From an uncultured Acidimicrobiales bacterium (lineage in GTDB: Bacteria > Actinomycetota > Acidimicrobiia > Acidimicrobiales > SZUA-35): DNA of 64,000 bases. The DNA lies in NCBI GenBank assembly GCA_937922785.1, contig CALAJQ010000025.1:62001-126000 (forward strand), in the 5' to 3' direction. Under the pieces are notes generated by a model. That model was not told the origin of the DNA. It ran no database searches and saw only the letters and a list, made by a program, of their open reading frames with translations. Every line of letters begins with the position of its first letter. Within the stretch, counting starts at the first letter, position 1. This document shows positions 1 to 64,000 of this stretch, one piece after another. Both the position numbers and the translations under genes were made by a program.

Positions 1-1323
1 CCCAACCAGGCCATTTACGGTTGGAACGGGGCCGACCCGAACTTGCTGAACGACTTCGAGAACCGCGAACCCCAGACCAAGACCTTCCGGCTGCGCCAGA
101 ACTATCGGTCGAGCCCCCAGATTCTTCGACTGGCCGACGTCACCTTGGGCGGCCGAGCATCGGCTCTGGTTACCGACGCCGACGATGGGCCCTTGCCGCT
201 GATAAGCGCCTATGCCACTGATGCTGAAGAGGCCGCTGGCATCGGTGACCGGATCCGAGCGTCGCGTTCGGTTGGCAGCCGCTGGTCAGACCAGGCAGTT
301 CTGGTTCGCACCAACGCTCAGTTGGTTGTGATCGAGGCAACCCTGGCCAGCATGGGAATCCCGGGCCGCATAGCTGGGGGAAGCGGGCCGTTAAACACAC
401 CGGAGGTCCTGAAGGCCATCCGCTTACTGTCTCGACCGGGCATCAACTTCCACGCTGCGGTTGACGAACTAGATGCAGAAGTCGAAGGAGACTCTGCGGA
501 CGACTCCGCCGAAGGCTTTGGTAGCAATCTAGGATCGAACACCGAATCCAGCAGCCAGAAACAGCCACTCACAACCCCAGGCATAGACCCGCTCAACAAG
601 GCCGAACATGAGCGTAGAGCGAATCTGGCAGCATTGAGCCGCCTCGCCCATGACTACATCGGCACCGACGTTCATCCAACTGGCCCCGGATTTGGCGATT
701 GGCTTGTGGCTACCCGGGCTCATGCTGAACAGAGCGACGGTGACGCCGTAGCGTTAGCGACCTTCCACGCCGCTAAAGGTCTTGAGTGGGACATCGTTCA
801 CATATCTGGACTCGAAGAGGGTCTTGTGCCAATTACTTACGCCGAGACGGGCGCCCAGTTGGCCGAGGAAGACCGGCTCCTGTATGTGGGGATCACCCGG
901 GCCCGGAAGCAGCTGTTCTTGAGCTGGGCGCAGAATCGAAACTTCGGCGCACGTAGCCACAGCCGCAAGCCGTCGCCTCACCTTCCGGTTCTCGAACGGG
1001 CCATTGTTCGATTGGGGCAAAACCACCGGCCCATCGACCTGCGCGAGCAAGTAGCAAATGCCCGTCATCAGATACGAACCTCCGTTGCCACCACAGTGGA
1101 TCCCCTTCTTGATGATCTCAATGTGTGGAGGTCTCGCCGAGCCAGGGCGGCCACGGTGGCGCCGTTTGTGATCTTTAATGATCAGGTCTTGAAGGCAATT
1201 GCGGTCACAAGACCAGCCACGCTGGGTCAGCTAGGGGCCGTGCCCGGAGTTAGCGCGGCCAAGCTGTCCCGATTCGGCCCTGAGATCTTGGACTTAGTAG
1301 CCCTTCACCGCACCCGAGTTTAG
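1..1323 (+). CDS. UvrD/PcrA-family (UvrD2-like) ATP-dependent DNA helicase, 5'-truncated by the window edge
   Basis: The reading frame is open from base 1, so the N-terminal ATPase half lies outside the window; 440 codons are visible. The first residues, NQAIYGWNGADP, match superfamily 1A helicase motif III, followed by the RQNYRSS motif IV region. Later motifs are TFHAAKGLEWD (motif V) and LLYVGITRARKQL (motif VI). The last ~60 residues (VAPFVIFNDQVLKAIA to the end) form an HRDC domain, as in mycobacterial UvrD2. The expected role is 3'-5' DNA unwinding in repair or replication restart. An acidic, Ser-rich insert at about residues 155-185 is not typical of the family. The stop overlaps the stop of the convergent xth gene by 4 nt. 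Confidence 0.93.
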   Translation, partial: PNQAIYGWNGADPNLLNDFENREPQTKTFRLRQNYRSSPQILRLADVTLGGRASALVTDADDGPLPLISAYATDAEEAAGIGDRIRASRSVGSRWSDQAVLVRTNAQLVVIEATLASMGIPGRIAGGSGPLNTPEVLKAIRLLSRPGINFHAAVDELDAEVEGDSADDSAEGFGSNLGSNTESSSQKQPLTTPGIDPLNKAEHERRANLAALSRLAHDYIGTDVHPTGPGFGDWLVATRAHAEQSDGDAVALATFHAAKGLEWDIVHISGLEEGLVPITYAETGAQLAEEDRLLYVGITRARKQLFLSWAQNRNFGARSHSRKPSPHLPVLERAIVRLGQNHRPIDLREQVANARHQIRTSVATTVDPLLDDLNVWRSRRARAATVAPFVIFNDQVLKAIAVTRPATLGQLGAVPGVSAAKLSRFGPEILDLVALHRTRV

Positions 1324-2096
1324 GCGGCCGCAAATCCTGCCAATACCGGGCAGTGGTCTGACGGCTTGGTGCCTTTTCGGCCGTTACGGTCGATTACGTC
1401 GAAGGCGGACCGTGCTGCAAGCGATTCTGATGCTGCAACCAGGTCAATTCGGATTCCCTCACGTTTATGGAACCGGCCAGCCTGATAGTCGTAGTAGCTG
1501 AAAATGCCAGCACCGTCATAACGCGCCCTCATGGTGTCAATCAAACCCCAGTCAAGAACAGCGGTCAGTGCGTTCCGCTCGAGGTCAGTCACATGGGTGG
1601 CTCCCTCAAAGGCTGCGGTGTCCCAAACATCACGATCGTCAGGAGCGATGTTCCAGTCGCCGAGAACGGCTACTTCGGCATCAGGAGAAGTGGTCGCGCT
1701 GAGGTGTTCAACCAACCGGCCCAGCCAGCTGAGCTTGTAGTGGTAGTGATCGTGATCAACCTCTCGGCCGTTGGGTACATAGACACTATGGATGCGGACG
1801 CCTCCGCAAGTGGCCGACACCAAGCGGGCGTCAGTGTCAGGCTCAATCGAGTCGGCGAAGCCCATTATTGGATTCTCGATGCCCACCTTCGACAATATTG
1901 CCACCCCGTTCCAGCGACCTTCACCGTGGTGCACGCTCTCGTATCCCAGCTTGGAAAATTCCTCCGCCGGAAACGCCTCATCAGCCAGTTTGGTCTCTTG
2001 TAGACAAAGCACATCAGGCTGCACATCACTTAACCAATCGGTCACTCGGGGCATCCGAGCATTAAGAGAGTTCACGTTCCAAGTGGCCATCAACAT
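1320..2096 (-). CDS. xth: Exodeoxyribonuclease III (AP endonuclease)
   Basis: A 258-aa endonuclease/exonuclease/phosphatase-fold enzyme that cleaves abasic sites and digests 3' ends in base excision repair. It starts with TWNVNSLNAR and has CLQETKL (metal-binding Glu), LGDWNIAP (the conserved DxN), YDYQAGRF and SDHCPVLA (catalytic Asp-His), all at family positions. Length is normal. The ATG at 2096 has no Shine-Dalgarno sequence but is preceded 7 nt upstream by TAGAAT, so a leaderless transcript is likely; ATG 2090 is the alternative start. It is convergent with the helicase and divergent from kgd, with only 66 bp holding both promoters. Confidence 0.95.
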   Translation of the reverse strand: MLMATWNVNSLNARMPRVTDWLSDVQPDVLCLQETKLADEAFPAEEFSKLGYESVHHGEGRWNGVAILSKVGIENPIMGFADSIEPDTDARLVSATCGGVRIHSVYVPNGREVDHDHYHYKLSWLGRLVEHLSATTSPDAEVAVLGDWNIAPDDRDVWDTAAFEGATHVTDLERNALTAVLDWGLIDTMRARYDGAGIFSYYDYQAGRFHKREGIRIDLVAASESLAARSAFDVIDRNGRKGTKPSDHCPVLAGFAAA

Positions 2097-2103
2097 TGAG
2101 CAA

Positions 2104-2109
2104 ATTCTA
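2104..2109 (-). promoter_or_regulatory. -10 element of xth (TAGAAT), leaderless
   Basis: TAGAAT on the minus strand matches TATAAT at 5 of 6 positions and lies 7 nt before the xth ATG, placing the transcription start at or next to the start codon. No Shine-Dalgarno sequence is present. Confidence 0.5.
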
Positions 2110-2149
2110 GTAGCTGATTACCCACCCCGCCTACGGACTGTGATGCCTC

Positions 2150-2155
2150 TATCCT
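2150..2155 (+). promoter_or_regulatory. -10 element of kgd (TATCCT), leaderless
   Basis: TATCCT ends 7 nt before the kgd GTG at 2163. The region before the GTG lacks any purine-rich Shine-Dalgarno sequence, and the only nearby ATG (2161) is followed immediately by TGA. This supports a leaderless GTG start. Confidence 0.5.
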
Positions 2156-2162
2156 GGCAAAT

Positions 2163-5100
2163 GTGACCGAGAAACCGGCAAATTCCCAATCTGGACCCAA
2201 CTCGTGGCTTGTTGACGAAATGCGCGACGCCTATCGCGACAATCCTGCTGCTGTGCCCGAGGATTGGCGCGAAGCCTTTGAATCAAACGGCATCGAAACT
2301 GCACGTCAAAGCGTCAGCGCTCCACCGTCGACGGCGGTTACAGCCACCCCGCAGGCCCCAGCTCCTGCTACCGAGGCCCCGCCTTCAACTAACGGTGGCG
2401 CCGCAACTCAAGAACCCGCCGCGTTAGACAAACCGGCCGAAGAAGAGCCAGGCGAGCCGCTTCGTGGGGTTTCGGCACGCATTGTCGCCAACATGGAACT
2501 CAGCCTGTCAGTTCCAACAGCAACTTCGATTCGCGAGGTCCCGGCAAAGCTGTTGGAGATCAACCGCAAGGTTTTGAACAACCACCTCAACCGGGTTCGG
2601 GGCGGCAAAACAAGTTTCACCCACTTCATTGGCTACGCGATTGTCCGTGCCATCGCCACCGAAGTTCAGGTAATGAACAACAGCTACCTGGAAGGTAAGG
2701 ACGGTAAGCCTCGCCTGATCCGCAACGAAGAGATCAACCTAGGTCTAGCGGTTGATCAACAGAAGTCTGACGGATCCCGCACGTTGATTGTTCCGGTAGT
2801 AAAAGACTGTGGACAAATGAGCTTTCGCGAATTCGTCGAGGCTTATGACGCTCTAATCAACAAGGTCCGTAGCAACAAGATCACAGTTGATGACATGACT
2901 GGTGCCAACATCAGCCTTACAAACGTCGGCACCATTGGAACAGTCCAGTCAGTGCCTCGGCTTATGCCTGGCCAAGGCGCCATCTTCGGTGTTGGCCGCA
3001 TCGATTTCCCCACCGAGTACCAGGCTGCTGACCCCAAAATGTTAGCCCAGCTTGGAATCTCCAAGATCCTTGCGATCACTAGCACCTATGACCACCGAAT
3101 CATCCAGGGGGCAGAAAGCGGTCTATTCCTGAAGCGGGTTCACGAGTATCTAACCGGCGATCACGAGTTCTACCAAGAAGCGTTCGACAGCTTCAACGTT
3201 CCGTACGAGGCAGTCCGGTGGAGGGACGACTCAGGCGCCACTGACGATTCAGTTGACGGCGCAATGGCCAAACAAATGGCCGTCAACACCCTGATTAACC
3301 AGTACCGCGTACGTGGCCATCTAATTGGCAATACGAACCCGCTTAACAGCGGCGCTTTGCAGATGCACCCCGAGCTTGATCCGGCCTCATTCGGTCTGAC
3401 TCTTTGGGACCTCGATCGAGAGTTCCTCACCGGCACCGATTCGGGCGTGTACGCCGCGGCAGGCGGTAAGGCCAAGTCGATGAAGCTTGGCGACATCTTG
3501 GGAATCATGCGTGACGCCTACTGCCGCACCACCGGCGTTGAGTACATGCACATTGCCGACCCGGCTCAAAAGCGCTGGATGCAAGAGAAGCTGGAAGGTA
3601 GCCAACGCGTTTTCTCAACTGCCGAACTGCATCACATACTCGAGCGGTTAACTACAGCTGAGGCGTTCGAGAAGTTCTTGGCAGCCCGCTACGCCGGTCA
3701 GAAGCGCTTCGGCCTCGAAGGCGGAGAGTCAACAATCCCCGTTCTGGACGCTTTGCTTAGCGCCGCAGCTGACAGCGGATCCGAACGGGCTCTCATTGGT
3801 ATGGCCCACCGGGGTCGACTGAACGTGTTGGCCAACATTATGGGCAAGGGCCACCGCAGCTTGTTCCGAGAGTTCGAGGGCGACGTCAGCCCCGACGACA
3901 TCCAAGGCTCGGGCGACGTTAAGTATCACCTCGGTTTCGAAGGCACTCACGAAAGTCAGGCTGGCAACACGGTCACAATCCAGCTTGCCCCGAACCCTTC
4001 GCATCTCGAAGCGGTGGATCCAGTTGTTGTTGGTATGGCCCGAGCATTCATGGATCTCAGCGACAGCGGCAACTACCCGATCCTGCCCATATTGATTCAT
4101 GGCGACGCGGCCTTCGCTGGGCAGGGTGTGGTCAGTGAAACGCTGAATCTGTCGGGCGTACATGGCTACATGGTCGGCGGAACCGTGCATGTGATCATCA
4201 ACAATCAGTTGGGTTACACCACGGCCCCTCACCAAAGCCGATCGACCGACTACTCAACCGATGTGGCTAAGGCGGTTCAGGCGCCCATCTTCCACGTGAA
4301 CGCAGATGACCCAGAGGCGTGTGTCCGGGTTGCTGAACTTGCCTTCGAGTTCCGCCAAGAGTTCAACAAAGACGTAGTGATCGACATCATCGGGTATCGA
4401 CGCCACGGCCACAACGAAGGCGACGATCCCAGCTATACCCAGCCGATGATGTATGAAAAGATCTCGAACCGTCCTTCGGCTCGGACTCTCTATACCCAGG
4501 CGCTCATTGACCGTGGCGACATCTCGCTTGAAGAAGCCGAGACTGCGCTCACCTATTTCCAAGATGTGCTTCAGAAGGCTCTCGACGAAACCCGCGAGGC
4601 GTCCTCGCCTTCCGGTACACGAGCAAAGCCGTCACCCCCTGCAGAGGGTGTTCTGCCCCACGTCGAAACCGGTGTCGACAAAGGCACGCTGGATGCTGTT
4701 TACGCCGCGCTTTCGACTACGCCAGATGACTTCACCATGCACCCGAAGTTGGCTCGCCAACTAGTCAAGCGCGACAAGCTTTGGGAATCGGGAACGGTTG
4801 ACTGGGCACTTGGTGAAGCTATGGCGTACGGGTCGCTGTTACTTGAAGGCACTTCTGTTCGTCTAGCCGGCCAAGACTCACGCCGAGGAACCTTCGCCCA
4901 CCGCCACGCAACCTTGCATGACTACACAAACGGCAACGAGTTCACTCCCCTATCAACCGTTGGAGCTCCCGATACCAACTTCTGGGTTTATGACTCAACG
5001 TTGTCTGAATACGCGGGCCTGGGGTTTGAGTACGGGTACTCACTAGCTAACCCCGATGCCTTGGTTCTTTGGGAAGCCCAGTTCGGTGACTTCGTTAACG

Positions 5101-5828
5101 GAGCACAGATCATCATCGACCAGTTCTTGGTGTCGGCCGAAGACAAGTGGAAGGAGCACTCCGGTCTGGTGATGTTGCTGCCACACGGATTTGAAGGTCA
5201 GGGCCCAGAACATTCATCTGCTCGGTTGGAACGTTTCCTACTGGCTTGTGCTGAAGACAACATCCAGGTTGCTCAGCCAACCACTGCTGCACAGTTCTTC
5301 CACCTGATCCGGCGCCAGATCGTCCGCGACGTACGCAAGCCTCTTGTTGTGATGGCCCCCAAGAGCGGTCTTAGGGCGGTCACGTCACGGTCCCAAATTT
5401 CAGAGCTCACTAACGGATCATTCGAAGAAGTAATTGATGACTCGGGTGTGACTGATGCTGGGGCTATCAACAGGGTCGTGTTTGCATCGGGCAAGGTATC
5501 AGTGGAGGCCATCGAAAAACGTGACGAGCTTTCGGCGAAGGTTGCGGTAGTAAAGGTCGAGCAGCTCTACCCGTGGCCCTTCGATGCAGTTTCGGAGGTG
5601 CTTGCCCGATACCCGAACGCCAACGAAATCGTTTGGCTTCAGGAAGAACCTGAAAACATGGGCGCATGGAACTCGGTTAAGGGCCGCCTGTATGAATCAC
5701 ACGGCAAGACTCACGAGATCCACAGAGTCAGCCGTGTAGAGTCAGGCTCCCCCGCCACCGGTTCAGCAGCGATCCACCGCCAAGAACAAGCGGACTTGAT
5801 GGAACGGGCATTCGGAACGTTCGACTAG
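2163..5828 (+). CDS. kgd: Multifunctional 2-oxoglutarate metabolism enzyme (decarboxylase / E1o with fused E2o-like acyltransferase domain)
   Basis: A 1221-aa fused protein of the SucA/Kgd type specific to actinobacteria, acting at the 2-oxoglutarate step of the TCA cycle. The first ~40 residues (SWLVDEMRDAYRDNP) are the conserved N-terminal segment, followed by an Ala/Pro/Thr linker to about residue 85. Next is an E2o-like acyltransferase domain (~95-335, with TYDHRIIQGAESG near 325; no lipoyl domain), then the ThDP-dependent E1 part from ~390. E1 motifs include GMAHRGRLNVLANI, ILIHGDAAFAGQG (ThDP/Mg), VIINNQLGYTT and RHGHNEGDDPS, and the C-terminal transketolase-like half is complete. The mycobacterial homologue is regulated by GarA; no FHA gene is seen nearby. 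Start is a probably leaderless GTG. Confidence 0.97.
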   Translation: MTEKPANSQSGPNSWLVDEMRDAYRDNPAAVPEDWREAFESNGIETARQSVSAPPSTAVTATPQAPAPATEAPPSTNGGAATQEPAALDKPAEEEPGEPLRGVSARIVANMELSLSVPTATSIREVPAKLLEINRKVLNNHLNRVRGGKTSFTHFIGYAIVRAIATEVQVMNNSYLEGKDGKPRLIRNEEINLGLAVDQQKSDGSRTLIVPVVKDCGQMSFREFVEAYDALINKVRSNKITVDDMTGANISLTNVGTIGTVQSVPRLMPGQGAIFGVGRIDFPTEYQAADPKMLAQLGISKILAITSTYDHRIIQGAESGLFLKRVHEYLTGDHEFYQEAFDSFNVPYEAVRWRDDSGATDDSVDGAMAKQMAVNTLINQYRVRGHLIGNTNPLNSGALQMHPELDPASFGLTLWDLDREFLTGTDSGVYAAAGGKAKSMKLGDILGIMRDAYCRTTGVEYMHIADPAQKRWMQEKLEGSQRVFSTAELHHILERLTTAEAFEKFLAARYAGQKRFGLEGGESTIPVLDALLSAAADSGSERALIGMAHRGRLNVLANIMGKGHRSLFREFEGDVSPDDIQGSGDVKYHLGFEGTHESQAGNTVTIQLAPNPSHLEAVDPVVVGMARAFMDLSDSGNYPILPILIHGDAAFAGQGVVSETLNLSGVHGYMVGGTVHVIINNQLGYTTAPHQSRSTDYSTDVAKAVQAPIFHVNADDPEACVRVAELAFEFRQEFNKDVVIDIIGYRRHGHNEGDDPSYTQPMMYEKISNRPSARTLYTQALIDRGDISLEEAETALTYFQDVLQKALDETREASSPSGTRAKPSPPAEGVLPHVETGVDKGTLDAVYAALSTTPDDFTMHPKLARQLVKRDKLWESGTVDWALGEAMAYGSLLLEGTSVRLAGQDSRRGTFAHRHATLHDYTNGNEFTPLSTVGAPDTNFWVYDSTLSEYAGLGFEYGYSLANPDALVLWEAQFGDFVNGAQIIIDQFLVSAEDKWKEHSGLVMLLPHGFEGQGPEHSSARLERFLLACAEDNIQVAQPTTAAQFFHLIRRQIVRDVRKPLVVMAPKSGLRAVTSRSQISELTNGSFEEVIDDSGVTDAGAINRVVFASGKVSVEAIEKRDELSAKVAVVKVEQLYPWPFDAVSEVLARYPNANEIVWLQEEPENMGAWNSVKGRLYESHGKTHEIHRVSRVESGSPATGSAAIHRQEQADLMERAFGTFD

Positions 5829-5852
5829 TTATTGCTTGCTAGTTCCGACTGG

Positions 5853-7097
5853 CTAAGAGCCAACCACCGCATCGTGAACTAGTTCTTCGATAATGCCAGC
5901 TAGTTCCTGACCGTTTTCGCTTGTGTTCTCAATGACGAGGTAGGCACCGTAGCCATCGTCAAGGTCTAGCCACGGAAAGGTCCCGAACGCTCCGGCGTCT
6001 GAGATGCGGCCTGTATCTCGGTCGATCCACCATCCCATGCCATAACCAACCTGGGCGTCCCCGGCGCTGCCGTCGTAAGCCTCGCCAATGCGGTCAGCGT
6101 GCATCGTGTCGAGCGATTCTTGGGACAGAACCTGAGTGTCGCCACAGAGGCCGCCGCGCAGGTGCATTAGAAGCAGCTCGCCATAGTCACCAGTGTTGAC
6201 ATAGCCGCCGCCCTCAATGTTTGGATTTTCTGTTGGCGCCACACCATTGGGGTTGCCAGCAAAGAGGGTTGGATATCCGGGGACTCCAGTAAAGACTGAC
6301 CCAAGGTTTATGAAGCCAAGCGAGTCGAGTCCGCATGGTTGAGCAAATGTTTCATCAACTAGCTGAGCCCATGGCTTGCCAGAAACTGCCTCGGCCACTG
6401 CACCAGCTACTTGCCACTGGGCACCTCCGTAACGAAACTCGGTGTCTGGCTCGATGACGTCGGAGTCATCATCGGGTCCGGCAAAGACGGCCTCACCGCA
6501 TGCCTCAAGTTCGGTATCTGGGGACCACTGGCAAAGGTAGGGGGCGTAGAGCAGATCTGGGCCAAGCCCTACAAGGCCTGAACTGTTCGACAAGAGCTGA
6601 GCCGTTGTTATTGGCGAGTCTGCGCCCCAGTCGACGTAGTCACTGACTGGCTTGTTTATATCCAGCAGACCGTCTTCTTGCAGTTTCAGAAGCACGCCAG
6701 CTGAGACCATTTTCGACGATGACGCAATCAGACTGATGCGATCTTCAGTGAACTCGCCAAAGTGTTCCTCGTAAACGACGCCCTCATCGCGTTGCACAAC
6801 TATGAGGCCGGCACCATTCAGATTCTTCTTCTCGATGAAGGCTTCAATCTCTGCCGCAACGGCAGGGAACCCTTCAAGTGATTCCGCCTCAGCCACTGTG
6901 GTTTCCACAGCAGTTTCCTCGGTGGCATCTGTCGTTGTCTCAGCCGTAGTCTCGGCGGCAGCTTCGGTTGTTGCTGTTGTGGTCTCGACCGCTGGCTCTT
7001 GCGAACTCTCGTCGGATCCTCCACACGCCGCGGCAACTAGCGCAAGAGCTGCGAGCAAGACCAGCAACGGAAACGGGCGTGATGAGTTTCGAGCCAT
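5853..7097 (-). CDS. Beta-lactamase-fold serine hydrolase, lipoprotein
   Basis: A 414-aa class C beta-lactamase/esterase-family protein exported as a lipoprotein: hydrophobic signal with lipobox LVAAAC (Cys25), then a Thr/Glu/Ala-rich linker (~26-75). The catalytic SxxK is SSSK at 126-129. The second motif, normally YxN, appears as Tyr-Gly-Gly at 223 in FRYGGAQWQ. Such proteins act as D-aminopeptidases, carboxypeptidases or esterases as well as beta-lactamases, so the substrate is unknown. The ATG is preceded by TAGGTT at 6 nt, suggesting a leaderless message. Convergent with kgd; only a short TGGCT-AAG-AGCCA hairpin (5849-5862) lies between them. Confidence 0.85.
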   Translation of the reverse strand: MARNSSRPFPLLVLLAALALVAAACGGSDESSQEPAVETTTATTEAAAETTAETTTDATEETAVETTVAEAESLEGFPAVAAEIEAFIEKKNLNGAGLIVVQRDEGVVYEEHFGEFTEDRISLIASSSKMVSAGVLLKLQEDGLLDINKPVSDYVDWGADSPITTAQLLSNSSGLVGLGPDLLYAPYLCQWSPDTELEACGEAVFAGPDDDSDVIEPDTEFRYGGAQWQVAGAVAEAVSGKPWAQLVDETFAQPCGLDSLGFINLGSVFTGVPGYPTLFAGNPNGVAPTENPNIEGGGYVNTGDYGELLLMHLRGGLCGDTQVLSQESLDTMHADRIGEAYDGSAGDAQVGYGMGWWIDRDTGRISDAGAFGTFPWLDLDDGYGAYLVIENTSENGQELAGIIEELVHDAVVGS

Positions 7098-7103
7098 TTG
7101 AAC

Positions 7104-7109
7104 AACCTA
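7104..7109 (-). promoter_or_regulatory. -10 element (TAGGTT) of the serine hydrolase gene, leaderless
   Basis: TAGGTT on the minus strand, exactly 6 nt before the ATG at 7097. The identical hexamer at the identical distance precedes the unrelated gene starting at 35495. Confidence 0.45.
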
Positions 7110-7141
7110 ACCGGCTGCCCCAACTGGACGCCAGTAAGAAA

Positions 7142-8632
7142 CTAGAACCCCGCAGCCCTAGCGGCATCCTGGACCCAGTAGTCGACCAGCTGGCGGTTAG
7201 CTGCAATCCACTCCGCAGCGATGGCCTTCACGTCGTCTTCGGAGTTCTCACCATTGTTGTATCGCTCGCTCGCTTCGACCGCAGCCTGAACAGGAATGAC
7301 CATATTGCGGAACAGCTGTGCGGCTGCCGGATTCTCAGCAATGAAGTTCTTGTTAGCTGTGATCTTGATGTCAGCCCAAGACCAGCCGATATAGCAATCC
7401 GCTTCGGTGCATGTATCGCCCAGTGGAGCAGGTCCAAGATCAGCCCAGTCCCAACCTTCTTGACATGGATCGGTGCCGTCGCACACGAACTCTGCCCCGC
7501 CAAGGCTTAGCCATAAAACGTTCTCACCCGGTTTTAGCTGTGTGAGATAGGCACTCGGACTCCAGGTGTACTGGATCGCAGGAAGGCCATCGTTAACTCG
7601 GGCAAGCGTTTCGGCGACCATGCCGTCGTAGCTGGCCGTTGTCTGTTCCAGGTTGGTCCATCCATTGCGATCAAAGATGGCTTGGGCGATGTCGTCACAA
7701 GTCCAGTCCACAGGACAGCCGTTCACGTTCGCCTTGCCATTGCCGTCGTAGTCAAAGAGGGCGACCAGCTTCGGGTCGCCGTTGATCTGCTGCAAGGAAG
7801 TGATGTCGTGCGCCTCTGCTACGGACTTAGTCACAACAAAGCCTTCGAGACCGGCGCCGGGAAGCAAGTTACCCAGCACGATCACACGGTCGCGAACCGT
7901 CAAGGCACCAGGTAGTTCTTCGTCGAACCAATCAAAGTGAAGGGGCATCCAGCTGTTGGCCCAGAAGTCAAGCTCCCCCATCGCCATTCGCCGATACGCC
8001 CAGCTTGGGGGATTCTCTTCTTGTGCTGGATCTGTCACGTTGTATCCGAGTTCACGCAGAAGCTGTGCTGTAACTGCGGCGTTGAAATAGCCCGTGCTCC
8101 AGTTCGCTCGAGCCGAAATTACAGTGACTCCTTGGCCTGGGCGAAGAGCGTATGGGTAGCTGCGGGTGAATTCTTGGTTGGCCGATATCCAGCGAACAAC
8201 TCCGCCTCGTGTTAGGTGACCTTCGGTTAGCAAGTCCAGCCAATAGTCGAAGCCGCGTTGGTCATAGTCACGACCCAACACATTTTCATAGACCGCCTCC
8301 AAGTATTGAAAGTCGTTCTTGTCTGCGTAGTTGTTTGCGAACTCATCCCCCGCGGAAAAGAATCCGGCGATGTCGTCGAGGGACCAACCTGACTCGCTGA
8401 CACCAAGCCAGTACTTAGCCCCATTCACATCAGGCTCACGACCGAAGAACGCTTGATAGAGCCTGAGCACTGGCGCATGGGCTTGGGCCGAATAGTCAGA
8501 AGACCGAACGATCTCTTCAACCGTTGTCGCTTCGGCGATGGTGTCACCAGGCGCAGCCGAGGTTGGCCCCGCCGTCATCGTGATCGCAGCCATAAGTGAA
8601 CAAAGAATTGCCACGCTGAGTTTCTTGACCAT
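7142..8632 (-). CDS. DUF4214 domain-glycine betaine/choline-type (OpuAC) substrate-binding protein
   Basis: A 496-aa secreted protein. A signal peptide (MVKKLSVAILCSLMAA...) is followed by a DUF4214 region (~residues 50-160) with two characteristic repeats, YQAFFGREPDVNGAKYW and YENVLGRDYDQRGFDYW. The C-terminal ~320 residues resemble OpuAC/ProX periplasmic ligand-binding domains (SARANWSTGYFNAAVTAQLL, ELDFWANSWMPLHFDW), whose Trp-rich pocket binds quaternary amines. No permease or ATPase lies beside it, so it may be a stand-alone receptor. The ATG at 8632 was chosen because GGAG lies 8 nt upstream; an in-frame start at 8665 would add 11 unlikely residues. DUF4214 is usually seen in surface or S-layer-associated proteins. 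Confidence 0.82.
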   Translation of the reverse strand: MVKKLSVAILCSLMAAITMTAGPTSAAPGDTIAEATTVEEIVRSSDYSAQAHAPVLRLYQAFFGREPDVNGAKYWLGVSESGWSLDDIAGFFSAGDEFANNYADKNDFQYLEAVYENVLGRDYDQRGFDYWLDLLTEGHLTRGGVVRWISANQEFTRSYPYALRPGQGVTVISARANWSTGYFNAAVTAQLLRELGYNVTDPAQEENPPSWAYRRMAMGELDFWANSWMPLHFDWFDEELPGALTVRDRVIVLGNLLPGAGLEGFVVTKSVAEAHDITSLQQINGDPKLVALFDYDGNGKANVNGCPVDWTCDDIAQAIFDRNGWTNLEQTTASYDGMVAETLARVNDGLPAIQYTWSPSAYLTQLKPGENVLWLSLGGAEFVCDGTDPCQEGWDWADLGPAPLGDTCTEADCYIGWSWADIKITANKNFIAENPAAAQLFRNMVIPVQAAVEASERYNNGENSEDDVKAIAAEWIAANRQLVDYWVQDAARAAGF

Positions 8633-8798
8633 CACCGGATCTCCTAAGCGAACTAATGCCAGCAAGCTATGTCGACGACAAGGTACCTGCTGGCTATTAC
8701 CACCACTACTAGGCGGAGAGTACAGTAGCGATCGTCAAGAATCTCGTCGGAGGATCTGTGACAACTATTGGCTAGAGATTCTCAACGGCTTTAGAAGC

Positions 8799-9431
8799 TC
8801 AGTCTCGCAAAGACATCTCGAGGATCGTTTCCAATTCATCAAGCGCACTTGCAGAATCTGAAACTTTTATTGTTTGCATTCCCATTGCGCGCGCTGGCTT
8901 TAGGTTCACGCCAAGGTCATCAAGGAACACAGCTTGGTTCGCTTCAACACCAACAGCTTCAAGGGCTGCAATGTAAAAACCTTCTTCTGGTTTTCGAATT
9001 CCAAGCACTGCCGATTCGATTACGTGATCAAACAAACTCATCACGTCACCTTTAACTCCGTGGCTTTCTCCGCTGCGAAAGTTGTTTGTGAGGCACGCGG
9101 TTTTGAAGCCAGCGGTTTTGATTTTCTTCAACGCTTCGACCATCTCTGGTCTGATCTCTTGTTGAACTAATGCAAGAACTTCGTGCCCATCTATTTCATG
9201 GCCAAGCGCTCTGGCTTCGGCGCCGAACTTTTCAGCAAAGCCCGTAGTATCAACCTCTGAGCGTTCCATCAATGCCCACGCGTTGTTGTCCGGGTCGGTC
9301 GAATTGATCTTTCGAATGATGTTTTCCGGCAACCCTCTTTCTTTCTCGAACTTTGCAAAAGCATCAAAAGGCGACGACGTCATCACCCCGCCAAAGTCGA
9401 ACAACACCGCGAGCATTTTGTTCTGATTCAT
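8799..9431 (-). CDS. HAD-superfamily hydrolase (subfamily IA-like)
   Basis: A 210-aa haloacid dehalogenase-fold phosphatase or related hydrolase. Motif I is FDFGGVMT (first Asp is the nucleophile), motif II is CLTNNF, and the KPEEGFY Lys with FLDDLGVN supply motifs III/IV. The helical cap sits between motifs I and II. The second motif I Asp is replaced by Gly, a pattern seen in HAD proteins annotated as epoxide-hydrolase N-terminal-like or acyl-CoA-dehydrogenase-associated, so phosphatase activity is not assured. The ATG at 9431 is supported by TATGCT 7 nt upstream; ATGs at 9443 and 9416 are alternatives. The gene and the following intergenic DNA look more A+T-rich than their neighbours. Confidence 0.85.
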   Translation of the reverse strand: MNQNKMLAVLFDFGGVMTSSPFDAFAKFEKERGLPENIIRKINSTDPDNNAWALMERSEVDTTGFAEKFGAEARALGHEIDGHEVLALVQQEIRPEMVEALKKIKTAGFKTACLTNNFRSGESHGVKGDVMSLFDHVIESAVLGIRKPEEGFYIAALEAVGVEANQAVFLDDLGVNLKPARAMGMQTIKVSDSASALDELETILEMSLRD

Positions 9432-9438
9432 ATTCCCA

Positions 9439-9444
9439 AGCATA
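9439..9444 (-). promoter_or_regulatory. -10 element (TATGCT) of the HAD gene, leaderless
   Basis: TATGCT on the minus strand ends 7 nt before the ATG at 9431. This spacing picks that ATG over the ones 12 nt upstream and 15 nt downstream. Confidence 0.4.
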
Positions 9445-9648
9445 AGAGTGCGAACAACTCGCGTCGAAAATCGCGATTCAATCAAACGGTTATTGCGCAA
9501 TCGTTGTTAGATTCATGCCGCTTGTTCTTTGTGCTTTCAACGTTGACCGCTAACAAGTTTCGCGGCACGAAAAAGTGTGCGACTTCGGTCGACTTCGCTG
9601 ACAGCATCGGGCAAAGCGAACGAAGCAAAACGTTGAATCAAAATTTGG

Positions 9649-9662
9649 TTTACTAAAGTAAA
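9649..9662 (+). promoter_or_regulatory. Perfect inverted repeat TTTACT-AA-AGTAAA upstream of the Lys-rich gene
   Basis: A 14-bp palindrome lies 56 bp upstream of the small Lys/Ala gene in the 218-bp gap after the HAD gene. It could be an operator or part of the promoter; no regulator can be assigned. Nothing else recognisable lies in this gap. Confidence 0.3.
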
Positions 9663-9718
9663 TGCGCAACGAAGTTTCAAAGCTTCAATGCGAATCCACC
9701 ATTCAAGGAGCAAGACAC

Positions 9719-9889
9719 ATGGCAGCAAAGAAGAAGGCGGCTAAGAAAGCGCCAGCTAAGAAGAAGGCCGCAAAGAAGGCACCAGCAAAGAAGAAGGCCG
9801 CCAAGAAAGCTCCGGCCAAGAAGAAGGCAGCCAAGAAGGCACCAGCAAAGAAGAAGGCCACTAAGAAGGCAGCCAAGAAGCGCAAGTAA
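9719..9889 (+). CDS. Histone H1/HU-tail-like Lys/Ala repeat protein
   Basis: A 56-aa protein made almost entirely of Lys, Ala and Pro, with a 10-residue unit of the type KKAAKKAPAK repeated about four times and the tail KKAAKKRK. It resembles the C-terminal tails of mycobacterial HU (HupB/Hlp) and bacterial H1-like proteins but has no folded domain. Such tails bind DNA or RNA by charge, so a nucleoid-associated or ribosome-associated role is inferred. The start is well supported: AAGGAG lies 8 nt before ATG. Two hairpins follow the stop, the second a strong terminator, so it is monocistronic and probably well expressed. Confidence 0.8.
   Translation: MAAKKKAAKKAPAKKKAAKKAPAKKKAAKKAPAKKKAAKKAPAKKKATKKAAKKRK
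9724..9865 (+). repeat. In-gene tandem repeat, ~30-bp unit
   Basis: About four and a half copies of a 30-bp unit encoding KKAAKKAPAK. Copies differ mainly by synonymous changes (gcc/gca/gct, aag/aaa), so the protein repeat appears under selection and is not a fresh duplication. Copy number could vary between strains. Confidence 0.75.
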
Positions 9890-9900
9890 ATCCTGTGCTC

Positions 9901-9918
9901 CTAAGTCTTCGGACTTAG
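9901..9918 (+). terminator. UUCG-tetraloop hairpin after the Lys-rich gene
   Basis: CTAAGTC-TTCG-GACTTAG, a perfect 7-bp stem closed by C(UUCG)G, the most stable RNA tetraloop class. It starts 12 nt after the stop and has no T-tract, so it is more likely a 3'-end protecting or pausing hairpin than the terminator itself. Confidence 0.6.
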
Positions 9919-9950
9919 CTTCAGCTAGCGCTGAACAAATTACGACTGAG

Positions 9951-9980
9951 GCCCCCAGCTAACGCTGGGGGCTTTGTCTT
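9951..9980 (+). terminator. Rho-independent terminator
   Basis: GCCCCCAGC-TAAC-GCTGGGGGC, a perfect 9-bp GC-rich stem with a 4-nt loop, followed by TTTGTCTT. It ends the Lys-rich gene transcript and insulates the ettA promoter that follows at once. Confidence 0.85.
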
Positions 9981-10001
9981 TCACCGATGTCTTTCACCGA
10001 T
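9977..10001 (+). repeat. 12-bp direct repeat, 13-bp period, between terminator and ettA
   Basis: TCTTTCACCGAT occurs twice (9977-9988 and 9990-10001). The first copy includes the terminator T-tract and the second abuts the ettA -10 element. Most likely a small tandem duplication; a regulatory role is possible. Confidence 0.6.
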
Positions 10002-10006
10002 ACATT
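10001..10006 (+). promoter_or_regulatory. -10 element of ettA (TACATT), leaderless
   Basis: TACATT ends 6 nt before the ATG at 10013. There is no Shine-Dalgarno sequence. This supports ATG 10013 over the in-frame TTG at 9974, which lies inside the terminator tail. Confidence 0.45.
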
Positions 10007-10012
10007 CACCTG

Positions 10013-11704
10013 ATGGCTGCTCAGTTCATTTACACCTGTCACAAACTCGGTCGGTACTACCCGCCAGATCGCCAGGTGCTGCAAGACATCAGCCTGTCGT
10101 TCTACCCGGGCGCAAAGATCGGCGTGCTTGGATCTAACGGCTCGGGCAAGTCCTCGCTGCTGCGCATCATGGCCGGCCTGGACGATGGCTTCACCGGCGA
10201 GGCTCGTTTAACGCCTGGATTTACTGTGGGCTTGCTGGAACAAGAGCCACACCTCGACCCATCTAAGAACGTTCGCGAAAACGTGATGGACGGCGCGGGC
10301 GAAACAGTTCAGCTACTTGCGAACTACGAAAGAGTCTTGGCCGGCTGGGCTGACCCCGACGCCGACTATGAAAAGCTCGGCGCCGATCAAGCGAAGCTAG
10401 AGGCCGAGATTGAAGCCGCCCAGGGTTGGGATCTTCAACGCACGATCGAGATTGCAATGAACGCTTTGCGATTGCCACCTGCGGAAGACTCAGTTGAACA
10501 TCTTTCTGGTGGTGAACGTCGACGTGTCGCACTTTGCCGATTGCTTCTAAGCCAACCCGACCTTCTTCTTCTTGACGAACCAACTAACCACCTCGATGCA
10601 GAATCGGTTTCGTGGCTCGAACGATTCCTGTCCGACTACAACGGCACCGTCGTAGCGATCACGCACGATCGATACTTCCTAGACAACGTGGCCAAGTGGA
10701 TTCTCGAACTTGATAGAGGCAAGGGCATTCCATTCGAAGGCAACTACACCTCATGGCTCGAACAGAAGTCGGCCCGACTGAATCAAGAAGCCAAAGCCCA
10801 AGCCTCTAAGAAGCGAACGCTTGAGCGCGAGCTTGAGTGGGTCCGAATGGCGCCCAAGGCTCGTCAGTCAAAGGGCCGGGCTCGTTTGGCAGCCTATGAA
10901 AACTTGCAAGCCGAGGCCGAGGCATATGACCCGGCTGATGAAAAGGTTCAGATTCACATTCCACCGGGCAAGCGTCTTGGTGATCAAGTCATCGACGTTG
11001 AAAATCTTTCAAAGGGCTTCGGGGAGCGCCTGCTAATCGACAACCTCAACTTCTCGCTGCCCAAAGCAGGCATCGTCGGAGTTATCGGTGGCAACGGCGC
11101 CGGTAAAACAACTCTGTTCAAAATGTTGATCAGCGCGGCCACCGACGGAAAGGGCGAGCTACCCAATTCGGGAGAGATCAAGATTGGCTCTTCGGTTGAG
11201 CTGGCATATGTAGACCAAGACCGCGACGTGCTCAACGATGAAGACACCGTCTATGACGCAATCACTGATGGGCTGGACGTTCTAGAAGTAGGCGGACGCG
11301 AAGTGAACGGTCGGGCCTATGTTGCCTCGTTCAACTTCAGAGGTTCAGATCAGCAAAAGCCACTGAGCGTTCTGTCTGGAGGTGAGCGCAACCGTGTGCA
11401 CCTCGCCAAGGTTCTTAAGACAGGAGGCAACGTGCTGTTCCTGGATGAGCCCACCAACGATTTGGACGTAGATACCCTTAGAGCTCTTGAGGACGCACTA
11501 GAGCGCTTCCCAGGCTGTGCTGTGGTGATCAGTCACGATCGATGGTTCCTTGATCGAATCGCCACTCACATTCTGGCCTTTGAAGGCAACTCTCACGTTC
11601 GCTGGTTCGAAGGCAACTTCAGCGAGTACGAGGAGTTCCGCAAACAAGAGCTTGGTGAAGACTCCCGCCCCGCTCCCCTTACTTATAAGCCAGTAGTTCG
11701 CTAA
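10013..11704 (+). CDS. ettA: ABC-F protein EttA (energy-dependent translational throttle)
   Basis: A 563-aa soluble protein with two ABC ATPase domains and no membrane part. It binds the ribosomal E site and couples translation to the ATP/ADP state. The N-terminus (AAQFIYTCHKLGRYYPPDR) is typical of EttA. Motifs: Walker A GSNGSGKSS (~res 41), signature LSGGERRRVA and Walker B LLLLDEPTNHLD in domain 1; GGNGAGKTT (~355), LSGGERNRVHLAK and VLFLDEPTNDLD in domain 2. The inter-domain linker (~245-310) is charged, and domain 1 carries the EttA-type arm. Length matches the family (~555). Confidence 0.95.
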   Translation: MAAQFIYTCHKLGRYYPPDRQVLQDISLSFYPGAKIGVLGSNGSGKSSLLRIMAGLDDGFTGEARLTPGFTVGLLEQEPHLDPSKNVRENVMDGAGETVQLLANYERVLAGWADPDADYEKLGADQAKLEAEIEAAQGWDLQRTIEIAMNALRLPPAEDSVEHLSGGERRRVALCRLLLSQPDLLLLDEPTNHLDAESVSWLERFLSDYNGTVVAITHDRYFLDNVAKWILELDRGKGIPFEGNYTSWLEQKSARLNQEAKAQASKKRTLERELEWVRMAPKARQSKGRARLAAYENLQAEAEAYDPADEKVQIHIPPGKRLGDQVIDVENLSKGFGERLLIDNLNFSLPKAGIVGVIGGNGAGKTTLFKMLISAATDGKGELPNSGEIKIGSSVELAYVDQDRDVLNDEDTVYDAITDGLDVLEVGGREVNGRAYVASFNFRGSDQQKPLSVLSGGERNRVHLAKVLKTGGNVLFLDEPTNDLDVDTLRALEDALERFPGCAVVISHDRWFLDRIATHILAFEGNSHVRWFEGNFSEYEEFRKQELGEDSRPAPLTYKPVVR

Positions 11705-11734
11705 GGAATTGCTTTCAGTTGCCGATTGAGGGGA

Positions 11735-12175
11735 ATGGCTTCAAAAGCAGCTGATAAGGCGACACCCAAAAAGGCAACAGCAAAGACCTCTAAGGCAAAG
11801 GCCGCTACTAAGGCCGCGCCCAAGAAGTCAACAAAGACTGCTGCCAAGAAGGCTCCCAAGACTTCACCTAAGGCTGCTCCTAAGGCCGACAAGGCCAAGC
11901 CCGAGGCTCCTAAGACCAGCGCACGTGCTCGCAACCAAGCCAAGGCCTCTCAAGCCAAGGTCGTGCCCGTATCTCGAGCAGTCACCCGACTAATCGAAGC
12001 CGGTTGTATGGCCGAATGCCTCCACTGTGAGGAACGAGTCAAGTTCCGTGCTCGACACCGAGATCTGCAAGTCATTTGCAACGTGTACAAGGGCAAGGTT
12101 TGGCAGCGTGTTGAGCACTTCCACGCCGACTGCTACCCGCTAGCCGGCGAGCCTTACGGCATCGCCCAGGACTAA
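11735..12175 (+). CDS. Lys/Ala-rich N-terminal tail fused to a conserved Cys/His domain, unknown function
   Basis: A 146-aa protein. Residues 1-80 are a low-complexity Lys/Ala/Pro/Thr tail like the small repeat protein upstream. Residues ~85-146 form a compact domain with CLHCEERVKF, CNVYKGKVW and EHFHADCY, giving a possible zinc site (CxxC then C, H and C). I do not recognise a named family. The tail suggests nucleic-acid binding and the Cys/His module suggests a zinc ribbon; both are inference. The ATG at 11735 is preceded by a G-rich AGGGG with very short spacing; an in-frame TTG at 11726 is the alternative. It follows ettA by 30 bp and may be co-transcribed. Confidence 0.7.
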   Translation: MASKAADKATPKKATAKTSKAKAATKAAPKKSTKTAAKKAPKTSPKAAPKADKAKPEAPKTSARARNQAKASQAKVVPVSRAVTRLIEAGCMAECLHCEERVKFRARHRDLQVICNVYKGKVWQRVEHFHADCYPLAGEPYGIAQD

Positions 12176-12204
12176 CAGCACCGTCTGACTAGCGCTGTAC
12201 TGGA

Positions 12205-12210
12205 TACGAT
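12205..12210 (+). promoter_or_regulatory. -10 element of cysQ (TACGAT), leaderless
   Basis: TACGAT ends 6 nt before the GTG at 12217, with no Shine-Dalgarno sequence. Confidence 0.45.
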
Positions 12211-12216
12211 CAAGCC

Positions 12217-12969
12217 GTGCCTGCAACTGAACAAGACCACCAGCTAGCCGCAGAGCTAGCAGCTGAAGTTGGCGAACTACTTGTCGCCCTTCGTCACAAG
12301 TTGGATTCCGAAGGTGTCTCGGGGTCTGAGCTGAAAGATGCCGGCGATATGGCTGCGCATAACCACATAATGGAGTTCCTCACCGAGCGTCGGCCCGACG
12401 ACGCCATCTTGAGCGAAGAGGGCGCAGACGATCTCGCCCGACTTAAAGCGTCTCGAATTTGGATCGTTGATCCGCTTGACGGGACTCGCGAATTCTCAGA
12501 ACCTCCACGCGTTGACTGGGCGGTGCACATCGCCCTGGTCGAAGCAGGACTTCCTGTAGCCGGCGCAGTTTCACTTCCCGCCGAAGAGATCATTCTTTCC
12601 ACAGCCGATACACCAGTTGTGCCTGACGCAGTAGAAGGACCACCTCGAGTCATCGTCAGCCGCACCCGCCGCCCACCCGCAGCGGTATCGCTTGCGGACA
12701 AGCTGGGTGCTGAGTACCTCGAGATGGGCTCAGCCGGGGCGAAAGCAATGGCCGTCGTCAGAGGTCAGGCCGACATCTACGCTCACTCTGGTGGACAGTA
12801 CGAGTGGGACTCGTGTGCACCAATTGCGGTTGCTGCTGCCGCTGGTCTCCACTGCTCACGGCTTGACGGCTCCCCGATGCTTTATAACAACGAGAACGTT
12901 TACCTTCCAGACCTGTTGATCTGCCGCCCTGAGTGGGCCGATCAGTGCCTGGAGATTCTCAACAGTTAA
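12217..12969 (+). CDS. cysQ: 3'(2'),5'-bisphosphate nucleotidase / inositol-phosphatase family (CysQ-like)
   Basis: A 250-aa member of the Li+-sensitive inositol monophosphatase superfamily. Metal-binding motifs are LSEEGADD (motif 1 Glu), WIVDPLDGTREFS (motif 2) and WDSCAPIAVAAAAGLH (motif 3). Actinobacterial CysQ hydrolyses 3'-phosphoadenosine 5'-phosphate in sulfate assimilation and can also act on inositol-1-phosphate and fructose-1,6-bisphosphate, so the substrate is not fixed by sequence. GTG start, probably leaderless. It ends 12 nt before the AarF-family gene. Confidence 0.87.
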   Translation: MPATEQDHQLAAELAAEVGELLVALRHKLDSEGVSGSELKDAGDMAAHNHIMEFLTERRPDDAILSEEGADDLARLKASRIWIVDPLDGTREFSEPPRVDWAVHIALVEAGLPVAGAVSLPAEEIILSTADTPVVPDAVEGPPRVIVSRTRRPPAAVSLADKLGAEYLEMGSAGAKAMAVVRGQADIYAHSGGQYEWDSCAPIAVAAAAGLHCSRLDGSPMLYNNENVYLPDLLICRPEWADQCLEILNS

Positions 12970-12981
12970 CATCGGGCCGCT

Positions 12982-14556
12982 ATGGCTGACGATCTACACC
13001 TGGGTTCCTTTTCCGAAACTCCTCCTTGGAGCTTGGTACAGACTCCGCCAAAATGGCGAAGTCGAGCTGACTCTTTGAGGGTTGAACAGGCTCGCCGACT
13101 TCCGCAAATCACAAAGGCTCCCAAGCTGCCTCCGGTGGGTCGTGGCGCAACTGTCTTGCGCGTGTTGGGATCCTCACTGGCGGTGTGGGCTGCTCGAGAA
13201 CGCAACAAGCCTGACTCCATAGCTTTGCTTAGTCGGCGCATCAGACTTGCCGCCGAGAAGCTAGGCCCTACCTACATCAAGTTGGCTCAGATCATCAGTG
13301 CCGGTGAGGGTGTCTTCCCCGCAGAATTGGTCGCCGAGTGCAAGCTCTGTCGTGATCAGGTTCCTCCCGTGTCTTATCAAGAGGTCGTTGACACGATCGA
13401 AGCCGACCTTGGCAAGCCTCTGCATGAGATCTTCAAGTACTTGCACCCGACCCCAGTTGCGGCGGCCTCAATCGCTCAGGTTCACCGCGCCACTCTGTTG
13501 ACCGGTGAAGACGTTGTGGTCAAAGTCCAGCGGCCAGGCATTAAAGAGCTCGTCGAGAAAGACTTAAAGGTTCTGGCTTGGTTGGCACCGTTACTCGTTG
13601 GCCGAATTCCTGTGGCTGCATTAGCGAACCCGCCTGCGCTTGTTGACCTTTTTGCCGAGACCATCATCGAAGAGCTCGACTTCAGACTTGAAGGCGACAA
13701 CATGCTGGACGTTGCCCGCGTGATGGTGGAACTGAAACAGCGCGGCTTTGTGATCCCTCGACCGCACCCAACATATGTGACTCGTCGCGTTCTAGTTATG
13801 GAGCCGATTGACGGGTTCGTCTTCGACGACGTCGTATCAATTCGAGCGGCAGGAGTTGATACTCACGAAGTCATTCGCACCGGCATGATCGGCTTTCTGG
13901 AGGGTGCGTTCCTGCACGGGTTGTTCCACGGCGATCTGCACGGCGGAAACTTGTTTGTGCTGCCCGATGGCCGCACTGGACTTATCGACTTCGGGATCAC
14001 CGGTCGCCTTAGCGAGGCCGAGCGAATGGGCTTCCTCAAGATGATGATGAGTGCCTTCACCAACGACGTCAAAGGTCAAGTTGCCGCACTGCGAGATCTA
14101 GGTGCGCTGCCGATGGATGCCGACATTGACGCGGTCATCGAAGACCTCGGCCTAAGCGGAGCCCCACTCGATCCAACCAAGCTAAGCCCTGATGAGCTTG
14201 TTGGCGAGATCCAAAAAGTACTGAAGGCGCTGTTGGGTTACGGGGCCCGCATGCCCAAGTCGTTGATGCTTTATGTGAAGAATTTGATCTTCATCGACGG
14301 AGCAATTGCGAACCTCGCTCCAGAGCTTGACCTCTTCGCAGTAGTGACCGAGATCGCCACTCATTTCGCTACCAATCATGGTGCTGCAATCGCTACTGAA
14401 CTTGGCGTCGCTAACAAGGAATGGGATCTAGATCTCGACAGTGTGAAGGCCGGCTTCGGAGTTGACCCAAGCGAACATCAACGCCTCACTTATGCCGAGT
14501 TGCAAGAGCGCCGAGCGCTAATCCACAAACGAATGCACGGCAAGAAGATCCTCTAG
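12982..14556 (+). CDS. ABC1/AarF/UbiB-family atypical kinase
   Basis: A 524-aa protein-kinase-like protein. ABC1 signatures are KLGPTYIKLAQIIS (the KxGQ-like helix, here KLAQ), PVAAASIAQVHRATLL (nucleotide-binding loop replaced by an Ala-rich loop), VVVKVQRPGI (catalytic Lys), GLFHGDLHGGNLFV (catalytic loop) and GLIDFGITGRLS (DFG). UbiB/COQ8 relatives support isoprenoid quinone synthesis or lipid homeostasis. Since actinobacteria make menaquinone, a menaquinone or lipid role is inferred. No C-terminal membrane anchor is obvious. Start ATG 12982 is preceded by TAACAT 9 nt upstream, overlapping the cysQ stop. Confidence 0.88.
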   Translation: MADDLHLGSFSETPPWSLVQTPPKWRSRADSLRVEQARRLPQITKAPKLPPVGRGATVLRVLGSSLAVWAARERNKPDSIALLSRRIRLAAEKLGPTYIKLAQIISAGEGVFPAELVAECKLCRDQVPPVSYQEVVDTIEADLGKPLHEIFKYLHPTPVAAASIAQVHRATLLTGEDVVVKVQRPGIKELVEKDLKVLAWLAPLLVGRIPVAALANPPALVDLFAETIIEELDFRLEGDNMLDVARVMVELKQRGFVIPRPHPTYVTRRVLVMEPIDGFVFDDVVSIRAAGVDTHEVIRTGMIGFLEGAFLHGLFHGDLHGGNLFVLPDGRTGLIDFGITGRLSEAERMGFLKMMMSAFTNDVKGQVAALRDLGALPMDADIDAVIEDLGLSGAPLDPTKLSPDELVGEIQKVLKALLGYGARMPKSLMLYVKNLIFIDGAIANLAPELDLFAVVTEIATHFATNHGAAIATELGVANKEWDLDLDSVKAGFGVDPSEHQRLTYAELQERRALIHKRMHGKKIL

Positions 14557-14576
14557 CCAGAAAAATCCCGTTCTGG
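14557..14576 (+). terminator. Weak hairpin after the AarF-family gene
   Basis: CCAGAA-AAATCCCG-TTCTGG begins directly after the stop codon. It has only 6 bp and no T-tract, so it is a weak terminator candidate. Confidence 0.35.
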
Positions 14577-14596
14577 CGGTGTAGCCAGTCAAACCC

Positions 14597-14649
14597 GGCT
14601 GGTTCCCAGGTCAGTTCGGATTTTGTGGCTGGTAGCCAGGTCAGTTTGG
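14597..14649. repeat. Two 23-bp imperfect direct repeats in the AarF/nucS convergent gap
   Basis: Copies at 14597-14619 and 14627-14649 (30-bp period) share the pattern GGCTGGT-NN-CCAGGTCAGTT-N-GG and differ at 3 positions. The second copy ends at the nucS stop codon and contains a GGCT-GGT-AGCC inverted repeat. Function unknown. Confidence 0.6.
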
Positions 14650-15309
14650 TCAGAAGAGTTTTTGTTGGGGGCGCTCAACACCTCGAAGCTCGTCGTAGTC
14701 GACCTCGACCCACGAAATCTCTCGATCGGTTGCAAGCGTTTTGGCTTGCGGTTTGATTTCCTGAGCCACAAACATGCCTCGAACTGGTGCCAGGTCGGTG
14801 ACTCGATTGAGGAAGTCGAGATAGCGGGTCAGCTGTTCGACACCGTCGATCTCGCCTCGACGCTTGATTTCTACTGCGACTGTTGCCCCGTTGCTGTCAC
14901 GACACAACATGTCGACTGGGCCGATCTCGGTCGGGTACTCGCGACGAATTAGCAACATGCCATCTTCGAGCCGCGTGGGTTCAGTTGAAAGCATCTCCTG
15001 AAGATGGGCCTCAACGCCGTCTTTCTGAAGACCAGGGTCCGAGCCGAGGTCAGCCGAAGTATCGGTTTCGACATCGTGAAGCGTGATCGTCAACAACTCA
15101 CCCTTGGGGTTAAGAACACGAATCTCTTCGTCAGTTTCGGTCAGAACGTTCGGGGCGTTCATCCAGTTGAGAGGTTTGTAAGCGCCTCCGTCGGCGTGGA
15201 TGGCTACGCAGCCGTCCGCCTTGATCATGATCAGACGGCGGGCTTGAGGGAGGTGGGCACTAAGTCGTCCCTCGTAATTCACGGTGCATTCGGCAATAAG
15301 CAATCGCAT
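14650..15309 (-). CDS. nucS: Mismatch-specific endonuclease NucS/EndoMS
   Basis: A 219-aa enzyme that cleaves both strands at mismatches and starts the MutSL-independent mismatch repair of most actinobacteria and some archaea. The N-terminal DNA-binding part has AHLPQARRL and KPLNWMNAP. The C-terminal RecB-like nuclease has [10 protein letters not shown] (Asp), VAVEIKRRG (ExK) and [10 protein letters not shown] (Gln/Tyr). The last residues are QQKLF, a QxxLF sliding-clamp-binding motif matching the known beta-clamp dependence of actinobacterial NucS. ATG 15309 gives the typical N-terminus MRLLIAEC; a GTG at 15333 would extend it by 8 residues. Confidence 0.95.
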
Positions 15310-15482
15310 CGGGATTCGTTCTATCAGCCTCACCCACGATTCTGACCGGGCTAACCGTCACAAATTTCGTTCTGGCTGTACCTAGGCCCGGATACGGGCG
15401 CGGGTACCGCCAGTTCGAAAGAGGTCACGCGCGTCCCGACCACGGAACCGCAACCAACGCTGCGTCGGTGGCCGGGGAACGG

Positions 15483-16409
15483 CTAAAACGGCGTGGGGTG
15501 GCCGGGGCCCGTCACTGGGTCGCCCGCCATGTTGGAGTTAGGCTGCGCTTCGGACATGAGCTGCTGAACCATCGGGCCGAGCTTGGTTGGGTCAAGCGTT
15601 GGCTCCAGCGACGGACCCTTGTGCCACATGTTGGCAACAGCAAACTCACGGCCTGACACCTGGAAGATCCGCCCGGTAACTGGGTGTGACTCTTCTGAAG
15701 CTAGCCACGTGCAGATTGGGGCGATCCATTCAGGGCTCATGCGGTCACGGTCTTCGCCTTCAAGCTTGCCCATTCCCAAGTCCTCGGTCATGCGGGTCAG
15801 TGCACCGGGCGAAATTGCGTTCGCTGTTACGCCATAGCGATGAAGTTCTTGTGCCGCGATGATGGTAAACGCAGCGATGCCAGCCTTGGCGGCGCCGTAG
15901 TTTGACTGACCGATGTTGCCGTAGATGCCCGACACCGATGTGGTGTTTATCAACCGGGCATCGACCTCCTTACCTTCTTTGCTTTGAGCTCGCCAATAGG
16001 CTGCCGCGTGATGACTTGGCCCGAAGGTGCCTTTGAGGTGAACCTGTATCACGGCGTCCCACTCGCCCTCGGTCATGTTGGCCAGCATTCGGTCTCGCAA
16101 GATGCCTGCGTTGTTGACAACGGCGTGGAGGTCGCCGTAGGTCTCGATGGCCTGGTCGATCAAGTTCTTTGCCCCGTCGTGGCTTGAGATGTCGTCGGCG
16201 TTTGCAACTGCGCTACCACCAGCGGCAACAATCTCATTCACTACCGATTGCGCTGGCCCTTCATCTGCTCCGTCGCCGTCCCGGGCTCCGCCGAGATCGT
16301 TCACCACGACCTTGGCTCCGTGAGCTGCCAGCATCATGGCATGCTCCCGTCCGATACCTCGGCCAGCTCCGGTTACAACACATACTCGATCTTCACATAA
16401 GCGCTTCAT
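15483..16409 (-). CDS. SDR-family oxidoreductase, (3R)-hydroxyacyl-CoA dehydrogenase-like
   Basis: A 308-aa classical short-chain dehydrogenase with NAD(P) motif TGAGRGIG, VVNDLGGARDG, NNAGIL, active-site Ser (NTTSVSG) and YGAAK (YxxxK). The NDLGG segment with the Asp-rich loop, and the C-terminal extension, resemble dehydrogenase domains of multifunctional enzyme type 2, so oxidation of beta-hydroxyacyl-CoA or steroid substrates is inferred. The ATG at 16409 puts the nucleotide-binding strand about 10 residues in, as usual; the frame stays open further upstream, but that would overlap the divergent VanW gene. The 150-bp gap before nucS holds no clear element. Confidence 0.87.
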   Translation of the reverse strand: MKRLCEDRVCVVTGAGRGIGREHAMMLAAHGAKVVVNDLGGARDGDGADEGPAQSVVNEIVAAGGSAVANADDISSHDGAKNLIDQAIETYGDLHAVVNNAGILRDRMLANMTEGEWDAVIQVHLKGTFGPSHHAAAYWRAQSKEGKEVDARLINTTSVSGIYGNIGQSNYGAAKAGIAAFTIIAAQELHRYGVTANAISPGALTRMTEDLGMGKLEGEDRDRMSPEWIAPICTWLASEESHPVTGRIFQVSGREFAVANMWHKGPSLEPTLDPTKLGPMVQQLMSEAQPNSNMAGDPVTGPGHPTPF

Positions 16410-16462
16410 GTTTAGATCATGCTTGATCTCCACAGTTGGTGCCATTCTGCAAGACTGATCCG

Positions 16463-18160
16463 GTGACGGCCGATCCCAACTCAATGTCGATTGCCGTGCC
16501 CCACAAGCGTTGGCCGCGTCGTCTTGCAACCTCTGTTGTAGCCGGTCTGGTATTGCTAGTTGGGGCATGGGCCATCGATTCGGTCGTGCACCGAAATGCG
16601 GTAGCTCGCGGAGTAACTGCCGGGGGCATCTCGCTTGCCTCCTTTGACGCAGACGAGGTCCGGTTCGCGGCATCAGAGCTAACCAGGTCGATGACAAACG
16701 ATCCCTTTACCTTGACCGTTGATGGGATCGCTCTGAAAACCAATCCCGTAGATTTGGGCGCCGAGGTTGACCCCGAAGCTCTTGCGGTGGATGCCCTGGA
16801 TGCTCGACGAGGGGGCTTTGTGCCATTCCGACCCTTTCGTTGGGTCACACACCTCTTTACTGAGCAAGAAGTAGCCCTTTCGTATCGATCTGACGTTGGT
16901 CGAGTGGCAGGCGCCGTCGAACGCATTACGGTCGATCTGCTCAAACCACCGATAGAGCCTCGTATGCGGTGGGGAACAAACGAAGTGATCTTTGTTCCCG
17001 GCGCCGATGGCCAAACAATCTCAGCTCCAGAGCTTGCCAGCGCCTTAGCCACCACCTTGGAGGCGGGGCAACCATATGCCTTGGCTCTAACCAGCTTCGC
17101 GGTCTCGCCCGAGGGCGACACCGAAGCCATTTTGGACACCGCCGAAGAAATCAACGATGCCCTCCGATGGCCAATGGAAGTACAGGTCGCTGGTTCAACC
17201 GTTGAGCTATCACCGAGTCAGCTGACTAGATGGGTGCGACTTGTTCACTCGCCCGCGCCTGGCTGGGAAGTGGATGAGGAGAGGGCGCTGTCAGAACTGG
17301 AACCGCTGCTTCTGAACCTGGGAGAGCCAGATCAACAACCTCAGTTTGTGGTGGTCATGGGTAGGCCACTAATTGCTCCGGCTCGCGAAACCTTGCGCTG
17401 TTGCGGCCCTGGAACCGGTGATGCAATTCGGGCTGGGCTGTTGACCGATCGGACGCCTGGCGACACACCACCTCAACCGGTGGCGCTTAAGGCTCGTGTC
17501 ACAAGTGGCCAGGTCGGCATGGAGGAGATGCTCCAACTCGGGGTTGTTGAAGAGGTCTCGACCTTCACAACCAGCCACCCTTGCTGCGCAAACCGGGTCA
17601 CGAACATTCAGTTGTTCGCCGACACAATTCGTGGCTCACTAATTTTGCCCGGTCGGGAAATGAGCCTGAATGAGACGGTCGGGATGCGCAAAGCCGAAGA
17701 CGGCTATTTGGCCGATGGGGCCATCGCTCAAGGGGTTCTAGAACCCCAGGTTGGCGGCGGTGTGTCTCAGGTGGCCAGCACCTTCTTCAGTGCCGCCTTT
17801 TTCGCAGGTCTGGATTTCGAGGAGTACCAATCTCACTCGCTTTACTTCAATCGATACGAGCGAGGCCGAGAGGCCACGATCTCATGGCCAAAGCCGGACC
17901 TTCGGGTGTCGAACTTCACTGATCACGCCGTGCTGGTCTGGACTTCATACACCCCTACGTCGATCACAGTTTCCATGTACTCGACCGATCACATCGAAGT
18001 GTCTGAAGTTGATCGCCAAGACTCATCGGTGGGCCAGTGCACAAAGGTGACCACGACGAGAGAAAGGCGCTATCAAAACGACATCGTCGTGACAGATACC
18101 GTGTTTGCCCTCTATAGACCAGCAGAGGGTCTTGACTGCAATGGCGATCCGACCAACTAG
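16463..18160 (+). CDS. VanW-family protein with one N-terminal membrane anchor
   Basis: About 565 aa: short basic N-terminus, one transmembrane segment (LATSVVAGLVLLVGAWAI), then repeated extracytoplasmic domains of the type preceding VanW (NDPFTLTVDGIALKT and the later AGSTVELSPSQL), and a C-terminal VanW domain from ~res 380. Its core motif is GGGVSQVASTFFSA; the usual Cys before Gln (GGGxCQ) is Ser here. VanW proteins are linked to the cell wall and vancomycin clusters but have no settled biochemical role. Several Cys pairs (CCGPG, CCANR) could form disulfides. Start uncertain: GTG 16463, ATG 16484 or TTG 16436; none has a Shine-Dalgarno sequence. Confidence 0.8.
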   Translation: MTADPNSMSIAVPHKRWPRRLATSVVAGLVLLVGAWAIDSVVHRNAVARGVTAGGISLASFDADEVRFAASELTRSMTNDPFTLTVDGIALKTNPVDLGAEVDPEALAVDALDARRGGFVPFRPFRWVTHLFTEQEVALSYRSDVGRVAGAVERITVDLLKPPIEPRMRWGTNEVIFVPGADGQTISAPELASALATTLEAGQPYALALTSFAVSPEGDTEAILDTAEEINDALRWPMEVQVAGSTVELSPSQLTRWVRLVHSPAPGWEVDEERALSELEPLLLNLGEPDQQPQFVVVMGRPLIAPARETLRCCGPGTGDAIRAGLLTDRTPGDTPPQPVALKARVTSGQVGMEEMLQLGVVEEVSTFTTSHPCCANRVTNIQLFADTIRGSLILPGREMSLNETVGMRKAEDGYLADGAIAQGVLEPQVGGGVSQVASTFFSAAFFAGLDFEEYQSHSLYFNRYERGREATISWPKPDLRVSNFTDHAVLVWTSYTPTSITVSMYSTDHIEVSEVDRQDSSVGQCTKVTTTRERRYQNDIVVTDTVFALYRPAEGLDCNGDPTN

Positions 18161-18194
18161 GTCAATTAGCGACTAGCTCCCACAAGATGGTTCC

Positions 18195-18212
18195 TGATAC
18201 CGGTGTGGTACC
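18195..18212 (+). promoter_or_regulatory. Heptamer pair TGATACC-N4-TGGTACC upstream of the 208-aa gene (SARP-type site)
   Basis: Two heptamers with 11-bp periodicity lie 9 nt upstream of TTTAAT (18222-18227), a 5-of-6 match to a -10 element that itself lies 6 nt before an in-frame GTG at 18234. Direct repeats on one helical face next to the -10 is the geometry of SARP/BTAD activator sites. Similar pairs occur at 19020 and 22179. Confidence 0.5.
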
Positions 18213-18227
18213 CATAGCCCTTTTAAT

Positions 18228-18854
18228 GTGTGTGTGGACTACCAAGCCCAGGCCAGAATTCAGAAACAGTTTCGAGCGCTCGTAACTGCAATTCGGCCAT
18301 CGATCATTTGGACCATCGACGGAGTCACACAGCCACGTGACCTTCTTGATGACGATGGAATCATTGGTTGGCAAGTTGGGCTCGGCTCTATTGAGGCTCA
18401 GCTTGAGGGAACCACGGACCCGTCCTTGCTGGCCTTGGCTGACTGGATCAATCGTGAACAGGAATTAGAGAAGTCTCGCTGGAAAAACCCTCGATTTGCG
18501 TTGGCTCAGGCTCGGGACGTGTTTGGTTCCAAATCGTGGCAAACAACCCGTGACCAGGCATTACTGGGTTGTTGGCTCGATAATATCGACGCAGCCTTGG
18601 TCCGATCTCCAGCTACGCACCGAAGTCCACTCCTCAGTACTCAGCGCTACGCCAGCCACTTGTCTCGCCTGCTAAAGAACGAGGCGCTTGCCGACGGCGT
18701 CAGGAATCGCCTTGAGAGAATTACCCAACTTGACCCGGCGCAAGAATCTAGAGAACCGATCCTGAATGATCCTCGGTTTGTAAACAGATCCGATTTGGCC
18801 ATGCTTGACTGCTGGCTTTGCTCAGCTCCATCGCAGCAGGCTGCAGCGGTATAG
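18228..18854 (+). CDS. Unknown 208-aa protein, next to the BTAD regulator
   Basis: I do not recognise a family. It is soluble, helical-looking and Trp/Arg-rich. A degenerate internal repeat is visible: NPRF...TTRDQALLGCWL (~res 86-120) and NDPRFVNRSDLAMLDCWL near the C-terminus share a DxAxLxCWL core. The first ~60 residues (RALVTAIRPSIIWTIDG) may be a separate module. The start is GTG 18228 or the in-frame GTG 18234; the latter sits 6 nt after a TTTAAT -10-like element and would be leaderless. The upstream heptamer pair resembles the one before the large regulator, so this gene may be one of its targets. Confidence 0.6.
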   Translation: MCVDYQAQARIQKQFRALVTAIRPSIIWTIDGVTQPRDLLDDDGIIGWQVGLGSIEAQLEGTTDPSLLALADWINREQELEKSRWKNPRFALAQARDVFGSKSWQTTRDQALLGCWLDNIDAALVRSPATHRSPLLSTQRYASHLSRLLKNEALADGVRNRLERITQLDPAQESREPILNDPRFVNRSDLAMLDCWLCSAPSQQAAAV

Positions 18855-18966
18855 AACCCAAAAAATCCGCTTAGAAAGCCCAATATTGCTGGTCTACCAA
18901 GGTGGGTGGTAGTCAGAGTCAGCGGCGATGAGCCTGACCACACACCCCTCTTGGAGGACATCCTTA

Positions 18967-18989
18967 CTTCCTGGGTTACCAACAGGAAG
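18967..18989 (+). terminator. Weak inverted repeat in the 301-bp gap before the regulator
   Basis: CTTCCTG-9 nt-CAGGAAG, a 7-bp stem without a T-tract. The rest of the 18855-19155 gap contains the heptamer pair at 19020 and an in-frame upstream extension of the regulator, and no other gene that I can support. Confidence 0.3.
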
Positions 18990-19019
18990 CCTGGAACCTA
19001 CGGAGAAATTATTCAGTCG

Positions 19020-19037
19020 CGGTACCACGTGAGTACC
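19020..19037 (+). promoter_or_regulatory. Heptamer pair CGGTACC-N4-GAGTACC upstream of the BTAD regulator
   Basis: The heptamers start 11 bp apart (19020 and 19031). Read with the next base, both contain GTACCACG. They lie about 120 bp before the regulator's first canonical start, suggesting autoregulation. A clear -10 is not visible at the expected 7-9 nt. Confidence 0.45.
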
Positions 19038-19155
19038 ACGACTGAATCAACAACGAACGACTCGCGCGTGCTATCACAGTAGAACGAGTTATCAAGCGCC
19101 TTTATCAATCCGATCGAAACTGATAGGAGAGCTTTGCCGCGCGTCCGGTCTAACT

Positions 19156-21939
19156 GTGTGTGTCTCCCCTACCGGCTTCGGCAAGACGATACTTGCCCAA
19201 CAGCTGGTAGAGGGCGCGATCTCTGCAGACAACGACACCACCGCCGACGCTACAAACAAGGCCGTCTTCAACAAGGTGTTGTCATTAAGTCCTGACGATC
19301 ATGCGGCGGTGTCGGCAGCAGTTTCAAACATGACAGATCGCACTAGATCCCTAATTGTCATTGATGACGCCACCACTGACTGCCTTGCCCTCTTGGACCA
19401 AATTGATATTCCCGCCAACAATAGTGTTGTTGTTTTCAGCCGGCATGAGCCGCCCCCCGCGATGCTTCAGAGGCAGCGAACGACCTACCTCGGCGTGCCT
19501 GAGCTGCGGTTCAGCTACCCAGAGTTGGTTCAACTTTGTGGAGAAGCCGTCAACCAAGAGAAGGCAGAACCCCTTGCACTAGTGCTGGACTCGATGACAG
19601 CGGGTTGGCCAGAACACGTCGTTCGGGTCCTGTCAGCTATGTCGCTTCATGGATATGAACCGGAGTCGGCTCATCTGCTTATCTACGACGGCCACCATCT
19701 CGACGATCTCATCAATCGCTGCATGGACAGTCTGAGTCCTACCTTTCAGGAAGGGCTGGAACAGCTTTCGCACCTGCCATCGTTTTCTGCCGGTGCGGCA
19801 AATGCATTTGTTCCCGGCCTGGCGGCAGAAGCAACCAGGTCCGGGTTCCCTCTCTACCGAGGCCGGGGCGGCGCTTTGGAGATGCCGATGCTCTTGCGCG
19901 AGCACCTGAAACGTCGATCGACCTTGACCGATGAGTCGGCAACAATTCTGGCGCCCCTTCTGGTGGCAACTCTTGGTGTGCCCGATGCCTTAGGTTCGCT
20001 GTTGTCCGCAGGTGCAACTGCTCAAGCAGCAGCAATTGTCTGCCAGATGTCTCCGAACCAACTGGCTGCGTCAAACCAAGCGAACATGCTTGGAATCTTC
20101 CGGGCAATCGAGCGGACCGAGCCAGATAACCCGAGCGTTGTTCTACGCAGGGCAATAGTTCACCGCAACATGGCTCAGCTCAAAGCAGAGCGCGAGGCCG
20201 TGGAAAGCGCCTTGGATATCGCACGACGTATCGGGGACACCGACGAAGAGTTAGCTGCGGAGGTTGCGCTACTAAGAATTGACCTACGCCACATTGATCA
20301 AGCCCAAGCCGAAGCATGGCTAACCAGGCTTGAAGAAAGCTCAAATACATCAAGTAGCTCCCCCGTTGGAATCGGGCTTCGCGAACTTCGAGCGATGGTC
20401 CTCGAGCAGAAGGCCGATCTGCAATCTATTTACCGTTCGATCGAGCTTCTCGCCGAGCTGGCATCGGAATGGGAACACATCGGAGACCGGGCACGCTCGG
20501 CACAACTACTGCGAATGATGGCAGCTGGGCCGCTGAATACGATTGGGGATTATCAAGAAGCCCGGATAACTCTCGACCGAGCGGCAAAACTGGTCTGGGA
20601 CAATCCAATGGGGATGGCCGTTACGTCTCAGTTACTCTGCCGCTTTCTTGCTCTGGTCGGTGACTCTGACCGATTCGAGACCGAGCTCGCCAGGGCCAGT
20701 GGACTCATCGACGCAGTCGATCTTCGCTGGATGAGCGGCTATCTAGACTGGGCCGTTGTCCATTGCAGTCTGCTAAAGAATGACAGACAAGCAGCAGAGC
20801 GTGCGCACAAACGTGCAATCGACAGACTGGGCGAATTGTCGAACGACGATACTGGCGTGATCTTTTTTGCCGAATCTGCAGCGGTGCTAGCAGTTCTCGG
20901 TTCAGATGATCTAGCTCGCGACTGTCTAGACCGATCCTTGCGTCAAAGTTCGCCCAATCACATCGAAGTCGCGGTTGCCTCGATCGTGGTGGAGGCACGC
21001 ATCGGCGACGCCAAGTTGGTAGAGGCCAAGGCGGCGGAGCTTAAAGCCACTGGCAACCTGGCGCACGAAAGGTTGTGGCGGGTGGAGCTGGAGCAACTAG
21101 TTGCGCTGCAACGAATGGGGATGGGTGACGCAGACTTCTCTTCAGCGGTCGCAGAACTCCGCTCTAATAGCGAGGAACTGGGACTAGCCCGTTTAGTTGA
21201 AGCGTTGTTGCCCCAGGTGCCTACGCAAGAGCCTGTCCACGGCGCCCCGCCGCAGACTTCGACCGACACCCAGATCGAGCTACTCGGGGAGTTCAGAGTC
21301 AGGGTTAACGGTGAGGTTCTTGAGCTGGCTCCGGGCCACGTGACCACACTTTTGAAATTGCTCGCCGTTCGCGGCGAGCCCATGGCAGTCGAGGTCGTCG
21401 TTAGCAACCTTTGGCCCGACGCCGACATCGGAGTGGGCAAGCGCAGACTGAAGAACGTGGTAAGCAGGCTGCGTCATGCGGTGGAGAACCCCATCATTGA
21501 GAGGCTTGGAGAACGAATTTCGCTTGCTGACAATGTCGGGACCGACCTTGCAGCTTTTCGCAGTGCCGCCAATGCCGCGGTAAGACCAAACGATGGCCGA
21601 GGGCTTGGAGCATGTATCGAAGCCCTGAACCTCTACACCGGCCATCTACTCCCGACCGACCTCTACGACGACGAAATCACGCGAGAGCGAGATGCTTTGC
21701 GCGCTGTCGCTCTGTCGGTGTTGGAAATGACGCTCGAACACGCTGCCGGCGGAGGAGTTTCGCCAGCATGGTTGTTGCAGACAGCTATGAGACTCGAGCC
21801 TGACTCGGAGGTGCCCTTCCTCAAGATCGAGGCGATAGCCGATTCAGCAGGCTCAACAGAATGTGCCGCCGCAGCACATTCTCAGGCTCTTGCGCTAGCT
21901 GAAGACCTAGGCATCTTTCTCGACCCCAGACCTGTCTAG
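19156..21939 (+). CDS. Large AfsR/MalT-like transcriptional regulator: P-loop ATPase, TPR region, C-terminal wHTH-BTAD
   Basis: 927 aa from the GTG. Walker A is SPTGFGKT at residues 4-11 (MalT-type, A/SPxGxGKT) and a Walker B-like SLIVIDDA follows at ~60. Residues ~250-690 are helical TPR-like repeats. Residues ~705-790 (QIELLGEFRVRVNGEVLELA ... LKNVVSRLRHAV) form an OmpR-type winged helix, and ~795-927 a BTAD domain, the DNA-binding and activation module of SARPs. Here it is C-terminal, unlike AfsR, where it is N-terminal. The homologous-looking frame continues upstream (SKLIGELCRASGLTV) with no ATG/GTG/TTG start, so the N-terminus is unsettled. Heptamer pairs nearby suggest autoregulation and local targets. 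Confidence 0.85.
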   Translation: MCVSPTGFGKTILAQQLVEGAISADNDTTADATNKAVFNKVLSLSPDDHAAVSAAVSNMTDRTRSLIVIDDATTDCLALLDQIDIPANNSVVVFSRHEPPPAMLQRQRTTYLGVPELRFSYPELVQLCGEAVNQEKAEPLALVLDSMTAGWPEHVVRVLSAMSLHGYEPESAHLLIYDGHHLDDLINRCMDSLSPTFQEGLEQLSHLPSFSAGAANAFVPGLAAEATRSGFPLYRGRGGALEMPMLLREHLKRRSTLTDESATILAPLLVATLGVPDALGSLLSAGATAQAAAIVCQMSPNQLAASNQANMLGIFRAIERTEPDNPSVVLRRAIVHRNMAQLKAEREAVESALDIARRIGDTDEELAAEVALLRIDLRHIDQAQAEAWLTRLEESSNTSSSSPVGIGLRELRAMVLEQKADLQSIYRSIELLAELASEWEHIGDRARSAQLLRMMAAGPLNTIGDYQEARITLDRAAKLVWDNPMGMAVTSQLLCRFLALVGDSDRFETELARASGLIDAVDLRWMSGYLDWAVVHCSLLKNDRQAAERAHKRAIDRLGELSNDDTGVIFFAESAAVLAVLGSDDLARDCLDRSLRQSSPNHIEVAVASIVVEARIGDAKLVEAKAAELKATGNLAHERLWRVELEQLVALQRMGMGDADFSSAVAELRSNSEELGLARLVEALLPQVPTQEPVHGAPPQTSTDTQIELLGEFRVRVNGEVLELAPGHVTTLLKLLAVRGEPMAVEVVVSNLWPDADIGVGKRRLKNVVSRLRHAVENPIIERLGERISLADNVGTDLAAFRSAANAAVRPNDGRGLGACIEALNLYTGHLLPTDLYDDEITRERDALRAVALSVLEMTLEHAAGGGVSPAWLLQTAMRLEPDSEVPFLKIEAIADSAGSTECAAAAHSQALALAEDLGIFLDPRPV

Positions 21940-21952
21940 CTTCGCGGTGGGC

Positions 21953-22078
21953 CTAGATGGTCCAGATGTTTGCGACGAAAAGGCCCATGTTGGTGGCCAG
22001 AGCTAGGGTGATCATGAGGAACAGTGCTGCTAGGGCGGCGGCGATTGCTGGAACGGTGGTCTTGGTTGCTGTAAGCAT
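21953..22078 (-). CDS. 41-aa single-pass membrane peptide
   Basis: A small ORF (MLTATKTTVPAIAAALAALF...) with one hydrophobic helix at residues ~9-36 and a short C-terminus ending VANIWTI. AAAGGAT lies about 9 nt before the ATG, a good Shine-Dalgarno sequence. It is convergent with the BTAD regulator (13-nt gap). About 100 bp upstream is the heptamer pair CGGTACC-N4-TGGTACC, followed 7 nt later by TATCAA. Position, size and this putative site recall AfsS downstream of AfsR, but the sequence is not AfsS-like. A longer in-frame start (22186) exists but lacks a ribosome site. Confidence 0.55.
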   Translation of the reverse strand: MLTATKTTVPAIAAALAALFLMITLALATNMGLFVANIWTI

Positions 22079-22151
22079 TTTGATTGATCCTTTGTTGCCC
22101 CGGCTACATGGCTGGGGGTTGGAGTTGGTATGGATCATCAAAGTTGGAGAC

Positions 22152-22196
22152 GGTACCGCCAGCGGTTGATACGACGCTGGTACCACGGAGGTACCG
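22152..22196 (-). promoter_or_regulatory. GGTACC heptamer cluster between the membrane peptide and the reductase gene
   Basis: On the minus strand: CGGTACC (22196-22190), 4-nt spacer, TGGTACC (22185-22179), 7 nt, then -10-like TATCAA (22171-22166). A further CGGTACC sits at 22158-22152. The orientation and spacing relative to the minus-strand peptide match those of the 18195 site relative to its gene. The plus-strand reductase gene at 22339 could also be served. Confidence 0.5.
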
Positions 22197-22338
22197 CGGG
22201 TAACTAACAGCCGAGTAGGCCCCTAAATATGGGAAAATCCGATGCTCAATCTTTGTGGGTTACAACTTCAATCTTTCTGAATTCACCAGCAGCCCGGATC
22301 GAACGGTGGCTGGTATTGGCGTGTAGGTTTGTCTGCTG

Positions 22339-23562
22339 ATGAGCGATGCCGCCCAACCTGAAATAGTCGATCTCTGCATCGTTGGTGCCGGACCCGCTGG
22401 CTGTGCGAGTGCCATTTCTGCTTCCGCTTCAGGGCTGAGTGCAGTGGTAGTCGACAAGGCCACGTTCCCGCGCGAAAAGTGCTGCGGAGACGGCCTCACC
22501 GCTGGTGCGTTGCGAGTGCTCGAAGAGTTGGGTTTTGACCCCTCAACTGTTCCTAGTTGGAAGGTTGTCAACGACGTAGTGGTAAGCGGCCCCTCCGGCA
22601 AAGCGGTCACCTACCAATTGCCCGCCGGGGCCGGCCAGTACGCAGCGGTAGCCCGACGGGTCGAACTAGATCATGAGCTTGTGAACCTCGCCCGGTCTTC
22701 CGGAGCCGACATTCGCGAGGCCACTTCGGTCAAAGCCGTATCGCCAGCGGAGGACCACATCCTGGTTGATCTTGATGACGGTTCAAAAGTTGCGGCCCGG
22801 TACGTGATAGCGGCAGATGGAATGTGGTCAACGGTGCGCAAGTCGCTAGGGCTAACAGCTGCGAACTACCGGGGTGACTGGCATGCGTTTCGGCAGTACT
22901 TCACGAACGTAAACCCCGATGCCACAAACGGCCTCTACGTCTGGTTCGAGCCAGACATCACCCCCGGTTACGTCTGGTCTTTCCCTTTGGGTGATGGCTC
23001 AGCCAATGTGGGGTTCGGGATCCAGCGAGACAAAGGCATTGCGATCCAGGAGATGAAAACTCTCTGGCCGGACCTTCTTCAAAGACCTCACATCGCTGCT
23101 GTTCTTGGGCCCGACGCCACACCCGAGGGGCCACACAGAGCCTGGCCAATTCCCGCGCGCCTCGGCAAGTTGGAGCTGACGGGTCCTCGCACGTTGTTTG
23201 TAGGCGACGCCGCAACCGCAACGGATCCCATGACCGGCGAGGGAATCGGTCAAGCGCTTGAGACCGGCATCGAAGCAGTCCGCGCAATTGTTGCGGGCGG
23301 CACCGAGATGGACGTCAGAAAGCGTTACGAACGCGATCTGAAGCGCTCGATGGTTAAAGACCACGCATTAGCACGAACACTTAGCTCACTGCTTGGCAAC
23401 AACACCATCGCTAACGCAGCCGTGGCGCTTACAGGCGTCACGGACTGGACTAGGCGCAACTTTGCTCGATGGCTGTTTGAGGACTATCCACGTGCAGTTT
23501 TGGGCACGCCGCGGCGCTGGAACCGGAAGATGTTTTCAAAGCCGGGCGCCTACCGAAACTAG
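22339..23562 (+). CDS. Geranylgeranyl-reductase-family FAD-dependent oxidoreductase
   Basis: A 407-aa flavoprotein with N-terminal dinucleotide fold CIVGAGPAGCASA, the family signature FPREKCCGDGLTAGAL, and the FAD-binding VGDAATATDPMTGEGIGQAL near residue 290. Family members saturate isoprenoid chains; the mycobacterial relative MenJ reduces one isoprene unit of menaquinone, which fits an actinobacterium. Archaeal-type lipid or chlorophyll roles are unlikely here. TAGGTT lies 9 nt before the ATG and there is no Shine-Dalgarno sequence. The upstream 400-bp region holds the membrane peptide and GGTACC heptamers. It ends 6 nt from the convergent pyruvate carboxylase gene. Confidence 0.88.
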   Translation: MSDAAQPEIVDLCIVGAGPAGCASAISASASGLSAVVVDKATFPREKCCGDGLTAGALRVLEELGFDPSTVPSWKVVNDVVVSGPSGKAVTYQLPAGAGQYAAVARRVELDHELVNLARSSGADIREATSVKAVSPAEDHILVDLDDGSKVAARYVIAADGMWSTVRKSLGLTAANYRGDWHAFRQYFTNVNPDATNGLYVWFEPDITPGYVWSFPLGDGSANVGFGIQRDKGIAIQEMKTLWPDLLQRPHIAAVLGPDATPEGPHRAWPIPARLGKLELTGPRTLFVGDAATATDPMTGEGIGQALETGIEAVRAIVAGGTEMDVRKRYERDLKRSMVKDHALARTLSSLLGNNTIANAAVALTGVTDWTRRNFARWLFEDYPRAVLGTPRRWNRKMFSKPGAYRN

Positions 23563-23568
23563 AACCGG

Positions 23569-26500
23569 CTATTTGGGTGCAACAACTGCGAGCAAATCGC
23601 CCGCTTGAACCGAGCGAACCGAAGCCCCAACGATTCGGGTGACCACGCCGCTTACCGGCACCGATATGACCGACTCCATCTTCATGGCTTCGATCAGGGC
23701 GATCGCCTGGTTCGCAACAACGGTGTCGCCAGCCTCGGCTTGGATTGTGACCACGCCGGTAAAGGGAGCGGCCACATGGCCTGGGTTGCCTGGATCAGCT
23801 TGTTCTGCGGCCGTAATACCGCTGTCAATGGAAGCGTCACGAACATCCAAAGGACGAAGCTGACCATTCAGCGAGAACACAGCTCGGCGGATCCCGCGCT
23901 CATCGGGTTCACCGATTGCATCAAGACCCACAAGAAGCTTCACTCCCCTTCCTAAGCCGACCGGCTCTACTTCGCCACCAGAGTTCATGCCGTACCAGAA
24001 CAAACGGGTGGGCAACCGGAACAGGTCGCCGTAGGTCTCTTTATGTCTCAAGAACGATTCGTATGGCTTCGGGAACAGAAGTCGGTTCAAGGTGTCTCGA
24101 CGCTTCGAACCGTTAAGAGCCTCACGCGCATCTTCATCCAATGGCACCAGCGAAGCCACCTCACGTCGACCTTCAAGAGCTTGTGACCGGAAAGGCTCTG
24201 GGAAGCCACCTTCTGGTGTACCCAGCTCGCCGTGAAGGAATCCAATAACTGAATCCGGAAGATCTGCAGACCGAGGATTGTTCACTAGATCCTCTGGTGT
24301 CATGCCCGAGGCAGCCAAGTACAACGCAAGATCACCGACGACCTTTGACGTAGGTGTCACTTTGATTATTCGACCCAGCAGACGATCACATGCTGCATAG
24401 AGCTTCTCTACGTCTTCAAAGCGATCGCCAAGTCCAACTGCGATTGCCTGCTGGCGCAGATTAGAAAGCTGGCCACCTGGAATCTCGTGTGTGTAGACCG
24501 TGCCCGTTGGGCTGGACAGGCCGGCCTCAAACGGCGCATACAGTGCCCGCACTGATTCCCAGTACGGCTCCATCGAACCCAATGCTTCAAGTGACAATCC
24601 TGTATCACGGCTGCCCTGAGCAAACGCTGCGGCAACCGCAGGTAATGCCGGTTGAGAGGTCATTCCTGACAGCGGGGCGGCTGCTGCGTCCACGGCGTCT
24701 ACACCAGCCTCAGCGGCCGCGTAATAGGTTGCCAGCTGGCCTCCGCCAGTGTCATGGGTGTGGAGGTGAACAGGAGCGTCAAAGCGCTCACGAAGGGCCG
24801 ACACCAGCATGTGCGCGGCCGGTGCTCGCAGAAGTCCTGCCATGTCTTTCAGACACAGAACGTGGGCTCCGTTGCTAATCAGCTCCTCGGCAATTCGAAG
24901 GTAGTAGTCAAGTGTGTAGAGCTTCTCGTCCGGGCTCCCTAGGTTGCCCGAATAGCAGAGTGTGCCCTCCACAAGCCCGCCCATCGCTGCGGCTGCTTTC
25001 ATTGCCGGGGCCATTTGTTCGACACTGTTCAACGCGTCAAAGACTCTAAAAACGTCGACGCCTGTTTCACGAGCTTCGGCAACAAAAGCCTCGGCTACCG
25101 AATCTGGATAAGCGGTGTAACCAACGGTGTTACGGCCTCGCAAAAGCATCTGAAGGCAGATGTTTGGGGCCGCCTCGCGAATTCGTTCGAGGCGCACCCA
25201 CGGATCCTCGTGGAGGAACCGAAGCGCTACGTCAAAGGTCGCTCCACCCCAGCACTCCAGACTTAGAAGTTCAGGGGTACGGTCAGCAATGTGGCGGGCG
25301 CCGGCAACAAGATCGATAGTTCTGACCCTCGTTGCCAAGATGCTCTGGTGAGCGTCGCGCAAGGTTGTGTCGGTTACCAGTAACGGTTCAGAGTTACGCA
25401 TCCAACTGGCGAACCCGTCCGGGCCCAGCTCGTCAAGCTTCTGCTTAGAACCGCTTTTGGGAGCTTCACTTGGCCGGGCCCCAAGCTTGAGTGTTGGATC
25501 TGCAATTGCGGGCGGCGCACCGTGTGGTCTGTTGACCGTAGTCTCACCGATCCATCGCATCAGGCGCGTCGCTCTGTCGGAACTAAGTTCGCCTTGCATC
25601 AGATGTGGACGCTTGTCAATAAAGGAGGTGTTCACGCCTCCAGCCACAAAGTCTGGATCTTCGAGGACGGCTTGCAAGAAGCTGATGTTTGTTACAGGAC
25701 CCCGCACTCGAAACTCTGCCAGGGCTCGTTTCGCCCGGGCAATGGCGTCTCCTGTGGTTTGACCTCTACAGGTCAGCTTCGTTAGGAGTGAGTCAAAGAA
25801 GGGTGTGATCTCGGCTCCGCTATAGCCACCGCCGCCGTCAAGACGAACTCCGGCGCCACCCGGCTCGCGGTAGGCAAGGATGCGGCCGGTGTCTGGCCGG
25901 AAGCCGTTGGTTGGATCCTCGGTAGTGATCCTGCATTGAAGGGCAGCGCCTCTTTGCACAATAGATTCTTGGGTTAGGCCGATGTCGGCTAGTGACTCAC
26001 CGCTCGCGATCCGCAGCTGGGTACGCACGATGTCGATGTCGGTGGTTTCCTCGGTAACTGTGTGTTCCACCTGAATGCGTGGGTTCAGTTCAATAAAGAC
26101 AAAATCGCCCCGCTCGTCTAGCAAGAACTCGACGGTTCCGGCATTTCGGTAGCCGATCTCTTTGCCAAAGCGAACCGCAGCATCACAGATCTCGTCCCGA
26201 ACGTCGGGGGCAAGCATCGGCGCTGGCGCCATCTCCACAACCTTCTGGTGACGACGCTGAACTGAACAGTCTCGCTCAAAGAGGTGAACGACGTCAGTGC
26301 CGTCTCCGATTAGCTGTACCTCAATATGGCGCGGGTTGATTACAGCGCGTTCGAGAAAGACCGTGGGATCTCCGAAGGCACTTTCTGCTTCACGTCGGGC
26401 TGCATCCACCGCAGCCACCAAATCGTCTGGCTCGTCCACTCGACGAAGGCCTCGCCCACCGCCGCCGCTAGCAGCCTTTACAAAGATCGGGAACCCGATC

Positions 26501-26952
26501 GGCTCGGCCTCGGCCATTGCTGTGTCGGCGGTTACTTCTGCCGATTGGGTAAGTACCGGGATATTGGCTGCCTTTGCCGCTGCCTGAGCTCTCATCTTGT
26601 TGCCGCAAAGTCTGAGCACATCGGTGGCCGGCCCTACAAAGGTGATCCCCGCCTCTTCACATGCTCTAGCGAGATCGGGGTTCTCACTCATGAACCCATA
26701 ACCAGGGTGGATAGCGTCCGCTTCAGCTTCAATTGCGGCCTGTACGACAACTTCTGGTGTCAGGTAGGGCTTTAGCGGGTGACCCTTTGTCCCAATCTGA
26801 TAAGCCTCTGCTGCCTTCATTCGATGCAGCGATTGGCGGTCTTCCCAGGTGTAGATCGCAACGGTTTCAATACCGAGTTCGTATGCGGCTCTGAATACGC
26901 GAATAGCGATTTCGCCGCGGTTGGCTACAAGGAGTTTTGTTATTGCAGGCAC
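23569..26952 (-). CDS. pyc: Pyruvate carboxylase
   Basis: 1127 aa. ATP-dependent carboxylation of pyruvate to oxaloacetate (anaplerosis). Domains: biotin carboxylase (~1-450; LLVANRGEIAIRVFRAA, ASGGGGRGLR ATP loop, FIELNPRIQVEHTVTEETT), carboxyltransferase (~515-790; TDTTLRDAHQS, HLHTHDTGG metal site), the PC-specific central/tetramerisation part, and a C-terminal biotinyl domain with EAMKMES (Lys carries biotin). All domains are in one chain, as expected for bacterial Pyc. GTG 26952 was chosen so that the protein starts just before LLVANRGE; a TTG at 26976 would add 8 residues. Confidence 0.95.
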   Translation of the reverse strand: MPAITKLLVANRGEIAIRVFRAAYELGIETVAIYTWEDRQSLHRMKAAEAYQIGTKGHPLKPYLTPEVVVQAAIEAEADAIHPGYGFMSENPDLARACEEAGITFVGPATDVLRLCGNKMRAQAAAKAANIPVLTQSAEVTADTAMAEAEPIGFPIFVKAASGGGGRGLRRVDEPDDLVAAVDAARREAESAFGDPTVFLERAVINPRHIEVQLIGDGTDVVHLFERDCSVQRRHQKVVEMAPAPMLAPDVRDEICDAAVRFGKEIGYRNAGTVEFLLDERGDFVFIELNPRIQVEHTVTEETTDIDIVRTQLRIASGESLADIGLTQESIVQRGAALQCRITTEDPTNGFRPDTGRILAYREPGGAGVRLDGGGGYSGAEITPFFDSLLTKLTCRGQTTGDAIARAKRALAEFRVRGPVTNISFLQAVLEDPDFVAGGVNTSFIDKRPHLMQGELSSDRATRLMRWIGETTVNRPHGAPPAIADPTLKLGARPSEAPKSGSKQKLDELGPDGFASWMRNSEPLLVTDTTLRDAHQSILATRVRTIDLVAGARHIADRTPELLSLECWGGATFDVALRFLHEDPWVRLERIREAAPNICLQMLLRGRNTVGYTAYPDSVAEAFVAEARETGVDVFRVFDALNSVEQMAPAMKAAAAMGGLVEGTLCYSGNLGSPDEKLYTLDYYLRIAEELISNGAHVLCLKDMAGLLRAPAAHMLVSALRERFDAPVHLHTHDTGGGQLATYYAAAEAGVDAVDAAAAPLSGMTSQPALPAVAAAFAQGSRDTGLSLEALGSMEPYWESVRALYAPFEAGLSSPTGTVYTHEIPGGQLSNLRQQAIAVGLGDRFEDVEKLYAACDRLLGRIIKVTPTSKVVGDLALYLAASGMTPEDLVNNPRSADLPDSVIGFLHGELGTPEGGFPEPFRSQALEGRREVASLVPLDEDAREALNGSKRRDTLNRLLFPKPYESFLRHKETYGDLFRLPTRLFWYGMNSGGEVEPVGLGRGVKLLVGLDAIGEPDERGIRRAVFSLNGQLRPLDVRDASIDSGITAAEQADPGNPGHVAAPFTGVVTIQAEAGDTVVANQAIALIEAMKMESVISVPVSGVVTRIVGASVRSVQAGDLLAVVAPK

Positions 26953-27100
26953 GTCCCCAGCCTGACACGTTTCCAACCCGCAGGTCTAAAATCGTTGGCG
27001 CCAGAACGTAAGAGGCGCGTTGTGACACTGCGAGACGCACCTAGATCAGGCTGAGGATCGAGCCGGAGAAAGACAAACCACGTCGATACAGTCTGATGTT

Positions 27101-28726
27101 GTGACTAGCTGGACTTATGCCGATATCTGGGAAACAAACGTTGCAACCTGCGGCGACCGAATCGCATTGACCCACGGGGATCTGAACCGCACATGGACTG
27201 AGTTTGGCGCCCGCTCGGACGGGCTAGCCCAATTCATGCTTAATTGCGGCGCTCAACACCAGGACAAGGTTGGGTTCTACCTTCACAACAACCCTCACTA
27301 CAGCGAGCTGATGTTTGCCTGCTCTAAGGCGTCTCTCGTGCACGTAAACACCAACTATCGATACGGGCCAGCCGAGTTGAGGTACTTGTGGGACAACTCT
27401 GACGCCGTAATCGTCGTCTTTAACGGCACCTACACCGACACGATTGCTGACCTCAGGGATGAGGTGCCGAAGGTTCACACGTGGATCTGGGTGGATGACA
27501 ATACATCGGCCAAGCCTGATTGGGCCGTCGACTATGAGGCAGCTATCAAGACACCCAACGACGGCAATGTGCGCTGTAGCCAAGGTCGTTCAGGTTCAGA
27601 CTTGTTGTTCATTTACACCGGCGGAACTACCGGAATGCCCAAAGGTGTGATGTGGCGCCAAGGTGATCTAATTGCCGCAACTGACCCCAAGAACCGGATC
27701 TCGTTGCCAACCACGCCAGATCTAGACCCGGATACGGGAATCTCAGCCTCGGTTGCAGAACGCAGCGCAAAACCGGGGCCACCAAGCCTGCCGGCCTGCC
27801 CATTGATGCACGGAACCGGATTGTTTAACTCCCTTAACGCCTTGTCGTTGGGTGGCTCGATTGTGACCCTTACCGGAAGCAGATTCGACGTTGTTGAATT
27901 GCTCGACACAATCGAATCGGCCAAAGTTCGTGGCTTGTTTATCGTAGGTGACGCCTTTGCAAAGCCGATCTTGTCTGCGCTTGACGACGAGCCCGACCGC
28001 TGGGACATCTCTTCGCTGCGGGTCATCTTGTCTTCTGGCGTCATGTGGGGCGAAGCCAGCAAGGCGGGCCTCATCGCCCATAACCAGAAGATGCTCCTGG
28101 TCGACAGCTTTGGCTCGTCGGAAGCAATCTCGATGGCCGCTTCGGTTAGCTCCGCTGATGGTTCAGCCAAGACAGCAACCTTCAGCTTGAACGACAACGC
28201 AGTTGTCATCACCGAAGAAGGTTCTCTGGTTGAGCCAGGGTCAACCGAAATAGGCAAGGTTGCTTTGAAGGGCCACAACCCAATCGGCTACTACAAAGAT
28301 CCGGAGAAGTCGGCCGCAACGTTTCCCATCATCGATGGCAACAGCTATTCGATCCCGGGCGACTTCGCAACCGTCGCCACCGACGGCACAATCACCCTGC
28401 TCGGTCGGGGCTCTGTATGTATTAACACCGGTGGCGAAAAGGTGTTTCCGGAAGAAGTCGAGGAAGCCATCAAGGGTTACCCAAACGTCGATGACGCCAT
28501 CGTCGTGGGAATTCCGCACGAACGGTTCGGAGAGTCAGTCAACGCAGTTGTGACACTTACTGACGGCGATCTGGACGAAGCCGAAGCGATTGAATTCGTG
28601 AAGTCACAACTGGCCGGCTACAAGGCTCCGCGGCGGATTCTCGCAGTGCCGTCTCTTGAACGGGCCGCTAATGGCAAGGTCAACTACAAGCGGTGGCGAG
28701 ACTTCGTCGAATCCGAACTTAGCTAA
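27101..28726 (+). CDS. Acyl-CoA synthetase (AMP-binding, FadD-like)
   Basis: A 541-aa ANL-superfamily enzyme that activates a carboxylic acid as acyl-AMP and then acyl-CoA. P-loop FIYTGGTTGMPKGVMWRQ at ~165-182, VDSFGSSEA (A5-like), GEKVFPEEVEEAI (A8 hinge) and the C-terminal catalytic Lys in ANGKVNYKRW are present. The GMPKGVMWR variant resembles mycobacterial FadD proteins acting on long-chain or steroid side-chain acids; the exact substrate is unknown. GTG start preceded by TACAGT at 8 nt. The following SDR gene, 53 bp downstream, probably serves the same beta-oxidation-like route. Confidence 0.9.
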   Translation: MTSWTYADIWETNVATCGDRIALTHGDLNRTWTEFGARSDGLAQFMLNCGAQHQDKVGFYLHNNPHYSELMFACSKASLVHVNTNYRYGPAELRYLWDNSDAVIVVFNGTYTDTIADLRDEVPKVHTWIWVDDNTSAKPDWAVDYEAAIKTPNDGNVRCSQGRSGSDLLFIYTGGTTGMPKGVMWRQGDLIAATDPKNRISLPTTPDLDPDTGISASVAERSAKPGPPSLPACPLMHGTGLFNSLNALSLGGSIVTLTGSRFDVVELLDTIESAKVRGLFIVGDAFAKPILSALDDEPDRWDISSLRVILSSGVMWGEASKAGLIAHNQKMLLVDSFGSSEAISMAASVSSADGSAKTATFSLNDNAVVITEEGSLVEPGSTEIGKVALKGHNPIGYYKDPEKSAATFPIIDGNSYSIPGDFATVATDGTITLLGRGSVCINTGGEKVFPEEVEEAIKGYPNVDDAIVVGIPHERFGESVNAVVTLTDGDLDEAEAIEFVKSQLAGYKAPRRILAVPSLERAANGKVNYKRWRDFVESELS

Positions 28727-28767
28727 CCAGCATCGCCTGAGGTTGTTTGGCGAACTGTCTGACGCCT

Positions 28768-28773
28768 TACGCT
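28768..28773 (+). promoter_or_regulatory. -10 element (TACGCT) of the SDR gene, leaderless
   Basis: TACGCT ends exactly 6 nt before ATG 28780, inside the 53-bp gap after the acyl-CoA synthetase gene, so the SDR gene can be transcribed independently. Confidence 0.4.
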
Positions 28774-28779
28774 GTTGGC

Positions 28780-29676
28780 ATGGAACTTGGATTCGACGCA
28801 AAAGTAGTAGTCATAACCGGAGCCGGAGGCGGACTCGGCCGGGAGCACGCCTTGGAGTTCGCCAAGCGAGGGGCTCGAGTAGTTGTTAACGACCTGGGCG
28901 GTTCAGTCGACGGATCTGGCGGCTCACAGACTGCTGCTGAAGGTGTAGTTGCCGAGATCGAAGCGCTAGGTGGCGAAGCTATTGCCAACGGAGATTCTGT
29001 AGCTACCGAGGCCGGCGGGAAGGCAATCATCGCTGCAGCGGTGGAGGCATTTGGCCAAGTCGACGTGGTAGTAAACAACGCTGGCATCTTGCGAGACAAG
29101 ACCTTCCACAAGATGGATGACTCGCTACTAACTCCAGTCATTGACGTGCACCTTAAGGGTGCGTTCTACGTGACCCAGCCCGCATGGGTTCTATTTCGCG
29201 AGCAAGGTTATGGCCGTGTAGTCAACACTTCGTCGAACTCTGGCCTGGCCGGAAACTTTGGCCAGGCAAACTACGGCGCAGCAAAAATGGGGCTCGTCGG
29301 ATTCACCCGAGTCTTGGCAAACGAAGGCGCCAAATACAACATTCGTGCGAACGCAATTGCCCCAATTGCCCGCACTCGCATGACCGAAGACTTGCTCGGC
29401 CCGCTGGCCGACAATCTCTCGCCGGAACTTGTAACACCGTTGGTTGTTTGGCTAGCCCACGAAAGCTGTGATTCGAACGGCAACGTCTACTCAGCTGCTG
29501 GCGGCACCATCGCCCGCTACTTCATCGGCCTCACCACTGGTACACACCGCGGGAACGAAATCACTGCTGAATCAGTCAGGGATGACTGGGAGCAGATCAA
29601 CGACACTGAGGGTTACACAATCCCGTCCAGCCCCGCTGATGAATTCGCCAAGCTAATGGGACAGTGGCAGAGCTGA
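28780..29676 (+). CDS. SDR-family (3R)-hydroxyacyl-CoA dehydrogenase-like enzyme
   Basis: A 298-aa classical SDR closely related to the one at 15483. Motifs TGAGGGLG, VVNDLGGSVDG, NNAGIL, Ser in NTSSNSG and YGAAK are present. The NDLGG loop and the ~50-residue C-terminal tail after the Rossmann domain (YFIGLTTGTHRG...) are typical of the dehydrogenase part of MFE-2-like enzymes, so beta-oxidation of fatty or sterol side-chain acyl-CoA is inferred. The upstream acyl-CoA synthetase supports this. An in-frame start at 28747 would add 11 residues and lacks ribosome-binding support. Confidence 0.88.
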   Translation: MELGFDAKVVVITGAGGGLGREHALEFAKRGARVVVNDLGGSVDGSGGSQTAAEGVVAEIEALGGEAIANGDSVATEAGGKAIIAAAVEAFGQVDVVVNNAGILRDKTFHKMDDSLLTPVIDVHLKGAFYVTQPAWVLFREQGYGRVVNTSSNSGLAGNFGQANYGAAKMGLVGFTRVLANEGAKYNIRANAIAPIARTRMTEDLLGPLADNLSPELVTPLVVWLAHESCDSNGNVYSAAGGTIARYFIGLTTGTHRGNEITAESVRDDWEQINDTEGYTIPSSPADEFAKLMGQWQS

Positions 29677-29700
29677 GGCTCAGTTAATGACAGGGCTCGA

Positions 29701-29895
29701 TTAGGCCAGTAACGCCCGGACGTCAAGCAATAGATCTGTTACTTCTGAGCTGGATACCAGCTTGCGATCAGACATCGTGCCTAGGCCCGCATCGATGATC
29801 GCAAGCGCTTCGGCCACAACCGCTTCGGCTGGCTTCACGTCGATGCTGTCGACGAGGATCTCTTCTGGAACTATCAACTCAGTCACAGATCCCAT
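29701..29895 (-). CDS. Small acidic unknown protein, 64 aa
   Basis: No family recognised. The protein (GSVTELIVPEEILVDSIDVK...) looks mostly helical and contains EAVVAEALAIIDAGL and SSSEVTDLLLDVRALL, suggesting a compact three-helix fold. The ATG at 29895 is supported by CGGAG about 4 nt upstream; an in-frame start at 29937 would add 14 residues. It is convergent with the SDR gene. Real but hypothetical. Confidence 0.6.
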   Translation of the reverse strand: MGSVTELIVPEEILVDSIDVKPAEAVVAEALAIIDAGLGTMSDRKLVSSSEVTDLLLDVRALLA

Positions 29896-29983
29896 AGTAC
29901 TCCGAATTGGGCCCAAGACCTGAGCACCTGTGCTCACTTAAGGTGATGGCGCCTGGTGTCGTTGAATAGATCAGGGAGAGTTG

Positions 29984-30598
29984 ATGGACCTGATTTCACG
30001 CAAAGCGAACTCAATGATGGCGGTGCTTCTTGCCGCGTCTCTGGTCGCAATTGCTATGTTCAGCTTCAGCCCCGACCAGGGACCAGAATTCGCTGTTCCA
30101 GACGATCCAATGGCCATGGTCGACCAGAACCAGCGGCTCAGTTTTTCAAGTCCCGAACTGAAAGAATTGGCTGTCGAAGCGACATCAAGAATCACCTATG
30201 AGTGGCAAGAAAACCTGCCCGACTGGACAATCCAGTTTGTGCCGGGTGAGGGCAAAGTTGCCGGCTACACCTGGAGCTCAGACCGCCACATTGAGGTCTT
30301 TGTAAGGCCCGGCGACACCGCAGAGTCACTGGCCAGAGTCCTTGCTCACGAATTGGGCCACGCAGTAGATGTAACCCTCAACACCGGCGACGAGCGTCGA
30401 GCATGGCTGGCACAGCGCAATGCAACATCTGATGTTTGGTGGCCCACTGCTGGCCAAGCCGACTTCAGCTCTGGTGCCGGTGACTTTGCCGAAGCCTTTG
30501 CGTACTGGCAACTACGCGAAACCGACGTTCGGTCACAGGTTGCAGGAACGCCGTCTCGAGCCGATCTAGCGCTCCTGGTGCAGCTCGCCCGACCTTAA
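29984..30598 (+). CDS. Membrane-anchored zincin-type metalloprotease-like protein
   Basis: 204 aa. An N-terminal hydrophobic segment (MMAVLLAASLVAIAMFSF) acts as signal or anchor. HELGHAVD is a HExxH zinc site, with likely third ligand Glu in GDFAEAFAYWQ about 45 residues later, the arrangement of small secreted gluzincin-like domains. The family name is not certain and the substrate is unknown. GGGAGAG lies just upstream of TTG-ATG; ATG 29984 was chosen. A strong bidirectional hairpin follows the gene. Confidence 0.7.
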   Translation: MDLISRKANSMMAVLLAASLVAIAMFSFSPDQGPEFAVPDDPMAMVDQNQRLSFSSPELKELAVEATSRITYEWQENLPDWTIQFVPGEGKVAGYTWSSDRHIEVFVRPGDTAESLARVLAHELGHAVDVTLNTGDERRAWLAQRNATSDVWWPTAGQADFSSGAGDFAEAFAYWQLRETDVRSQVAGTPSRADLALLVQLARP

Positions 30599-30623
30599 CT
30601 CTCAACCCGCTCCAGGCGCGAAA

Positions 30624-30650
30624 AGGCCCGCCAGCTAGGCCGGCGGGCCT
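30624..30650. terminator. Bidirectional terminator between convergent genes
   Basis: AGGCCCGCC-9 nt-GGCGGGCCT, a perfect 9-bp GC-rich stem between the metalloprotease gene and the minus-strand helical-protein gene. On the minus strand it is followed by TTTTCGCG, so it best terminates the latter. Confidence 0.75.
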
Positions 30651-30679
30651 CATTCGAAACTATTGATTTGGCTAGCTAG

Positions 30680-31012
30680 TTACTGGCCGTCAACGATGTC
30701 AGATGCCTTGTCAGCAACCGATGACGCTGCGTCAGACGCTGCATCAGCAGCACCGGAAACTGCATCGCCAACACGGTCTTCCTGGCCATCGATCTTGTCA
30801 GCCATGTCCTTGACTTTGTCGATTTGATCGGTGAACTTGCCACCAGTAGCTGAGTCGGCCATATCAGCGGCCTTGTCAACTACACCCTCAACTGCTCCAC
30901 CAACGGTCTCGCGAAGGCCCTCGGCCTTGTCAGCAATTCCGTCTGGAACGATGTCGCCAGCTGCGTCTTTGGCGCCGCTGATCATTTCTTTAGCTTTGTC
31001 GAAGATTCCCAT
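30680..31012 (-). CDS. Amphipathic helical Ala/Asp/Lys-rich protein (Rv0909-antitoxin-like/LEA-like)
   Basis: 110 aa, starting MGIFDKAKEMISGAKDAAGD. The rest is a series of short amphipathic repeats (KAEGLRETVGGAVEGVVDKA, DAVSGAADAASDAASSVADK) with no Cys or Trp. The N-terminus resembles small actinobacterial proteins annotated as Rv0909-family antitoxins, and the body resembles late-embryogenesis-abundant or apolipoprotein-like helices. No toxin gene lies beside it, so a toxin-antitoxin role is doubtful. GGGAGGA 8 nt before ATG 31012 is a strong ribosome site and argues against the longer frame from 31081. Confidence 0.7.
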   Translation of the reverse strand: MGIFDKAKEMISGAKDAAGDIVPDGIADKAEGLRETVGGAVEGVVDKAADMADSATGGKFTDQIDKVKDMADKIDGQEDRVGDAVSGAADAASDAASSVADKASDIVDGQ

Positions 31013-31080
31013 TTGGTTCTTCCTCCCTTGCGTAGATTTGACCATTCTGCCCTGTTTGCAACGGTTCCGGGCAAAAGTCA

Positions 31081-31086
31081 TATCCT
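31081..31086 (+). promoter_or_regulatory. -10 element (TATCCT) of the HerA-like gene, leaderless
   Basis: TATCCT ends 6 nt before ATG 31093. The same hexamer precedes kgd. The 80-bp divergent gap also drives the small helical-protein gene. Confidence 0.5.
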
Positions 31087-31092
31087 TTCTTC

Positions 31093-33501
31093 ATGACAGA
31101 ACCAGTTATCAGGGGCAAAGGCGAGCTGTTTATTGGAGAGGAATTGACCACTGACGGTGAGCGTTCCGGAACTCCCGTGCTGTTGGACAGCGCCGACTTC
31201 ACCACTCACGGTGTGATTGTGGGCATGACCGGATCAGGCAAAACAGGCTTGGGCGTGGTGCTACTTGAAGAAGCATTATTGTCAGGAATTCCTGTTTTGG
31301 CCATAGATCCGAAGGGAGATCTGTCGAATCTGGCTCTTACCTTCCCGAACCTAGACGCCGCCAGTTTCGAGCCCTGGATGGACGAAGGCACAGCTCGCAA
31401 GGAAGACAAGACAACGGATCAGCTGGCCGCCGACACTGCTGCGCTTTGGACAAAGGGCTTGGATTCTTGGGGCATGAACGGCTCCGATGTTGGCCGCCTC
31501 AAAGCTGCAGCAGACCCGATCATTTACACCCCAGGCTCCACGGCCGGTGTGCCGCTTGATGCGCTTGGGCGCCTAAGTGCCCCCGACTCTGACGACCCCG
31601 CCGTCCGACAAGACGAAGCAGACTCCACCGTTGCCGGACTGCTAGGACTCGTTGGCGTGGAGTCTGACCCGTTGTCGGGCCGCGAACACATCCTGTTGGC
31701 GAATCTAATCATGAAGGCGTGGGACGACGGCACCGATATGGATCTCCCCACACTTCTGGGTCAGATCATGGACCCACCAATGCGACGGCTCGGCGTGCTT
31801 GAACTAGACACCTTCTTCCCTGCCAAGGACCGGCAGGCGTTGGCCATGAAAATGAACGGGCTGCTAGCCTCTGCCAACTTCCGAGCCTGGTCCGAAGGCG
31901 AGCCGCTCGACATTGAGCGGATGTTGTGGAACTCAAACAAAGACCCAAGAGCGGCCATCGTGTCGCTATCTCATCTGGAAGAGTCCGAACGCCATTTCGC
32001 AATCACGCTCATTCTGAGCCGCCTGATTTCTTGGATGCGCAGCCAGTCAGGTACCGGCGAGTTGCGCTGCTTGGTGTACATAGATGAAGTCATGGGGCTC
32101 GCTCCCCCAATTGGAAACCCATCCACCAAGAAACCAATCTTGACCCTTCTAAAGCAGGCTCGTGCGTTTGGAGTGGGTCTTGTGTTGTCAACGCAGAACC
32201 CGGTTGATCTTGACTACAAAGCCATCTCCAACGCCGGCACCTGGATGATTGGCCGGCTTCAGACTGAACAAGACAAGAACCGTCTAGTAGACGGTTTGCG
32301 GGGCGCCGATGGCGGCGTTGACGTTGCCGAAGTTGAGCGCACCATCAGCGGCCTAGGAAAGCGCCAGTTTGTCTTGCGCACTACCCGCAGCTCGGCTTTG
32401 CCGTTACTTACAACCCGATGGGCGATGAGTTATCTGGCCGGCCCACTAACAAGGGACCAGATCGGACGGCTTAACGAAGGCTACGAACCATCAGAGAAGG
32501 CCTCGTCACTGAACCGATCACAAAGCGAGTCAAGCTCAGGTGAGCCAGAGCGTGCGCTGGCCGATGACGAATCTTCGGTTGCGCCTAAAACGCCCTCGGC
32601 TATTCCAGTGCGTTACGTGCACGAGGCTGCCAATTGGCTGGACACAGTTGGCGCCAAGAGCAGCCAGACGCGCCTTACTGCCACGCTTGGGGCGCGTGTC
32701 AGCCTGTTGTTCGACGACACAAAGTCAAAGCTTCGTCACACGGAGGAGTGGGAAGCCATCATCCCGCTCACCGGCGACACGCTCGACATCAGAAAAGCAG
32801 TAGCCGTAGACTTTGATGATCGCGATTTTTTAAGCGACGCTCCCGGAAATCCAACCTATGTTCTCCCCAAGTTTGACCTCACTTCGAAGGTCATCACCGG
32901 AGCCAAGACGGCCATCAAGAACGAGCTCTACGCCGAGAGCGTAATGAACTTGTTCCAGAACCCTGAGCTAAAGCTCTATAGCCGTCCAGGTGAGAGCCGC
33001 GATGACTTCGCCCGACGCTGCCTTGATGCAGCAGAAGATGGGGCAGACGAGGCCACCAAGAAACTGCGAGACAAGATCGAGGCTAAGGAAGACAAGCTTC
33101 GAGACGCGCTAGCCAAGCTCGAGGACCGCGTTGAAGAACTCGAGACTCAAAAGGAAGGCAAGCGCAGTCAGCAACTGGTCGACATTGGATCCAGCATCTT
33201 GGGCAGTCTTCTCGGCGGCCGCAAACGAAGCCGATCGATGGCCACCGCAGCACGGCGGATGAACTCGGGCCGAAGTCAGGCTGCCAACATCGAGAGCCGC
33301 CTCGATACCGCAGAGAACCGAGTGGCTGACAAGCTTGAGGATATTGAGCAGCTCGAGTGGGACTTACGAGAAGCAGTTATCGAGATCGACGAAACCTGGG
33401 CAACCAAGGCCGAATCTATCGAGCCGCTGGAAGTGCCTCTGGAGAAGACCGACATCAAGGTTGAGGACCTGATGATTGTCTGGATCGGCCTAGACAACTA
33501 A
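31093..33501 (+). CDS. HerA/FtsK-like ATP-binding protein with coiled-coil C-terminus
   Basis: 802 aa. Walker A VGMTGSGKTGLG at ~45, IDPKGDLSNL (typical of HerA/VirB4-type DNA-translocating ATPases), Walker B-like CLVYIDEVMGLAPP at ~328, and sensor STQNPVDLDYKAISN. Residues ~620-690 and 735-790 are strongly charged coiled coil (KLRDKIEAKEDKLRDAL, EELETQKEGKRS) around a basic GGRKRSRSMATAARRM patch. The homologue set is usually annotated only as ATP-binding protein. No HerA partner nuclease (NurA) is present. A DNA-pumping or remodelling role is inference. Confidence 0.8.
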   Translation: MTEPVIRGKGELFIGEELTTDGERSGTPVLLDSADFTTHGVIVGMTGSGKTGLGVVLLEEALLSGIPVLAIDPKGDLSNLALTFPNLDAASFEPWMDEGTARKEDKTTDQLAADTAALWTKGLDSWGMNGSDVGRLKAAADPIIYTPGSTAGVPLDALGRLSAPDSDDPAVRQDEADSTVAGLLGLVGVESDPLSGREHILLANLIMKAWDDGTDMDLPTLLGQIMDPPMRRLGVLELDTFFPAKDRQALAMKMNGLLASANFRAWSEGEPLDIERMLWNSNKDPRAAIVSLSHLEESERHFAITLILSRLISWMRSQSGTGELRCLVYIDEVMGLAPPIGNPSTKKPILTLLKQARAFGVGLVLSTQNPVDLDYKAISNAGTWMIGRLQTEQDKNRLVDGLRGADGGVDVAEVERTISGLGKRQFVLRTTRSSALPLLTTRWAMSYLAGPLTRDQIGRLNEGYEPSEKASSLNRSQSESSSGEPERALADDESSVAPKTPSAIPVRYVHEAANWLDTVGAKSSQTRLTATLGARVSLLFDDTKSKLRHTEEWEAIIPLTGDTLDIRKAVAVDFDDRDFLSDAPGNPTYVLPKFDLTSKVITGAKTAIKNELYAESVMNLFQNPELKLYSRPGESRDDFARRCLDAAEDGADEATKKLRDKIEAKEDKLRDALAKLEDRVEELETQKEGKRSQQLVDIGSSILGSLLGGRKRSRSMATAARRMNSGRSQAANIESRLDTAENRVADKLEDIEQLEWDLREAVIEIDETWATKAESIEPLEVPLEKTDIKVEDLMIVWIGLDN

Positions 33502-33543
33502 TCCAGCTGCGCTGGCGTGCCGCTTTAGGGAGCTAGGTCACTT

Positions 33544-34518
33544 TTAAGGAGCTAGATCCCGCACGGCTTGGGCCAGATTCACCCCAGCAAACGGCAAGAT
33601 AGCTAGGGCCGGCGTTTTGATGCCCGCCTCGACGAAGCGCCCGATGTGTTCTTTGCACGCCTCGGGCGATCCGTGAATGATTAGCTCATCCACTAGATCA
33701 TCATCAATCGCCGCCAACGCCGCTTTTCGATCACCGGCCTTCCAGTTCTCCCACATCCCTGCCAAACGGTCACCACGGCCTAACCATTCGTGGAAAGCGG
33801 CATATACCGGAACGTTAAGGTAAGCGGCAATCACGAACTTGGCTTGGGCCCTAACTTCCTCGGCGTTATCCGACGGACAAACAAATAGCCGAGCCACAAC
33901 TTCGGGGTCGCCCTTGCCCGCCTTAGCCGCGGCGTCAGAGACGATCTTTGTAACCGTCGGAACATCATCGGCGGCAAGCCAGTTCAAAATGACGCCTTCA
34001 CTTTCGCGTCCTGCTAGGCGCAACATGCCCTCACGTAAAGCCGCGATCAGAATCGGAGGACGTTCTGTCTTCACGCCGAGTCGATAACCCTTGATCGAGA
34101 ACGAGTCGTAGTCTTCGGTTACTTTTTCACCTTCGAAGGCTTTCCTTAAGAATCGGTTTATGTCCCGAGTCCGCTTATATGGCTCTTCGAACGGCAACCC
34201 GTTCCACCGCTCCACGATGACGTTGGACGACGTACCTAGGCCCAACACGAAATTGCCAGGGGCGGCATCGGCGAGGCTGGCAACGCTTTGGGCAAATAGC
34301 GCAGGGCCACGAGTAAAGGCCGGAATGATCGCCGTGCCTAGCCGGAGTTCAGGCGCCCATGCTGCGGCGAGTGCAAGCGGCGTGAACCCGTCATAGCCGT
34401 CGGCCTCTGCTGTCCATACGTCGGTGTAACCGAGGTCAACTAGCTCTCGGTAGGTGTCTCGGTGGTTTGCCAGCGAAACACCGCCTAGTGGAACCGTCAT
34501 GCCGTAGCGAGAAGTCAT
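33544..34518 (-). CDS. LLM-class F420-dependent oxidoreductase
   Basis: A 324-aa TIM-barrel protein of the luciferase-like monooxygenase group that uses coenzyme F420 in actinobacteria. Typical segments: YTDVWTAEADGYDGFTPLALAA, LGTAIIPAFTRGPALFAQ, FVLGLGTSSNVIVERWNG, and the C-terminal HGSPEACKEHIGRFVEAG. The substrate cannot be assigned. ATG 34518 or ATG 34500 (MTVPLGG) could be the start. Two AGGGAGCTAG/AAGGAGCTAG repeats lie in the gap before the convergent HerA-like gene stop. Confidence 0.88.
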   Translation of the reverse strand: MTSRYGMTVPLGGVSLANHRDTYRELVDLGYTDVWTAEADGYDGFTPLALAAAWAPELRLGTAIIPAFTRGPALFAQSVASLADAAPGNFVLGLGTSSNVIVERWNGLPFEEPYKRTRDINRFLRKAFEGEKVTEDYDSFSIKGYRLGVKTERPPILIAALREGMLRLAGRESEGVILNWLAADDVPTVTKIVSDAAAKAGKGDPEVVARLFVCPSDNAEEVRAQAKFVIAAYLNVPVYAAFHEWLGRGDRLAGMWENWKAGDRKAALAAIDDDLVDELIIHGSPEACKEHIGRFVEAGIKTPALAILPFAGVNLAQAVRDLAP

Positions 34519-34559
34519 GGCGACATCTTGGCTGGATCTGACCCGCTACGCCAAATGAG

Positions 34560-35495
34560 CTAGCGACGCCAAGTGGTGTGGTTGGAACCAGTGATGAAGT
34601 GAGGATGGGGTCGCCGACCTGTCCAGACCCCGGCAATCAGAGCAACACCGCTGGTTGCGGTAGTCAACACCGACTCCTCAATCTGCATCCGTCCCATCTG
34701 CGACAGTGGCGTCTTCAGCTCAACCTCAAAGGCATCTGAGACTTTGGACCGAACATCTTCGTTCGCCCCCCACATCACCGCTCGGCGACCCTTGGTGCCT
34801 TTAAGCAGGAGCTCTGAGGCCTTGCGAGACCAGACCGGCTGAGTTCGCAGTTGGTACCAACGCAGAGGCGCAAAGCCAGGGCGGAAGGCCACTTCTGACC
34901 CATCGAAACCGTGGCTAATCAAACCCTCCAGCTGTCGAATGTCTGCCCCCGAAGCCAAGATCGCAAGATGTTGTCGTTCGGCACCAAGGCCCAGGCCAAA
35001 CCTGAACCGGCTTACCTTCCAAACAGCCCAGCAAGAAGAATCAACGGCGTGATCAAGACGAACAAAGGCCCGCTCGAATCCGATCGGGCCCAGCATCCAA
35101 CCGTTCAGCTGACCAGTCCCGAACCAGAGATCTAGTTGAGAAGAAGGGACGCTAGATGGCTTAACTGATTCCCACAGACGCTGGGCGTCGAGCAACCGGT
35201 CACGGGCCTCGTCCTTCTTTAGTTCCAACTCAACGAGGTCGTCGTGTTCAGGTCCGACGGGTCGTCCAGACAGAGCTAGTTGGGATGCCTTACTTACAGC
35301 CCCTTCGTATGCTTTTACTGCACTGGAAAAGCGGCTGCGGGCTGCCACGACTGAGTCAAATGCTCGGCTGGACACCGCATCAGCTCGTGAGGATCTGAGA
35401 GCCCGCTCGATCTGATCACCACGTGATTTCTCATATAGCCCAAATGCAATGACGAGCGTCGCCGCAAGTGCGCAAAGAAGGGCAAAAAGGGCCAT
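34560..35495 (-). CDS. Unknown protein with one N-terminal membrane helix
   Basis: 311 aa. A single transmembrane segment (ALFALLCALAATLVIAFGLY) is followed by a long helical, charged region (~25-110, possible coiled coil). The C-terminal ~190 residues are mixed, with several Trp (SSCWAVWKVSRFRFGLGLGAE). No family recognised; it resembles scaffold-like membrane proteins. The TAGGTT hexamer 6 nt before ATG 35495 suggests leaderless expression. Divergent from the small gene at 35557. Confidence 0.65.
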   Translation of the reverse strand: MALFALLCALAATLVIAFGLYEKSRGDQIERALRSSRADAVSSRAFDSVVAARSRFSSAVKAYEGAVSKASQLALSGRPVGPEHDDLVELELKKDEARDRLLDAQRLWESVKPSSVPSSQLDLWFGTGQLNGWMLGPIGFERAFVRLDHAVDSSCWAVWKVSRFRFGLGLGAERQHLAILASGADIRQLEGLISHGFDGSEVAFRPGFAPLRWYQLRTQPVWSRKASELLLKGTKGRRAVMWGANEDVRSKVSDAFEVELKTPLSQMGRMQIEESVLTTATSGVALIAGVWTGRRPHPHFITGSNHTTWRR

Positions 35496-35501
35496 CGGAA
35501 A

Positions 35502-35507
35502 AACCTA
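35502..35507 (-). promoter_or_regulatory. -10 element (TAGGTT) of the 311-aa gene, leaderless
   Basis: TAGGTT on the minus strand, exactly 6 nt before ATG 35495; identical in sequence and spacing to the element at 7104. Confidence 0.45.
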
Positions 35508-35521
35508 CTGGGCCAATCCGG

Positions 35522-35550
35522 CCGACACTGTCATACCCCCTCGTCATAGT
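35522..35550 (+). promoter_or_regulatory. Promoter of the 47-aa gene
   Basis: CCGACA (35522-35527), 17-bp spacer, CATAGT (35545-35550), then 6 nt to ATG 35557. The -10 matches TATAAT at 4 of 6. A leaderless start is suggested. Confidence 0.35.
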
Positions 35551-35556
35551 GAGAAT

Positions 35557-35700
35557 ATGAAAAACACCCAACTAACCCTCGTAACCAACAACCCCGCTTG
35601 GGCCATCAGCGAAGAGACCAAGCGAATTGGCCGCAAAGGCCTTGCCCAGGCCCGCCAGGCCATTCGACAGGTGGAGATGCCAGCACGAGCAGCCGCATAA
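35557..35700 (+). CDS. Small unknown protein, 47 aa
   Basis: MKNTQLTLVTNNPAWAISEE followed by a basic helix (TKRIGRKGLAQARQAIRQVE). No family recognised. The sequence looks protein-like, with a polar start and an amphipathic Arg-rich helix, and a promoter with leaderless spacing precedes it. It ends 20 nt before the thermonuclease gene and may be read with it. Confidence 0.5.
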   Translation: MKNTQLTLVTNNPAWAISEETKRIGRKGLAQARQAIRQVEMPARAAA

Positions 35701-35720
35701 TTCAGTTACCCTAAGTAGCA

Positions 35721-36296
35721 GTGAACAACACAGCGTGGTTTCTGAAAGCATCTCTCGGTGCTGTATTCGGATTGATACTTGTGATTCCAACGCTGCTTGT
35801 CGCTCAAATCTTCACTCAAGATTCAAACCAACCGCAATACGCACAATCGCCCCAAACCAACCAGTTGGTATCGGTCGGGACCGTCCAGTCTGTTATTGAT
35901 GGAGACACTCTTGTGCTTTCGATTGCGGGCCAAAGCGAGCGGGTCCGCCTCGTCGGAATTGACACTCCAGAATCTGTGTCCACCATTACTCCTGAACAAT
36001 GTTTCGGGGCTGAAGCCACCCAAGCTCTTAAGGGGCTTGTTGCACCAGGAGACATCGTTCAGATTGCCGCCGACGTAGAACGCCGGGATCGTTACGGCCG
36101 ATTACTACTTTATGTACACACCGCTGATGACACCTTCATCAATCAATGGCTGGTGCAAGCCGGGTTTGCCGATGTGATGTTCTTCGAACCGAACACGTCT
36201 CTGCGGCCAACCTTTACCGCCGCCCGCAACCTTGCCAAATCTGGCGACGCCGGCCTATGGGGTCAGTGCGACGGCCCAGATCAGCCGCTTAGTTAA
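35721..36296 (+). CDS. Thermonuclease-like (SNase-domain) nuclease with N-terminal anchor
   Basis: 191 aa: a hydrophobic signal or anchor (LGAVFGLILVIPTLLVAQIF), then a staphylococcal-nuclease domain. Core residues are visible: VIDGDTLVL (catalytic Asp and Ca2+ site), VRLVGIDTPES (Arg and Asp), and DRYGRLLLYVH (second catalytic Arg and Glu-equivalent region). It likely degrades DNA or RNA outside the cell. GTG start with TACCCT 8 nt upstream. Its stop overlaps the stop of the convergent SCP2-like gene (TTAGTTAA shared). Confidence 0.88.
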   Translation: MNNTAWFLKASLGAVFGLILVIPTLLVAQIFTQDSNQPQYAQSPQTNQLVSVGTVQSVIDGDTLVLSIAGQSERVRLVGIDTPESVSTITPEQCFGAEATQALKGLVAPGDIVQIAADVERRDRYGRLLLYVHTADDTFINQWLVQAGFADVMFFEPNTSLRPTFTAARNLAKSGDAGLWGQCDGPDQPLS

Positions 36297-36624
36297 GCCC
36301 GCTGTCAAGAACTTCAAGGGCGGCCAGCAGTGCACCAGTAGAGCCAGTGGGCTTAATGTCGCCCTTCATATAGGCGACAGTCAGGTTCAACTCACCAGCA
36401 CTCCACTGCTCCAGCTGAGCTTTGGAGATGGGTATTAGGACCTCGTGCTCTTCCTCGGTTGCCCCCAATACCTTGCCTTCGGCCATTTCAAGAACGACCT
36501 TTGGAACCTTGCCGTGACCTATGCCGACTTTGCCAGCGACGCCCGGCACCCCCGAGCGGCCTGCAGTGGCTTCGACCAGTTCTCCAACCCACTCAGCCGA
36601 GAACGGGTCCGCAACCAAAGCCAT
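36289..36624 (-). CDS. SCP2-like sterol/lipid-carrier domain protein
   Basis: 111 aa. The arrangement GKVPKVVLEMAEGKVLGA, HEVLIPISKAQLEQWSAGEL and AYMKGDIKPTGSTGALLAAL matches small SCP2 (sterol carrier protein 2) domains, which bind hydrophobic ligands such as acyl-CoA. It starts 3 nt after the stop of mca and is almost surely translated from the same mRNA. Why a lipid-binding protein would follow a mycothiol enzyme is not clear. Confidence 0.72.
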   Translation of the reverse strand: MALVADPFSAEWVGELVEATAGRSGVPGVAGKVGIGHGKVPKVVLEMAEGKVLGATEEEHEVLIPISKAQLEQWSAGELNLTVAYMKGDIKPTGSTGALLAALEVLDSGLN

Positions 36625-36626
36625 CG

Positions 36627-37475
36627 TCAGGCCTCTATTCCGGCAAACATGTCAGACTCGGGCAGCTCAGAGTCAACCCGGGAGAACGCCAAGATGTACT
36701 CATCCCACGGGTAGGCCTTAACTGCGGCATCGTCTGGCAGTCCAAACCAGAACTTTTCATTGGGGTCTACCTGGGTGGCGTGAGCTAGCAAGGACTGTCG
36801 GCGCGCCCAGTAATAGTCGGTGACGTCAATGCGGGTGGTAATCCGATGATCAAGGAACTCGCGATCAAACCAGCCGTCGTCATAAGGAGATTCCAAGCCA
36901 AGTTCGGTGTAAGTCTCGTGCCAAGCCTGAAGCCGAGCCTTAGCCCAAGTGCTGTAATAGATCTTCTGTGGGGTCCAAGGATCGCCTGCGTCTGGGTAGA
37001 AGTTCGGATCACCGGCACGTTCCCAAGCAGGGATGCTGATGTCATAGACCTTCAGGTGATCGGGATGCTGGTAGCCAAGCTGTTCATCGGCGTAGGTGAT
37101 GATGACGTGGGGCTTAACCCTGCGAATGATCTTGACCAGACGCTCGATGGCCTCTTCCATTGGTGCGTTTGCAAAGCAGTCTGGGTGTGCGTTCTCTTCG
37201 GTATCTGGCATGCCCGAGTCTCGGTATCCCAAGTAGATGACTTCGGTGAATCCCAAGATTTCTGCTGAGGCAGCAAGTTCGTCGGCTCGAACCTGAGCCA
37301 GGTTCTCCCGAACTTCAGCCCGGTCCATAGCCGGGTTCAAGATGTCGCCGGCCTCGCCACCAGTGGCGCAAACAAGGAAACACTCGTTGCCTTCGGCCAC
37401 TGCCTTTGCGACTGTCGGAGCGCCTTTGGAAGCTTCGTCGTCGGGGTGAGCATGAAAAGTAAGCAACCGAGCCAT
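36627..37475 (-). CDS. mca: Mycothiol S-conjugate amidase
   Basis: A 282-aa zinc amidase of the MshB/PIG-L fold that cleaves mycothiol S-conjugates to remove electrophilic toxins. FHAHPDDEASKG supplies the zinc ligands (His, Asp) and catalytic Asp, and YQHPDHLKV the third ligand. TGGEAGDILNP and the Tyr-rich IYYSTWAKARL region favour Mca over MshB, which is about the same size but differs there. It implies that the organism makes mycothiol. ATG 37475 is preceded by GAGG at 3 nt; the longer frame to 37592 is not convincing. Confidence 0.9.
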   Translation of the reverse strand: MARLLTFHAHPDDEASKGAPTVAKAVAEGNECFLVCATGGEAGDILNPAMDRAEVRENLAQVRADELAASAEILGFTEVIYLGYRDSGMPDTEENAHPDCFANAPMEEAIERLVKIIRRVKPHVIITYADEQLGYQHPDHLKVYDISIPAWERAGDPNFYPDAGDPWTPQKIYYSTWAKARLQAWHETYTELGLESPYDDGWFDREFLDHRITTRIDVTDYYWARRQSLLAHATQVDPNEKFWFGLPDDAAVKAYPWDEYILAFSRVDSELPESDMFAGIEA

Positions 37476-37643
37476 AGACCTCACAAGATACCGTCGTTCG
37501 GCTCGGCAAAACCTCGGCAACCACACCACTACAACAACGCATCGATAGTTGGAACCAACACCTGCACACTTGTCGTTAGTAGTGTCAAGCATGAAGGGAT
37601 CGGCAACAACCGTCCCCTTGATTAAACCAACAGGAGTTCAGTT

Positions 37644-38117
37644 ATGGATGACGCACAGGTGTGGGCCACAGTCTGGCTCGGTATCGCCGCAGTATTTGGC
37701 GTGGGTGAACTCTTGATGGCCGGAAGCTTCTTCCTGATTCCGTTCGCAGTCGGCGCCTTGGCCGCCGCACTGATTACTTTTATTACTAGCCAGATCTGGT
37801 TAGGACTGATCGTCTTCCTATTTGGCTCCTTTGGCGCCTTTCTCGCAATGAGACCTTTGGCAGACCGCATGGACGACGCCATTGGTAACCCACTAGGTGT
37901 AGGCGCCAACCGCCTGATCGGTGATATCGGCTCGCTCACAGAGGCAATTCCGGCAGGTCACGGCCAGACCGGGGTTGTCACCGTCGGCGCCGAAGTCTGG
38001 AACGCAGAGTGCAATACAGGCGCTGCCCTACCGGTTGGCTCAGAAGTTCGAATAGTTGAAGTTCGCGGTACCCGGATCATTGTCGAGCCGGTAAACAACC
38101 CGATCTTTGAGAACTAA
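37644..38117 (+). CDS. NfeD-family membrane protein
   Basis: 157 aa: three hydrophobic segments (WLGIAAVFGVGELLMAGSF, AVGALAAALITFI, LGLIVFLFGSFGAFLAM), then a C-terminal OB-fold typical of NfeD (GHGQTGVVTVGAEVWNAEC, VGSEVRIVEVRGTRIIVEP). NfeD proteins pair with SPFH proteins in membrane microdomains; the next gene is such a protein. CAGGAG lies about 8 nt before the ATG. Confidence 0.88.
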   Translation: MDDAQVWATVWLGIAAVFGVGELLMAGSFFLIPFAVGALAAALITFITSQIWLGLIVFLFGSFGAFLAMRPLADRMDDAIGNPLGVGANRLIGDIGSLTEAIPAGHGQTGVVTVGAEVWNAECNTGAALPVGSEVRIVEVRGTRIIVEPVNNPIFEN

Positions 38118-38131
38118 GCCAGATCAAATCA

Positions 38132-38177
38132 TCAAAAAGTAAAAAGTAAATACAGAGTTAAGTACCTAGTTAAGTAC
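38132..38177 (+). repeat. Short A+T-rich direct repeats between the NfeD and SPFH genes
   Basis: AAAAAGT is repeated, and GTTAAGTAC occurs twice (38157-38165 and 38169-38177, 12-bp period). The tract is much more A+T-rich than its surroundings and sits just before the SPFH gene's ribosome site. It may be an independent promoter or an mRNA element; no clear -10 can be fixed. Confidence 0.5.
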
Positions 38178-38199
38178 AGAAACCCAGGAGCTGAATTAC

Positions 38200-39387
38200 G
38201 TGCCATTCCTAATTGGATTACTCGTCTTCCTCGTCGTCCTGCTTATCGCCTACGTGGCGCTTGCAGTGAACGTCGTGAGGCCATACCAGCGAGGTGTTGT
38301 AGAACGCCTCGGCAAGTACAAGGACACCGCCGATCCTGGTCTGCGATTCATCGTCCCGTTTATCGAAAGCCTTCGCAAGGTGGACATGCGAGAGCAGGTT
38401 ATTGACGTTCCTCCACAGGAAGTCATCACTCAAGACAACGTGACTGCAGCTGTTGATGCTGTTGTCTACTTCGAGCCCACAGACCCACAGCGTTTGCTCT
38501 ACAACATCTCGAACTTCATCTTGGCCATAACAAAGCTGGCCCAAACCAACCTTCGTAACGTGATCGGCGAGATGAGCTTGGATGAGGCCTTCACATCCCG
38601 TGAGCGGGTCAACGCCGCACTCCGCCAGATTCTTGACGACGCCACCGACAAGTGGGGTGTTCGTGTGGTTCGTGTTGAAATCCAGCGAATCGATCCACCA
38701 GCTGACGTTATGAACGCCATGCACGAGCAGATGAAAGCTGAGCGAACCAGGCGTGCGGTCGTTACCGAAGCTGAAGGCTCACGTGAGGCTGCTGTAACTC
38801 GAGCAGAAGGTGAAAAGACCGCTGCCATTCTTAGAGCTGAAGGCCAGCGCGAGAAAGACATCTTGAACGCTGAAGGTGAAGCCGTAGCGGTTCGAACACT
38901 GGCCGAGGCTGAGCAGTATCGACAGGAAATCGTCGCTGCCGGTGAGGCAAACGCTATTAGCAACGTCTTCGGAGCCATCGTCGACTCTGGCGCCGATGAC
39001 CGAGTCATCGCCATTAAGTACCTCGAGGCGCTAGAAGGAATCGCCAACGGTCAGGCCACAAAGATATTTGTTCCTGCCGACATGAGCGCAACCCTTGGTG
39101 CCCTTGGTGGTATCGCCGAGATGATTAAGGACGGCGGCGGCCCAGGCGCTGGCATCGTTACAGAACGCCCGCCAGCAACCGCCACTCCAGGCGGGGTGAC
39201 CTCCACAATGGCTAGAGCAGCTTCGGCGCCGATCAGCCGGACTGCAGCACAGCAGCGGTCCGATGCGAACAGGTCAGCTCCAAGACCTGCCCCGGCAGCC
39301 CGCCCAGCGCCTGCGGCTCGACCAGCCCCTCGCCCGAACCCAGGACAACCGCCAATGGATCAGCCACCTCCCCCAGGCGGCGGCTAA
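38200..39387 (+). CDS. SPFH/Band 7 (stomatin/QmcA-like) membrane protein
   Basis: 395 aa. An N-terminal membrane helix ([18 protein letters not shown]) is followed by the Band 7 domain ([39 protein letters not shown]), a helical Glu/Ala-rich stalk (~190-250: [20 protein letters not shown]) and a low-complexity Pro/Ala C-terminus (~345-395). It forms oligomeric scaffolds in the membrane with the preceding NfeD protein. GTG start with AGGAG about 10 nt upstream. The Pro/Ala tail is longer than in many relatives. Confidence 0.92.
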
Positions 39388-39410
39388 CAAACCAGCCCTA
39401 ACCAATAACC

Positions 39411-39460
39411 TTTCTGTCATAGGTTTATCGGGCTATAGGCCGATAAACCTATGACAGAAG
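39411..39460. repeat. Perfect 20-bp inverted repeat (long hairpin) between convergent genes
   Basis: The left arm 39412-39431 pairs with 39440-39459 without mismatch, around an 8-nt loop GCTATAGG. The arms read TTCTGTCATAGGTTTATCGG and its complement. The stem is far longer than the other terminators here and has no T-tract on either strand. It may be a processing or termination hairpin, a protein-binding palindrome or a small mobile-element relic. Confidence 0.85.
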
Positions 39461-39498
39461 CACGTTTTGGCCGAGTTTTTGGCCGAGCTTAGGGAGGA

Positions 39499-40749
39499 TC
39501 AGGAAAGAGGTTCTAGCTCGATCTCTTGATCATCATCGTCTTGAATCAGTCGCCAACCGAGCATCTCAGCCAGAACAGCTCGACCCTCTTCGGGGCCGCT
39601 TGCCAGAATGTGATCACCGGCTCCGAGCCCGGCCGATCCTGCAGGCCGATATGAGTATCGGCCGTTGCGTTCAATAGCCAGCACGTTGAATCCTGGCTCA
39701 ATTGGTAGCTCTAATTCAGCTAGGGACTTCCCGTCCGCCTGGGATCCTGCGCCCACGGGGTACCGCACGACGATGTCATCGGTGTCACCCAAGGCAATAC
39801 CAAGAACCGGGTGCAAGTCTGTGCTCTTTTCAACCAACCACACCATCTGTTGGGCCTGATCACCAAGGTCTTCGGCGGCTGCCCCAAGGTGCAACAGTCC
39901 CCGTAACGGTGACGGGTCGGCGCCGTTGGCCGCCGCACGAAGTACCCACATCTCAAGACGGTGGTTCATTTCATCTAGGCGGTCTTCGAGATGACGAACC
40001 TCAGCAGCAAGGCTGCGGTCACGCAGCACAAGCGAGGAATAGGCAAGTCCCACGGCCACCTCCGACAGGTTCTTCATTTCGACCAGCGTGTCAACGGCTC
40101 GGTCGAGGTCAGTTAGAGCTGGTGCTTCGGCGGCTTCTGGGACCGCCCAGGCAGACGCTCCAGCCAACTCACGCAGCCGTGTGACGCCGTCAGAAGAACC
40201 CCGCAAGAACAACACGTCACCAGGGTTAAGAATGTCATCGCCACCAGGATCAATTATCCAGCTGCGGCCGCGTTTGACGGCCATCACCCTCATGCCGGTC
40301 ACAACTGGCAACTCGAAGCTTCCCAGAGGACGGTTAGCGAAATGAGAGCCAGGGGCAACAGCCACGCGGTGGGAGACCTCTTCAGCCGCCATTAAATCCA
40401 TCAGCAACTGGCGCGGGATTCCGAGACGACGGGTGACGATCCGGGAGATGTCGACCGCATCGTTTCCGATTCGTTCAACTGCCGAGATCACCTGAAGGAC
40501 CGACGCCATTGCGTCCGCTTCCTTTGGGTTTCGCACAGCGATAATGGCCATGGACCTCATTCGGTGGACTAGTTCGGAAATGATCTCTTCTAGAGCGTCC
40601 ACCTCATCGGCCATGTCGGGATCATCGAAGAACAAAGCGGCATAGGCCATGTCCACCATTAGCTCGCTGGTGTCTTTGGCTTCCGCCAACATCTCACGCA
40701 GGTTTCGCGACTCGGCCATGTCTGATTGTTGTCTCTTTCTCTTACTCAT
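39499..40749 (-). CDS. Tandem PhoU-like / RCK_C (TrkA-C) domain regulatory protein
   Basis: 416 aa with two repeats of the same plan: PhoU-like helical bundle (~20-115, LREMLAEAKDTSELMVDMAY) and RCK_C (~120-200, LPVVTGMRVMAVKRGRSWI ... GDVLFLRGS), then PhoU-like (~225-310) and RCK_C (~325-400, PIEPGFNVLAIERNGRYSY). RCK_C domains bind small ligands and gate transporters. The ATG at 40749 overlaps the stop of the upstream transporter gene as ATGA, with GGGGAG just upstream, so the two are translationally coupled. It is inferred to be the cytosolic regulator of that transporter. Confidence 0.85.
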   Translation of the reverse strand: MSKRKRQQSDMAESRNLREMLAEAKDTSELMVDMAYAALFFDDPDMADEVDALEEIISELVHRMRSMAIIAVRNPKEADAMASVLQVISAVERIGNDAVDISRIVTRRLGIPRQLLMDLMAAEEVSHRVAVAPGSHFANRPLGSFELPVVTGMRVMAVKRGRSWIIDPGGDDILNPGDVLFLRGSSDGVTRLRELAGASAWAVPEAAEAPALTDLDRAVDTLVEMKNLSEVAVGLAYSSLVLRDRSLAAEVRHLEDRLDEMNHRLEMWVLRAAANGADPSPLRGLLHLGAAAEDLGDQAQQMVWLVEKSTDLHPVLGIALGDTDDIVVRYPVGAGSQADGKSLAELELPIEPGFNVLAIERNGRYSYRPAGSAGLGAGDHILASGPEEGRAVLAEMLGWRLIQDDDDQEIELEPLS

Positions 40750-42020
40750 GCCACTCCCCAAAGGATGAGCGCACCTACAAATGTCAAGGCGCCGACCACG
40801 TCAAGGGTTGCGCTTATTATTGGAATACCGGTGTTGTCAGGGTCAAGCCCGAACCGAACCACCGCCAAAGTCCCGTAGTAGGCAATGGCTGCAACCGCCG
40901 TCGTGGTCACAAGGCCACCAGTTAGAGCCACCGCAACCAGCAGGGCAATGCCAGGGCTTGACTCACCAGCGACAGCGCCAGCCGTACCAGCCAACACGGC
41001 CAAGAAAACAAACAAAGGCAAAGCCAGCACATAGGTGATTGCAATGTCGGACCGAGCGTTCCCGGTAGGGACTCGGGTTGGTTCGATCAAGCCCAGGTGC
41101 ACCTTTGTGGAAAGCCGGTTTGACAAGATGCCACCCAGCGCTCCTGATGAAGATAAGAACCCCGGCAACAGAACCAGCAGAACGGTGAAGGTCAGAAACT
41201 TGTCTAACGAGCGTTCAAGTGCGATCCCAGCAACAAGGCTCAGCGATCCTGCCGCCAGCAGGATCGGCAGGCTCTCCGTTACTACCCGCTTACAGATCTT
41301 CAGTTTCGACCGAAACAGCGCAACTGCTCCGACGGCTGTGAAGACAACCATCACTATGGCCAGATAGCGCGTGAACCCACCTCGTCGAATCAGGGTTGTA
41401 GCGAACACGAGAGCCGGCAAAGTGACAAAGTCGCCAGAGGCCGAAACCAGCGGAGCTGTCACGTTGTCTAAGTCCCAGCCAAATCGGGCCGAGGCAACTG
41501 CCAGACCCAGCGTGATGGCGAGCACAACAATGCTGGCCATCACCCCGCCAAACACCGAAACCACAATGAAGTCCCAAATACCGATGGGCGTCACTCCCCC
41601 GCTCACGGCCAGCGCGGCAATTTCGGCCATCACGCCAAGCCCGACTGCAGCCAGCAGAGAACTGGCCAACGCCGCCAGAACGTTCTGACCTAGCAGCGAG
41701 TCCAGCCGCCAACTCCAGGAGAATGTACCGGCCTGGATGGCGGTTGACAGACGCCCGCCCAGGGGTCCGAACACGTTTCCTCGCAGGCCGATCGCGGCAG
41801 GGATAAAGAGGAGCAGTCCTGGAAAATCCTTCAACGTGCCTTGAAAGCTTGCGATCGTGAACCCAGTGATGAGGCTGGTTGTAGCGGCCAAAAGCAGCGC
41901 AATGAGGCTTTGACCGGCGTCTCCACGGTCTGGTCCGAGCAGGCCGCCAAGGGGTCGCCAATGCAACCTGGGCACGGTCAGACGGACGCGTCCAACTGAG
42001 GGAAGCCGACGCTCAGTCAC
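40746..42020 (-). CDS. Divalent-cation transporter, two MgtE/SLC41-type membrane domains
   Basis: A 424-aa integral membrane protein with about 10 hydrophobic segments forming two homologous halves of the MgtE/SLC41 membrane domain. Repeat signatures: GLLLFIPAAIGLRGNVFGPLG with GRLSTA in half 1, and LLPGFLSSSGALGGILSNRLST in half 2. DNVTAPLVSASGD and DNTGIPIISATLD are the matching second motifs. The cytosolic N/CBS domains of bacterial MgtE are absent, so gating must come from elsewhere, probably the coupled RCK_C protein. Mg2+ is the likely ion, by family. GTG start with TAGCAT 6 nt upstream. Confidence 0.87.
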   Translation of the reverse strand: MTERRLPSVGRVRLTVPRLHWRPLGGLLGPDRGDAGQSLIALLLAATTSLITGFTIASFQGTLKDFPGLLLFIPAAIGLRGNVFGPLGGRLSTAIQAGTFSWSWRLDSLLGQNVLAALASSLLAAVGLGVMAEIAALAVSGGVTPIGIWDFIVVSVFGGVMASIVVLAITLGLAVASARFGWDLDNVTAPLVSASGDFVTLPALVFATTLIRRGGFTRYLAIVMVVFTAVGAVALFRSKLKICKRVVTESLPILLAAGSLSLVAGIALERSLDKFLTFTVLLVLLPGFLSSSGALGGILSNRLSTKVHLGLIEPTRVPTGNARSDIAITYVLALPLFVFLAVLAGTAGAVAGESSPGIALLVAVALTGGLVTTTAVAAIAYYGTLAVVRFGLDPDNTGIPIISATLDVVGALTFVGALILWGVA

Positions 42021-42026
42021 GAACGG

Positions 42027-42032
42027 ATGCTA
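42027..42032 (-). promoter_or_regulatory. -10 element (TAGCAT) of the cation-transporter operon, leaderless
   Basis: TAGCAT on the minus strand, exactly 6 nt before GTG 42020. The 32-bp divergent gap also holds TAAGGT (42039-42044), 8 nt before the PEBP gene's GTG. Confidence 0.45.
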
Positions 42033-42052
42033 GCCAACTAAGGTCATGCTCT

Positions 42053-42673
42053 GTGCGTTCTTTGATCTCGACAGTCTTGATGGTGTGCCTTGGCCTAGTT
42101 CTAAGCAGCTGCGCCGATGATGGCAAGGAACTGGCAGAGCCACGGCCCGATCAAACCACCACAACAAGGCCACCTCCGCCGACGTCAGCACCAGATCAAC
42201 TGGTCAGCGACAGTGGTCTTACGATCTCGAGCCCCGAGTTTGAGCCTGGGGCTGACGCACCGGCAAGCGTTCGGTGCAGCGGCGAGAATCGTTTCCCCGA
42301 TCTGACCTGGAGCGGAGTGCCTGAGGACACCGGCGAAATGGCGATTGCGCTTATTGATCAGACCGATCCTGAAGAGCCACTCCTGTTCTGGTTGGCTGCG
42401 GGTCTAGATCCCTCCTTTGGCGGAATCTCCGGAGGCGTACTTCCTAACGGGGCATACGAATCCTTGAATGACTACGGCAAGTCGGGCTGGGGTAACCCTT
42501 GCCTCGAAAGCGCCCAAAACGGGCGCCGTGATCTTCAATTCAAGCTGTACGTCATGCCAGACCGGTCTGGCGTTGCCCCTGGTCAGGCTGGCAATGAGGC
42601 CTGGGATCTGGTAGCAAGTCAAGCAGTTGACTCCGCCACGGTCCTAATGCGAATTGACGCTTCGTCGGGCTAG
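42053..42673 (+). CDS. PEBP-like (YbhB/YbcL family) lipoprotein
   Basis: 206 aa. A signal with lipobox LSSC (Cys20) and a Thr/Pro-rich linker to ~50 are followed by a phosphatidylethanolamine-binding-protein fold: LTISSPEFEPGADAP, CSGENRFPDLTWSGVP, FWLAAGLDPSFGGI, NDYGKSGWGNPC and RRDLQFKLYVM. The family DPD and GxHR motifs are only partly kept (DQTDPEEP; no GPHR). Function is unknown; bacterial members are often called kinase-inhibitor-like without proof. GTG start; AAGG and TAAGGT are both nearby. Confidence 0.83.
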   Translation: MRSLISTVLMVCLGLVLSSCADDGKELAEPRPDQTTTTRPPPPTSAPDQLVSDSGLTISSPEFEPGADAPASVRCSGENRFPDLTWSGVPEDTGEMAIALIDQTDPEEPLLFWLAAGLDPSFGGISGGVLPNGAYESLNDYGKSGWGNPCLESAQNGRRDLQFKLYVMPDRSGVAPGQAGNEAWDLVASQAVDSATVLMRIDASSG

Positions 42674-42722
42674 ACCGCACTCTTCAATACACAGACCTGA
42701 GAAACTAGAAGTCGGGAATCAA

Positions 42723-43454
42723 ATGGTTACAGACCAATGGGATAATAACGCCGTGCCAGTACGGCCGGCCGCCACTGTCATGCTTGTGGCGAACCGTCCC
42801 GAGCTTGAAGTCCTGATGCTGCGACGAACCAAGAACATGGCCTTTGCTGGTGACATGTGGGTCTTCCCCGGTGGACGTGTTGACCAGATAGACAAAGCCG
42901 CTCAGCTCGAAAATCTCATGACTGGCCTTACCGATGCTGACGCTTCGGCTCGGCTCGAAGTGGAGTCGGGAGGCCTAGCGTGGTGGCTTGCTGCGATTCG
43001 CGAGACTTTGGAAGAAGCCGGTCTGCTCCTTGCCGCCAACACTGCCGAGGTTGATGTCGAGGCGATGAGAGATCGAGTGAGGGCAGACGAGGCCTCCTTT
43101 GTATATGAGCTCACCCGCCACGGCATCACTCTGGACGCCACGTCGATGGAAGACGTCGCCCGGTTCATCACACCTTCGGGGCCACCACGGCGCTTTGATG
43201 CTCGGTTCTTTTTGGGCATGGCCCCCACTGACCAATTGCCTGACTCGGACAATTCGGAGATCGTTGATTGGCGTTGGATTAGACCGGCCGACGCGATCGC
43301 CGACGAGTCAATGAACCTGATGCTGGTAACTCAGTGGATGCTTGAAAAGCTTCTTCCGTTCGAAACAGCCGAAGCTGCACTTGCCCATGCTCGAAGCCAG
43401 AGCACTTATAACAAGTTCACTGAGGGTCGAGAGACCGGCTGGATAAAGCTGTAA
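42723..43454 (+). CDS. NUDIX hydrolase (NUDT19/CoA-diphosphatase-like)
   Basis: 243 aa. PGGRVD at ~45 and the core AIRETLEEAGLLL at ~103 together form a Nudix box with a ~45-residue insertion between the Gly motif and the REUxEE helix, as in NUDT19/RP2-type enzymes. Such enzymes hydrolyse CoA or related nucleoside diphosphates. The substrate is inferred from this insertion only. ATG 42723 is preceded by GGGAA. It is convergent with the GGDEF-EAL gene (9-nt gap), leaving no room for a classical terminator. Confidence 0.85.
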   Translation: MVTDQWDNNAVPVRPAATVMLVANRPELEVLMLRRTKNMAFAGDMWVFPGGRVDQIDKAAQLENLMTGLTDADASARLEVESGGLAWWLAAIRETLEEAGLLLAANTAEVDVEAMRDRVRADEASFVYELTRHGITLDATSMEDVARFITPSGPPRRFDARFFLGMAPTDQLPDSDNSEIVDWRWIRPADAIADESMNLMLVTQWMLEKLLPFETAEAALAHARSQSTYNKFTEGRETGWIKL

Positions 43455-43463
43455 TTCTGCCGG

Positions 43464-46304
43464 TTAGCGAATCGGTGTGCCGGTGCCACCTAGATGATCG
43501 CCAAATTCTTCGAGGTGGCTGCGCAGCGAGTTGAAGTGTTTGTCCAAGACGGTCTGGTCAATGTCGGGGGCCACCGTCGGTAGCCGCTCGGCCAGCTCGC
43601 TGGAGAGGTTGCTCGAGTTGATTCCCAACAGCACCTCGGTTTCTGGCCTAGGCGCTGGCTTTCCAAGAAGGAAACCCTGGATGTAGTGGCATCCGTGTTC
43701 GTTAAGAACAGCCAGTTCCTCTTCACGCTCGACACCTTCGGCCACGATCGAAAGGCCGAGCGACTGAGCCAGTTTGATAATGGCGGACACGATCTTGATG
43801 TTTGTTGGAGACTTGTCGATGAAGGAGATGAACTGTCGATCAATCTTCAAGATGTCAACCGGAAGGTCGCGAAGATAGGAAAGTGACGAATAGCCGGTTC
43901 CAAAATCATCGGCGGCTATCAACACTCCAATGTCGCGCAGTTCTTGCAGTCTTCGACCGTTCTGGGTGATGTCGGTCATTAGGTCCGACTCAGTTACTTC
44001 GATGATTATCAGCTCGGGAGGAATGCCCGTCTCTTCCAGGATCGCCTTGGTTTCGGATACGAAGCTCAGATTCTCGATTCTGCTGGGCGACACGTTTAGA
44101 TGCATTGGCACCAGCGGCTTCCCAGAATTCATCCATTCCGCAAGGACTACACAAACCTTCTTGAATATCTGGGCGTCAAGAGAGCCAATGAGGTTCTGTT
44201 GTTCGAGAATGGGGAGGAACTTGCCCGGAGACAATGTCCGTCCCTGTGCCGACTTCCAACGCACCAAAGCCTCGAAAGCTGCAATCTGGGTGCCGTTGTC
44301 ACTCCATACAGGCTGGAACCACGGGATGAATTCTTCGTTCTCCAACGCTTCGACCACGCTGGCTGTCAGCACGGCATGCTCTGTTGCTTGCTGGCGGAAG
44401 TCCACGTCTGAAATTACTGTTCGCCCACGTCCAGCGTCCTTCGCTGCATAGAGCGCAAGGTCAGCGTCGGAGATCAGGTCTTCCATTGGAGTGTCGGGTC
44501 GACACAGGACAGCGCCGATGCTTACGCCGACCCTGACCAGTTCTGGCCCAATATCAATTGGTTCCGACAGCTCGTCGACAACTGTCTGACATATCTCGCG
44601 CAGACGCTCTGTGTCAGACACCTGCGAAGCAATCAGTACAAACTCATCACCGCCGACCCGTCCAACGTTGCCTCCGACCTCTGCGATTATGTTGCGCATT
44701 CGTGTAGCGCTCTCAACCAGAACCGTGTCTCCTGCAGCGTGGCCATGGGAATCGTTGATCCTCTTGAACCCATCCAGATCGGCATAAATCAACGCCGGGA
44801 ACGTCTCACCCGCATCATGAGCTTGCTCGATCCAAGCTTGTCCGTCTTCAAGAATGGCACGGCGATTAAGCAATCCGGTAAGAGGGTCCCGGGTCGCTCG
44901 ACGATGCAACATCGCATTGTCGTCAGCCCGCCTCTGAGCGAGGGCAGCCAAGCTCATCGCCGAACGGGACTGAGACGGGTACGGCTCGACCATCGGCTCG
45001 GCGCCACCCACGGGTTCAACGAATAGCGGTGTGTATCCCTCGGAAACTTCGTTGATAGGAACTGAATCGCTAGAAGGGGCAAGGGTGGTAAATCGATAGT
45101 CACGGCGTCCGGCTTTAGAGCCAAGTAGCCATTCGAGAGTTCTAAGAGTGGGTCCGATTTCTTCACCACTGGCGATGCCTTCCAGCACCGCCGATTCGAT
45201 TTCCAAGGCATCTTCACGGATCGATATCTCTAGGGCCATGTTGTCGAACGCCTCGGCCAGGTCAGAGATTTCATCGCTCCCCCCAACAACACTGGAGGCG
45301 AGCGACGTCTCACTGCTATCGCCTGTGGCCAGCAACGCTGCCCTAGTAGCAATCGCCTGGACTCGTTGGACGATGCGCAACGAGACCCACAACGCAATAC
45401 CAAACGCTGCCAAAAGTGTTGCGCCGATCAATCCAATAGTCGCTCGGCGCAGACCGGCCGCAGATTCTTGGGTGTCAGTGAGTTGCCCCGTGACCTGATT
45501 GACGTTGGCGTCGATCTTCCCTTCTAGAGTCGAGGACCACTCGTCGCTGATTGACTCCCATCGTTCCACCGGGATGTCGGGAGGAGCCAGGCTTAGTTGC
45601 ACAATGCTGCGCACCACACCAAGGGAGTTGGTGATCTTCAGCTCGTCAAAGCCCTCAATTCTGTGATTGTTGGCAAATCGCAAATGGCTGTCATGGGTTG
45701 CGATGGCCAAAATCGCTGCAGAGTGCTGACCTGTGGGCCAGACACCTGTTTCGATCGCTAGATCAACTGCTATTCGCTCATTCAGGTGCGCACTTCGAGC
45801 TTCCACTAGCGCTGCCAGGACCAGAATGTCCTTTGAGCTGGCAGTCGGAGTGGTACTACTGACCTCTATCGACAAAGCGTCCAAGAGGCCCCGACGCATT
45901 TGGGAGTAACGAGTGACCACCTGCACAGGGCTAACAAACCGGTCTCGGATGCTTGTGCGATAAAAGACCGTGTTGTCGATGTCGGCCAATGCAACGGCAA
46001 CTTCTGAGCCTTCGGAGAGTTCTAGATCGTCTTCTTTGATCGCGGCCAGCTGGAAATCAGTGTCAGCAAAGGCTCCCGACGCCAGATCGGCCCAGGAGAT
46101 CTCACCTTCGATATAGCGGGTGCTAGCCAGCGCTTCTTCACCGAGCGCCTTGTCAAGCTCGGCTAGTTGGACCGCTATGGCAGCTGAATTCGAGGCGGCT
46201 TCGGCATCTTCGACTGCGCGTTGACGGTCAGAAAAAACCACATAGCCCAGCACCAGGACGGCCACAGTAGGCACCAGGAGCAGTGTAAATAGCCGCAACC
46301 GCAT
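43464..46304 (-). CDS. Membrane-bound GGDEF-EAL protein with nitrate-sensor-like extracytoplasmic domain and HAMP
   Basis: 946 aa. Membrane helix ~3-23; extracytoplasmic helical domain ~30-290 resembling NIT (nitrate/nitrite-sensing) domains; second helix ~292-315; HAMP to ~370; GGDEF (RVGGDEF near 553, intact A-site); EAL (~655-900, EALVRW, DDFGTGYSSLSYL, intact). It may both make and degrade cyclic-di-GMP; which activity dominates cannot be told from sequence. The ligand is unknown. No Shine-Dalgarno sequence is seen before ATG 46304. Confidence 0.9.
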   Translation of the reverse strand: MRLRLFTLLLVPTVAVLVLGYVVFSDRQRAVEDAEAASNSAAIAVQLAELDKALGEEALASTRYIEGEISWADLASGAFADTDFQLAAIKEDDLELSEGSEVAVALADIDNTVFYRTSIRDRFVSPVQVVTRYSQMRRGLLDALSIEVSSTTPTASSKDILVLAALVEARSAHLNERIAVDLAIETGVWPTGQHSAAILAIATHDSHLRFANNHRIEGFDELKITNSLGVVRSIVQLSLAPPDIPVERWESISDEWSSTLEGKIDANVNQVTGQLTDTQESAAGLRRATIGLIGATLLAAFGIALWVSLRIVQRVQAIATRAALLATGDSSETSLASSVVGGSDEISDLAEAFDNMALEISIREDALEIESAVLEGIASGEEIGPTLRTLEWLLGSKAGRRDYRFTTLAPSSDSVPINEVSEGYTPLFVEPVGGAEPMVEPYPSQSRSAMSLAALAQRRADDNAMLHRRATRDPLTGLLNRRAILEDGQAWIEQAHDAGETFPALIYADLDGFKRINDSHGHAAGDTVLVESATRMRNIIAEVGGNVGRVGGDEFVLIASQVSDTERLREICQTVVDELSEPIDIGPELVRVGVSIGAVLCRPDTPMEDLISDADLALYAAKDAGRGRTVISDVDFRQQATEHAVLTASVVEALENEEFIPWFQPVWSDNGTQIAAFEALVRWKSAQGRTLSPGKFLPILEQQNLIGSLDAQIFKKVCVVLAEWMNSGKPLVPMHLNVSPSRIENLSFVSETKAILEETGIPPELIIIEVTESDLMTDITQNGRRLQELRDIGVLIAADDFGTGYSSLSYLRDLPVDILKIDRQFISFIDKSPTNIKIVSAIIKLAQSLGLSIVAEGVEREEELAVLNEHGCHYIQGFLLGKPAPRPETEVLLGINSSNLSSELAERLPTVAPDIDQTVLDKHFNSLRSHLEEFGDHLGGTGTPIR

Positions 46305-46345
46305 GCTAGTTGATCGGTAAGCAAGCGGCTCACCTTGAGGTCAGG

Positions 46346-47872
46346 CTAGGACTTGACCCCTGCCATCAAAAGACCTAGCTGTTCCTTCGTCGCGCCCTCC
46401 ACTGGCACGATGTCCATAACCTTGCCATCGCACAGCACTGCAATGCGGTCGGCCAGCCCCAGAACCTCGTCAAGATCTTCCGATATAACCATGGTGGCCA
46501 TGCCGCGATCTCGAGCGTCTACCAGGCGCGAGTGAATGTACTCGGCCGCTCCGATATCAACACCCCGGGTCGGCTGGGAGGCAATCATCACCGAAGGTTC
46601 GTTTGCCAGTTCTCGAGCCAGGATGATCTTCTGGATGTTGCCTCCAGAAAGAGACGATGTGGGGGTCTCCAACGACGGGGTCTTTACGGCGTAGTCAGAG
46701 ACCAACTGGCTGCAATGGGTTTCGATCTCTGCGAACTTAAACATCCCTCGAGCCGAGAACTCGTCGCTGCCGTGGTCCACAAGAATCAGGTTCTCAGCAA
46801 CTGTGAAATCGCCGATGGCTCCATCACGCATGCGCTCTTCAGGCACATAAGAAAGGCCAGCGTTTCGCCTGTCGCGAGTGTCCATACCCGCTACGTCTTT
46901 GCCATCAATTGAAATGGTTGAGCCTGATTTGACGCTGCGTAGACCGGCAATTGCCTCGGCCAGCTCACGTTGCCCGTTGCCCGACACTCCAGCAATGCCC
47001 AGGATTTCTCCGGCCCGAATCTCAAGATCGACTCCATCAACTGCCACTGCGCCGCGGTCACCATCGACACTGAGGTTGGAGATCGTCAACCGGGGCTTTC
47101 CAATCTCCACCAGTGGTTTGTCTGGCGCCAGCTTCACCTCGCGGCCCACCATCATGGAGGCCAGCTTGGACCGATCGCTTTCGGCTGGAGTGGTTGCACC
47201 AGTTACTTTGCCGTTACGCAGAACGGTGATTCGGTCGCTTAAGGCCATGACCTCATGCAGCTTGTGCGAAATGAACACAAGCCCCTTGCCCGAATTGCGC
47301 ATGTCACGCAAAATCGCGAACAGTTCGTCTACTTCTTGTGGCGTGAGAACTGCGGTTGGTTCATCCAGAACCAGCAGTTCCGCTTTGCGATAAAGCGCCT
47401 TGATGATTTCCACACGTTGACGCTCGCCAACTGACAGCCGCCAGATATCGACATTGGGATCAACGGCAAGCCCGTACTCATCAGAGATGTCGGCAATGCC
47501 ACGCGCCACCGCTTTGAGATCGGTGAGCGGGCGGCGCCCTGACTTCAGCCCCAAGGCAACATTCTCAGCCACGGTCAGTGTGGGCACCAACATGAAGTGT
47601 TGGTGGATCATGCCGATGCGTTGGTTTATGGCATGGGTCGGTGAAGTGATCTTGGTAGGTGTGCCGTTGAGAAGAATCTCTCCCTCCTCAGGCTGGTACA
47701 GCCCAAAGAGAACTTTCATAAGCGTGCTTTTGCCCGCTCCGTTCTCACCCAACAGGGTGTGCACCTCACCGGCACGTACATCGAAGTTGACTGAGTCGTT
47801 AGCCAAAACACCGGGAAAGCGCTTTGTGATGTTGCGCATCTCCAGCATGACTTCCCCGGTGTTAGTGGCCAT
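46346..47872 (-). CDS. ABC transporter ATP-binding protein (BMP/nucleoside-type, tandem ATPase)
   Basis: A 508-aa protein with two ABC domains in one chain, as in RbsA and NupO/YufO. Walker A GENGAGKST (~44), signature LSVGERQRVEI and VLDEPTAVLTPQE in domain 1; the degenerate GVSGNGQRE loop, LSGGNIQKIILARE and SQPTRGVDIGAAEY in domain 2. The degenerate second Walker A is normal for this family. It energises the two permeases upstream. ATG 47872, or ATG 47848 (MLEMRN) with GGGGAA before it. Confidence 0.92.
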   Translation of the reverse strand: MATNTGEVMLEMRNITKRFPGVLANDSVNFDVRAGEVHTLLGENGAGKSTLMKVLFGLYQPEEGEILLNGTPTKITSPTHAINQRIGMIHQHFMLVPTLTVAENVALGLKSGRRPLTDLKAVARGIADISDEYGLAVDPNVDIWRLSVGERQRVEIIKALYRKAELLVLDEPTAVLTPQEVDELFAILRDMRNSGKGLVFISHKLHEVMALSDRITVLRNGKVTGATTPAESDRSKLASMMVGREVKLAPDKPLVEIGKPRLTISNLSVDGDRGAVAVDGVDLEIRAGEILGIAGVSGNGQRELAEAIAGLRSVKSGSTISIDGKDVAGMDTRDRRNAGLSYVPEERMRDGAIGDFTVAENLILVDHGSDEFSARGMFKFAEIETHCSQLVSDYAVKTPSLETPTSSLSGGNIQKIILARELANEPSVMIASQPTRGVDIGAAEYIHSRLVDARDRGMATMVISEDLDEVLGLADRIAVLCDGKVMDIVPVEGATKEQLGLLMAGVKS

Positions 47873-47877
47873 GATTA

Positions 47878-48975
47878 TTAGACGCCTGTGCTCTGTGAGC
47901 CGTCAGCGACTGCGGCGATTGTCGCCTCTGCTGCTGTCTTCACGGCTGGATCAAGCGGGTATCCGTCGTTGAACTCGATTACCAAACCACCGTTGCCGAG
48001 GTTGATTTCGAATACTTCGCCACCAAGGGTTCCTGCTGCACGAGCATCAAGTACCTGCTGGAGTACGCCTTCCCAGTGATAAACCTGAGAAGCCACAACA
48101 AGATCGGGTGCTAGTGATGCCTGGTTGGCCTGGGTGCCGAACCATGGCACACCGTTCTGCGCAGCAACGCCGACAGCTCCAACGACCATCTGAGCGCTGC
48201 CACTGAGCACGTCTGCGCCGTTAGTGATGTGAGCCTGAGCTGTTTCAGCTGCCAGAGCAACGTCGCCGAAAGAACCGGTGTAGACGATAGAAACATCAGT
48301 AGCACCATTGTCCTTTGCACCGTTGGCGAAGCCGTCGATGTAGGCAACTGCGTCGCCCGCCTCAACAGGTCCAACAATACCGATGTTGCCGCTTTCACTA
48401 ATTGCTGCAGCGATCGTTCCTAGAACATAGCCACCCTCGTCTGCCGCTGGGTAGTAGGCAAAGATGTTGTCTAGACCCTGGGTGTCACTAGCGGTGCCCC
48501 ATACAAATGTTGTTTCTGGGAAGTCCGGTGCGATCTCGGCGAGCGAGCCTCCGTACTGGGTGCCGTGAGCAACGATGACCTCTACGCCAGCCTCGGCGTA
48601 GCCACGAATCGCTGCAGCGGCCTCTTCAACAACAAAGGTTCCGTCGGTAATTTGAAGATCAATATCGCCATCAAGTGCTGCGATCGAGTCGACCATTGAC
48701 TGAGTGAATGCAAGGTCATCCTTGGCTGATGGTGCGACGATTGCCATCGAAATGGTTCCGCCGGCCATAGCTTCGCCGTCGTCGTCTTCCATCGCTTCGG
48801 TGGTTTCGGCGTCGTCGTCCTCCATCGCTTCGGTGGTTTCGGCGTCGTCCTCCATTGCTTCGGTGGTGTCCGTTGCCGGATCGTCATCGGTGCCACCGCA
48901 CGCGGCGGCCACTAGGGCCAAAGCGAAGATTGCGGCAAGCAACCTCCACAGTTTCGGCGTTCTGGTCTTACTCAT
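47878..48975 (-). CDS. BMP-family substrate-binding lipoprotein
   Basis: 365 aa. Lipobox LVAAAC (Cys26), then an acidic repetitive linker (~30-75) and a BMP domain like those of PnrA/TmpC and BmpA: MAIVAPSAKDDLAFTQSM, VIVAHGTQYGGSLAEIAPDFP, NIFAYYPAADEGGYVLGTIAA, GFANGAKDNGA. BMP proteins bind purine or pyrimidine nucleosides, so this transporter is inferred to import nucleosides. GGGGAG lies 7 nt before the ATG. Confidence 0.92.
   Translation of the reverse strand: MSKTRTPKLWRLLAAIFALALVAAACGGTDDDPATDTTEAMEDDAETTEAMEDDDAETTEAMEDDDGEAMAGGTISMAIVAPSAKDDLAFTQSMVDSIAALDGDIDLQITDGTFVVEEAAAAIRGYAEAGVEVIVAHGTQYGGSLAEIAPDFPETTFVWGTASDTQGLDNIFAYYPAADEGGYVLGTIAAAISESGNIGIVGPVEAGDAVAYIDGFANGAKDNGATDVSIVYTGSFGDVALAAETAQAHITNGADVLSGSAQMVVGAVGVAAQNGVPWFGTQANQASLAPDLVVASQVYHWEGVLQQVLDARAAGTLGGEVFEINLGNGGLVIEFNDGYPLDPAVKTAAEATIAAVADGSQSTGV
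48775..48872 (-). repeat. In-gene tandem repeat in the BMP linker
   Basis: About three units of ETTEAMEDDDA (30-33 bp each) form an acidic spacer between lipid anchor and binding domain. Units are nearly identical at DNA level, so recent expansion or contraction is likely. Confidence 0.75.
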
Positions 48976-49044
48976 TTCTAACTCCCCTATTGTTTACTGA
49001 ATTGTTGAATTGTTGAATAAAGCGGTTCTTGCGTTCTTGCATGG

Positions 49045-49974
49045 CTAGTGGCGGGCGAACGGCCTCGTAAGTGCTGCTGGTGCCTTTACCCTTCCGGCGA
49101 GAATAACTAGTGCAGCGATCGTCAGTACCGCGGGCGCCATCGCGGCAATGTCGGAGTAGCTGCGTGGTATGAGCTGAAGAGCCTTCAGCTGAAGCACTGA
49201 AGCTGCCACGAGGCCATATAGAAGTGCGCCAACCATGACTCCCGATGGGCGCCATGCACCGAAGTAGACAAGCGCCACGGCAATAAATCCAAGACCTTGG
49301 GTGAGGTTTGGTTGGAACACTCCGAGCTGAAGCACCAACGCTCCGCCCGCAAGACCGGCCAACACGTTGCCGATGAGAATGGCAATAAACCTAGTTCGTT
49401 GAGCTGAGACACCCAGGCTGTCTGCAGCCTGTGGATTCTCCCCCACCGCTCGCACATTCATTCCAAACGTTGTCTTACGCAGTAGCCATGCAACAGCGGG
49501 CACCAACAAAAACGCTCCGTAGATGACCACTGAGTGGCTAAACAACGCCTCGCCGAGAACTGGGAGGTCGCTAAGCACTGGGATTCTCACGTCAGGCAGC
49601 GACTTTACAAAACGTGGCGTGCCAACGTTCTTCTGGAACATCAGGTCACTGAAGCCCAGACCAAAAAGGAAGATGCCAATACCGCTGATGCCTTGCTGAG
49701 CTTCAAAGAACACCGTGACAATGGCATAGATGATGCCCATCACAAGGCCCACCAAAACCGAAACCCCGATGCCAAGCCACAGGTTCTCGTGAACCAGAAC
49801 AGTCCAGTAGGCAAAGAATGCCGACAGCTGCATGACGCCATCAACACCCAGGTTCAGCACGCCGCTTCGCTGGCCTACTGTTTCACCCAAGCCAGCCAGT
49901 AGATATGGCGTTGCCAGCCGAATACCAGACGCTAGAACTGCCACAGAGAAGATCGCTTCGAGATACTCAAGCAT
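49045..49974 (-). CDS. ABC transporter permease (BMP/nucleoside-type), subunit 2
   Basis: 309 aa with 8-10 hydrophobic segments, BPD_transp_2 family (YufQ/NupQ-like). Typical: YLLAGLGETVGQRSGVLNLGVDGV, the GLGFSDLMFQ region and FIAVALVYFGAWRPSGVMVG. ATG 49974 lies inside the previous permease gene (8-nt overlap) and has a near-perfect AAGGAGGT 8 nt upstream. Confidence 0.92.
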   Translation of the reverse strand: MLEYLEAIFSVAVLASGIRLATPYLLAGLGETVGQRSGVLNLGVDGVMQLSAFFAYWTVLVHENLWLGIGVSVLVGLVMGIIYAIVTVFFEAQQGISGIGIFLFGLGFSDLMFQKNVGTPRFVKSLPDVRIPVLSDLPVLGEALFSHSVVIYGAFLLVPAVAWLLRKTTFGMNVRAVGENPQAADSLGVSAQRTRFIAILIGNVLAGLAGGALVLQLGVFQPNLTQGLGFIAVALVYFGAWRPSGVMVGALLYGLVAASVLQLKALQLIPRSYSDIAAMAPAVLTIAALVILAGRVKAPAALTRPFARH

Positions 49975-51061
49975 CTTTGAGTACCTCCTTCATTTCGCTA
50001 CGTGCATTGGCCAACTGATCTAGCCGGGTTCGAACCTTGGCCGAGGAGACTACGAATATCACGACTATTCCGTTTAGAGCTACTGCCAATGCCGCTGGAA
50101 CTTGAAGGGCCCGCTGCAGGCCGGTGGCGCCGGTGAGCAGACCACCGAAGAGGAACGAGGAAGGGATTGTCCAAAGTGGATGTAGCCCACCGAACAGTGC
50201 AGCGACGATCCCGTTGAAGCCAGCTGAACCTGTGAAACCAGCCGCTGAACCGTCGGTAACCATACGAACGCTCTCTGAGCCGAACACCAAGATGGCACCA
50301 GCCAGACCTGAAAGAGAGCCACTTAAAGCAAGCGCTGTCACGATGCTTTTCTTAACCGGGATGCCAGCCGCCTTGGCCGCCTCAGGGCTGTGCCCAACGG
50401 CCCGCAAGCGAAACCCTAGTGGGGTTCGCCACAGCAGAACGTAAGCGCCGATGGCTGCAAGCACTGCCACCAAGACTCCAAGATGAAGTCGGCTGCCAGG
50501 TATGAGAGCAGGCAATGTTGCGTTCTCGCTTAGCCGTGCGGTTTGTGGAATACGAGTGCCGCGCTCAACTTCTAGAGGGTCAATCAGCCAGCCCCGAAGT
50601 AAGAAGTTCATGAACTGAACAGCCACCAGGTTAAGCATGATCGTGCTGAGGATCTCATTGACCGATGCATATGCCTTCAGTGCCCCGGGAATAGCGCCCC
50701 ACACCGCTCCGCCAAGAGCTCCGGCTATCAGAACCAAAGGAACCAGGAGAATCCCGGGCAGATTGGGCAGCTGAATGGCAACAATGGTTGAAAGCAGTGC
50801 ACCGGCGACTATCTGACCTTCGCCGCCTATGTTCACCACGCTTGCCCTAAACGCAATTGTGATGCCAGCACCTACAAGCAACAGAGGCGTGGCTCGCACC
50901 AATGTGGTTGCGATTCTGGGACCACTACCAACTGCTTGGTCGACGAGTGCTCGGAGTCCCTCAACGGGATCGGCGCCCACCGCAACCAGCATGATCGCTC
51001 CGCATGCAAACGCGACCAGTGCCGCTAGCAGCGGCACAGCTGCGCCAAAAAGCCTCTGCAC
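49967..51061 (-). CDS. ABC transporter permease (BMP/nucleoside-type), subunit 1
   Basis: 364 aa, YufP/NupP-like, with about 9 hydrophobic segments; VVNIGGEGQIVAGALLST and GFTGSAGFNGIVAALFGG are family marks. It is the first gene of permease-permease-BMP-ATPase on the minus strand. The GTG at 51061 is chosen because GGGGAGG lies 8 nt upstream; the GTG at 51085 would put this ribosome site inside the coding region. Confidence 0.9.
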   Translation of the reverse strand: MQRLFGAAVPLLAALVAFACGAIMLVAVGADPVEGLRALVDQAVGSGPRIATTLVRATPLLLVGAGITIAFRASVVNIGGEGQIVAGALLSTIVAIQLPNLPGILLVPLVLIAGALGGAVWGAIPGALKAYASVNEILSTIMLNLVAVQFMNFLLRGWLIDPLEVERGTRIPQTARLSENATLPALIPGSRLHLGVLVAVLAAIGAYVLLWRTPLGFRLRAVGHSPEAAKAAGIPVKKSIVTALALSGSLSGLAGAILVFGSESVRMVTDGSAAGFTGSAGFNGIVAALFGGLHPLWTIPSSFLFGGLLTGATGLQRALQVPAALAVALNGIVVIFVVSSAKVRTRLDQLANARSEMKEVLKDA

Positions 51062-51135
51062 TTGTGCGACCTCCCCAAAGTTCACATCTGGATACCAGGT
51101 ATCCGCTCAGGGCACCCTACTGGCAGCGTTAACAA

Positions 51136-51170
51136 ATTGTAAAGCGTGGGTTAACGGAGGGTTATCCACA
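51136..51170 (-). promoter_or_regulatory. Promoter region of the nucleoside-type ABC operon with a DnaA box
   Basis: On the minus strand, TACAAT (51141-51136) is a good -10. TGTGGATAA (51170-51162), an exact DnaA box TTATCCACA on the plus strand, covers the -35 position. Two GTTAAC palindromes (51128-51133 and 51150-51155, 22 bp apart) flank the -10. DnaA control is inferred. Confidence 0.45.
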
Positions 51171-51181
51171 GAAAAGGCAAC

Positions 51182-51859
51182 CTAGATACTTTCGAGACTT
51201 GACCCCAGATTTTTGGCGGTCTCCGAAAGCGGAACGTCACTTTTGTGCTTTGGGTATGTGCCCAGGATGCGGTCACCCATGTTGGATGTCACGCCGAGCC
51301 AATTGTGCTCGTTGCGATAGTGGTGCAGTCGATGGTTGCGGGCTAGGCGTTTGTAAACTCGAGTCTTGGGCTTGTAGCGAGTGTGAACCAAGAGATGCGT
51401 CCACTCATAATGCAGCAGCCCGATTAGCGCCAACATGTAGCCCGTCAGATATGGGGCCAACATTTCGAACCCCAGAATCCACATGAACACTGGCACCCAC
51501 AAAGCTGTGAACACACCAAACATTGCGGCAAAAAGAGCAGACTCGGGCGTGTTCAACAACAGGTGAACCATGCCATTGGGATCCTGGTGGTGGGCCCGGT
51601 GCCCGGTACCGGTTCGCAACTTAGTCATACGAAACGAGTCTTCCGGTGCGTGTAGAAGGAACAGATGAACGACCCATTCGAACACGCCGACCAAGAATAA
51701 GGTCGTGCCGGCAATGACTAAATCGCCCCACCCCCAATTGCCGTACCAAAGACGCCCGCCCACTGCCAGCGCTACAAATGTTGCGATGACTCGTGGCGAC
51801 CCGAACTGAACAAAGGCCTTGAAGGTCTCGGATTTGTTCCTAAGGTCGTTGGTCCGCAT
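51182..51859 (-). CDS. Fatty-acid/sterol hydroxylase-family membrane di-iron enzyme
   Basis: 225 aa with four hydrophobic segments and the full His-box set: HLFLLH, GHRAHH, HYEWTHLLVH and NHRLHHYRNEHN. This family includes sterol desaturases, fatty-acid 2-hydroxylases and carotenoid ring hydroxylases. The HxxxH-type spacing and small size suggest lipid hydroxylation, substrate unknown. It is the last gene of the pyrC-pyrE run, 9 nt after pyrE. Confidence 0.85.
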   Translation of the reverse strand: MRTNDLRNKSETFKAFVQFGSPRVIATFVALAVGGRLWYGNWGWGDLVIAGTTLFLVGVFEWVVHLFLLHAPEDSFRMTKLRTGTGHRAHHQDPNGMVHLLLNTPESALFAAMFGVFTALWVPVFMWILGFEMLAPYLTGYMLALIGLLHYEWTHLLVHTRYKPKTRVYKRLARNHRLHHYRNEHNWLGVTSNMGDRILGTYPKHKSDVPLSETAKNLGSSLESI

Positions 51860-51868
51860 ACATGAGGC

Positions 51869-52432
51869 CTACCCGAGCGGCGGAAGACCCATCTCCTCGT
51901 GAGTGCCAAGCGCAAAGAAAGGCACGCCACGGCGTTCCATCTCTGGCCTGGCGGTCGTTCCTCTATCAATCAGCGTTGCTGCTGCCACTACCTCGGCTCC
52001 AGATTCAACAATTGCCTCTAGTGCCTCAAACATTGAGCCACCGGTAGATACAACGTCCTCCACAAGTAAAACCTTTACACCAGGACCAACCTTGGCTCCT
52101 TCAATGCGATTGCCAGTACCACGATCCTTGGCTGCTTTTCGAACAAAGAACCACTGGCTGTCGGCCGACATGGCCACGCCAACCGCAAGGTGGTCTGCCC
52201 CTAAAGTCAGACCCCCGCACGCATCCCACTCGATACCGGCGTCGGCAACGACACCGGCAATCGCGTCGCAGGCAACCTTCAGATCCGATGCTTGAGCGAG
52301 TCCCGCCTTGCCGTCGACAAAGAACTTCGACATCTTCCCCGACGCCAGTTCGATTGGCTCATCAAACCGAAGCACTGCCTTGTCGAAGAGGATCTTTTGG
52401 GCGGCAGTGAGTAGTTCGGCTGTTTGAGGCAT
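51869..52432 (-). CDS. pyrE: Orotate phosphoribosyltransferase
   Basis: A 187-aa type I phosphoribosyltransferase making OMP from orotate and PRPP. The PRPP loop is VLLVEDVVSTGGSM; SGKMSKFFVDGK and RKAAKDRGTGNRIEG (the flexible catalytic loop) are present. It lies 16 nt after the NTF2-like gene and two genes after pyrC. TAAAGT exactly 6 nt before ATG 52432 suggests that it also has its own leaderless promoter. Confidence 0.93.
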   Translation of the reverse strand: MPQTAELLTAAQKILFDKAVLRFDEPIELASGKMSKFFVDGKAGLAQASDLKVACDAIAGVVADAGIEWDACGGLTLGADHLAVGVAMSADSQWFFVRKAAKDRGTGNRIEGAKVGPGVKVLLVEDVVSTGGSMFEALEAIVESGAEVVAAATLIDRGTTARPEMERRGVPFFALGTHEEMGLPPLG

Positions 52433-52438
52433 GACTTC

Positions 52439-52444
52439 ACTTTA
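52439..52444 (-). promoter_or_regulatory. -10 element (TAAAGT) of pyrE, leaderless
   Basis: TAAAGT on the minus strand, 6 nt before ATG 52432, in the short gap between the NTF2-like gene and pyrE. Confidence 0.4.
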
Positions 52445-52448
52445 TTGC

Positions 52449-52868
52449 TCAGGCATCGTCGCCGGCACTCGGGCCTGTCAACATTGCCTTGGCGAACGCC
52501 GCGGTGTCGGCATAGACCTCGTACCCGGTTATCAGCGTGCCGGCAATGCTGAAGATATTCAGCATCGAGCCAACGACTTCAGCGCCCGTCGCCTTCACTC
52601 GCCACCGGCCTCGGGTTGCCACCACAACGTGATGATCGTCGCCAAATGGAGGTTGGCGTTCGGCGTCAACGATCTCTAGGTGCTCGCCCACAATGGCAAG
52701 GAATTGGGCGAACCCTTGCACCCCAACGAACCTTCCGGCCCAAGGAAGATCGCCCGGCGTTGCGTGGTAGGTGACAACCACATCTTGGGCCAGTATCGCG
52801 TTAAGCCCGGCAATATCGCGTGCCGTCAACAGCTCGTAGAACTGTGCAACCAACTGGTCCGAATTCAC
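52449..52868 (-). CDS. NTF2-like/SnoaL-like protein within the pyrimidine gene run
   Basis: 139 aa with the pattern of NTF2-like cone-fold proteins: YELLTARDIAGLNAILAQDVVVTY, GDLPWAGRFVGVQGFAQFL and HHVVVATRGRWRVKATG. Members may be enzymes or binding proteins; catalytic residues cannot be assigned. It is sandwiched between pyrC (2-nt gap) and pyrE (16-nt gap), so it is very probably co-expressed with them. Confidence 0.82.
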   Translation of the reverse strand: MNSDQLVAQFYELLTARDIAGLNAILAQDVVVTYHATPGDLPWAGRFVGVQGFAQFLAIVGEHLEIVDAERQPPFGDDHHVVVATRGRWRVKATGAEVVGSMLNIFSIAGTLITGYEVYADTAAFAKAMLTGPSAGDDA

Positions 52869-52870
52869 CG

Positions 52871-53923
52871 CTACAAGACCTCAACAGTCCAAAGCGCCGC
52901 TGCGTCGACGCCGAAATGGACAACCTCGTCACCAGATTCGGTTACTAGGCGGTCAGGCGGGGCAGAAGCTTCAGCTTCGCTACGTGTTAGTCGCAGGCGC
53001 CCCACTGGGGGCTCAACGCCATAGATCCCGACCCCGTTGTGAGAAACGAACTTGGCCAGGTTGTCAATTTGGCCGGCATGAAAGAAAACCTCGGCCACAG
53101 CCTCCAGGCCATACGCCGCGTTAAAGACCCCAGCAGCCGCTGAAGGTCCGTACTTCGCTGTAGTGGGATGAGGCGCAGAGTCGGTGCCCATGCAGAAAGA
53201 CGAATCCCCCGCTGTCGCAACCTCAACCAAACGCCGTCGATCAGTCGGAGAGTTGATGATCGGCTTGCAATAGAGGTCAGGCTTAAGGCCCGAAGCCAAC
53301 AAGTCGCCTCGGTCTTTGGCCAGGTGATGGGGCGTGATGGTTGCCGCCAACTGATCATGGCCCATCACAAGGTCAACACCGGCTGCTGTTGAAACGTGTT
53401 CGATTGTTACCGAAAGGCCTGGGAGCCGTTCCAACATTGGCACCACATGGCGTTCTAGGAATACGGCTTCCCGGTCATAAACGTCCACCTCGGGGTCGGT
53501 GGATTCGGCGTGCACTAGAAGCCGCATGCCCATGTCAGCCATAGCTTCGAACAACGAATTGAACTCAGCCAAACCACCGGCCGCCTGATCAGAATTGGTG
53601 GTCGCTCCGGCCGGATAGAACTTGACGGCGGCAACGTCGCCGGCGGCGAACCCAGCTCGCAGATCATCGAGATCAATGTCGGCCGAAGCAAACAGAGTGA
53701 TCAAAGGCTTGAAGGCGCCACCGTCTACCGCCGCCGCTGCATCAAGAATTCGCTGACGATATGCAACTGCATCGGTTGTGTTGGTTAGCGGTGGTCGCAG
53801 GTTAGGCATGACCATCGCATAGCGGTACGTTTGGGCCGATGCCCCAACTACAGCCTTAAGCATTTCGTCATCGCGCAGATGGAGGTGCCAGTCATCAGGT
53901 GTTGGGATTTCGATCGTTACCAC
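52871..53923 (-). CDS. pyrC: Dihydroorotase (class II, PyrC type)
   Basis: 350 aa, closing carbamoyl-aspartate to dihydroorotate. DDWHLHLRDD (zinc HxH), VMPNLRPPLTNT, AVKFYPAGATTNSD (carboxylated Lys), LLVHAES (His), VTIEHVSTAAGV (His) and GTDSAPHP (catalytic Asp) are all present. This is the E. coli-like class II rather than the pyrBC-linked class I usual in actinobacteria. GTG 53923 is supported by TAGCTT 7 nt upstream; a TTG at 53932 falls within that element. Confidence 0.93.
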   Translation of the reverse strand: MVTIEIPTPDDWHLHLRDDEMLKAVVGASAQTYRYAMVMPNLRPPLTNTTDAVAYRQRILDAAAAVDGGAFKPLITLFASADIDLDDLRAGFAAGDVAAVKFYPAGATTNSDQAAGGLAEFNSLFEAMADMGMRLLVHAESTDPEVDVYDREAVFLERHVVPMLERLPGLSVTIEHVSTAAGVDLVMGHDQLAATITPHHLAKDRGDLLASGLKPDLYCKPIINSPTDRRRLVEVATAGDSSFCMGTDSAPHPTTAKYGPSAAAGVFNAAYGLEAVAEVFFHAGQIDNLAKFVSHNGVGIYGVEPPVGRLRLTRSEAEASAPPDRLVTESGDEVVHFGVDAAALWTVEVL

Positions 53924-53930
53924 GCCGATC

Positions 53931-53936
53931 AAGCTA
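53931..53936 (-). promoter_or_regulatory. -10 element (TAGCTT) of pyrC, leaderless
   Basis: TAGCTT on the minus strand, 7 nt before GTG 53923 and 10 nt after the TetR gene's stop, allowing the pyrC run to be expressed apart from the TetR gene. Confidence 0.4.
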
Positions 53937-53946
53937 GTGGCATTGC

Positions 53947-54513
53947 CTAACGGGTTGGCTGTAACTGAACCATGATTCGGTCAGCCATTGACTCCAGGTC
54001 TACGTTTTCAAGACGCTCTGGCCACAGCAACGACCGCACTACGAACGGACCGTCGATAATCTCAAAGGCCGTCTCGAGGTCGATTTCTGCAGAGATCTCA
54101 CCCTTTTCATGCCAGCGCTCGAACACGACACCCACTGGGCTTTCGTGACTACCGTCAAACACTTTCCGTAGTGCGTTCAGCTCGGGGTCTCGCGCCGCAG
54201 CTGAGAACAAATCGAGGAAGACGCTTCGCGCTTTTGCGTCAGCAAAGCTTGGCAGGATCGCAGTGAGCAGGCCGACAATGTCACCCCGGAGAGTTCCGGT
54301 ATCTGGTGCGGGCGGGTAGGTCACGGTGCCGTCAACGGCGGCCAACAAGAGTTCGTTCTTGGACGCGAAATGTCGGTAGATGGTGGTCTTGGCAACTCCT
54401 GACTTTCTGGCTACTTCCTCAATTGTGAGGTCCTTGACACCTTTGGCCACAACGATGGCTGTGGCCGCCGCCAACATCTTTTTTCTCGCTGCTTTGCTGG
54501 GTGTTCTAGCCAT
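53947..54513 (-). CDS. TetR-family transcriptional regulator
   Basis: 188 aa. Typical N-terminal HTH: LTIEEVARKSGVAKTTIYRHFASKNELLLAA (~27-57; only key parts are needed for the call), then a C-terminal ligand domain resembling TetR_C_11-type. It is divergent from the MMPL exporter gene with a 119-bp gap containing a palindrome, so it most likely represses that exporter and itself. AGGGAAG precedes the ATG. Confidence 0.9.
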   Translation of the reverse strand: MARTPSKAARKKMLAAATAIVVAKGVKDLTIEEVARKSGVAKTTIYRHFASKNELLLAAVDGTVTYPPAPDTGTLRGDIVGLLTAILPSFADAKARSVFLDLFSAAARDPELNALRKVFDGSHESPVGVVFERWHEKGEISAEIDLETAFEIIDGPFVVRSLLWPERLENVDLESMADRIMVQLQPTR

Positions 54514-54578
54514 AACGCTTCCCTATCGTAGTGAAATTTGGCACAAAGTATTGCGCACCCCATCCTGGCGTATTATAA

Positions 54579-54596
54579 CGCTACTTGACCGTAGCG
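54579..54596. promoter_or_regulatory. Candidate TetR operator, CGCTAC-N6-GTAGCG
   Basis: A perfect 6-bp inverted repeat lies 36 bp before the MMPL ATG, directly after TATTATAAC (54571-54579), which can serve as a -10. A related half site TATCGTAG lies near the tetR start (54526-54533). Binding here would block MMPL transcription. Confidence 0.5.
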
Positions 54597-54632
54597 ATTA
54601 TTACCCACCAGAACCACGAACAGGAACAGCAA

Positions 54633-56879
54633 ATGTCAAAAGCTCTCTACCGACTTGGAAGGTTCTGCGCCGAGAAACCGTTTGTGATCATCGGTGCATG
54701 GTTAGTCGCCGCCGCTGTAGTGATCGGCGCTGGAAGTGTGTGGGGCCAGGACCTCGAGGATTCGTTTGAAGTTCCCGGGCTCGACTCACAAAACGCAATT
54801 GATCTTCTAAGTGAAGCCCAATCTGACCAGGCTGGCCTGACCGCTCAGGTCGTCATGGTGCCACTCAACGACGGCGAAACATTCTTTGACTCTCCCAGTG
54901 CCCAAGCCGGGCTGGCCGAAGTGCAAGCCGGCCTGGCATCGCTGCCCAGGGTCATCGGAACAAGTGACACCGCCGGAGCTGTCGCCGCTGGCCCCGAGAT
55001 CGCGGTTCAAAGCGGAGCGATCTCAGCTGACGGGCGGATCGCACTTGTTCGAGTGCAGTACCCCGTGATCGAGGAACTGTCGGTAGAAGACCTAGACATC
55101 CTTAAAGAGTTCGGTGATGAGGCACGGGTTGGGTCGCCTTTGCAGATTGAGCTTGGTGGCGAATTGTTCTTCTCGTTCGAGGAACCTCAGACCGGCCTAG
55201 GCGAACTCATCGGCATCATTGCCGCCGTCATCATCTTGCTGTTGGCGTTTGGTTCGGTAATCGCAATGGGGCTGCCAATTGGCATGGCCATCTTCGGGCT
55301 GGCGCTGGGCATCAGCGCAATGCCTCTTATCTCCAACCTTGTTGCGATCCCCAGCTGGGCCCCGCAGATGGCATCCATGATCGGGTTAGGTGTAGGCATT
55401 GACTACGCCTTGTTCCTGGTGACCCGACACCGCGAGTTCCTCTCCCAAGGTATGACCGTTGTTGAATCGGCTGGTCGGGCAGTTGCCACTTCTGGCCAAG
55501 CCGTCATCTTTGCGGGCGGCACCGTAGTCATTGCCATTCTCGGTCTTGCGGTCGCCGGAATTCCTTTCATGACCGCGGCCGGAATAGCGACCTCGGTTGT
55601 GGTTCTCATCATGGTGGTTGCCTCGGTCACGCTGCTCCCCGCATTCCTGGGTTGGTCTGGCCACTGGATTAACCGACTTGGCATTCGCCGCCACAAGGGC
55701 GTAACAAGCGGAGTTGCAAAAGGTTCAGGTTGGGAGCGTTGGGGAACCCACGTTGCCAACAACGCTTGGCCCTATGCAATTGGCGTCACTGTTCTGCTGC
55801 TGACGCTCGCCTCGCCTGTTCTGGCGTTACGCCTGGGATTCCCTGACGAAGGCACCCTGCCTGAGACTCGCACAGAGCGACGAGCTTATGACCTGGTTGC
55901 CGAAGGCTTTGGCGCTGGAATCAACGGGCCGCTAATCATTGCGGTCGATATCAGCGATGACGCATCAGTTGTGGAACCGCTGACCGCAGCCATCATGGCC
56001 GACCCAGGGGTCGCCGCAGTTGCGCCGCCTACGGTCAATGCCGAGGCTGGCGTTGCCACCATCGTGGCCTTCCCGACAACCGCGCCTCAGGATGACGAAA
56101 CGCTAGTAACCATCAAACGGCTTCGAGCCGATGTGTTCCCGACGGTCTTGGACTCCAGTCCTGCCCTAGCCCATGTGGGCGGTGGTACGGCCAGCTTTGC
56201 CGACATCGGAGACCGCGTTATAGACCGGCTACCGCTGTTCATCGCCGCAGTGATCTTGCTTTCATTCCTACTGCTCATGGTCGTCTTCCGATCGATCCTG
56301 GTGCCTCTAAAGGCCGCCTTGCTGAACCTGTTAAGCATCGGTGCTGCCTATGGCGTCCTCGTGATGGTGTTCCAATGGGGTTGGGGCAAGGAACTGATTG
56401 GCTTGGAGGCAACCGTGCCAATTGTTTCCTTCATCCCAATGTTCATGTTCGCTGTGTTGTTCGGCCTCTCTATGGATTATGAAGTCTTCCTGCTGTCACG
56501 AGTGCGTGAGGAATACCTCATCACTGGTGACAACGACATGTCGGTAATCCAAGGCATCGGCAGCACCGCCCGAGTAATCACTTCGGCCGCTCTCATCATG
56601 ATCTCGGTGTTCCTTGGCTTTGTTCTTGGCGACGACGCTGTGATCAAGATGATGGGTCTGGGTCTGGCAACTGCCATCTTCGTTGACGCAACGGTGGTGC
56701 GCATCGTGCTTGTGCCCGCCACGATGAAACTAATGGGCGACGCCAACTGGTGGATCCCAGGCTGGCTTGATCGTCTGCTACCCACCATCGATATCGAAGG
56801 CGAAGCGGGCTTGCCGGTTCCAGAAATGGAAGCCGTGACAACCCCTGCCGTGGCCCAGAAAGCTGAAGCATTGGTTTGA
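54633..56879 (+). CDS. MMPL-family RND transporter
   Basis: 748 aa with about 12 transmembrane segments in two halves. Segments 2-6 include LIGIIAAVIILLLAFGSVIA and MIGLGVGIDYALFLVTRHRE (MMPL signature with Asp-Tyr). The second half has MFAVLFGLSMDYEVFLLSRVRE with the matching Asp-Tyr; these charged pairs carry protons. Extracytoplasmic loops follow helices 1 and 7. Such proteins export lipids or drugs. ATG 54633 is supported by AGGAA 7 nt upstream. Confidence 0.93.
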   Translation: MSKALYRLGRFCAEKPFVIIGAWLVAAAVVIGAGSVWGQDLEDSFEVPGLDSQNAIDLLSEAQSDQAGLTAQVVMVPLNDGETFFDSPSAQAGLAEVQAGLASLPRVIGTSDTAGAVAAGPEIAVQSGAISADGRIALVRVQYPVIEELSVEDLDILKEFGDEARVGSPLQIELGGELFFSFEEPQTGLGELIGIIAAVIILLLAFGSVIAMGLPIGMAIFGLALGISAMPLISNLVAIPSWAPQMASMIGLGVGIDYALFLVTRHREFLSQGMTVVESAGRAVATSGQAVIFAGGTVVIAILGLAVAGIPFMTAAGIATSVVVLIMVVASVTLLPAFLGWSGHWINRLGIRRHKGVTSGVAKGSGWERWGTHVANNAWPYAIGVTVLLLTLASPVLALRLGFPDEGTLPETRTERRAYDLVAEGFGAGINGPLIIAVDISDDASVVEPLTAAIMADPGVAAVAPPTVNAEAGVATIVAFPTTAPQDDETLVTIKRLRADVFPTVLDSSPALAHVGGGTASFADIGDRVIDRLPLFIAAVILLSFLLLMVVFRSILVPLKAALLNLLSIGAAYGVLVMVFQWGWGKELIGLEATVPIVSFIPMFMFAVLFGLSMDYEVFLLSRVREEYLITGDNDMSVIQGIGSTARVITSAALIMISVFLGFVLGDDAVIKMMGLGLATAIFVDATVVRIVLVPATMKLMGDANWWIPGWLDRLLPTIDIEGEAGLPVPEMEAVTTPAVAQKAEALV

Positions 56880-56935
56880 TCTAGAATGGCTGGATCAGAT
56901 TCGGCCATCGCACAATTGGAGCTTCGAGGTTAGCC

Positions 56936-57298
56936 GTGCGGTCACTTGCCGTAGCCGCTGCAATAGCCATCTCGGGCTGCGGTTCAGCGGATGAATCTGG
57001 AGACTTGGATCGTTGGTGTGAGTTGACCATCCAGAACACTGGAAACACCCAGTCTTTAAGTGACACCCAACTAATGGACTGGACAGAGTCTGCTCCGCCG
57101 GAGATTCGCAATGAAACTGAGACTCTCACAGACGTTGCCAGAGAGCTGCGCGTACGAATGGCCGACGCTTTGCCTGAGGAACAAATGAAGGTGGCCGACG
57201 AGGCCCTAGCGGAGGCGTTTTCCGATCTAGATACCCAGCGGGCTGGCGCCACTGTTGAGCAGTATCTGTTTGAGAACTGTCCGGATTACGAGGGCTGA
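56936..57298 (+). CDS. Small lipoprotein of unknown function
   Basis: 120 aa. A very short signal with a lipobox-like ISGC (Cys15) is followed by an acidic, mostly helical domain with one CxxT...C pair (WCELTIQNT near the start, ENCPDYEG at the end) that may be a disulfide. No family recognised. GTG start; no clear ribosome site. It is convergent with the molybdenum hydroxylase gene (5-nt gap). Confidence 0.6.
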   Translation: MRSLAVAAAIAISGCGSADESGDLDRWCELTIQNTGNTQSLSDTQLMDWTESAPPEIRNETETLTDVARELRVRMADALPEEQMKVADEALAEAFSDLDTQRAGATVEQYLFENCPDYEG

Positions 57299-57303
57299 TC
57301 CAG

Positions 57304-59613
57304 TCAGGTTCCAACGCCCGAGTCGTGAAGCGCTCGCCAGACTTTTTCTGGAGTAACAGGAAGGTCAATGTGGCTCACCCCAAGGTGGTTGACCGCATCG
57401 ATCACGGCGTTGTGGACCGCAGGAGTGGCTCCAACCGGACCGGACTCCCCCACTGCCTTGTATCCGTAAGCATTAAACGAACTGGGCACGATCTGAGCTT
57501 CAAGTTCCAGCTGACAGAACTGGTCAATGGATGCGATTGGATAGTCCATGAAGGTCGAAGTCAGCGGATTTCCGTTGTTGTCGTGAACAACAGCTTCACC
57601 CATTACTTGGGCTGCGCCTAAGGCAATGCCTCCGTGGAGTTGACCGTCCACAATCATTGGGTTTACCCGAACTCCGGCGTCATCGACAGCTACGTACTTC
57701 ACCAGCCTCCAGCTGCCAGTCTCGGTGTCAACCTCAACCACGGCGATATGACACCCCGACGGGTAAACGTCTTTGCCTGCCGGGTCGTAGATGAAATCGC
57801 AACCCAGCTCTGAGTCTCGCTCTTGGCTAGCGAATGCCAGTTCAGCCCATCCGACTGATCGCGCCGGAGTCCCGGCCACATGGAAGACTCCGCGTGCTTT
57901 GTCCAGAACGACGTCGCTAGCTGCGGCTTCCATTAACTCACTCGCCAACGCCCTCGATTGCTCAACCACATCTTGAGCAGCGTTATGAATCGCCATTCCG
58001 GCGATTTGCAGAGAACGCGACCCGATCGCCCCGACCCCTGTAGCGATTTCATCGGTGACACCTTCGATCACTTCGATCCGCTCTAGCGGAATCCCAAGTT
58101 CGTCCGAAGTGATTTGAGCCCACGTCAATGCGTGGCCGTGTCCTTGAGAAGTGGTGCCGGTGATAACCGTGGCACCGCCATCAGGATTGATCTTCACGAT
58201 GGCTTGTTCGGTGCCGCCACCCGCGGTCTTCAGATTAAACGTCGCAATCCCGATGCCCAGTTGTTTGCTGTCGCTTGAAGCTCGGCGACGGGCTTGGTCT
58301 TGGCGAAGACCGTCGTAGCCGACCTTCGTCTGAGCCCGCGCCAAGGCACCGCCATAGTCTGCCTCGTCGTAGGTTGCGCCGGTGGAAGTGGTGTAGGGCA
58401 TCTCGGCGCGCTGAATCAGGTTCAGTTGACGAAGCTCGGCTGCGTCCATCCCAATCCTTGCGGCATACATGTCAACCGCTCGCTCCAGCGCCGCAACCAG
58501 TGGCGCCCGGCCAGCTCCTCTGAGGGCGGCAACCGGTGGACGGTTGGTCACCAACGTGACCGAATCAAACTCAACGTGGTCAATTCTGTAAGTGCCGGTG
58601 AGCATCGGGTAGCTATACGCGTCAGGCAGGCCAGCGCCTGCGCTTGGGTACGCGCCGGCATCTTTTGTTATCTCCACTCGGATCGATTCGAACTTGCCGG
58701 TAGAGGTCCCCGCCAGCCAGACCGTCACCTCTTCGCCCCGGCCTTGAACAGCGGCTGTTAGGTTCTCGGTTCGAGATTCGATCCAGCGAACTGGACGGCC
58801 AACCAGACGCGCTAGGTATGGCACAAATACTTCCTCGGGCCCTGGCGCACCCTTGCCACCAAATCCTCCCCCTACGAATGGCCCGGCTACGGCGTGAATG
58901 TTCTCCTTTGGCATCGCGTAAACGTCGGCAATCAAGTCCCGAATTCGATGAGGTCGCTGAGTGCTGGCCCAATAGTGAAGATGGCCGTCATCTGACCACT
59001 GGGCAGCAACTGCCCGACACTCGATGGGCGCTGCAACCTGGCGGGGATTTTCAAAACGTTGCTTCACAGCTACATCGGCTGAAGCAAATCGGTCTGGGTC
59101 GTGGCCAGTCCTTACTCCAGAACCTTCGGCGGTAATTACAACATTTGTTGGGTCCTGTGACGCCTGTTCCAACGTGACTGCCGGTGTCAGTTCCTCATAT
59201 TCAACTATCACTAGCTCTGCAGCATCGGTAGCTTGGGCCGCTGTCTCAGCAACGACGGCGGCAATGGCTTCGCCTACATAGCGAGTGGTTCCGTCGACGA
59301 GGAACGGCTGAGTAAACCGCTCTGGAACTATCGGAGCATACGGTCCGGTGGGCCTTATGGGATTGTCGGCCCCCGAGACCGCACCAAGCACGCCCGGGGC
59401 TGAAAGAGCCTCGCTTAGATCAACCGATGCGATATTTGCGTGGGCATAAACCGAGCGAACAAACACGACGTGGGCGGCCCCGGCGAGTTGATCGACCGAC
59501 AGGTCCGCAACGTAGGTGGCTTTGCCGGTTAGGAACAGCGGATCTTCGTTTCGAAGTATCGACTTCCCGATGTTTGGGGTGGCAGTTTCACTTACTTCAC
59601 TTACTGATGTCAT
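57304..59613 (-). CDS. Xanthine dehydrogenase/CO dehydrogenase-family molybdopterin-binding large subunit
   Basis: 769 aa, complete: aldehyde oxidase/XDH a/b-hammerhead domain (~1-140) and Mo-binding domains (GPFVGGGFGGKGAPGPEEV ~250, GTTSQGHGHALTWAQ ~490, GVGAIGSRSLQIAG ~530, catalytic Glu in AVGESGPVGATP ~710). The active-site loop reads AALRGAGR, close to the form II CoxL-like AYRGAGR and unlike the CO-specific AYRCSFR, so CO oxidation is unlikely. The medium (FAD) and small (2Fe-2S) subunits are not adjacent. ATG 59613 is preceded by GGGAGAG and AGGAG; a GTG sits just before it. Confidence 0.9.
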   Translation of the reverse strand: MTSVSEVSETATPNIGKSILRNEDPLFLTGKATYVADLSVDQLAGAAHVVFVRSVYAHANIASVDLSEALSAPGVLGAVSGADNPIRPTGPYAPIVPERFTQPFLVDGTTRYVGEAIAAVVAETAAQATDAAELVIVEYEELTPAVTLEQASQDPTNVVITAEGSGVRTGHDPDRFASADVAVKQRFENPRQVAAPIECRAVAAQWSDDGHLHYWASTQRPHRIRDLIADVYAMPKENIHAVAGPFVGGGFGGKGAPGPEEVFVPYLARLVGRPVRWIESRTENLTAAVQGRGEEVTVWLAGTSTGKFESIRVEITKDAGAYPSAGAGLPDAYSYPMLTGTYRIDHVEFDSVTLVTNRPPVAALRGAGRAPLVAALERAVDMYAARIGMDAAELRQLNLIQRAEMPYTTSTGATYDEADYGGALARAQTKVGYDGLRQDQARRRASSDSKQLGIGIATFNLKTAGGGTEQAIVKINPDGGATVITGTTSQGHGHALTWAQITSDELGIPLERIEVIEGVTDEIATGVGAIGSRSLQIAGMAIHNAAQDVVEQSRALASELMEAAASDVVLDKARGVFHVAGTPARSVGWAELAFASQERDSELGCDFIYDPAGKDVYPSGCHIAVVEVDTETGSWRLVKYVAVDDAGVRVNPMIVDGQLHGGIALGAAQVMGEAVVHDNNGNPLTSTFMDYPIASIDQFCQLELEAQIVPSSFNAYGYKAVGESGPVGATPAVHNAVIDAVNHLGVSHIDLPVTPEKVWRALHDSGVGT

Positions 59614-59615
59614 CA

Positions 59616-59655
59616 CTCCTACTCTCCCACAAGCCGACGCACTCGCCGGGAGAGT
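59616..59655 (-). promoter_or_regulatory. 5'-UTR hairpin overlapping the ribosome site of the molybdenum hydroxylase gene
   Basis: In the mRNA, ACUCUCCC (59655-59648) pairs perfectly with GGGAGAGU (59628-59621) around a 19-nt loop. GGGAGAG is also the best-spaced Shine-Dalgarno sequence (8 nt before ATG), so folding would hide it; a second AGGAG is only 2 nt from the ATG. A translational switch is inferred. Confidence 0.45.
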
Positions 59656-59799
59656 TGTTGGGGTTCGAAGCCCCTGGGCTGGGCCAAACGGCCCTGGTCA
59701 ACATGCTCTATCTTGTTGGATGTACGGGTTCTACTCTTGTGCTCAAGACCGCTTGAGAGGCGGGAACCAACGCCCAGCCACTGAGAACGTCGAATAAAC

Positions 59800-60918
59800 A
59801 TGTGCAACAACTCCAAGAATCTTCTGCTCATCTCAATTGCGATGTGTTTTGCACTGGTAGCTAGCGCCTGTGCAGCAACTGAGCCTGTCGCCGAACCGAC
59901 CACGACCCAGACGCCAACAACCGAGGCCACCACAACCACTGAGCCGCTTCCCGACCCTCGCCTTGTCTACGTGCCTGACTGTGACGACGCATCTGACTGC
60001 GCAGCAGGATTTGTTCTCAACGAGACCTTCTATTTTCTCGATTGCACGGCCATAAACGAAGGGTTCGTAACCACCGAAACCTTGGGTGAAGGCGAGGTCT
60101 CTGGGACCGATGTGACCGTCAACCTGATTAAGGACGTCGACCCTTCGAGCTTCGTAGCCATAAGCCTTCCCGGCGGCCAATGTGCTGACGGCGAAGAAGT
60201 GACAAGTCCGTGGTCAATCGCATTCGATAATCCACTAACCAACGCCGACCGAGACTCGCTGTGCGAAGTGGGGTTGTTAACCGAAGCTCAGCTGATCGCA
60301 AACGCGTGCATCGCTCAGCTGATTCCAACCGCTAGCGAAACCCTGCCTCCCGAGACCGTTTCAGACGTCAACAACGTAATGCGTGACTTCCTAGGGGCGT
60401 TGCCAACTGACAACGCCGCAGCTCGCGAGCTCTGGTCCGGGTTCCCGTCACCGGGAAACAAGAACGCACAATTCGCTGAATTCGTTCGAGACTTTGAGTG
60501 GATTAAGACCAGGAACGTTCGCTGGGAAATTGCGGGCCCGGCCGGCACGACCGGTGCAGCGTTAGTGATTGTGACCGATGATTCTGACCAGGGCGCAGCC
60601 TTTGTTGTGTCTCCAAGCACCGAAGACGAGCCGGCTCTAATACAAAGGTTGCCCGAGCCATCAGCGTTGCGGTTCGCTCCTAAGGATCGATCAGTGATCT
60701 CGGGCGGAATTACGGTCAGTTTCGCCGGAACGGCTTCAGCTGGCGAAGTGAAGGCCTATCTGGCCGCCACCGAAATAGCGCCTTCTTTGGTCACCAGGTC
60801 GGGCCGCACAGTCTCAGTTCAGTTGCCCGAAGTGATGTCGCCACTGGTCATCGTCACTATCGTCTCCGGCGACGAGCTGCCCACGGTTACGAGTTCGGTT
60901 TACTTCTTCCGGGGCTAA
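59800..60918 (+). CDS. Lipoprotein of unknown function
   Basis: 372 aa. Lipobox VASAC (Cys24), a Thr/Pro/Glu linker to ~50, a Cys-rich small domain (~55-130, VPDCDDASDCAAGF, FLDCTAINEG) and a larger C-terminal region (~180-372) with a beta-rich end (GGITVSFAGTASAGEVKAYL). No family recognised. The linker style matches the other lipoproteins in the window. No strong promoter or ribosome site is visible before the ATG. Confidence 0.65.
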   Translation: MCNNSKNLLLISIAMCFALVASACAATEPVAEPTTTQTPTTEATTTTEPLPDPRLVYVPDCDDASDCAAGFVLNETFYFLDCTAINEGFVTTETLGEGEVSGTDVTVNLIKDVDPSSFVAISLPGGQCADGEEVTSPWSIAFDNPLTNADRDSLCEVGLLTEAQLIANACIAQLIPTASETLPPETVSDVNNVMRDFLGALPTDNAAARELWSGFPSPGNKNAQFAEFVRDFEWIKTRNVRWEIAGPAGTTGAALVIVTDDSDQGAAFVVSPSTEDEPALIQRLPEPSALRFAPKDRSVISGGITVSFAGTASAGEVKAYLAATEIAPSLVTRSGRTVSVQLPEVMSPLVIVTIVSGDELPTVTSSVYFFRG

Positions 60919-60960
60919 GTCACAGCTGCTTTCTTAGGCCCAGTTTGCTATACAGCCTCC

Positions 60961-62526
60961 ATGGCTAATTCCGCTGCTCAGCGACTCGCTAAGGCCCTCA
61001 GGTCCGCTAACGCTGACACCGCTTTTGGTGTTCCTGGCGGAGGACCCAATCTTGATGTGGTGGGCGCGATGCAAGCCGAAGGCATCAGGTTTGTCTTGTC
61101 TCATGGCGAGACTCCTGCTTGCATCATGGCTTCGGCCTACGGTCTGATTACCGGGCGGGTTTCACCCGTAGTTGTTACTCGTGGTCCGGGCGCCGCAGTA
61201 GCGGTTAACGGCGCTGCGCAAGCCACCTTGGACCGCCAGGGCTTGGTGTTGATTACTGACACGGTTCCGGCCGCAACCAGCAAACGCGTTGCCCATCAAC
61301 GACTTGACCAACGCGCAATCTTTGCTCCGGTCAGCGTCGCCGGCCTCACGTTTGGCGATGACACAAGCGACGAAGACCTCGCAGCCACAATCGCTGAGGC
61401 AACAACATGGCCCGCAGGCACAGTTCACATTGACTATGACGCTGACTCCGGTGGGAGTGCTTCGGTGAGAGCCTTGCGCGCTGACGGTTCGCCCGACACC
61501 GGCGAAATAGCCTCCATGATTTCCAACGCTTCTCGGCCAGTTGTCCTGCTGGGCGTCGGTGCGCTTGGGTCGGCGTCAACGGTGCGGACCGCCCTCCAAG
61601 CGTTCGGTGCGCCGGTGCTGAGCACCTATCAAGCCACCGGGATCGTCGACTCCGAAGACGAGATCTGCGCCGGCCTGTTCACAAACGGTGCCTCTGAGCA
61701 AAAGCTGCTTGAGAAGGCAGACCTCATCATTGCTGTCGGCCTGGACATGGTTGAACCGATTCCGGCCCCGTGGCGTTATAACGCTCCGGTAGTTTCTTTG
61801 GCACCGACCCCAACAGCAGACCCTTACGCTCCGATCGGGCACGAAGCCGTGGGCGACGTAGGCCAGTTAGCAAGCGACGTGCTGGTCGGCTCCCATAGTT
61901 GGGATCGGGCAGCGGGAATCATGCACCGCGAATCTGTTAGGGCCAAGCTGCACAACCAGGCTCTCGAACTTGGGCCGGTTGATTTGGTTAAGGCCGCGGC
62001 ATCGGTTGCGCCAAGCGACATCACCGCATGTGTGGATGCAGGCGCCCACTTCCTAGCAATCATGCCTTTCTGGTCGGTAAGCGAGCCCAATCGGCTGCTA
62101 ATTTCCAACGGGCTTGCGACCATGGGGTATTCGGTGCCGGCAGCCATTGGTGCAGCCTTGGCCCGACCAGGCGAACCGGTGCTCAGCTTTGTGGGAGACG
62201 GCGGTCTGGGTATGACGTTGGCCGAACTGGAAACCGTTGCCCGGCTGAAGCTGCCAATCACCGTGATCGTGTTTAACGACGCGGCGCTTAGCTTGATCGG
62301 GGCTAAACAAGTTGACGCCAACCATGGCGGCTCCGATGCGGTTGATTACAACATGACTGACTTCGCCGTGATCGCAGAAGCGATGGGACTTCAAGCAGCC
62401 GTGGCTAGTACAACTGACGAAGTGAAGGCAGCACTTGACGGCAACTGGATGACGCCCAAGTTGATCGATGCCCGCATCAACCCCAGCCCCTACAAGCATT
62501 TGATCAAGGTAACCCGCGGTAGCTAG
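60961..62526 (+). CDS. Thiamine-diphosphate enzyme, acetolactate-synthase-like
   Basis: 521 aa with the three ThDP-enzyme domains: N-terminal pyrimidine-binding domain with catalytic Glu (SHGETPACIMASAYG, ~48), central domain (~180-320) and C-terminal pyrophosphate domain (FVGDGGLGMTLAELET ... IVFND, ~418-445). It is shorter than catalytic IlvB and lacks a nearby small subunit, so true acetolactate synthase is unlikely; a decarboxylase or carboligase of the acetolactate-synthase-like group fits better. TATACA lies 6 nt before the ATG. Confidence 0.85.
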   Translation: MANSAAQRLAKALRSANADTAFGVPGGGPNLDVVGAMQAEGIRFVLSHGETPACIMASAYGLITGRVSPVVVTRGPGAAVAVNGAAQATLDRQGLVLITDTVPAATSKRVAHQRLDQRAIFAPVSVAGLTFGDDTSDEDLAATIAEATTWPAGTVHIDYDADSGGSASVRALRADGSPDTGEIASMISNASRPVVLLGVGALGSASTVRTALQAFGAPVLSTYQATGIVDSEDEICAGLFTNGASEQKLLEKADLIIAVGLDMVEPIPAPWRYNAPVVSLAPTPTADPYAPIGHEAVGDVGQLASDVLVGSHSWDRAAGIMHRESVRAKLHNQALELGPVDLVKAAASVAPSDITACVDAGAHFLAIMPFWSVSEPNRLLISNGLATMGYSVPAAIGAALARPGEPVLSFVGDGGLGMTLAELETVARLKLPITVIVFNDAALSLIGAKQVDANHGGSDAVDYNMTDFAVIAEAMGLQAAVASTTDEVKAALDGNWMTPKLIDARINPSPYKHLIKVTRGS

Positions 62527-62559
62527 GTTGAACCAACAGACAATCAAGGGGTGGTTCAT

Positions 62560-63087
62560 ATGGTTCAAGTCTCGAAATTCCTAGACCTACGGGAAGGGGT
62601 GCAACCAAATCAGTTCACCGTAGGCGACCGCGATCAGATCGATTCGATTAGTGACCTGGACGACACATACAAGCAACTCATGGACAAGCCACTGGCCTGT
62701 GTCATGGCCGTCATGGGTCGTGACGGTCGGCCAAATCTGACTCCAATGTGGTTTGACTACGAAGGTGACAAGGTCCTAATCAATGTGGCAAGTCACCGCA
62801 AGAAGACTGAATGGATTCGAGAGAACCCACAAGTCTCCATTCTGATCATGAACCCCGAGAACATGTATCACTGGATGAGTCTCAAGGTCACAGTTGAGCG
62901 CGAAATCCTCGAATCCGACGAAGATGGCGGCCAATGGGTAACAGATCAGCTGAACCGCATTTGGGTTAAGTACATGGGACCTGACGCTGGCGATGAGTAC
63001 GGCATTCGTGACCCTTCTTTCGATGAGAGTCGGGTTCTGTTCGAGTGCAAAGTGGACAGAATCGCCACCTTTGGCGTGCCGGGTTAA
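62560..63087 (+). CDS. PPOX-class F420-dependent (or FMN) oxidoreductase
   Basis: 175 aa, split beta-barrel fold: LACVMAVMGRDGRPNLTPMW, GDKVLINVASHRKKTEWIREN and PQVSILIMNP are typical of Rv0121/Rv1155-like F420 proteins. ATG 62560 is supported by AAGGGG 8-9 nt upstream; the GTG at 62551 is too close to it. It sits 33 bp after the ThDP-enzyme gene and 12 nt before the flavin monooxygenase gene, suggesting one transcript. Confidence 0.85.
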   Translation: MVQVSKFLDLREGVQPNQFTVGDRDQIDSISDLDDTYKQLMDKPLACVMAVMGRDGRPNLTPMWFDYEGDKVLINVASHRKKTEWIRENPQVSILIMNPENMYHWMSLKVTVEREILESDEDGGQWVTDQLNRIWVKYMGPDAGDEYGIRDPSFDESRVLFECKVDRIATFGVPG

Positions 63088-63099
63088 GCACCAACCGCT

Positions 63100-64000
63100 T
63101 TGGTCATTGCTCGAATAGGAATTGTTGGTGGTTCGCTAGGCGGGTTAACCGCCGCGTGCCTTTTGCGTGATGCTGGCCATGACGTAACAGTGTTCGAGCG
63201 CTCGTCATCTGAGCTTGAAGAACGGGGCGCTGGCATCGGATTCTTGGAGCCTACGTATCGATACTTGGCTCAACGAGCCGGGGCCGACGTTCGGGAGATC
63301 AGTATCGAAACCACCAACATTCGTTATCTAAACCGGGATGGCTCTGTAGCCGACGACGCAACCCATGATTACCTGTTCAGTTCCTGGAATGCGGTGTACC
63401 GCAAGATGCTCAGCGAGTTCGACAAAGATCGATACCTCCTTGGGCACGAGTGCGTAGATTTCTCGTCTACCTCGTCATCTGCCTCGGTTGCGTTTTCTAA
63501 CGGCGTGGAGTTCGAAGGTGACCTGATCGTTGCCGCCGACGGGATCGGTTCGTTGTTTCGTTCTCGTCTCTTGCCAGGCAGCTCACCTAGCTACGCCGGC
63601 TATGTGGCTTGGCGCGGAATGGTGGCCGAGTCGGAGCTACCAACGGAGATGACGGTGCGGTTAGGCGACGCAATCACTTACTACGTTTACGCCAACAGCC
63701 ACATCTTGGTGTACCCGATTCCCAGCGTCGAGGGATCGCTCGAGCCGGGGCAACGGCTGGTCAACTTCGTCTGGTATCGGAACTACTCCGACGGGGACGA
63801 TCTTGCCGACTTGCTAACCGACAAGATTGGCCGGGCCCGCGAGATGTCAGTTCCGCCTGGGGCAGTCGCCAGCCATCACGTTGCCGAAATGAAGGCACAG
63901 GCCAGAGGCCGTCTCCCGGACGTGTTAGCAGATCTTGTCGAAGCCACCCGTGAGCCATTTGTACAAGTCATTTACGACATCGAAGTTGACCAGTTGGTCT
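63100..64000 (+). CDS. FAD-dependent aromatic monooxygenase (2,6-dihydroxypyridine 3-hydroxylase-like), 3'-truncated by the window edge
   Basis: 300 codons are visible, open to the end of the window. The N-terminal FAD-binding GIVGGSLGGLTAA is followed by ERSSSELEERGAGI, the DG motif VAADGIGSLFRS (~150) and GYVAWRGMV. The segment PFVQVIYDIEVDQL at the end is typical of the dihydroxypyridine-hydroxylase subgroup. Start is TTG 63100, the only canonical start just before the FAD fold. The C-terminal part with the second FAD motif (GDA) lies outside. Confidence 0.85.
   Translation, partial: MVIARIGIVGGSLGGLTAACLLRDAGHDVTVFERSSSELEERGAGIGFLEPTYRYLAQRAGADVREISIETTNIRYLNRDGSVADDATHDYLFSSWNAVYRKMLSEFDKDRYLLGHECVDFSSTSSSASVAFSNGVEFEGDLIVAADGIGSLFRSRLLPGSSPSYAGYVAWRGMVAESELPTEMTVRLGDAITYYVYANSHILVYPIPSVEGSLEPGQRLVNFVWYRNYSDGDDLADLLTDKIGRAREMSVPPGAVASHHVAEMKAQARGRLPDVLADLVEATREPFVQVIYDIEVDQLV

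Follow-up and report, generated by a model that had tools for sequence, protein, structure and literature searches.

Rap-Phr, PlcR-PapR and Rgg-SHP are members of the RRNPP group. MalT/LAL-type regulators combine a P-loop region and TPR helices with a LuxR-type DNA-binding domain. Among the criteria given for RRNPP systems in PMC10075063 is a receptor of 250–500 aa, and the signals of Actinomycetota are described there as typically small molecules. SARPs bind heptamers separated by 4-nt spacers (PMC5930380); a distance of 8 bp between the 3′ repeat and the −10 element is stated for them, and the TPR domain of large SARPs has been termed a tentative sensor (PMC10936776). Among the papers listed from the open-licence PMC literature, preprints excluded, none reports a peptide signal for a SARP/BTAD regulator.

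The locus described here lies in a 64,000-nucleotide stretch of DNA (the window) from an uncultured Acidimicrobiales bacterium. A first-pass annotation had seen in it a local regulon resembling AfsR-AfsS, consisting of a large BTAD-type regulator, three GGTACC pairs at 11-bp spacing around it and, as targets, a 208-aa gene, the regulator itself and a 41-aa peptide. The local regulon is supported as a reading of the predicted sites. The preferred reading of the locus as a whole, with a probability of about 0.58, is that the peptide is an exported signal and the TPR-SARP regulator its cognate receptor, an RRNPP-like logic built on a different regulator family.

The positions of the three pairs were confirmed on the sequence (Table 1), as were −10-like hexamers near two of them: TTTAAT at 18222-18227 for site 1 and, on the minus strand, TATCAA at 22171-22166 for site 3. 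By counting on the sequence, 9 nt separate the end of site 1 from its hexamer and 7 nt the end of site 3, against the 8 bp known from SARPs, the hexamers here being only −10-like. The extra GGTACC at 22152 and the inverted repeat at site 2 were both absent from the first-pass annotation. A gene for a VanW-domain protein (16436-18160) lies directly upstream of the locus.

Table 1. Features of the regulator locus, in window coordinates.
Feature	Position	Strand	Remarks
Site 1, GATACC-N5-GGTACC	18196-18212	+	before 208-aa gene; units start at 18196 and 18207
208-aa partner gene	18228-18854	+	start GTG 18228 or in-frame GTG 18234
Inverted repeat around site 2	19011-19047		arms 19011-19025 and 19033-19047, 15 nt, 93% complementary, 7 nt between
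Site 2, GGTACC-N5-AGTACC	19021-19037	+	before regulator; units start at 19021 and 19032
Regulator	19084-21939	+	P-loop region, TPR-type helices, C-terminal SARP domain (wHTH+BTAD, about 21260-21930)
Peptide gene MLTATKTTVPAIAAALAALFLMITLALATNMGLFVANIWTI	21953-22078	-	41 aa; signal-peptide-like N-terminus, tail ...ANIWTI
Extra GGTACC	22152-22157		27 bp from 22179, 38 bp from 22190
Site 3, exact GGTACC-N5-GGTACC	22179-22195	-	before peptide gene; units at 22179 and 22190

As RNA, the inverted repeat at site 2 has a predicted fold of −20.4 kcal/mol (z −4.15), and none of 200 shuffles was equally stable. This stability speaks for an RNA hairpin, either an attenuator or the terminator of the upstream gene, in place of an operator. 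However, the repeat encloses a GGTACC pair and a T-run is absent, and a hairpin function seems very improbable.

Within the window, four pairs match at ≤2 mismatches where 1.03 are expected, and at least four were reached in 5 of 100 shuffles; from the count alone, the evidence for the pairs is modest. A genome-wide scan had been suggested as a check, and it returns a background count: the 4.9-Mb genome has nine pairs at ≤1 mismatch compared with 15 for a reversed-pattern control, and counts in six relatives are likewise not above this control. What stands is the clustering. Three of the nine pairs sit within 4 kb at the regulator locus, all before genes, whereas the density of the six pairs elsewhere gives an expectation of about 0.005 per 4 kb, and site 3 is the sole exact GGTACC-N5-GGTACC pair in the genome. 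Since every one of the other six overlaps an ORF of at least 100 aa, a genome-wide regulon was rejected and the putative regulon is read here as limited to the regulator locus. No further targets were found in the genome at ≤1 mismatch.

The regulator ORF is 927 aa long. Its SARP/BTAD type, proposed by the first-pass annotation, is borne out by the C-terminus, which matches the SARP domain of three BTAD proteins from the window's own genome (hhalign 97.7%, E 1.4e-12, 231 columns). A Pfam search of the window regulator left BTAD unnamed, and BTAD is over the cut-off in one of seven relatives scanned (G507; handles of this kind denote genomes). The SARP domain is C-terminal, not N-terminal as in AfsR, and the regulator is a SARP-domain protein with a different domain order, no AfsR orthologue. 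Pfam TPR matches are weak in the window regulator and in two of the seven relatives, that of G509 being just over the cut-off. In the structural model (mean pLDDT 55.6, with the SARP part modelled poorly), TPR-type helices have a pLDDT of about 60-91 across most of residues 270-680, dipping to 32-47 at 461-510. Foldseek matches of the model are mostly helical-repeat proteins, including the solved STAND-TPR protein 6mfv; among sequence relatives in the PDB, none was informative. In the regulator frame (19084-19156), the first ATG, GTG or TTG after the upstream stop is GTG 19156, yet homology reaches upstream of it; a rare start codon or an assembly error is possible. On contig C36 of the same genome (L107, L108), two further BTAD matches lie close together, at 7514 and 19664.

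Long homologues of the regulator with 28-34% identity are found in 6 of 60 relatives. Counting the window's own genome, the regulator profile is over the cut-off in 9 of 39 genomes of the family, and in at least 13 of 395, at least 27 of 397 and at least 5 of 396 genomes of the class, order and phylum samples, respectively. The last three counts are lower bounds with two candidates scored per genome, and many rows of the class and order samples match chiefly the C-terminal domain and were not counted as full-length. The regulators of the relatives measure 770-1,001 aa, while the frame of G015 is split or truncated (about 635-638 residues). Near the g9 regulator of G008 (L049) are two adjacent genes with TPR-type and weak HisKA matches, one of them with a histidine-kinase ATPase domain, and similar-looking ORFs occupy the corresponding place in G017 (L050). 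In G015 (L105, 2016-5094), the regulator-peptide pair adjoins an FHIPEP (FlhA-type) gene.

In many relatives the homologous regulator is likewise accompanied by 11-bp pairs, in keeping with the earlier proposal of a local set of such pairs at a SARP regulator. The unit of the pairs differs among regulator groups (GGTACC, GGTCCC, CGTCCC, GGTCTC), and a universal GGTACC motif was rejected on this ground. At the regulator loci in genus g8, GGTACC units surround the regulator and exact 11-bp pairs precede it in G007 and G026; an exact GGTACC pair also precedes the regulator of G666. The G016 locus has pairs with at least two mismatches, and none of the seven GGTACC pairs at ≤1 mismatch in that genome is at the locus. 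Exact GGTACC pairs lie off-locus in G026 (one of two) and G008 (one of one). The G002 locus has a GGTCCC pair and the G015 locus a GGTCTC pair. G008 and G017 (genus g9) have a single exact TGGGACG-N4-TGGGACG apiece, in both cases at the regulator locus, and the five other genomes searched have none.

It might be supposed that the pairs arose by chance, or belong to another factor, and that their association with the regulator is accidental. The window shuffles and the control counts in the window's genome and the six relatives would be compatible with this. However, the pairs recur beside regulators merely about 30% identical, and the motif changes with the regulator, as the locus-only TGGGACG pairs of G008 and G017 illustrate, so that the supposition has very little to commend it.

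With the unit chosen for each locus, the best equal-unit 11-bp pair in the 15 peptide promoters scores at least 11 of 12 in 11 of them, 10 in G016, G666 and G507, and 9 in G587; in some promoters a score of 11 is also reached with a different unit or spacing. Before the regulator, the locus's own unit scores at least 11 in 6 of 14 loci within the scored stretch, the pair of G002 being the peptide pair itself and the exact pairs of G007 and G026 falling outside that stretch. No good pre-regulator pair was found in the scored stretch of G640b or G507, and G016, G008 and G017 reach just 10. Exact 7-mer repeats at 11 bp are present in four of the first eight peptide promoters, against a mean of 0.09 loci and a maximum of 2 in single-base shuffles. 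Where the units are non-palindromic, they form a direct pair, with any additional units in inverted orientation (G008, G017, G002, G015), and several related peptide promoters have a third, inverted unit at distances of about 27 and 38 bp. A four-unit template with offsets 0, 11, 27 and 38, the last two inverted, was tested on eight loci. In the window, G016, G008, G017 and G015, only 0-1% of shuffles attain the best score of the template; in G002 4.5% do, with the best placement not at the GGTCCC pair; it is not significant in G007 (0.76) and G026 (0.24), and an alternative gap scored equal or better in all eight loci. With this weak support, the template was rejected as a fixed operator and is kept as a description only. 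In G507, an exact GGTACC pair lies after the regulator and before a thioesterase gene, which hints at a possible metabolic output.

A signal-like ORF of 33-41 aa, in which a basic start leads into a hydrophobic stretch and then a short tail, is present beside the regulator in all 15 inspectable loci: the window, G007, G016, G026, G008, G017, G002, G015, G587, G509, G679, G666, G640 (two loci) and G507. Fourteen of these loci are defined by a regulator match to profile A1 at E ≤ 1e-130, A1 having been built from seven of them, and the fifteenth, G015, has a split regulator gene with an A1 match of 1.8e-60. G679:C159 was excluded, being cut by a contig end. Eight of the loci, from G015 onward in the list, were found after the peptide idea was formed. 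The signal was judged by hydropathy. The peptide gene is upstream on the regulator's strand in G002 and G507, and downstream and convergent in the other 13.

The peptides can be picked out from their surroundings by a scan for ORFs of 30-45 aa that have an ATG start, a Shine-Dalgarno sequence, a signal-like N-terminus and an aromatic residue among the final four positions, criteria that, like the tail groups used below, were fixed after the peptides had been seen. Across 405,494 bases, with the G016 record left out and 2 kb of G507 counted twice, the scan recovered 14 of 14 peptides and one other ORF, or four others if the aromatic condition is dropped. The sole other ORF, in the G074 record, runs antisense within an ORF of 898 aa; it is some 1 kb away from the regulator, and no repeat precedes it. 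An earlier scan for signal-like ORFs behind an exact 11-bp 7-mer pair, covering the loci then in the set except L046-L051, found peptide loci only and missed the window and g8.

A tail pattern recurs at the C-terminus of the peptides. In an ungapped comparison of 14 sequences from that end, leaving out G679 as a near-copy of G509, Gly is found at −5 in 13, Ala at −7 in 10 and Trp at −3 in 9, often as A-x-G-x-W-x-G/I; the window tail is the one without Gly at −5, and Trp at −3 is missing from five tails. The last six residues share 3.27 identities within regulator groups compared with 1.80 between them (label-shuffle p=0.00015). The leaders have little in common between groups. The window peptide and that of G587, whose regulator is the sister of the window regulator in the tree (100/99), both end in -WTI.

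The 41-aa product is read here as a probable exported peptide because it belongs to this signal-peptide-like set with its recurring tail. The AfsS-like output of the first-pass annotation found no support and was set aside on the same basis, the signal-like N-terminus and the recurring tail, and the product has no match to a named family in Pfam or NCBIfam. An ordinary cascade of the AfsR-AfsS type, in which the 41-aa product would be an intracellular regulator of downstream genes, does have similar wiring, in which a large SARP-domain regulator is coupled to a small gene that carries a paired box at 11 bp (AfsR/afsS in PMC10936776). Nevertheless, with signal-peptide-like N-termini on all 15 peptides and no named-family match for that of the window, such a cascade appears improbable.

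The regulator may also sense something else, with the peptide as a mere output, such as an exported effector, a small surface peptide or an antimicrobial, kept beside its activator. The strongly hydrophobic character of the window peptide would suit such a product. So would the surroundings of more distant homologues, some of which have no peptide and carry 11-bp pairs adjoining larger exported proteins, so that an exported output may be ancestral. Examples are found in the flanks of L053 and L054, where distant BTAD regulators have 11-bp tandem heptamers beside genes for larger exported-looking proteins. No peptide was found beside the distant homologues G441, G549, G585, G484, G193, G074, G114 and G237, nor at five phylum-sample loci (flanks of ≤1.5 kb, one of them truncated where the contig stops), and G441, a family member, has neither an exact 11-bp 7-mer pair nor a signal-like peptide. 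Such homologues indicate that the paired sites may predate the peptide, or that the peptide was lost, and these regulators may originally have controlled exported proteins. In favour of a peptide signal, the peptide carriers make up one side of a single branch in an unrooted regulator tree of 23 rows (96/93; shuffled mean 6.9), G015 and G002 being long branches; midpoint rooting places G507 among the peptide-less rows, and the carriers do not then appear as a clade. Against a mere output, the tail is short, its pattern recurs and tracks the regulator group, and all 15 regulators retain the peptide, which goes beyond what a simple target would need. The output-only explanation seems unlikely, though it deserves to be taken seriously.

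The third member of the locus, the 208-aa protein, belongs to no named family. A profile search detects a relative at eight of these 15 loci with a peptide (the window, G007, G016, G026, G008, G017, G587, G507) and also at G679:C159, and the relatives share an R-P-S-I-like motif. None was found in the records of G002, G015, G509, G679:C246, G666 or either G640 locus, and in the class sample the profile detects 1 of 395 genomes, the window's own. The model of the protein has a mean pLDDT of 60.8 and no PDB match at E ≤ 0.001. A link between the Trp of RPSIxW and that of the peptide tail was considered and rejected: it fits the window, G587, G008 and G017, with both residues absent in g8, fails in G507 and is confounded by ancestry.

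Under the preferred reading of a peptide signal and its receptor, the SARP domain of the regulator would bind the 11-bp paired heptamers that precede three genes, those for the 208-aa protein, the regulator itself and the peptide, as the DNA pattern suggests. The N-terminus of the peptide, which resembles a signal peptide, would direct its export, and trimming would leave a short tail. By the A-x-A rule for signal-peptide cleavage, the tail would here lie within TNMGLFVANIWTI, the place of cleavage being a guess. The trimmed peptide would then re-enter the cell. Proteins of the SBP_bac_5 type include peptide importers, and six are encoded in the window's own genome, which permits import and is unspecific, SBP_bac_5 being over the cut-off in 11 of 14 control genomes. 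Inside the cell, the peptide would bind the TPR domain of the regulator and thereby switch how the regulator acts on the promoter of the peptide gene and on a small number of further promoters. The 208-aa protein may, more speculatively, be an accessory, perhaps a modulator of the regulator or the peptide.

The relatives raise a broader proposal, for which the chances seem about even: a pheromone system in Actinomycetota (Acidimicrobiales) that uses peptides yet falls outside RRNPP, defined by SARP receptors with a TPR sensor, tails of the A-x-G-x-W-x-G/I form and its variants, and an 11-bp-pair operator that is partly inverted and in G507 also stands before the thioesterase gene. If true, the class would gain a communication system open to testing, in which SARP regulators read a peptide that is genetically encoded, and the TPR domain of large SARPs would have a concrete candidate for its ligand.

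The likeness to RRNPP systems lies in a TPR-type receptor-regulator beside a small propeptide gene with an export signal, predicted here at 15 of 15 loci. RRNPP receptors of 250-500 aa are found in Bacillota, whereas the regulators here are from Actinomycetota, have a C-terminal SARP DNA-binding domain and measure 927 aa in the window and about 770-1,001 aa in the relatives, peptide binding being only predicted for them. With MalT/LAL-type regulators the window regulator shares the P-loop region and TPR helices, consistent with STAND-TPR 6mfv among its Foldseek matches, but its DNA-binding domain is of the SARP type and the P-loop is degenerate in the g8 regulators. The SARPs with additional NOD/TPR domains, AfsR and the SARP-LAL PimR, have the SARP domain and the 11-bp paired repeats in common with it. 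Unlike in those systems, several of the peptide promoters here add an inverted third or fourth unit to the pair, and the neighbouring gene encodes an exported-type peptide.
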